Shown here: piece by piece, positions 1 to 20,096 of the stretch | Position numbering within the stretch: the first letter of the stretch is position 1 | Layout of the letters: every line of letters begins with the position of its first letter | DNA from: a virus | IMG/VR virus record: IMGVR_UViG_3300024348_000315 | Location: 1-20,096 of that record | Length of the DNA stretch: 20,096 nucleotides | Direction: 5' to 3' (one strand) | Notes under the pieces: generated by a model | Database searches by the model: none | Told to the model about the DNA's origin: nothing | What the model saw: only the letters and a program-made list of their open reading frames with translations | Program-made: the position numbers and the translations under genes

Positions 1-207
1 TGCTCCTTTAGATTCTTTATAAGGAATATCCAATATTTTAAATCTCTTATCTTCTTTATATTTGCTTAAATTTTGTTCATTAGAATGTTGCCATGCTATT
101 CCAAATACTAAATTTTCTGGAAACTTGGCCTTAGAAATACAATCTTCTATAGTAGGTATCAATTCAGTGTCTCTATAAGAAGCAATTTGTACAAAAATAC
201 TATTCAT
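1..207 (-). CDS. GlcNAc-type (GT60-like) glycosyltransferase, N-terminal part
   Basis: The complement strand stays open from an ATG at 207 to the window edge: 69 codons of the N-terminus, with the C-terminus outside. The protein opens with MNSIFVQIASYRDTELIPTI and continues with a KAKFPENLVFGIAWQH segment and an IPYKESKGA segment. This order (IFV-IASYRD, then KA-P-NL-FGI-WQH, then a strand ending in ESKG) is the N-terminal signature of the GlcNAc glycosyltransferase family (Pfam GlcNAc, GT60-like). Characterised eukaryotic members transfer GlcNAc from UDP-GlcNAc to polypeptide hydroxyl groups (Dictyostelium). The catalytic DXD motif is not in view. The frame is open upstream of 207, but the family's conserved start lies right after this ATG, so I prefer it. 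The gene diverges from the virion genes. The substrate is unknown: virion proteins, DNA or host glycans are all possible. Confidence 0.82.
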   Translation of the reverse strand, partial: MNSIFVQIASYRDTELIPTIEDCISKAKFPENLVFGIAWQHSNEQNLSKYKEDKRFKILDIPYKESKGA

Positions 208-243
208 ACTATTATATATATCTACAGTATCAAATTTTGTCAA
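208..243 (-). promoter_or_regulatory. sigma70-type promoter for the glycosyltransferase gene
   Basis: Reading the complement strand, a perfect TTGACA (243 to 238) is followed after 17 bases by TATATA (220 to 215). The predicted transcription start falls at about 208, next to the ATG at 207, so the message would be nearly leaderless. This is a host-polymerase-type promoter, unlike the T4-late-like boxes before the + strand genes, and suggests the gene is expressed earlier than the virion genes. Confidence 0.5.
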
Positions 244-272
244 TATAATTTGTCTAGATATTTTGAGTTTTA

Positions 273-289
273 TATCTAAATATTAGATA
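273..289 (+). promoter_or_regulatory. late-promoter-like box inside a small inverted repeat
   Basis: TCTAAATA (275..282) resembles the T4 late -10 element TATAAATA and the CTAAATA form. It lies 12 bases before the ATG at 295, giving a predicted leader of only about 7 bases. The box sits within a perfect inverted repeat, TATCTAA-ATA-TTAGATA (273..289). In such AT-rich DNA short inverted repeats can arise by chance. Confidence 0.45.
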
Positions 290-294
290 CTACA

Positions 295-3200
295 ATGGCA
301 TCAACGAAAGCATATACTATAACAACCGAAGGCACTTGGCCTAACGAAAAATATGTTGTTGGTTTAGATGGAAATTTGATTGATCCTGCTTTACATTCAA
401 TTCCAGCATATAATTATTTCAGATTTAATAACTCTATAGATGTTCCTATAAACTATTATAATTCATATGATTATTTAAATTCTGCTCCAGTCTTTGATAC
501 TCAAGGTCTTAATGCGATTGATACAACTGCATCTACGTCTTTAGTTTGGAATGTATCTTCCGAAAGAAGATTATTTAATATAGGAAATACATTTAATACG
601 TTAGCCATAGATATAGCACCTGGTAGTAATATTTCAAACAAATATTATTGCTATTATATAAATCCTAAAAGATTATTATTAAAACCAACATCTAAACCAA
701 CATTTAATGGTACTAATTGGACATTAAATACAGAAACAGTTTTAAAAGACGAATATACTAGATTTTATCTATCATCTGCTTCTGATGTTTCTGGAGCACT
801 TGAAATTAGAAAAGAAAATGTATCAAAGCCCACTACAAGTTCTTTACCAATTAACAACTATTCAATTGTTTACAATATGTCTAGTTGTAGAATGAGAAAT
901 AACATACCAGTTATTTCATTTACTCCTACAAACAATCCTATATTTTTATCTACTGTATTAGAACCATCACCAAGTACTTCTGTAGATAAATCAAGAATTA
1001 GACCAGATAGTACATTTGTAACATATAGCGTAATTTTTTATGCAGACTATGGTCCTTCAAATGGTGGTATAAAAATGGGAAATTTAGGACAAGAACGATT
1101 TGATAATGTTGCAACATATGGTTCATTACCAACACTAAAATCTTCTTATATAATGACCGATAAATTTCCTGTAGATTTATCAACAAAAACACAAAACGAT
1201 AAACAAATATTTCAATTATTACAAATAAAAAACGACAGTAGTCTTTCGGATCTTTCAGATACAAAATATTGCGTATTATGTGCTACTTTTAATTTATCAG
1301 ATAGTAATTTTACGTATTTAAGCAAAAATTATTTTACAGGAACTACTATAGTAAATACCATCACGGGTTTACCTGATACTAACATAGGAGTTAGTTATAT
1401 AGCAGATTGTCCAACGTTACAATTTACACAAGAAAAGTGGCAAGATACTGTTAATTCCGTAACAACTCCATTAGGAGTTCCCCTCACGGGATCTAGTTCT
1501 ACACATTCTAGTATAGATTGGGTGACTAAATATCCTCCACATTACTACTCATACAAAGCATCGTTAAAAGATGATAATGATCCATCACAATCATTGATGG
1601 AAACTTCGGACTTAACTTTCTTTTTAAGATCTCCTATAATTTCTCAAGAATATACTCCTAAAGGATGGAATTATTCTGCTACACTTTCTACATATATAGG
1701 TTCTGATCATGATTTTGTTACATATGATCTTTCATTTGGTGCTCCCGATGATTATATAAAATTTACTCCAAGTCTAGATGCATCGAATGTTATATTAGAT
1801 GATGTTTATGCTTATTACGGATCTTCTTTAAATATTCCATATGATTTAAAATCATCTCCTTGGATAAAGGCATCTGATGCAAATCAATTAAAAATATCTT
1901 ATCCCTTTGAAAAACATGGTGAAATTGAATTTACAATCCTTTCTACTCTTTCTAGTTTTGCAGGAATTTTAGACTCATTTGAAAAAACAAATATTAAATT
2001 AGCCATAGGTCAGCCTCCTAATAATAGTGGACAACCAATTTTTATTTCAAAGATATTTGAAGTTGCTGATAGACTAGAAGCAGATTCATCATTCTTAGTT
2101 AATGATACGTCTTGGCCAACAAGAGATCTAAATGGTTCTAATATTTCTTGGTTTGTAGAACCAATAAATTCTACCACAAGCATAAATGCTGTTGATTTAA
2201 ATGGAAAGTATTTACAATCAATAACTCCGGGACAATCTATTTTATTCAACTCTAATACACAAACAGTTGCCGTTTCTGGATATGGTCCACAAACTATAGT
2301 ATTAACTCTTTCATCACAGAAATATAATGAAACTACAAGCGTGTCATCAGTTTCTTCGCTTTTCGATTACTTTTCAGAAGGATATTTGTTAGTTGGTTCT
2401 CCTAATGGAGTTAACAATCTTAATAAAACAAGATCTTTATATTTAACTGCTGCTGTTCCTTATAAGGGAAGACAATATGATATTCCACAAAGCGGTAAAA
2501 TATGTTGGACTTGGTCTTACAATGGTCAAACATATGATACTTCTCCAGTTTCTGCTTATTATATAGCAGACAATACTCCATATGTATTTGGTACAGACGA
2601 TTCTAATATAGTATTGAGTTCTATTTATTTTGAAATAGAACCTCCATATAATACTGTACCTAATTTAAATAACTTTGATGTTCTTGCGAGTATTGACACA
2701 CCAAAAGGATTAATAGATGGAACATATAATATATTATTAGATGATTTTCCTAATCCATCTATTTTTAATACAGATTTCTTAACATATTATAGCAGTTTTG
2801 ATAACTATACTACTGTTTATAATCCATTAGTATCTAATGATATATCAAATACAAGATTAACTAAAAACGTAATTACAAGACCTAATAATAATACAAATGC
2901 ATTTAATTTATATAGTCATAGTGATGTTATACCAAGATTTGCATCAACTTCTACTATAATATGGAATGTTTCTAGTACAGACAATGATTTATATGATGTT
3001 AATAACACTAACACTATTTCATACACAAAAAATAAAAAATCAGATACAATAATATCATTAAGTGCCTTAAATGCTATTGTACCTGGTTGGACGTTTCCTC
3101 ATAACATTAAAAGTGAATTATCAATTCATATATTAGATGAAAATGAATTTAATAAAAATTTAGAATTTATAAGCATACCAGAATATTTTTGGAATAGTGG

Positions 3201-6048
3201 TAGGTATGCAACAGTTTCAGATACGAGCAACTTCACACAAATACAATCTTCAAATAAATTTGGAACATTTGGTAATAAAAAATCAAATAGTCAAACTTAT
3301 TATCTATCTACAAATAAACCATATTCAAATGATTTGATATATACAATGGGCATATCATCTCCATTTACAATATTTGATGGCGTTACTTCTAGTTATGAAC
3401 TTATAGACATTCCATATAGAACTGAAATGTTTACTTCTAGTGGATTATATATATCAGTATTTGCATATGATACTCTATATTACCCAAGAAAAATGGGTCC
3501 AACGTATAAAATACCAGATTCTGGTTCTTTAGTAACGAAGTCTTTTAATATAAAGGCAGAAACACTATCAAATAGTTCAAATTTATTACGAAATACATTA
3601 AAACTTAAAGATTATACTGATATAACATTTTCATTTTATCCTTTAGCAACTTCTATAAATGTTGATACTGATAGAACAATTTCTATAACACAAAAAATAA
3701 GCACAAATCCTTTAGAATCACCAGTTCAAGTTGATTATGGAACAATAACATATACACTTTCAACATATTTTTGGAAAGAACAAAAAGTTGTTCCTGCCGT
3801 AGATGGAACCTTTAATTTATTTAATATAAACATTGGTGATAAATTTAAAACATTAACAGTAGATAATAGAAATAATACTATGGTTTTACAAGCATCTGCA
3901 AATGTTTATAAAAAAGTACCATCATCTACCTTTAATGATTATGCAAATAATCAATATACAAACGAAAGAGATTTATGGAATTCTGTTAATCAAATAACAC
4001 CATTTATTTCATCAGTTAATATAAAAACCAATAGTGATGTTGCTATTCCTTCTATTTTCATATCAACTGCATATACACTAACCGGATCTAATATATTCAT
4101 ACAATTCGATACACCAGAATATCAAACAAATAAAATTGTTGCATATATGGCAAATTTCGGAGAAGCAAATTCATATAAAATACTTTCATATGATTCTACT
4201 TTATTTTATAACTATAAAAACTCAGGAACTTATTATATATCATATAGTGCATTGTTTAAAGATGGTTCATACTTAGAATTTAAAAATCCAAATCCAATAA
4301 TTGTAAAAGATAGTTGGGAAGTTTATGATCCAAATGCTTTAAGATTTGTAGAAGAAACTATACTATCTCTTCCTTATTCAAATGATCAAGTATTGATACA
4401 ACCCAATGAATGGGGAGATGAGGACATATTCAATTCAACAATTTCTAGATTAAGTGATAATTTGGATTATTTAATATCTAATGTACAAACACTAGATACC
4501 AAATCTCCTACATTACTTTTTGGTTGGTTAGGAACGAATCCAAATTATCTAGCTAATGGTATTAGATGGTATACTAAAGACACAGATTCATTTATATACG
4601 ATGCACCAGAGTTTTCTGTTTCTCAAGGAAGTTCTTATTTCTCAAACATAAAAGATGCATCAGAAGTAAATGATCGTATGTTTATTTTAGAGGGAAATAC
4701 CTTCAAAGCTCTTTCTTCTACATATTTTGCACCAGATATTAATTTAAATGGTACAGATGATCTTAAAACTACTCTATTAAATCCTGTTTCATTGGAAATG
4801 AATGAAGATGGAACTGTTGCTTACATAGTAGATCCTCCTAATAATAAAGTTTATAGATTTGATTTACAATTTTCTACTACACCTCCAGAGTTAAATTACA
4901 GTATAAATATCGGTGGATTAGGAACTTCATTTGATAATAATAAATTCAATTCTCCTTCAGAAATATCATATGCTTCAGGAAGATTATATGTATTAGATTA
5001 TAATAATGATTGTATTAAACAATATAATTCACTGTTAAATTGGAGATATACATATAGAAATCCTATTTTTGAAGTAGAACAACCAATTACAATAGCAGCA
5101 CATCCTAAATTTAATATGTTGTATGTGTTAACAGATAATAAAATTATATATATTTTTGATGATTTATCATCTGATTATATAGCATCATTCAACATAAAGG
5201 AAGTAGTTGGAGATGTAATAAAAATGTCTTTTGATGAATCTGGGGATTTTATATACATACTAACTACTAATAATGTTTACAAATACTCTCCTTCTGGATA
5301 TTATATTACTACTTTAATACTATCAAAATCTATTTTAAATTTTGTGAGCATTAAAAAAGCTAGTAATCGTTCTATGCTTTTAATAACAAAAAACAGTGTA
5401 ATAAAAATACAAGATATTCTATCTGTTTATAGGATAGGTGGAGGAATTCATTCCGAGTATTGGTCAAAAGATCAATTATTGATAGATAGAAATGAGTTTT
5501 CATCTGATATCAATTATAATAGAAGTTTAATAAGAATGGGGCAAAATATTAAAACATTTAGAAAAACTTTAAATTATAAATTGGTATTGGCTACAGAACA
5601 AACGAGCAATGGTATTGTTACATATTTTGCAAAAGCACCTATATCATACACCGAACTTCCAATGTTTGATGATACTATAGAGTTAGATTCTATAGGAGTA
5701 GGTATAAATGAATTACATGTTCCTCAGACAATTAATAAAGAATTAATAAAACTCCAAAATGCTTTAATGAGTTTAAAAGATTTTTTAGATATTAAACAAT
5801 TGACGTTAGAAAACTCTAAACTTTTAGATAAATGTGGAGGCGAATTTTGTTGGTCATGGGGTGCTATGAGTTGTTATAATTTTAAATTACCAGTAATTCG
5901 TATTTGTAACATAAATCCAATTACATATGAAGAATTAGAAAATAATTCTATTACTGTTTATGCTCCCAATAAAAGTTGGAATTTAGCAACTTCTGATTGT
6001 TGTAGTAAAGTACCAACGCCATTTACCGGATTAAACTGTTCATTTTAA
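295..6048 (+). CDS. giant virion structural protein with propeller-like region and Cys-rich C-terminus
   Basis: A 1917-residue protein with no signal peptide or membrane segment. It is rich in Ser, Thr, Asn and Tyr, with many short beta-strand-like stretches; WNVSS occurs twice, suggesting repeated immunoglobulin-like or beta-sandwich domains over roughly residues 1-1380. Residues about 1440-1710 carry NHL/YVTN-like strands (NEDGTVAYIVDPPNNKVYRF, ASGRLYVLDYNNDCIKQYN, GDFIYILTTNNVYKYSPSG), which look like a six-bladed propeller. A helical stretch at about 1795-1840 precedes the last 71 residues, which hold seven cysteines (1847, 1852, 1860, 1871, 1902, 1903, 1915), half of all those in the protein. 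Size, composition and location in a late gene block argue for a tail or fibre-associated virion component. I do not recognise a named family. The start is the first ATG after the promoter-like box; no Shine-Dalgarno sequence is present. Confidence 0.93.
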   Translation: MASTKAYTITTEGTWPNEKYVVGLDGNLIDPALHSIPAYNYFRFNNSIDVPINYYNSYDYLNSAPVFDTQGLNAIDTTASTSLVWNVSSERRLFNIGNTFNTLAIDIAPGSNISNKYYCYYINPKRLLLKPTSKPTFNGTNWTLNTETVLKDEYTRFYLSSASDVSGALEIRKENVSKPTTSSLPINNYSIVYNMSSCRMRNNIPVISFTPTNNPIFLSTVLEPSPSTSVDKSRIRPDSTFVTYSVIFYADYGPSNGGIKMGNLGQERFDNVATYGSLPTLKSSYIMTDKFPVDLSTKTQNDKQIFQLLQIKNDSSLSDLSDTKYCVLCATFNLSDSNFTYLSKNYFTGTTIVNTITGLPDTNIGVSYIADCPTLQFTQEKWQDTVNSVTTPLGVPLTGSSSTHSSIDWVTKYPPHYYSYKASLKDDNDPSQSLMETSDLTFFLRSPIISQEYTPKGWNYSATLSTYIGSDHDFVTYDLSFGAPDDYIKFTPSLDASNVILDDVYAYYGSSLNIPYDLKSSPWIKASDANQLKISYPFEKHGEIEFTILSTLSSFAGILDSFEKTNIKLAIGQPPNNSGQPIFISKIFEVADRLEADSSFLVNDTSWPTRDLNGSNISWFVEPINSTTSINAVDLNGKYLQSITPGQSILFNSNTQTVAVSGYGPQTIVLTLSSQKYNETTSVSSVSSLFDYFSEGYLLVGSPNGVNNLNKTRSLYLTAAVPYKGRQYDIPQSGKICWTWSYNGQTYDTSPVSAYYIADNTPYVFGTDDSNIVLSSIYFEIEPPYNTVPNLNNFDVLASIDTPKGLIDGTYNILLDDFPNPSIFNTDFLTYYSSFDNYTTVYNPLVSNDISNTRLTKNVITRPNNNTNAFNLYSHSDVIPRFASTSTIIWNVSSTDNDLYDVNNTNTISYTKNKKSDTIISLSALNAIVPGWTFPHNIKSELSIHILDENEFNKNLEFISIPEYFWNSGRYATVSDTSNFTQIQSSNKFGTFGNKKSNSQTYYLSTNKPYSNDLIYTMGISSPFTIFDGVTSSYELIDIPYRTEMFTSSGLYISVFAYDTLYYPRKMGPTYKIPDSGSLVTKSFNIKAETLSNSSNLLRNTLKLKDYTDITFSFYPLATSINVDTDRTISITQKISTNPLESPVQVDYGTITYTLSTYFWKEQKVVPAVDGTFNLFNINIGDKFKTLTVDNRNNTMVLQASANVYKKVPSSTFNDYANNQYTNERDLWNSVNQITPFISSVNIKTNSDVAIPSIFISTAYTLTGSNIFIQFDTPEYQTNKIVAYMANFGEANSYKILSYDSTLFYNYKNSGTYYISYSALFKDGSYLEFKNPNPIIVKDSWEVYDPNALRFVEETILSLPYSNDQVLIQPNEWGDEDIFNSTISRLSDNLDYLISNVQTLDTKSPTLLFGWLGTNPNYLANGIRWYTKDTDSFIYDAPEFSVSQGSSYFSNIKDASEVNDRMFILEGNTFKALSSTYFAPDINLNGTDDLKTTLLNPVSLEMNEDGTVAYIVDPPNNKVYRFDLQFSTTPPELNYSINIGGLGTSFDNNKFNSPSEISYASGRLYVLDYNNDCIKQYNSLLNWRYTYRNPIFEVEQPITIAAHPKFNMLYVLTDNKIIYIFDDLSSDYIASFNIKEVVGDVIKMSFDESGDFIYILTTNNVYKYSPSGYYITTLILSKSILNFVSIKKASNRSMLLITKNSVIKIQDILSVYRIGGGIHSEYWSKDQLLIDRNEFSSDINYNRSLIRMGQNIKTFRKTLNYKLVLATEQTSNGIVTYFAKAPISYTELPMFDDTIELDSIGVGINELHVPQTINKELIKLQNALMSLKDFLDIKQLTLENSKLLDKCGGEFCWSWGAMSCYNFKLPVIRICNINPITYEELENNSITVYAPNKSWNLATSDCCSKVPTPFTGLNCSF

Positions 6049-6068
6049 TAAAATATTAAGATGTATAA

Positions 6069-6076
6069 TATAAGTA
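6069..6076 (+). promoter_or_regulatory. weak late-promoter-like box (TATAAGTA)
   Basis: TATAAGTA matches the variant found before the genes at 17770 and 19339. It lies 66 bases before the ATG at 6143, upstream of a second and better box, so it may be an additional promoter or a chance match in AT-rich DNA. Confidence 0.25.
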
Positions 6077-6096
6077 TTTGTAAGTTCAAAAAAGTG

Positions 6097-6111
6097 ACCT
6101 ATAAAATAGGT
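6097..6111 (+). repeat. short inverted repeat in the 6049..6142 intergenic gap
   Basis: ACCTAT-AAA-ATAGGT is a perfect 6-bp stem with a 3-base loop, one of the few intergenic hairpins here with G-C pairs. No T-run follows on either strand, so it is not a standard terminator. It could be an RNA 3'-end or processing structure. Confidence 0.4.
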
Positions 6112-6116
6112 TCCAA

Positions 6117-6124
6117 TATAAATA
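6117..6124 (+). promoter_or_regulatory. late-promoter-like box TATAAATA
   Basis: An exact match to the T4 late promoter core, 18 bases before the ATG at 6143. The predicted transcript start is at about 6130, leaving a leader of about 12 bases with no Shine-Dalgarno sequence. Confidence 0.55.
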
Positions 6125-6142
6125 TTGTGACTTGAGAATAAT

Positions 6143-8788
6143 ATGAGTAATAGATTTCATTCAAAATGGCATAGACGTAATCACCATACCTACGGTAATG
6201 GTAGCAATCCAGATGCAGGGCATGATCCAATAGCTAGTCAACAGCAACCCTTTCTTGGGGAATTTGTTTTATCTGGCTCTTTAAGTGCAGTTGCACCTTT
6301 AAGTGCATATGCTGCTTTTTTATACACAGATAATACAGCACTTTGTGCATATGCTGGAATCAGGGGAGCATTGATACATAGTGAAGGATATTTGGGTGCT
6401 GAGATTTGGAGTACCAAATCTACTGCTATTTCTTCATATGCTCCAAAAGTTTCAATAGAAGCAGCATCTCCAATGAGGGCATTGAGTGCTTTTGGTGGTT
6501 ATATTGCGGGTGAATTTTACTCAAGCATAAGAGCAATATCTGCAAATGCACAATTTGTTGGTATTGATGTTTATAGTCCTAGAAGAGCATTATCCGCACT
6601 TGGAGGACAAATTGCCTTAGAAGCAGTTTCTCCAATGAGAGCATTGAGTGCTTTTGGTGGTTATGTGGGATTAGACGTTTATTCAAATTCAAGAGCTATT
6701 TCTGCTTATGGACAAATCGTTGGTGGAGAATTTTATAGTCCAAGAAGAGCATTATCCGCATATGGTGGACAAATTGGAATAGAAACATTTTCTCCAAATT
6801 GGGGATTATCAGCATGGGGTGGATATGTAGGAATTGAATCATATTCAAATAACAGAGCGGTATCTGCTTATGGACAAATCGTTGGTGGAGAATTTTATAG
6901 TCCAAGAAGAGCATTATCCGCATGGGGTGGAACTGTTGGATTAGACGTTTCCTCACCTTATTGGGGTGTTAGTGCTTATGGTGGATTGATGGCCATTGGT
7001 GCATATTCTGATAATGTTGCATTGTCTGGTTATGGTGCATTAACTGGTCTTAAAATCGAAGGTGGAACTGTTGGTGGTATGTTTCATAGTCCATTCATAT
7101 CACTTTCAACTGGTGGTGGTGGAATAAATGTATTTAATAGTAGAACAGGAATATACAAAACACCAGAAGATTATTACGGACTTTCACAAAGAGGACAAGT
7201 AGTTCTTGATGTTGGTGGTGATGTTTGGATTAACGGAAGCACTACTATAACAGGAGATCTTTCTGCATTAGGAAGTATTTCATATCTTGATACTAAGGTT
7301 CAAATAACAAGTTCATTACTTGTTAATAATGCTGGTACAGATGCAGCAACTACAATAATTCAAACAGGTGCTCAACCAATTTTACAATGTTTTGATCAAG
7401 ATATCGATGCTCCTCATACAAAAGCAGCTTTGATGGTTGATGGTGCATCTAATGGATGGATTGGCTTTGGTGTTAATACACCTACTGCTCCATTTAATAT
7501 TGTTAAAGACAATAGTGCTTCTGAATTAGGAAGTTCCGATCAACCACATGTTAGAATATATGATGGAACTACTAATAAAATTATTATTGGTACATATGGA
7601 ACTAATAATAGCGGATCCAATCCAGGTGCTGCAACAAATCCATATATAGGAACAGAAAATGCAGCACCATTTGACATTTATACAAATAATCAACAAAGAA
7701 TATCCGTGTTATCAAATGGAAATGTTGGAGTAAATGCTACAACACCAACTGCTAAAATGGCAATATTAGGAGATAGTAACGGAACAACTGCATTATCTGC
7801 ATGGGGATCTGCTTACGGTGCTATTATTGCTGGTGGAATTACAAACATAAATTATGATGGTGGTGGTTCTACATACATTAATACAAACAATACAGTTGCA
7901 ACTAATGTTGGTATTGGAAATACTTCAACTACATTAACTACTCTTGGAGTTACTACGATTAATAATAATGCAGGAACAAATACAACAGATATAGCAACTG
8001 GAACAACTACTGGTACCGTAAACATAGCAACAGGACAAGGTAGTATTAATGTTGGTAATAATACTGTTGGTGTTACTACAACTCTAAACGGTGCTACCAT
8101 AAATGTAAATGGAACAAGTGTTAATATAGGAACGGCATCCACATCAACTTTAAATATTGGAACTCAAACTGGTTTAGCAACGACACAAGGAAATAGTACT
8201 GGTAATCATACATTAAATAGTAACAACTTAACTGCTCCTAATCAAGTTGTTGGTTCAGACTCTTCTGTTTTAACAAGATCTGCTGGAGATACTAGATATC
8301 GTCCAACCGTATATAATAATACATTATCTTCTGCTAACAGTACAACAACACTAGCAAATACTGTTGGTGGTATAACATTGGAAGCTAATACTACATATGA
8401 GGTAACAGCAGTTGCCGTTATAGGTGTAGTTGGAAACTTCCCTGGCTCTCCGTCTAGTCCAGATATAGGAAGCAAGGTTGCATTTGAAGGTGATGGTACA
8501 TTGACATTTGTACATTATTTTATGGATGAAATGTCTTATACCTCTACATCTCCAACATCTCCAACAAATACAACATATTCGGGTGCTCCTAATAGTTCTA
8601 GTATGTCAGCAAATACTACTACTATAACATCATCCTCTGGAGCAACAAATTATCATAGAAGAAGAATGACATTGAGAACAGGAACAGGAGGAACTCTTTA
8701 TTTGAAAAATGCTGTTAAAACGGCAGGTGGAACTAATAATTCAACTCCAACAACTGGTTCTTTCATCTTTGCTAGAAAAATAGTATAA
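6143..8788 (+). CDS. tail fibre / adhesin with 18-residue repeats
   Basis: An 881-residue fibre-like protein. The His/Arg-rich N-terminus (MSNRFHSKWHRRNHHTYGN, then DAGHDPIAS) resembles the docking end of fibre proteins of environmental T4-like phages, judged from memory. Residues 109-306 are eleven tandem 18-residue units such as SPRRALSAYGGQIGIETF, probably a beta-solenoid shaft. Residues about 390-720 hold typical fibre-shaft segments: GVNTPTAPFNIV, NVGVNATTPTAKMAIL, a second LSAWGSAYGA copy, and NIATGQGS/NIGTAST-type Gly/Thr/Asn repeats. Residues about 725-881 (LEANTTYEVTAVAVIG, then GTLYLKNAV and a final SFIFARKIV) look like a compact beta-sandwich tip, the likely receptor-contact domain. 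It follows a TATAAATA box and has its own short gap on both sides. Confidence 0.93.
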   Translation: MSNRFHSKWHRRNHHTYGNGSNPDAGHDPIASQQQPFLGEFVLSGSLSAVAPLSAYAAFLYTDNTALCAYAGIRGALIHSEGYLGAEIWSTKSTAISSYAPKVSIEAASPMRALSAFGGYIAGEFYSSIRAISANAQFVGIDVYSPRRALSALGGQIALEAVSPMRALSAFGGYVGLDVYSNSRAISAYGQIVGGEFYSPRRALSAYGGQIGIETFSPNWGLSAWGGYVGIESYSNNRAVSAYGQIVGGEFYSPRRALSAWGGTVGLDVSSPYWGVSAYGGLMAIGAYSDNVALSGYGALTGLKIEGGTVGGMFHSPFISLSTGGGGINVFNSRTGIYKTPEDYYGLSQRGQVVLDVGGDVWINGSTTITGDLSALGSISYLDTKVQITSSLLVNNAGTDAATTIIQTGAQPILQCFDQDIDAPHTKAALMVDGASNGWIGFGVNTPTAPFNIVKDNSASELGSSDQPHVRIYDGTTNKIIIGTYGTNNSGSNPGAATNPYIGTENAAPFDIYTNNQQRISVLSNGNVGVNATTPTAKMAILGDSNGTTALSAWGSAYGAIIAGGITNINYDGGGSTYINTNNTVATNVGIGNTSTTLTTLGVTTINNNAGTNTTDIATGTTTGTVNIATGQGSINVGNNTVGVTTTLNGATINVNGTSVNIGTASTSTLNIGTQTGLATTQGNSTGNHTLNSNNLTAPNQVVGSDSSVLTRSAGDTRYRPTVYNNTLSSANSTTTLANTVGGITLEANTTYEVTAVAVIGVVGNFPGSPSSPDIGSKVAFEGDGTLTFVHYFMDEMSYTSTSPTSPTNTTYSGAPNSSSMSANTTTITSSSGATNYHRRRMTLRTGTGGTLYLKNAVKTAGGTNNSTPTTGSFIFARKIV
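6467..7060 (+). repeat. eleven tandem 54-bp (18-aa) units with a 162-bp higher-order period
   Basis: Units start at 6467, 6521, 6575, 6629, 6683, 6737, 6791, 6845, 6899, 6953 and 7007. The protein consensus is SP.RALSA.GG..G.E.Y. Units cycle in threes: an SPRR unit, an SPMR/SPNW/SPYW unit, then an SN.R/SDN unit. A 61-base stretch is identical at 6701..6761 and 6863..6923, exactly 162 bases apart, including synonymous positions. This points to recent duplication or conversion of a three-unit block. Confidence 0.9.
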
Positions 8789-8802
8789 AATACTATCTAT
8801 TT

Positions 8803-8824
8803 TAATATTTTTCATTAAATATTA
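8803..8824 (+). promoter_or_regulatory. late-promoter-like box ATTAAATA inside an inverted repeat
   Basis: ATTAAATA (8814..8821) lies just before the ATG at 8828. If it works like a T4 late -10 element, the transcript would begin at or within a base of the start codon. The box overlaps a perfect 8-bp inverted repeat, TAATATTT (8803..8810) and AAATATTA (8817..8824), with a TTCATT loop. Confidence 0.4.
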
Positions 8825-8827
8825 CTA

Positions 8828-9808
8828 ATGAATTCTAAAACACTTTTTGTTAATGCCTTACCGAGTGTGGGATTTACGTCTACAGCACCGTTTGAATTGA
8901 CATTAAATCCGTCTGCATTAAATCCATTTTCAAAAATATATAAAATAGAATATGATTTTGGAGATGGATTTATATTTGAACAAAAATTGACTTTAGATTC
9001 TAATAAAATTACTAATTCTGTTACACATGTTTATCATTTAACAAGTAGTTTTATTGGAACATTTAATGTTAATGTTAAAACATATTTAATAAACAAAGCA
9101 CTTCCGGTTTCATATGGATTTACTTTGAGATTAAATGCACCTACGCTAGAATCAATATCTAATCCAAATACAGCAGTACCAGCACTTTTAGATGAACTCC
9201 ATTTAATAGGATCTAGGATGTTTGGATTTAATAATGAATTAGTTTATATTTTTGAAAGCATAAATCCAAATTATACTTTACCAGTATCTGTGATATGGAA
9301 CGATAAAAAAGATATTACAATAACAACAACAAATAAAGAACTATCATTCTTTGAAATTGTAGAACAAGGTGTTGGTAATCGTCCGTATAAATTATTGGCT
9401 CCTTTTGAAAATGAAGTAGTTACTAGCATAGATACAGATTCTCATATAATTTCTGTTAATTTTGGAGATTCTGCTTCTGCCTACAATAATCCAGACGATA
9501 TCTATATAACAAACGTATCACCTCCGATACTTATTTTAACTCCTACAGCAACTCCTACAGCAACTCCTACAGCAACACCTACAGCAACAATTACTCCTAC
9601 ACCTACTCCTACACCTACTCCTACAGCAACACTTACACTACCAAATTCAACACACACACCTACTCCAACACCTACAGCAACACCTACTCCTACAGAAACA
9701 TCTACAGCCACACCCACATCAACACCTACAAATAGTGGAAATTTTTTCGTATCATGGGTATTAGATCAAGACAGTCAAGACAGTCAAGACAGTCAAACAT
9801 ATTTTTAA
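8828..9808 (+). CDS. PKD-domain protein with Thr-Pro linker and short DSQ-repeat tail
   Basis: 326 residues. Residues about 1-105 resemble a PKD/immunoglobulin-like beta-sandwich: YDFGDG (D43-G47) and THVY (66-69) followed by [11 protein letters not shown] correspond to the PKD pattern of DFGDG, then HxY, then GTYxVxL. Residues about 106-235 form a second beta-rich segment without a recognised family. Residues 238-303 are a mucin-like Thr-Pro-Ala linker. Only about 22 residues follow, ending in three DSQ units and TYF. In many phage proteins such a linker leads to a further domain; here the protein simply stops, so a distal domain may have been lost. The downstream neighbour uses the same kind of linker between propellers. 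Likely a virion surface or fibre-associated protein; exact role unknown. Confidence 0.9.
9539..9736 (+). repeat. Thr-Pro-rich linker tract (residues 238-303)
   Basis: The tract begins with three exact 12-base units ACTCCTACAGCA (9539..9550, 9551..9562, 9563..9574) and a fourth with one change (9575..9586), then less regular TPTPTP and TPTATP codons. All units are multiples of three, so slippage would change linker length but not frame. The encoded sequence is mucin-like, with about half of its residues Thr. Confidence 0.9.
9770..9796 (+). repeat. three 9-bp units GACAGTCAA at the gene end
   Basis: Exact copies at 9770..9778, 9779..9787 and 9788..9796 encode DSQDSQDSQ, four codons before the stop codon at 9806..9808. 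The flanking GATCAA looks like a decayed further unit. Probably slippage-derived. Confidence 0.85.
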
Positions 9809-9826
9809 TAAATACAAAGGTTAGTG

Positions 9827-9834
9827 TATAAATA
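9827..9834 (+). promoter_or_regulatory. late-promoter-like box TATAAATA
   Basis: An exact T4-late core, continued as TATAAATATTA to 9837. The ATG at 9846 begins 12 bases after the box ends, so the predicted leader is about 5 bases. Confidence 0.55.
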
Positions 9835-9845
9835 TTACCAATACC

Positions 9846-12800
9846 ATGTCAAATATAAATATAGTAAATCCAAGTAAAATAACAACATCTACTAAGCATT
9901 TTCATTCCCCTTATGTGGATCTTTATATTCCGATTTTAAATAATCCTCATGGAAGTAATAAACAACTTTTTGTTTCTACCTTATTTGCATCTGATGTTGG
10001 AACTTATAATAAATGTTATAAAACAACTACATATGACGATTTAATCAGAATACCTTTACAAAGAGTTGCGACATCAGATGCAACTGGTAACTATCTTTCT
10101 AACTTTATAGATAAAAACGCAGGATTTTATATAGATCAAGGAGAGTCTTTGATATTATATGTTAAAAAAGGAACTTATGGTTATATAACCTTCGTAGAAT
10201 TATTTTCAAATGAAAATACAACAACTACTACTACACCTATTATTTCAACATGGTCGGATTCTGTAAATACTCATGAAGTTGTCGTGGATAATCGTAATAC
10301 TATTGTTTTTGATAAAAAAATAGTATATGGACAAGGCATTTTTATTAGTTATTTGAATAATATTCTTCATAGTCCTAAATCTAATGCTTCGCAAGAAGAA
10401 ATATTTGAAGAAATTTCATATAGTTATGATGGTATATCATGGAAAGGAATTTATCTTAACATACCAAAACCACCAAGTGATACTCGTACATTTATATCCA
10501 ACATGACACATGGAGGAGGAAAATTTGTTGCTATCACTCATTATTGGAACGGAGTTGGTATGTACGCACTGGTTAGTACCGATGGTGGAATTTCATGGAA
10601 ACGTTATGTAATTAATAAAGAAACAAACTCATTGTCACCAAACTATATTCCAAATATGTCAACTATGTGTATGACATATGGTAATGGAAGATTTGTTATG
10701 ATAGGAAAAGTTGGGAATAATAATTACTCAATATATAGTGATGATGGGATAAATTGGTCAAGAGGGAGTTTCCCAACTTTTGTGTTTGATTTTCATGATA
10801 TGACATATGGTAATGGAAAATTTGTAGCTGTTTACAAACACAACAATTTTAATCAACAAGGGGTAATTTATAGTACTGATGGTATTACATGGAGTTCATC
10901 TAATTTGGTGTCATTACCAATGACACCAAATTATACTAAGGATGTTGATAATAATAAAAGAAAATTAACATATGGAAATGGAATTTTTGTTTGTATTGGA
11001 GATAAAGATAAAGTATTTTATAGTAGTGATGCCATAACATGGAATACTTCAAGTTTACCAGTATACAAAACTATTGATACTAAAGTAAATGATATTACTT
11101 GGAATTCAATATCATATGGAGATGGATATTTCTTTGCTATTAAGGGTTATTCATCCTTTGCAGCATATAGTACTGATGGAATAACATGGAACACAAGTAA
11201 ATTACCAACTAATCCTTATTGGTCTTCACTAGAATATGGAAATGGAAAATTTGTTGCCGTTTCAAAAGATAGCGGAAACGTTGCATATATTCAAACGGGT
11301 GTTTCTGCTCCAGTTCCTACACCAACTCCTACCCATACACCAACACCAACAATTACACAAACCCCATTGGCATATTCAACATTGCCTACCACTCTCGACG
11401 CTAATAATGTAGTAAGAATTGGAAATTATTCTTCAATAACATATGGTGGTGGAAAATTTGTTTCTATTATGAAAGGGGATGTTAACATTAATCAAATTAA
11501 AACAGCAGCATATAGCAATGATGGAATAACTTGGAATTCCTCTACTTTACCTTTTCATGGAAACTGGAATTCAGTAACATATGGTAATGGAACTTTTGTT
11601 GCATCTGCGAATTTTAGCTTCAGTGGTGGAAATTATGGAGGAATTAACAGATTAATTTATAGTACTGATGGAATAAATTGGAATCAAAGTTCTAGTAATA
11701 ATACTACTGATGCAAATTGGACTTCAATAACATATGGTAATGGAACTTTTGTTGCGGTTTCTAATTCTAATTCTCCCTGGGGAGGTGCAATCTATAGTAC
11801 TGATGGAATCAATTGGACTAGATCTTCAACAACTGGTGGTCTTGTTTCAGTTGCATATGGGAATGGAAAATTTGTAGCTATTAGTCAATATAACGGTGTG
11901 CTTATCAGTACAAATGCAATAAATTGGACAGCAACTATCCCTAGTGGTTGGAATAGACCCAATAACACAACATATTATAAAAATATTGTATACGGAGGAG
12001 GAAAATTTGTTGTTAATTTTTATGCTAATGATGCTTTTAATAACACAATAAAAGTTAGTGATGATGGGATAAATTGGACTACTGCTACGATATCTAATAT
12101 TTTAAATCAAGGCATAAAAAGCATCATATATGATGGTCAAAAATTTATTGCTTCTAATAATAAAAAAATTTATTATAGTTTTAATGCTATATCTTGGACA
12201 TATTATCCTGATGTTTTATTACCATTTGATGTTTCAGATGTTATTGGTGCAAACGGAATGGTGTATGCAGATGGAAAATATGTTTGTATTTCAAGTAACT
12301 TCACATGTTATTTTGAACTACCAAATCTTATAGATGTATCAACACCAACAGCTACACCAACAGCTACGCCTACACCTACACCTACACCTACAGCTACAAA
12401 TACAGCTACAACAGTTACGCCTACATCTACACCAACAGCTACACCAACAGTTACGCCTACAGCTACACCAACAGCTACATCAACAGCTACACCTACTTAT
12501 GAAATGTGGAGTTCTAGTAATTTAATAGAGTCTTCTGCATGGACATCAGTAGCATTTGGAAATAATAAATTTGTTGCTGTTTCCTATGATTCGAATAAAG
12601 TATTAAATAGTACTGATGGTGTAACATGGAGTAGCAGCACATTACCCGTTGGTAGTGTTTGGGCTTCAGTAGCATTTGGAAATAATAAATTTGTTGCTAT
12701 TTCCTATGATTCGAATCAAGCAGCATATAGTACTGATGGTATATCATGGACTGTTTCTGCATTACCAGCATCACTTTCTAATGTTATGACTTCAATAACA

Positions 12801-13349
12801 TATGGTGGTGGAAAATTTGTTGCGATTTCAACGTTTACCGATGAAGCAGTATATAGTACCGATGATGGTGTCACTTGGACTGCTTTTACAATGCCAGATG
12901 GGATAGGATACAATTCAATAGCATACAGTGGAACTAGATTTGTTGCTATTGGAGGTATTAATTCAACAGCATATAGTACTGATGGTGTTTCTTGGAGTAT
13001 AGGTGCATTACCTAATAATGATAGCTTGTACTCTAAAATAGCATATGGAAATGGTAAATTTGTTGCCTTTCCCGATGCTATTACGAATAAATTCGCATAC
13101 AGTACCAATGGTATATCATGGACTATTGATATATTACCATATGCACTTGAATGGACTTCTATAGTATACGGAGGAACTCGCTTCATTGCTGTTGGTGTTG
13201 ATGATGCATCAATATATAGTACTAATGGTATAACATGGAATACTGCATTATTACCATCTAATTCTGCTTGGAGTTCGGTAGCATATGGTAATGGTAAATT
13301 CGTTGCCGTTGCAATTGCAAGTAATAACGGAGCATACCTTTTAGAATAA
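9846..13349 (+). CDS. fibre/adhesin with three tandem seven-bladed beta-propellers
   Basis: 1167 residues. Residues 1 to about 130 form a beta-rich N-terminal domain, possibly a docking jelly roll. Three propellers follow at about 132-488, 508-832 and 885-1167. Each has seven copies of a W-SVAYGNGKFVAV strand pair and six copies of a YSTDGITW turn. This turn resembles the sialidase-type Asp-box (S-x-D-x-G-x-x-W); STDGGISW and STDDGVTW fit it exactly, the others are one residue shorter. Thr-Pro linkers separate the propellers at 489-507 and 833-884. No catalytic motif of a sialidase or other glycosidase is evident, so sugar or protein binding is more likely than enzyme activity. Repeats of this type are frequent in large-phage surface proteins. 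The gene follows a TATAAATA box and ends at an AT-only hairpin. Confidence 0.93.
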   Translation: MSNINIVNPSKITTSTKHFHSPYVDLYIPILNNPHGSNKQLFVSTLFASDVGTYNKCYKTTTYDDLIRIPLQRVATSDATGNYLSNFIDKNAGFYIDQGESLILYVKKGTYGYITFVELFSNENTTTTTTPIISTWSDSVNTHEVVVDNRNTIVFDKKIVYGQGIFISYLNNILHSPKSNASQEEIFEEISYSYDGISWKGIYLNIPKPPSDTRTFISNMTHGGGKFVAITHYWNGVGMYALVSTDGGISWKRYVINKETNSLSPNYIPNMSTMCMTYGNGRFVMIGKVGNNNYSIYSDDGINWSRGSFPTFVFDFHDMTYGNGKFVAVYKHNNFNQQGVIYSTDGITWSSSNLVSLPMTPNYTKDVDNNKRKLTYGNGIFVCIGDKDKVFYSSDAITWNTSSLPVYKTIDTKVNDITWNSISYGDGYFFAIKGYSSFAAYSTDGITWNTSKLPTNPYWSSLEYGNGKFVAVSKDSGNVAYIQTGVSAPVPTPTPTHTPTPTITQTPLAYSTLPTTLDANNVVRIGNYSSITYGGGKFVSIMKGDVNINQIKTAAYSNDGITWNSSTLPFHGNWNSVTYGNGTFVASANFSFSGGNYGGINRLIYSTDGINWNQSSSNNTTDANWTSITYGNGTFVAVSNSNSPWGGAIYSTDGINWTRSSTTGGLVSVAYGNGKFVAISQYNGVLISTNAINWTATIPSGWNRPNNTTYYKNIVYGGGKFVVNFYANDAFNNTIKVSDDGINWTTATISNILNQGIKSIIYDGQKFIASNNKKIYYSFNAISWTYYPDVLLPFDVSDVIGANGMVYADGKYVCISSNFTCYFELPNLIDVSTPTATPTATPTPTPTPTATNTATTVTPTSTPTATPTVTPTATPTATSTATPTYEMWSSSNLIESSAWTSVAFGNNKFVAVSYDSNKVLNSTDGVTWSSSTLPVGSVWASVAFGNNKFVAISYDSNQAAYSTDGISWTVSALPASLSNVMTSITYGGGKFVAISTFTDEAVYSTDDGVTWTAFTMPDGIGYNSIAYSGTRFVAIGGINSTAYSTDGVSWSIGALPNNDSLYSKIAYGNGKFVAFPDAITNKFAYSTNGISWTIDILPYALEWTSIVYGGTRFIAVGVDDASIYSTNGITWNTALLPSNSAWSSVAYGNGKFVAVAIASNNGAYLLE
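10239..11309 (+). repeat. propeller 1 (seven blade repeats)
   Basis: Blade cores in order: IVYGQGIFISYL, MTHGGGKFVAIT, MTYGNGRFVMIG, MTYGNGKFVAVY, LTYGNGIFVCIG, ISYGDGYFFAIK, LEYGNGKFVAVS. Asp-box-like turns occur as SYDGISW, STDGGISW, SDDGINW, STDGITW, SSDAITW and STDGITW. Units are more divergent than in propeller 3, suggesting greater age. Confidence 0.8.
11310..11366 (+). repeat. short Thr-Pro linker between propellers 1 and 2
   Basis: Encodes residues 489-507, PVPTPTPTHTPTPTITQTP. This is a flexible, extended, mucin-like spacer, with codons mixed rather than in exact tandem units. Confidence 0.85.
11367..12341 (+). repeat. propeller 2 (seven blade repeats)
   Basis: Blade cores: ITYGGGKFVSIM, VTYGNGTFVASA, ITYGNGTFVAVS, VAYGNGKFVAIS, IVYGGGKFVVNF, IIYDGQKFIASN, MVYADGKYVCIS. 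Six Asp-box-like turns lie between them, the last (SFNAISW) degenerate. The opening AYSTLPTTLD segment could supply the strand that closes the ring with the final blade. Confidence 0.8.
12342..12497 (+). repeat. long Thr-Pro linker between propellers 2 and 3
   Basis: Encodes residues 833-884, nearly all Thr, Pro and Ala with occasional Val, Ser and Asn. Codons are ACACCAACAGCT and ACGCCTACA types, unlike the ACTCCTACAGCA units of the upstream gene's linker. The two tracts therefore expanded separately rather than by recent copying. Confidence 0.88.
12498..13346 (+). repeat. propeller 3 (seven blade repeats)
   Basis: Blade cores: VAFGNNKFVAVS, VAFGNNKFVAIS, ITYGGGKFVAIS, IAYSGTRFVAIG, IAYGNGKFVAFP, IVYGGTRFIAVG, VAYGNGKFVAVA, the last ending in NNGAYLLE without a turn motif. 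The opening YEMWSSSNL matches the segment normally following a turn, so it likely closes the ring (Velcro). The first two units are also very similar as DNA (around 12541..12600 and 12661..12720), pointing to recent duplication. Confidence 0.82.
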
Positions 13350-13375
13350 TTAATGTATAGATTAATTATTTTTAA
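13345..13375 (+). terminator. AT-only hairpin with T-rich tail
   Basis: AATAATTAAT (13345..13354), loop GTATAG, ATTAATTATT (13361..13370) is a perfect 10-bp stem overlapping the stop codon of the propeller gene, followed by TTTTAATTT. The lack of G-C pairs makes it weak as an intrinsic terminator, but its position fits one. Confidence 0.42.
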
Positions 13376-13393
13376 TTTATGTTATAACTCAAT

Positions 13394-14206
13394 ATGAGTG
13401 AATATTATAATAAACAATATATAGGAGAACTTTGGTTAAAAGATTCTGAAGGAAATATCGTTTCTGGAAGTGATGCATTGACTAATGTATATGCCAAATA
13501 TATAAACATAAATTCTTCATTTTACAATGAACTAACTTCAAATAGAATAATAACATATGATGTTGTTTATGATACTATTTTTGTAGAAACTCAATATGGT
13601 TATATTTTTGAAAAAATTTATAAAGATGATTTAGGTGTTATACAACCATTTAATAAACTAAATTTATTAAATGTTACAAAATCTACAAAAGTAGATTATT
13701 GGTTTGATGAAAGTTTAAATAAAATTTATTTTACAGATTTGTATTATTATGATGATTTTAATAGACCATCAAATCCTAACTATTTTGAATTTATTTTGAC
13801 ATTCAATTCATTTGATTGTCATTATGGAACAATTAAAAAAGAATTAATAAATAATATAAAAATAGGATTCAGTTCTAATGTGGATTGGAACGAACTTGCG
13901 TTTACAATGGAGAATCCTAAATTAACTTATAATAAAGACACAAAAACATTTAACATATCATTTATTCTTAGAAATTCTAAGAATACGCTTGGTATAGTTA
14001 GTTTGAATATTGCAGATGGAGACGTTCATAAAATTTCAGAAGTTAATGGATTTCTTCCATATTTTACGTTAGATTATGCTAATTCTGAAGTAATTGATTT
14101 GTTAACTATTCCAGCAAATACACAAAACACTAAAGAAAAGTTTCTATATTCTTTACTTGGTGAACTTTTATTAACATTCGAAGATGAAATTATAACAGAA
14201 ATATAA
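13394..14206 (+). CDS. unrecognised phage structural protein
   Basis: 270 residues, acidic and rich in Tyr, Asn, Phe and Ile, with no signal peptide, membrane segment or repeats. The first half has alternating beta strands of a type seen in propellers or beta-sandwiches (ITYDVVYDTIFVETQYGYIF, SLNKIYFTDLYYYDD). The second half contains NPKLTYNKDTKTFNISFIL and a C-terminal helix ending LLLTFEDEIITEI. I do not recognise a family. Its place between fibre genes, 45 bases after the propeller gene and 32 before the next, supports a virion or virion-assembly role. Only a poor promoter-like match (TATAACTC, 13383..13390) precedes it, so it may be read from upstream. Confidence 0.88.
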   Translation: MSEYYNKQYIGELWLKDSEGNIVSGSDALTNVYAKYININSSFYNELTSNRIITYDVVYDTIFVETQYGYIFEKIYKDDLGVIQPFNKLNLLNVTKSTKVDYWFDESLNKIYFTDLYYYDDFNRPSNPNYFEFILTFNSFDCHYGTIKKELINNIKIGFSSNVDWNELAFTMENPKLTYNKDTKTFNISFILRNSKNTLGIVSLNIADGDVHKISEVNGFLPYFTLDYANSEVIDLLTIPANTQNTKEKFLYSLLGELLLTFEDEIITEI

Positions 14207-14214
14207 TTTAATAT

Positions 14215-14228
14215 TATAAATATAAATA
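14215..14228 (+). promoter_or_regulatory. two overlapping TATAAATA late-promoter-like boxes
   Basis: TATAAATA occurs at 14215..14222 and 14221..14228. From the second, the predicted transcript starts at about 14234, leaving a leader of about 4 bases before the ATG at 14239. The intervening CAAAAAGA is A-rich but not a clear Shine-Dalgarno sequence. Confidence 0.5.
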
Positions 14229-14238
14229 TACAAAAAGA

Positions 14239-15093
14239 ATGACAACAAAAACATTTGCTAATTTTGAAACTAGATCTCCTATTTTATTAGGAGATTTTCT
14301 TGTTGGTTATAAAGATGATGCATCAAAAGAGATTAAAGTAAATTTTATTAGTTTAGTACAAACTATAAGTTCTTTAATTGTTTCTGAAAATTGGGATTCT
14401 GTTTATAGTTCAGTAGTTAATACCTCTGGCAACTGGGATTCTGTTTATAGTTCAGTAGTTAATACCTCTGGCAACTGGGATTCTGTTTATAGTTCAGTTA
14501 AAGACACATCGAGCAATTGGGATTCTACTTATACAACAGTTTTAACAGAATCTGCATCATGGGTTATTGATAACTCAATCGATACCGAAGTTAGATCACT
14601 AACATCAAACTGGGAAACTACGTATAACACCGTTAATACAAATTCTACAGATTGGGATTCTGCTTATAGTACAATTTTAACATATACTCCAACAAATTGG
14701 ACTGACACATATACCAATGTACAATCAAATAGTGCATCATATGTAACACATACAATCCTACAGAGTAATTATTTACCGTTAAGCGGAGGAGTTATATCAA
14801 CAAATTTATCTGTTAGTGGTGATTATTTTAATAGTGAAGCTCTAACAGTTTTTGGAAACATAAGTGCTTCTGGTAGTGTATATGGAAACTCTTTGTCTTT
14901 AGAAGCAGATGTAGAACAACCAGTTAAATTTTTAAAATCATCATCAGCATTATCATTAAATCCTGGAGTAGATTTGGGAGTTCTTAGATGGGAATCGGGA
15001 ACTAATGCTGGAACCTTAAAATTGGTTGCATACGCAGGAACTTCTACTACAGGAGTTACCGTAATAGATAATGTTGGAAGTGGAAACACTTAA
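14239..15093 (+). CDS. tail fibre-like protein with WDSVYSSV repeats
   Basis: 284 residues. Residues 1-45 (ILLGDFLVGYKDDASKEIKV) resemble the docking segment of many phage fibre proteins. From residue 51 the 14-residue unit NWDSVYSSVVNTSG is repeated, first nearly exactly and then in degenerate forms (NWETTYNTVNTNST, DWDSAYSTILTYTPT, NWTDTYTNVQSNSA) to about residue 170. These are typical of a trimeric fibre shaft. LPLSGG and LSVSGDYF segments follow, then NISASGSVYGN, and the C-terminal region has GVLRWESGTNAGTLKLVAY. It sits directly upstream of the portal gene. It could be a short fibre or a structural spike; a receptor-binding head is not obvious. Confidence 0.92.
   Translation: MTTKTFANFETRSPILLGDFLVGYKDDASKEIKVNFISLVQTISSLIVSENWDSVYSSVVNTSGNWDSVYSSVVNTSGNWDSVYSSVKDTSSNWDSTYTTVLTESASWVIDNSIDTEVRSLTSNWETTYNTVNTNSTDWDSAYSTILTYTPTNWTDTYTNVQSNSASYVTHTILQSNYLPLSGGVISTNLSVSGDYFNSEALTVFGNISASGSVYGNSLSLEADVEQPVKFLKSSSALSLNPGVDLGVLRWESGTNAGTLKLVAYAGTSTTGVTVIDNVGSGNT
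14389..14556 (+). repeat. four tandem 42-bp units in the fibre gene
   Basis: Units at 14389..14430, 14431..14472, 14473..14514 and 14515..14556. The first two differ only in the Asn codon (AAT or AAC); the third matches through the first 26 bases and then diverges; the fourth is degenerate. The near-identity of units 1 and 2 indicates recent duplication. Confidence 0.92.
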
Positions 15094-15104
15094 CACTTAA
15101 ATCA

Positions 15105-15127
15105 GTTGTATATAGTTTATATATAAC
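15105..15127 (+). repeat. AT-rich inverted repeat after the fibre gene
   Basis: GTTGTATATA, loop GTT, TATATATAAC: a 10-bp stem with one G-U pair. No T-run follows. It may act as an RNA 3' structure separating the fibre transcript from the portal promoter downstream. Confidence 0.4.
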
Positions 15128-15139
15128 CTAAAATAATAG

Positions 15140-15168
15140 TTGACAATTAGTGTTTGATAAAAGATAAT
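15140..15168 (+). promoter_or_regulatory. strong sigma70-type promoter upstream of the portal gene
   Basis: TTGACA (15140..15145), a 17-base spacer, then GATAAT (15163..15168). The -35 hexamer matches consensus perfectly and the -10 in five of six positions. The predicted start is at about 15175, 19 bases before the portal ATG. It is the best sigma70 match seen on the + strand and is unusual before a late structural gene. Confidence 0.6.
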
Positions 15169-15187
15169 ATATTACTAAATATATTAT
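15164..15187 (+). promoter_or_regulatory. late-promoter-like box ACTAAATA within a perfect inverted repeat
   Basis: ACTAAATA (15174..15181) precedes the ATG at 15194, with a predicted leader of about 6 bases. It overlaps ATAATATATT, loop ACTA, AATATATTAT, a perfect 10-bp stem that also overlaps the -10 of the sigma70 promoter. The arrangement could couple or switch the two promoters, though AT-only stems are weak. Confidence 0.42.
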
Positions 15188-15193
15188 AATATC

Positions 15194-17071
15194 ATGCCAG
15201 AATTTAAACAATCAAATACTAGTTCTCAAAACTCAAATTCTAGTTTTGTTTCTCAAATACTACAAAAACTCCCATATGTTGCTGGTGCAATCACAACAGA
15301 TGTTAGTAACGACAAGTATGAATTATTTGATCGTCTAGCAAAAAGACAAGAGTTAAAAATCATGCAACAATCGGTTATAACAGGACCGCATATGCGTGAT
15401 TCTGAGTATTATAATCCCGGTAGTTTTGTTTCTGATCATGCTTATCACAAATATATATATGCAAATATAGATAGTGATAAAATTCGTCGTTTATCAGAAT
15501 ATAGAAGAATGTCTTCATATTCTGAAATATCTGATGCTCTCAACGAAATTTGTGATGAAGTTATAGTAAAAGACGAAAATGATAAAGTTATAAATTTAAA
15601 CTTTACATTGAATTGTAGCAAAAACGATGAAGAAAAAAACGAATTATCAAAAGAATTTTCAAAATTTATAAGCATATTTGATTTAGAACATAAGGGATGG
15701 ATGTATGCTAGGAGATTGTTAGTAGAAGGTGAAGTATTTTTTGAAAATGTTGTCCACGAAGAAAATAAAGAAAGAGGAATCATTGGCGTTTTAAGCATAC
15801 CCGGAGAATTAATAAATCCTGTTTATGATAGTATTCAAAACAATGTTATTGAAAACTTTGTTTTTCAAAAACCTATAAATTTAACACAAAATCCATCATC
15901 TCCCCTTTCTCAGATGCAAAGCAATATAAGTCCTATGAATTCTTTGCAACAACAGATTGTAACTCTTCAAGGAAATCAAGTAACTTATATCCACAATAGT
16001 ATGTGGAACGATGATCAAACAATTAGAATTCCATTTATAGAAAATTGTAGAAGATCATACAAACAATTATCATTATTAGAAGACTCTATTATCATATACA
16101 GAATGGTAAGAGCACCAGAACGTCTTAAATTCAAAATAGATGTCGGAAATATGCCTCCTGCTAAAGCAGAATCATATCTCAAACAATTAATGCAACAATA
16201 TTGGAGTAAACAGACTTATAATTCTAATGCAGATACTAGTGGTGCAGGAAACACTTATAATCCACAATCCATGTTGGATAGTTATTGGTTTGCAAAAAGA
16301 AATGGTGAGGTTGGATCTGATGTTGAATTAATGGCTGGTGGTCAAAACTTAGGACAGTTGGATGATTTGATGTATTTTGTAAATAAATTATACAAAAGTC
16401 TTGGTGTTCCTCTTAGTCGTTTAAATCCAAATGAATCTTTTAGAGATGGTGCTGAAATATTAAGAGAAGAACTAAGATTTGCAAAATTAATAGTTAGAAT
16501 ACAAAATCAAATCGCAGAAGGTCTTAAAAATTCTTTTATAACACATTTAAAATTAAGAGGATGGTGGAGAGAATTTAAACTACATGAATATGATTTTGAT
16601 TTAAATTTCAATCCTCCTGCTAGTTTCTTTGCTATTCGTCAACAGCAATTATTAGAATTAAAACTTAAAAATTATTCTGATATGAGTCAGAATGATGGAA
16701 TATCTAATATTTTTGCTCAACGTCATTATCTTGAATATTCCGATTCTAAAATTGGAGAAAACATGGAATGGCTTAAAAAGGAAGCTGCTCTTAAATGGGA
16801 ACTTGCTCAAATCGAAGGAAGTGGTCCTAACTGGAGAGAACAATTAGAGGCTGCGACTAGTGCTGCTACCGAGATGCAAGGATCTGGTGGAGGTGGTGGA
16901 GGCTTCTCAGGATCTTCAATTCCAGAATTCGGTGGTGGAGGTGGTGGAGGTGCAGAAGAAGCACCAGAAGCAGGAGCATCACCAGAAGCAGGAGCATCAC
17001 CAGAAGCAACAGGGGAAGCACCAGAAACACCAACAGCACCAGAAGCAAAATCGGCTCCTGCGGAAGCATAA
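15194..17071 (+). CDS. 20: T4 gp20-type portal vertex protein
   Basis: 625 residues. Residues about 90-125 (YRRMSSYSEISDALNEICDE), the FKIDVGNMPPAKAESYLKQL segment near 315, MLDSYWFAKRNGEVGSDVE, and especially GGQNLGQLDDLMYFVNKLYK (from 382) followed by GVPLSRLN reproduce the diagnostic order of T4-superfamily portal proteins. The portal forms the dodecameric ring at one capsid vertex; it starts head assembly, is the DNA channel and joins the tail. T4 gp20 is about 524 residues; part of the excess is a C-terminal tail from G563 made of two poly-Gly stretches and a Pro-Glu-Ala-rich end. Its neighbours are fibre-like genes rather than the prohead protease and capsid genes next to gp20 in T4. 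Both a sigma70 promoter and a late-like box precede it. Confidence 0.96.
   Translation: MPEFKQSNTSSQNSNSSFVSQILQKLPYVAGAITTDVSNDKYELFDRLAKRQELKIMQQSVITGPHMRDSEYYNPGSFVSDHAYHKYIYANIDSDKIRRLSEYRRMSSYSEISDALNEICDEVIVKDENDKVINLNFTLNCSKNDEEKNELSKEFSKFISIFDLEHKGWMYARRLLVEGEVFFENVVHEENKERGIIGVLSIPGELINPVYDSIQNNVIENFVFQKPINLTQNPSSPLSQMQSNISPMNSLQQQIVTLQGNQVTYIHNSMWNDDQTIRIPFIENCRRSYKQLSLLEDSIIIYRMVRAPERLKFKIDVGNMPPAKAESYLKQLMQQYWSKQTYNSNADTSGAGNTYNPQSMLDSYWFAKRNGEVGSDVELMAGGQNLGQLDDLMYFVNKLYKSLGVPLSRLNPNESFRDGAEILREELRFAKLIVRIQNQIAEGLKNSFITHLKLRGWWREFKLHEYDFDLNFNPPASFFAIRQQQLLELKLKNYSDMSQNDGISNIFAQRHYLEYSDSKIGENMEWLKKEAALKWELAQIEGSGPNWREQLEAATSAATEMQGSGGGGGGFSGSSIPEFGGGGGGGAEEAPEAGASPEAGASPEATGEAPETPTAPEAKSAPAEA
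16880..17068 (+). repeat. low-complexity Gly-rich and PEA-rich tail of the portal
   Basis: Residues 563-625: a run of six Gly, GFSGSSIPEF, a run of seven Gly, then Glu/Ala/Pro repeats. Two exact 18-base units CCAGAAGCAGGAGCATCA lie at 16964..16981 and 16982..16999, with a partial third. The tail is predicted to be disordered, and acidic beyond the Gly runs. Confidence 0.88.
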
Positions 17072-17082
17072 TATAAAAATAT

Positions 17083-17700
17083 ATGAATTATGATTTTTCA
17101 ATACATACTAGTGGAGATACTTGGTTAGGAGTAAATAGCATAACTATTAAATCTAGTGGTGTTCCTGTAGATTTAACGGATTGTATAGTTATTATAAAAG
17201 TAAAATCTATATTACATTTAGCATCTCCTGTTTTTTTTGAATTTTCATCAGAAGTTGGAACAATTTTGATAACATCACCAACACAAGGGGTTTTGTCTAT
17301 ACCTCCTCAAATAGTTGATATACCTCCAGGAGAATATCGATATGATTTAAATGTAGAATTTCCAACAGGAATTAAAAAAACATATTTGAAAGGTGATTGG
17401 GAAATATCTCCTTTTGCAGTAGACGATACTATAAGAAACGATTCTATAGACTTTGATGATAATTCAGTGAATTTAAATGCTTATTATCAACTACTTAATA
17501 ATATAAATTCATATATTCTACCTCTAACTGCTAAATGGCAAGAAACCGCAGATGAAATGGATAATTATGTTCAACCACTAACAGCTAAATGGATTGAAAC
17601 CGCACAAGAAATGGATACATTGCAAGTTGCACCTACTGGTCATTGGCAAGATGTTTATGAGTATATTGACAGAGGCGTAGTTGATGCTGGATTTTTTTAA
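17083..17700 (+). CDS. phage beta-sandwich (BppU/LtfC-like) protein with W-repeat tail
   Basis: 205 residues. Residues 1-110 fit the common phage beta-sandwich pattern: GDTW (11-14), VPVDLTD (27-33), IIKVKS, a TQGVLSIPPQIV strand, then PPGEYRYDLNVEFPTG and a final KGDWEISP strand. Such domains occur at the N-terminus of baseplate and fibre-linked proteins (BppU- or LtfC-like). The C-terminal part has 18-residue spaced tryptophans (W152, W170, W188) in PLTAKWQETADEMD, PLTAKWIETAQEMD and GHWQDVYEYI, likely short helical or coiled segments. It begins 11 bases after the portal stop and has only a weak TATAAAAA sequence before it, so cotranscription with the portal is likely. Likely a small tail or fibre-connector protein; family assignment is tentative. 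Confidence 0.88.
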   Translation: MNYDFSIHTSGDTWLGVNSITIKSSGVPVDLTDCIVIIKVKSILHLASPVFFEFSSEVGTILITSPTQGVLSIPPQIVDIPPGEYRYDLNVEFPTGIKKTYLKGDWEISPFAVDDTIRNDSIDFDDNSVNLNAYYQLLNNINSYILPLTAKWQETADEMDNYVQPLTAKWIETAQEMDTLQVAPTGHWQDVYEYIDRGVVDAGFF

Positions 17701-17715
17701 TACGTATTAAAAAAA
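17692..17715. repeat. perfect 24-bp palindrome over a stop codon
   Basis: TTTTTTTAATAC (17692..17703) and GTATTAAAAAAA (17704..17715) are exact reverse complements with no spacer, covering the stop codon at 17698..17700. On the + strand A-residues follow, so it is not a normal terminator in that direction. On the complement strand it would leave a T-run. Confidence 0.7.
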
Positions 17716-17739
17716 AAATTAAATTTGTTATTTATTTAA

Positions 17740-17747
17740 TATAAGTA
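17740..17747 (+). promoter_or_regulatory. late-promoter-like box TATAAGTA
   Basis: TATAAGTA, continued as TATAAGTATTA to 17750, lies 22 bases before the ATG at 17770. The predicted leader is about 17 bases with no Shine-Dalgarno sequence. Confidence 0.45.
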
Positions 17748-17769
17748 TTAATGCAGTTTAATCCTTATT

Positions 17770-19227
17770 ATGTCACAAATAAATACAATCTTAATCAAAC
17801 GTCGTTTGGGCTCTAGCCCAAATACATCAATACCATCTTTATCTGGTGGTGAACTCGCATTCAGCGAAAAAAACAACACACTCTACTATGGTGGAGAATT
17901 CGGAACATTAGCAATAGCTGGTTCCGGTGCATTTGTTAGTCTTAATGGAGATCAAACAATATCTGGTAACAAAACCCTTTTAGGAACTACCACATTATCT
18001 TCAATTACAGTTTCACCTGATTCATTAATTGATTTTGGTAATAATGTTCTTACTAATGTTGCCTACCCAAGTGCAGCAGATCATGCAGCAAATAAACAAT
18101 ATGTTGATGATAACTACATACCAGTAACAACCACTGGTGATTTTGTTAATCGTACAGATGCTCAAGATGTTTCTGGTGTTAAAACTTTTTTCGATACTGC
18201 TAATTTCTTAGAAACTGTTAGCGTTACAAAATTCGTAAATGCTAGTGCATATAAAGTTAATGGTACTGAAGTTATTACTAATGATTTAGACGCATCATTT
18301 AGAAATATTAATGCTTCTGGTAATTTAACGGTTCAAGGTGACTTTACTGTTTTAGGTAATAGTACAGTACTCGAAACAACCATAACTGCTGCTAGTGCTT
18401 TCAGTATCACAAATACTGGTTCTGGTCCAGCCTTGATGGTTACACAAACCGGTGCAGCCGATATCGCCGCCTTTTATGATGGTGATAATTTAGATACTGC
18501 ATTAATCATCAAAGATGGTGGTAATGTTGGTATTAATACTGCTACACCAAACGAAAGATTAACAGTTAATGGTAATATTTCTGCTAGTGGAACTATCTAT
18601 GCTGGTGGTAACTTTGAAGTTTCTGGTGGTGGTGCAGACACTACACTATATGTCGAAGACGGATTAGTTGGTATCAACACTGAAACCCCAAATGAAGAAT
18701 TAACAGTTGTCGGTTCAATTTCTGCTACAGAAGACTTCTATGCTCGTAATGGTACATTTACTGGTTATTTATCTACTGTTGGATCTGTTAATTTTGATTC
18801 AACATTATATGTAACTAATGCCGCAACATTCGCTTCTAGCGTTTCTGCTGCTGGTACATTAAACATTGATGGATTAGCTACATTTAACGATAACGTTATA
18901 GTCGTTGATAAATTACAAGTTCAATCGACTGACTTTGTACTTAACACTACTGGTACACACGTAGAAATCGAAGGTTCGAACGTAAAGGTTGTTAATCATG
19001 TAGACGCCTCTGAAACAACTTATGGTTTAGATGGCATTACAACTGTTAATGCAAACGCTTCTTATACAATTGCTACAGATAATGGTCAAAAGATCGTTAT
19101 TAATGCCAACGGTGGAGCTAACGATATTGATTTAACTTGTAGTAATGTAAACATTACTACTGGAGATCTTCTCGGTAATGGAACAAATTACTTGGGTAAC
19201 TTCATCCTTGATGGTGGTTCATTCTAA
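17770..19227 (+). CDS. tail fibre protein, probably abundant
   Basis: 485 residues. The N-terminus (ILIKRRLGSSPNTSIPSLSG, GELAFSEKNNTLYYG) matches the docking segment of phage fibre proteins related to the N-terminal domain of the Bordetella phage major tropism determinant. ISGNKTLLGTTTLSSI and DHAANKQYVDDNYIP are fibre-repeat motifs. Paired GNVGINTATPNERLTVNGNI and VGINTETPNEELTVVGSI segments form the shaft, with further Thr/Asn/Gly-rich beta strands to the C-terminus (NILDGGSF-like end, residues 478-485 FILDGGSF). There is no lectin-type or enzymatic head. GC content is clearly higher than in neighbouring genes (hand-counted lines reach about 40-50%, against about 20% in lines of the 295..6048 gene), with many C-ending codons, which suggests selection for high expression. 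A strong terminator follows. Confidence 0.93.
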   Translation: MSQINTILIKRRLGSSPNTSIPSLSGGELAFSEKNNTLYYGGEFGTLAIAGSGAFVSLNGDQTISGNKTLLGTTTLSSITVSPDSLIDFGNNVLTNVAYPSAADHAANKQYVDDNYIPVTTTGDFVNRTDAQDVSGVKTFFDTANFLETVSVTKFVNASAYKVNGTEVITNDLDASFRNINASGNLTVQGDFTVLGNSTVLETTITAASAFSITNTGSGPALMVTQTGAADIAAFYDGDNLDTALIIKDGGNVGINTATPNERLTVNGNISASGTIYAGGNFEVSGGGADTTLYVEDGLVGINTETPNEELTVVGSISATEDFYARNGTFTGYLSTVGSVNFDSTLYVTNAATFASSVSAAGTLNIDGLATFNDNVIVVDKLQVQSTDFVLNTTGTHVEIEGSNVKVVNHVDASETTYGLDGITTVNANASYTIATDNGQKIVINANGGANDIDLTCSNVNITTGDLLGNGTNYLGNFILDGGSF

Positions 19228-19252
19228 GAAACTTGTAACAGACTAAAAATAT

Positions 19253-19292
19253 AAACTCTAGAATGGTCCAATCCCATTCTAGAGTTTTTTTT
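19253..19292 (+). terminator. strong rho-independent terminator
   Basis: AAACTCTAGAATGG (19253..19266), loop TCCAATC, CCATTCTAGAGTTT (19274..19287), a perfect 14-bp stem with six G-C pairs, with eight consecutive T at 19285..19292. It is the only canonical intrinsic terminator in the window and lies 26 bases after the fibre gene's stop. Confidence 0.93.
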
Positions 19293-19325
19293 AATAAATT
19301 ATAAATTTAAAAAATGTTTTTTTGT

Positions 19326-19333
19326 TATAAGTA
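19326..19333 (+). promoter_or_regulatory. late-promoter-like box TATAAGTA
   Basis: Same variant as at 17740. A start at about 19340 would serve the small ORF (from its second ATG at 19363) and the fibre gene at 19513. Needed logically, because the preceding terminator isolates this unit. Confidence 0.42.
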
Positions 19334-19338
19334 TTTTT

Positions 19339-19509
19339 ATGCTTTTAAAAAAAATAACAAATATGTTTTCAAAAATAAAGGAAACTTTATACAAATCGTT
19401 ATTTAAAAACAACAAAAAAGACACTATCCTTGAAACGATAGTAAATATAAAAGTTGAAAATACAGAAAAAAACATAAATATACCAAAAATTAAACAGTTT
19501 AAAAAATAA
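19339..19509 (+). CDS. small basic hypothetical protein
   Basis: A 56-codon frame from the ATG at 19339, or 48 codons from the ATG at 19363, stopping 3 bases before the next gene's ATG. The product (from MFSKIKETLYKSLFKNN to PKIKQFKK) is very Lys-rich with an amphipathic N-terminal part and no recognisable domain. Lys richness is partly a product of the A-rich DNA. Support comes from a clean start and stop between a promoter-like box and the next gene, and tight spacing. If the TATAAGTA box is used, the transcript would start at 19340 and only the 19363 start would be possible. It could also be non-coding leader sequence. Confidence 0.45.
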   Translation: MLLKKITNMFSKIKETLYKSLFKNNKKDTILETIVNIKVENTEKNINIPKIKQFKK

Positions 19510-19512
19510 AAT

Positions 19513-20096
19513 ATGTCGTATGTAAATCCTAATTTAATTTTACTTAAAAGAAATATGCTATCTGGTGTTAAACCAGACATTTCTGATTTACAATTAGGAG
19601 AAATTGCTGTAAACAGTGCAGATGGAATAATTTTTACCGCAAAAACAGATACACCGGGAATATCATCGATTGTTTCTTTTTTAAATTCAGAACATCAACC
19701 ATACATTTTAAATCAAACCTTAAGTTCTGTTAATACCCAATACGGAGGAAATACAGTTACTCAAGTATTTGCTTCAGTTTTAGGTGGATATAATAACGAT
19801 ATATCTGGTGGGGGATCTTCAGTAGTAAATGGCGAAGATAATGATATTGATGGTGATTTTTCTTTTATTGGTAGTGGATATAAAAATAAAATTTCAGCAG
19901 CTGGAGATTATTCTGCTATTTTAGGTGGAAGTAATAATTTAATTGAGCATCAAAATAGTTTTGCAATTGGCTCAAACTTAATCTCTAATGAATCTAACTT
20001 TACATATGTTAATAACATAAGTTCTCAAGGATCATTTTATGGAGATGGTAGTGGTTTAACAAATTTAGCTGCTGCTGTAGCTCCTGATACTGAAGT
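19513..20096 (+). CDS. tail fibre protein with YadA-head-like repeats, N-terminal part
   Basis: 194 codons from the ATG at 19513 to the right edge; the C-terminus lies outside. The N-terminus (NLILLKRNMLSGVKPDISDL then QLGEIAVNSADGIIF) shares the layout of the 17770 gene's docking segment (ILIKRR, GELAFSEKNNTLYY), so the two are paralogous at this end. Residues about 83-147 are short repeats (ASVLGGYNNDISGGGSSVV, FIGSGYKNKISAAGDYSAI, LGGSNNLIEHQNSFAIGSN) of the kind found in YadA-type trimeric adhesin heads. FYGDGSGLTNL, near residue 175, is a frequent fibre motif that often precedes a shaft. Likely another host-contact fibre. It overlaps no neighbour and follows the small ORF by 3 bases. Confidence 0.9.
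   Translation, partial: MSYVNPNLILLKRNMLSGVKPDISDLQLGEIAVNSADGIIFTAKTDTPGISSIVSFLNSEHQPYILNQTLSSVNTQYGGNTVTQVFASVLGGYNNDISGGGSSVVNGEDNDIDGDFSFIGSGYKNKISAAGDYSAILGGSNNLIEHQNSFAIGSNLISNESNFTYVNNISSQGSFYGDGSGLTNLAAAVAPDTE

Follow-up and report, generated by a model that had tools for sequence, protein, structure and literature searches.

Mucin-type O-glycosylation is usually seen as eukaryotic. The mucin-like proteins of T. cruzi carry GlcNAc-alpha-Thr, which a GT60 enzyme generates and to which beta-Gal is added later (PMC9472816). A study of GT-A evolution places GT60, GT27 and GT7 in a single clade, describes DxH in place of DxD in both GT27 and GT60, and cites polypeptide Ser/Thr O-glycosylation as common to these two families (PMC7185993).

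Glycosylation of phage virions is known from few cases, and no rule relates an enzyme to its target. In XacN1, a cultured Xanthomonas phage, proteomic analysis identified at least two virion glycoproteins, and the authors credited phage enzymes as their likely makers (PMC5852040); the identities and sites of these glycoproteins are not given in the text consulted. Mycobacteriophage virion glycosylation is reportedly described by Freeman et al. 2023, a study that we know through citations. Phage virion glycosylation and mucin-type initiation are already known. Searching the open-access literature we found no paper that ties PF11397/GT60 to phage tails, VgrG or contractile systems, none that states an enzyme–tract rule and none that reports the link to type VI secretion systems (T6SS).

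The window analyzed here is the whole of a 20,096-base IMG/VR virus fragment (IMGVR_UViG_3300024348_000315). It encodes a T4-type portal and comes from a tailed phage, so that the label of phage is correct. We consider it likely that positions 1–207 are the start of a phage polypeptide Ser/Thr O-glycosyltransferase dedicated to the Pro-rich linkers and tails of contractile machines, although the sugar, the sites and the activity are inferred. The features on which the analysis rests are as follows.

1–207, minus strand: PF11397 (GT60-type) polypeptide glycosyltransferase, N-terminal 69 residues, truncated by the contig end (Pfam, PHROG)
208–294, no strand: intergenic region of 87 bp separating the glycosyltransferase gene from the divergently oriented gene 295–6048 (ORF table)
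8828–9808, plus strand: putative virion or tail protein whose C-terminal part holds a Thr-Pro tract (ORF table, tract scan, homologues)
About 9521–9739, plus strand: Thr-Pro tract 1, candidate O-glycosylation acceptor, in ORF 8828–9808
9846–13349, plus strand: 1167-residue repeat protein with propeller-like YSTDGITW...YGNGKFVAV repeats, its modules parted by two Thr-Pro linkers
About 11289–11384, plus strand: Thr-Pro tract 2, in ORF 9846–13349
About 12318–12500, plus strand: Thr-Pro tract 3, in ORF 9846–13349
15194–17071, plus strand: T4-type portal protein, the lineage marker for controls (PF07230, E 1.9e-96; PHROG 213)

The truncated gene and its full-length counterparts

The open reading frame at 1–207 matches the PF11397 GlcNAc profile over positions 1–45 (E 4.4e-11, 43.3 bits, cut-off 21) and PHROG 24687, annotated as glycosyltransferase (E 2.5e-22). 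Its ATG lies at 207, and a TTG start at 243 is likewise open. As only 69 residues of the enzyme are held in the window, the remainder is known from near-identical contigs (L002, L003 and L004, 99–100% identical) that carry the whole gene, the L004 copy ending at 11224. The full-length L004-type enzyme has 417 residues from the upstream TTG, and fewer from the ATG equivalent to window position 207. PF11397 is its only Pfam assignment and is matched in two stretches that reach profile position 351 of 352 (E 2.4e-72, 244.8 bits, cut-off 21).

Because the gene is divergent from its neighbor, it requires a transcription start of its own. Promoter-like sites number 7 over both strands, about twice the mean of 3.2 in shuffled sequences. 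No convincing sigma70 site was found for the glycosyltransferase gene, the sole minus-strand site (233–206) ending on the start codon itself.

Other features were observed in the window and close to the enzyme. A 42-bp tandem repeat of 2.5 copies, 100% matching, lies at 14392–14498 of the window within gene 14239–15093. On the minus strand of L004, 14361–16550 encodes a Cys-rich protein of 730 residues and 16573–20181 a protein of 1203 residues containing a von Willebrand factor A domain, both of which are possible surface proteins of the phage.

Active site and predicted fold

The metal motif of the enzyme is D93-S94-H95 (DSH, a DxH motif; residue numbers are those of the aligned L004 segment), and both the Asp and the His are kept in 154/154 phage and bacterial members. 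Over the same 154 members D93, H95, E202, H226 and D239 are essentially invariant. In 11 aligned phage members the motifs D93-S-H95, G200-E-E202, W225-H226 and W237-D-D239 are all retained.

An AlphaFold model of the enzyme was obtained with a pLDDT of 79.8 and a pTM of 0.73. The best 50 Foldseek matches to this model are all polypeptide GalNAc-transferases (GT27), with E values down to 8e-12, and VIA-align gives Z scores of 20.2–23.6 over approximately 270 residues against these transferases, compared with 18.3 for the next best other enzyme. Neither GT27 chains nor any other solved chain could be found for the enzyme by sequence (phmmer, profile), and the relation predicted by the model is therefore one of fold kinship rather than family membership; we do not file the enzyme as GT27.

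Sequence and structure prediction together show that the enzyme is a polypeptide-transferase-like member of PF11397/GT60 with its catalytic residues intact. That it is active is inferred, there being no biochemical data in this analysis for phage or bacterial members, and GlcNAc as the donor sugar is an inference by analogy with family precedent. Two enzyme domains are fused in a single frame of 871 or 885 residues in L006 (10001–12601) and in L054 (record G032).

The first-pass annotation had assigned the partial minus-strand product to a GT60-like GlcNAc family, which the Pfam and PHROG matches bear out, and had proposed that the full gene be checked for the complete family fold and a DXD motif. 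The complete domain is present, and the motif is present and invariant in its DxH form, which is that of GT27 and GT60 (PMC7185993). The separate sigma70 promoter that it had considered likely is not supported, for want of a convincing minus-strand site, although the gene is divergent.

Thr-Pro tracts in the window

Three Thr-Pro tracts had been noticed at first reading, at 9539–9736, 11310–11366 and 12342–12497, and all three hold with the extents listed above. The pattern TPT[PAST]TP occurs 16 times across the window, compared with 0 times in 100 shuffles, so the tracts are not a product of chance. Homologues of the 8828–9808 protein in L102, L101 and L114 align to residues 2–224 or so and stop where the Thr-Pro tail of the window protein starts. 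L101 comes from a record (G001) that has the enzyme and has tracts elsewhere, and this tail is therefore no strict read-out of the presence of the enzyme. A homologue of the 9846–13349 protein is present in L114, a fragment that has neither the enzyme nor a tract match, and its repeats continue without a linker. Most of the tract proteins in our data are not proven virion proteins.

Pairing of enzyme and tracts across phages

To compare phages with and without the enzyme, 50 records were scanned, of which 42 contain PF11397. The Thr-Pro DNA pattern occurs in 38 of these 42, while the same pattern read backwards was almost never found in the scanned records; G014, G027 and G028 carry the enzyme without a pattern match. 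Portal relatives of the window, picked without regard to enzyme or tract, served as a control, and of those of at least 70 kb that lack the enzyme only 1/20 has Thr-Pro tracts (Fisher 4e-11 against the 38/42). As the enzyme-bearing records were chosen by enzyme, this large contrast mixes lineages. Within the portal lineage of the window alone (22 records of at least 70 kb) tracts occur in 2/2 records with the enzyme and 1/20 without (Fisher p 0.013), a test with just two positives. Conversely, when 50 viral contigs were selected solely by a Thr-Pro DNA pattern, 10 proved to carry the enzyme.

The linkage is also shown at the level of gene order. A tract lies within 10 kb of the enzyme in 49/77 non-redundant loci, and its position peaks sharply 0–2 kb upstream (27% and 23% per kb, against approximately 5% beyond 7 kb). 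The neighbor of the enzyme is a tract gene in 23/74 loci, 21 of them with the tract gene upstream on the same strand, compared with the 11.0 expected from the remaining genes in these loci (p 1.5e-4). Genes that travel together near tail genes would also yield some proximity of this kind. However, the tract label changes 20 times on the enzyme tree against 22.8 times for random labels, and since this is near random the pairing is not one inherited block. Apparent Pro/Thr-rich ORFs in GC-rich actinobacterial loci were not counted, since open frames there cannot be relied upon.

Tracts are also present in relatives without the enzyme. By a looser criterion, in which portal C-termini are included, 16/84 portal loci have some tract. 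G071 (195 kb; L387, 12183–13817) is a portal relative with a Thr-Pro tract and no PF11397 match, and is an exception to the pairing. Fragment G009 (L389, L390), a portal relative that likewise lacks the enzyme, is a further exception: a 526-residue protein in it holds 112 matches to the Thr-Pro pattern. G009 has a cluster of glycosyltransferase-like genes that includes a GT7 gene, and it is possible that another enzyme serves the tract there.

The cultured phage XacN1 has the same pairing, as its ORF334 is a PF11397 enzyme related to that of the window and it encodes the Thr-Pro-rich ORF350 and ORF325, the latter adjoining baseplate wedge genes. Two other cultured phages, RAS14 and CM1, carry the enzyme as well. 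Homologues of these two ORFs in phages without the enzyme were only 21–31% identical, too distant for a contrast.

Type VI secretion and other bacterial loci

The bacterial sample comprised 80 loci with the PF11397 family. In Burkholderiales and Enterobacterales the enzyme gene lies within type VI secretion clusters, with TssG, TssA (ImpA_N) and a fimbrial-adhesin-like protein upstream; Trinickia and Paraburkholderia ferrariae are examples of bacteria with such a cluster. VgrG and IcmF/TssM lie downstream of the enzyme in L339, and in L341 a gene for an RHS protein separates the enzyme from VgrG. The adhesin gene, fimbrial or MrkD-like, is directly upstream of the enzyme at 8823–9944 in L341 and at 8964–9962 in L353.

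In all 12 enzyme-bearing genomes with a readable partner, the partner VgrG ends in a Ser/Thr-Pro repeat tail, rich in Pro and Thr in 11 and in Pro and Ser in 1. The repeat units are TP, DETP, PPPTE, EPSTP, GPT, ETTTPAPT, TTPPP, KPPVT, PPPSEA and PPPSET. No such tail is present in 40 other VgrGs (0/17 from the same genomes and 0/23 from genomes of a wider set without the enzyme). These controls are mostly more distant (at most 48% identity), with one 61% paralogue (L411) that also has no tail, and a few of their ORFs extend past the end of the fetched stretch; the partner VgrG in L406 is cut by the contig end, and genome L410 has no close partner. Of 299 related genomes, 7 contain PF11397, and the VgrG subfamily (at least 57% identity) is found in the same 7, although the VgrG query came from an enzyme-bearing genome and the boundary of the subfamily is partly set by that choice. 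Tailed VgrGs lie near the enzyme in L339 (15081–17576), L341, L343, L363, L379, L429 and L430. The tails differ between species despite cores that are approximately 57–79% identical.

The enzyme is not confined to T6SS clusters. In Sphingomonas L316 its gene follows that of a Pro/Thr-linker protein in an extracellular contractile injection (eCIS) locus (CIS_TMP, eCIS_core, AAA), and in Saprospiraceae and Bacteroidia MAGs it adjoins the gene of a Ser/Thr-Pro protein that is secreted and bears a type IX sorting domain. In the Sphingomonas eCIS loci of L316 (6318–20951) and L326 the Pro/Thr-linker protein directly before the enzyme ends in an Rv2525c-like glycoside-hydrolase domain.

Alternative explanations

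One alternative is that the enzyme acts on some non-protein acceptor, such as a glycan on the host surface, causing superinfection exclusion or a change of receptor, and that Thr-Pro linkers just happen to be frequent in these phages. Phage glycosyltransferases are well known to alter DNA or the serotype of the host (as cited in PMC12619734), and the GT-A fold is common to polysaccharide-making enzymes, which match at a lower Z (approximately 17–18). Against this, polypeptide transferases are the best match to the fold, tract genes adjoin the enzyme above chance within the same loci, and the bacterial enzyme is found in T6SS or eCIS clusters with a Ser/Thr-Pro repeat partner protein. We regard a non-protein acceptor as unlikely.

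A second alternative, also improbable, is neighborhood hitch-hiking, in which the enzyme and low-complexity linkers both gather in variable tail-fiber regions with no enzyme–substrate link. Such regions are mosaic, and some loci have tracts without the enzyme. However, tract genes are in excess next to the enzyme even when judged against the other genes of the same loci, the Thr-Pro state changes almost at random on the enzyme tree, and the pairing recurs on bacterial chromosomes, where the repeat units are unrelated.

In Skp1, hydroxyproline is the residue modified by the best-known PF11397 enzyme, and Pro is present in every repeat unit found. A Skp1-like route in which tract Pro is hydroxylated before GlcNAc is added is disfavored and considered unlikely: a prolyl-hydroxylase-type PF13640 domain, the sole 2OG-oxygenase family covered, occurs in only 1/50 records, though a host enzyme could act, every tail also has Thr or Ser, and the mucin precedent for GT60 is Thr (PMC9472816).

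Proposed function

The preferred reading remains a Ser/Thr O-glycosyltransferase that serves Pro-rich linkers and tails. The phage would encode a cytoplasmic UDP-sugar:polypeptide O-glycosyltransferase of the PF11397/GT60 kind, which would attach a sugar to Thr (or Ser) in the Thr-Pro linkers and tails of the phage's own tail proteins; family precedent points to GlcNAc as this sugar. The addition would take place before or during assembly, as in the initiation of mucin-type O-glycosylation. The donor sugar and the acceptor residue are inferred, as is the putative benefit of linkers that are stiff, protease-resistant and hydrated.

A second enzyme may extend the first sugar in this lineage, which is again an inference. 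Directly downstream of the glycosyltransferase gene, L004 encodes a 484-residue protein with both GT7 Pfam halves (PF13733, PF02709), of the beta-1,4-galactosyltransferase kind. This neighbor fits the T. cruzi precedent, in which GlcNAc-alpha-Thr is then galactosylated (PMC9472816), though GT7 is not general. As an obligate partner GT7 was rejected: it adjoins the enzyme in L003/L004 and L018 but is found also in the enzyme-free relatives G002 and G008, and it is absent from most enzyme-bearing records, which makes it lineage-specific.

The first-pass annotation had proposed that the enzyme decorates the fiber linkers, and this is supported by the family and by co-occurrence, with glycosylation itself and the sugar remaining inferred. 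Its proposal to look for co-occurrence in related phages was borne out and extends to the VgrG tails of T6SS. Hydroxyproline, which it had named among the acceptors of eukaryotic family members, is not supported as an acceptor here. The stiffening, protease protection and altered host contact that it suggested are proposed benefits and inference only.

A bolder reading, toward which the evidence leans without settling it, is that PF11397 enzymes make up a general and previously unrecognized module for O-glycosylation that serves contractile injection machines, whether tailed phages, T6SS VgrG spikes or eCIS. Each enzyme would be paired with a fast-evolving Ser/Thr-Pro linker or tail, the sequence of which would be free to vary provided that Ser or Thr is near Pro, and the eukaryotic mucin-initiating enzymes would be relatives of this prokaryotic and viral module. 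In that case the acceptor of one enzyme family could be predicted from nothing but sequence, in phages and in bacterial contractile weapons alike. The pairing gives the many Thr-Pro linkers of phage tail proteins and of VgrG tails, so far unexplained, a rationale that can be tested. It also yields a ready set of soluble prokaryotic enzymes that might be used to initiate mucin-type glycosylation in glycoprotein engineering, together with candidates for prokaryotic kin of the eukaryotic GT60 enzymes.

Comparison with known systems

The closest described enzymes are the GT60/PF11397 members T. cruzi OGNT and Skp1 Gnt1 of Dictyostelium and Toxoplasma, which the phage enzyme resembles in the whole Pfam domain, the DxH motif and the predicted polypeptide-transferase fold, and in its inferred Thr-rich mucin-like acceptors, as in T. 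cruzi. It differs from these eukaryotic enzymes in its viral or prokaryotic origin, its presumed location in the cytoplasm, its linkage to tail proteins of phages or spike proteins of T6SS and the lack of an obvious hydroxylase partner, activity data being absent. The GT27 polypeptide GalNAc-transferases have the closest solved folds (Z 20–24), share DxH and use Ser/Thr-Pro acceptors of the kind proposed for the phage enzyme, while differing in sequence (10–18% identity, not matched by sequence search) and probably in donor, which for the phage enzyme would be GlcNAc rather than GalNAc.

PglL-type oligosaccharyltransferases also modify Ser/Thr, often Pro-rich, in bacterial proteins. They are periplasmic and use a lipid-linked glycan, whereas the window enzyme is predicted to be soluble and nucleotide-sugar-dependent. 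Among phages, XacN1 and the mycobacteriophages have phage-encoded glycosyltransferases tied to virion glycoproteins, as we propose for the window phage. The mycobacteriophage acceptors are described as the C-termini of capsid and tail-tube subunits (PMC12619734), unlike the Ser/Thr-Pro tracts that accompany the enzyme described here.
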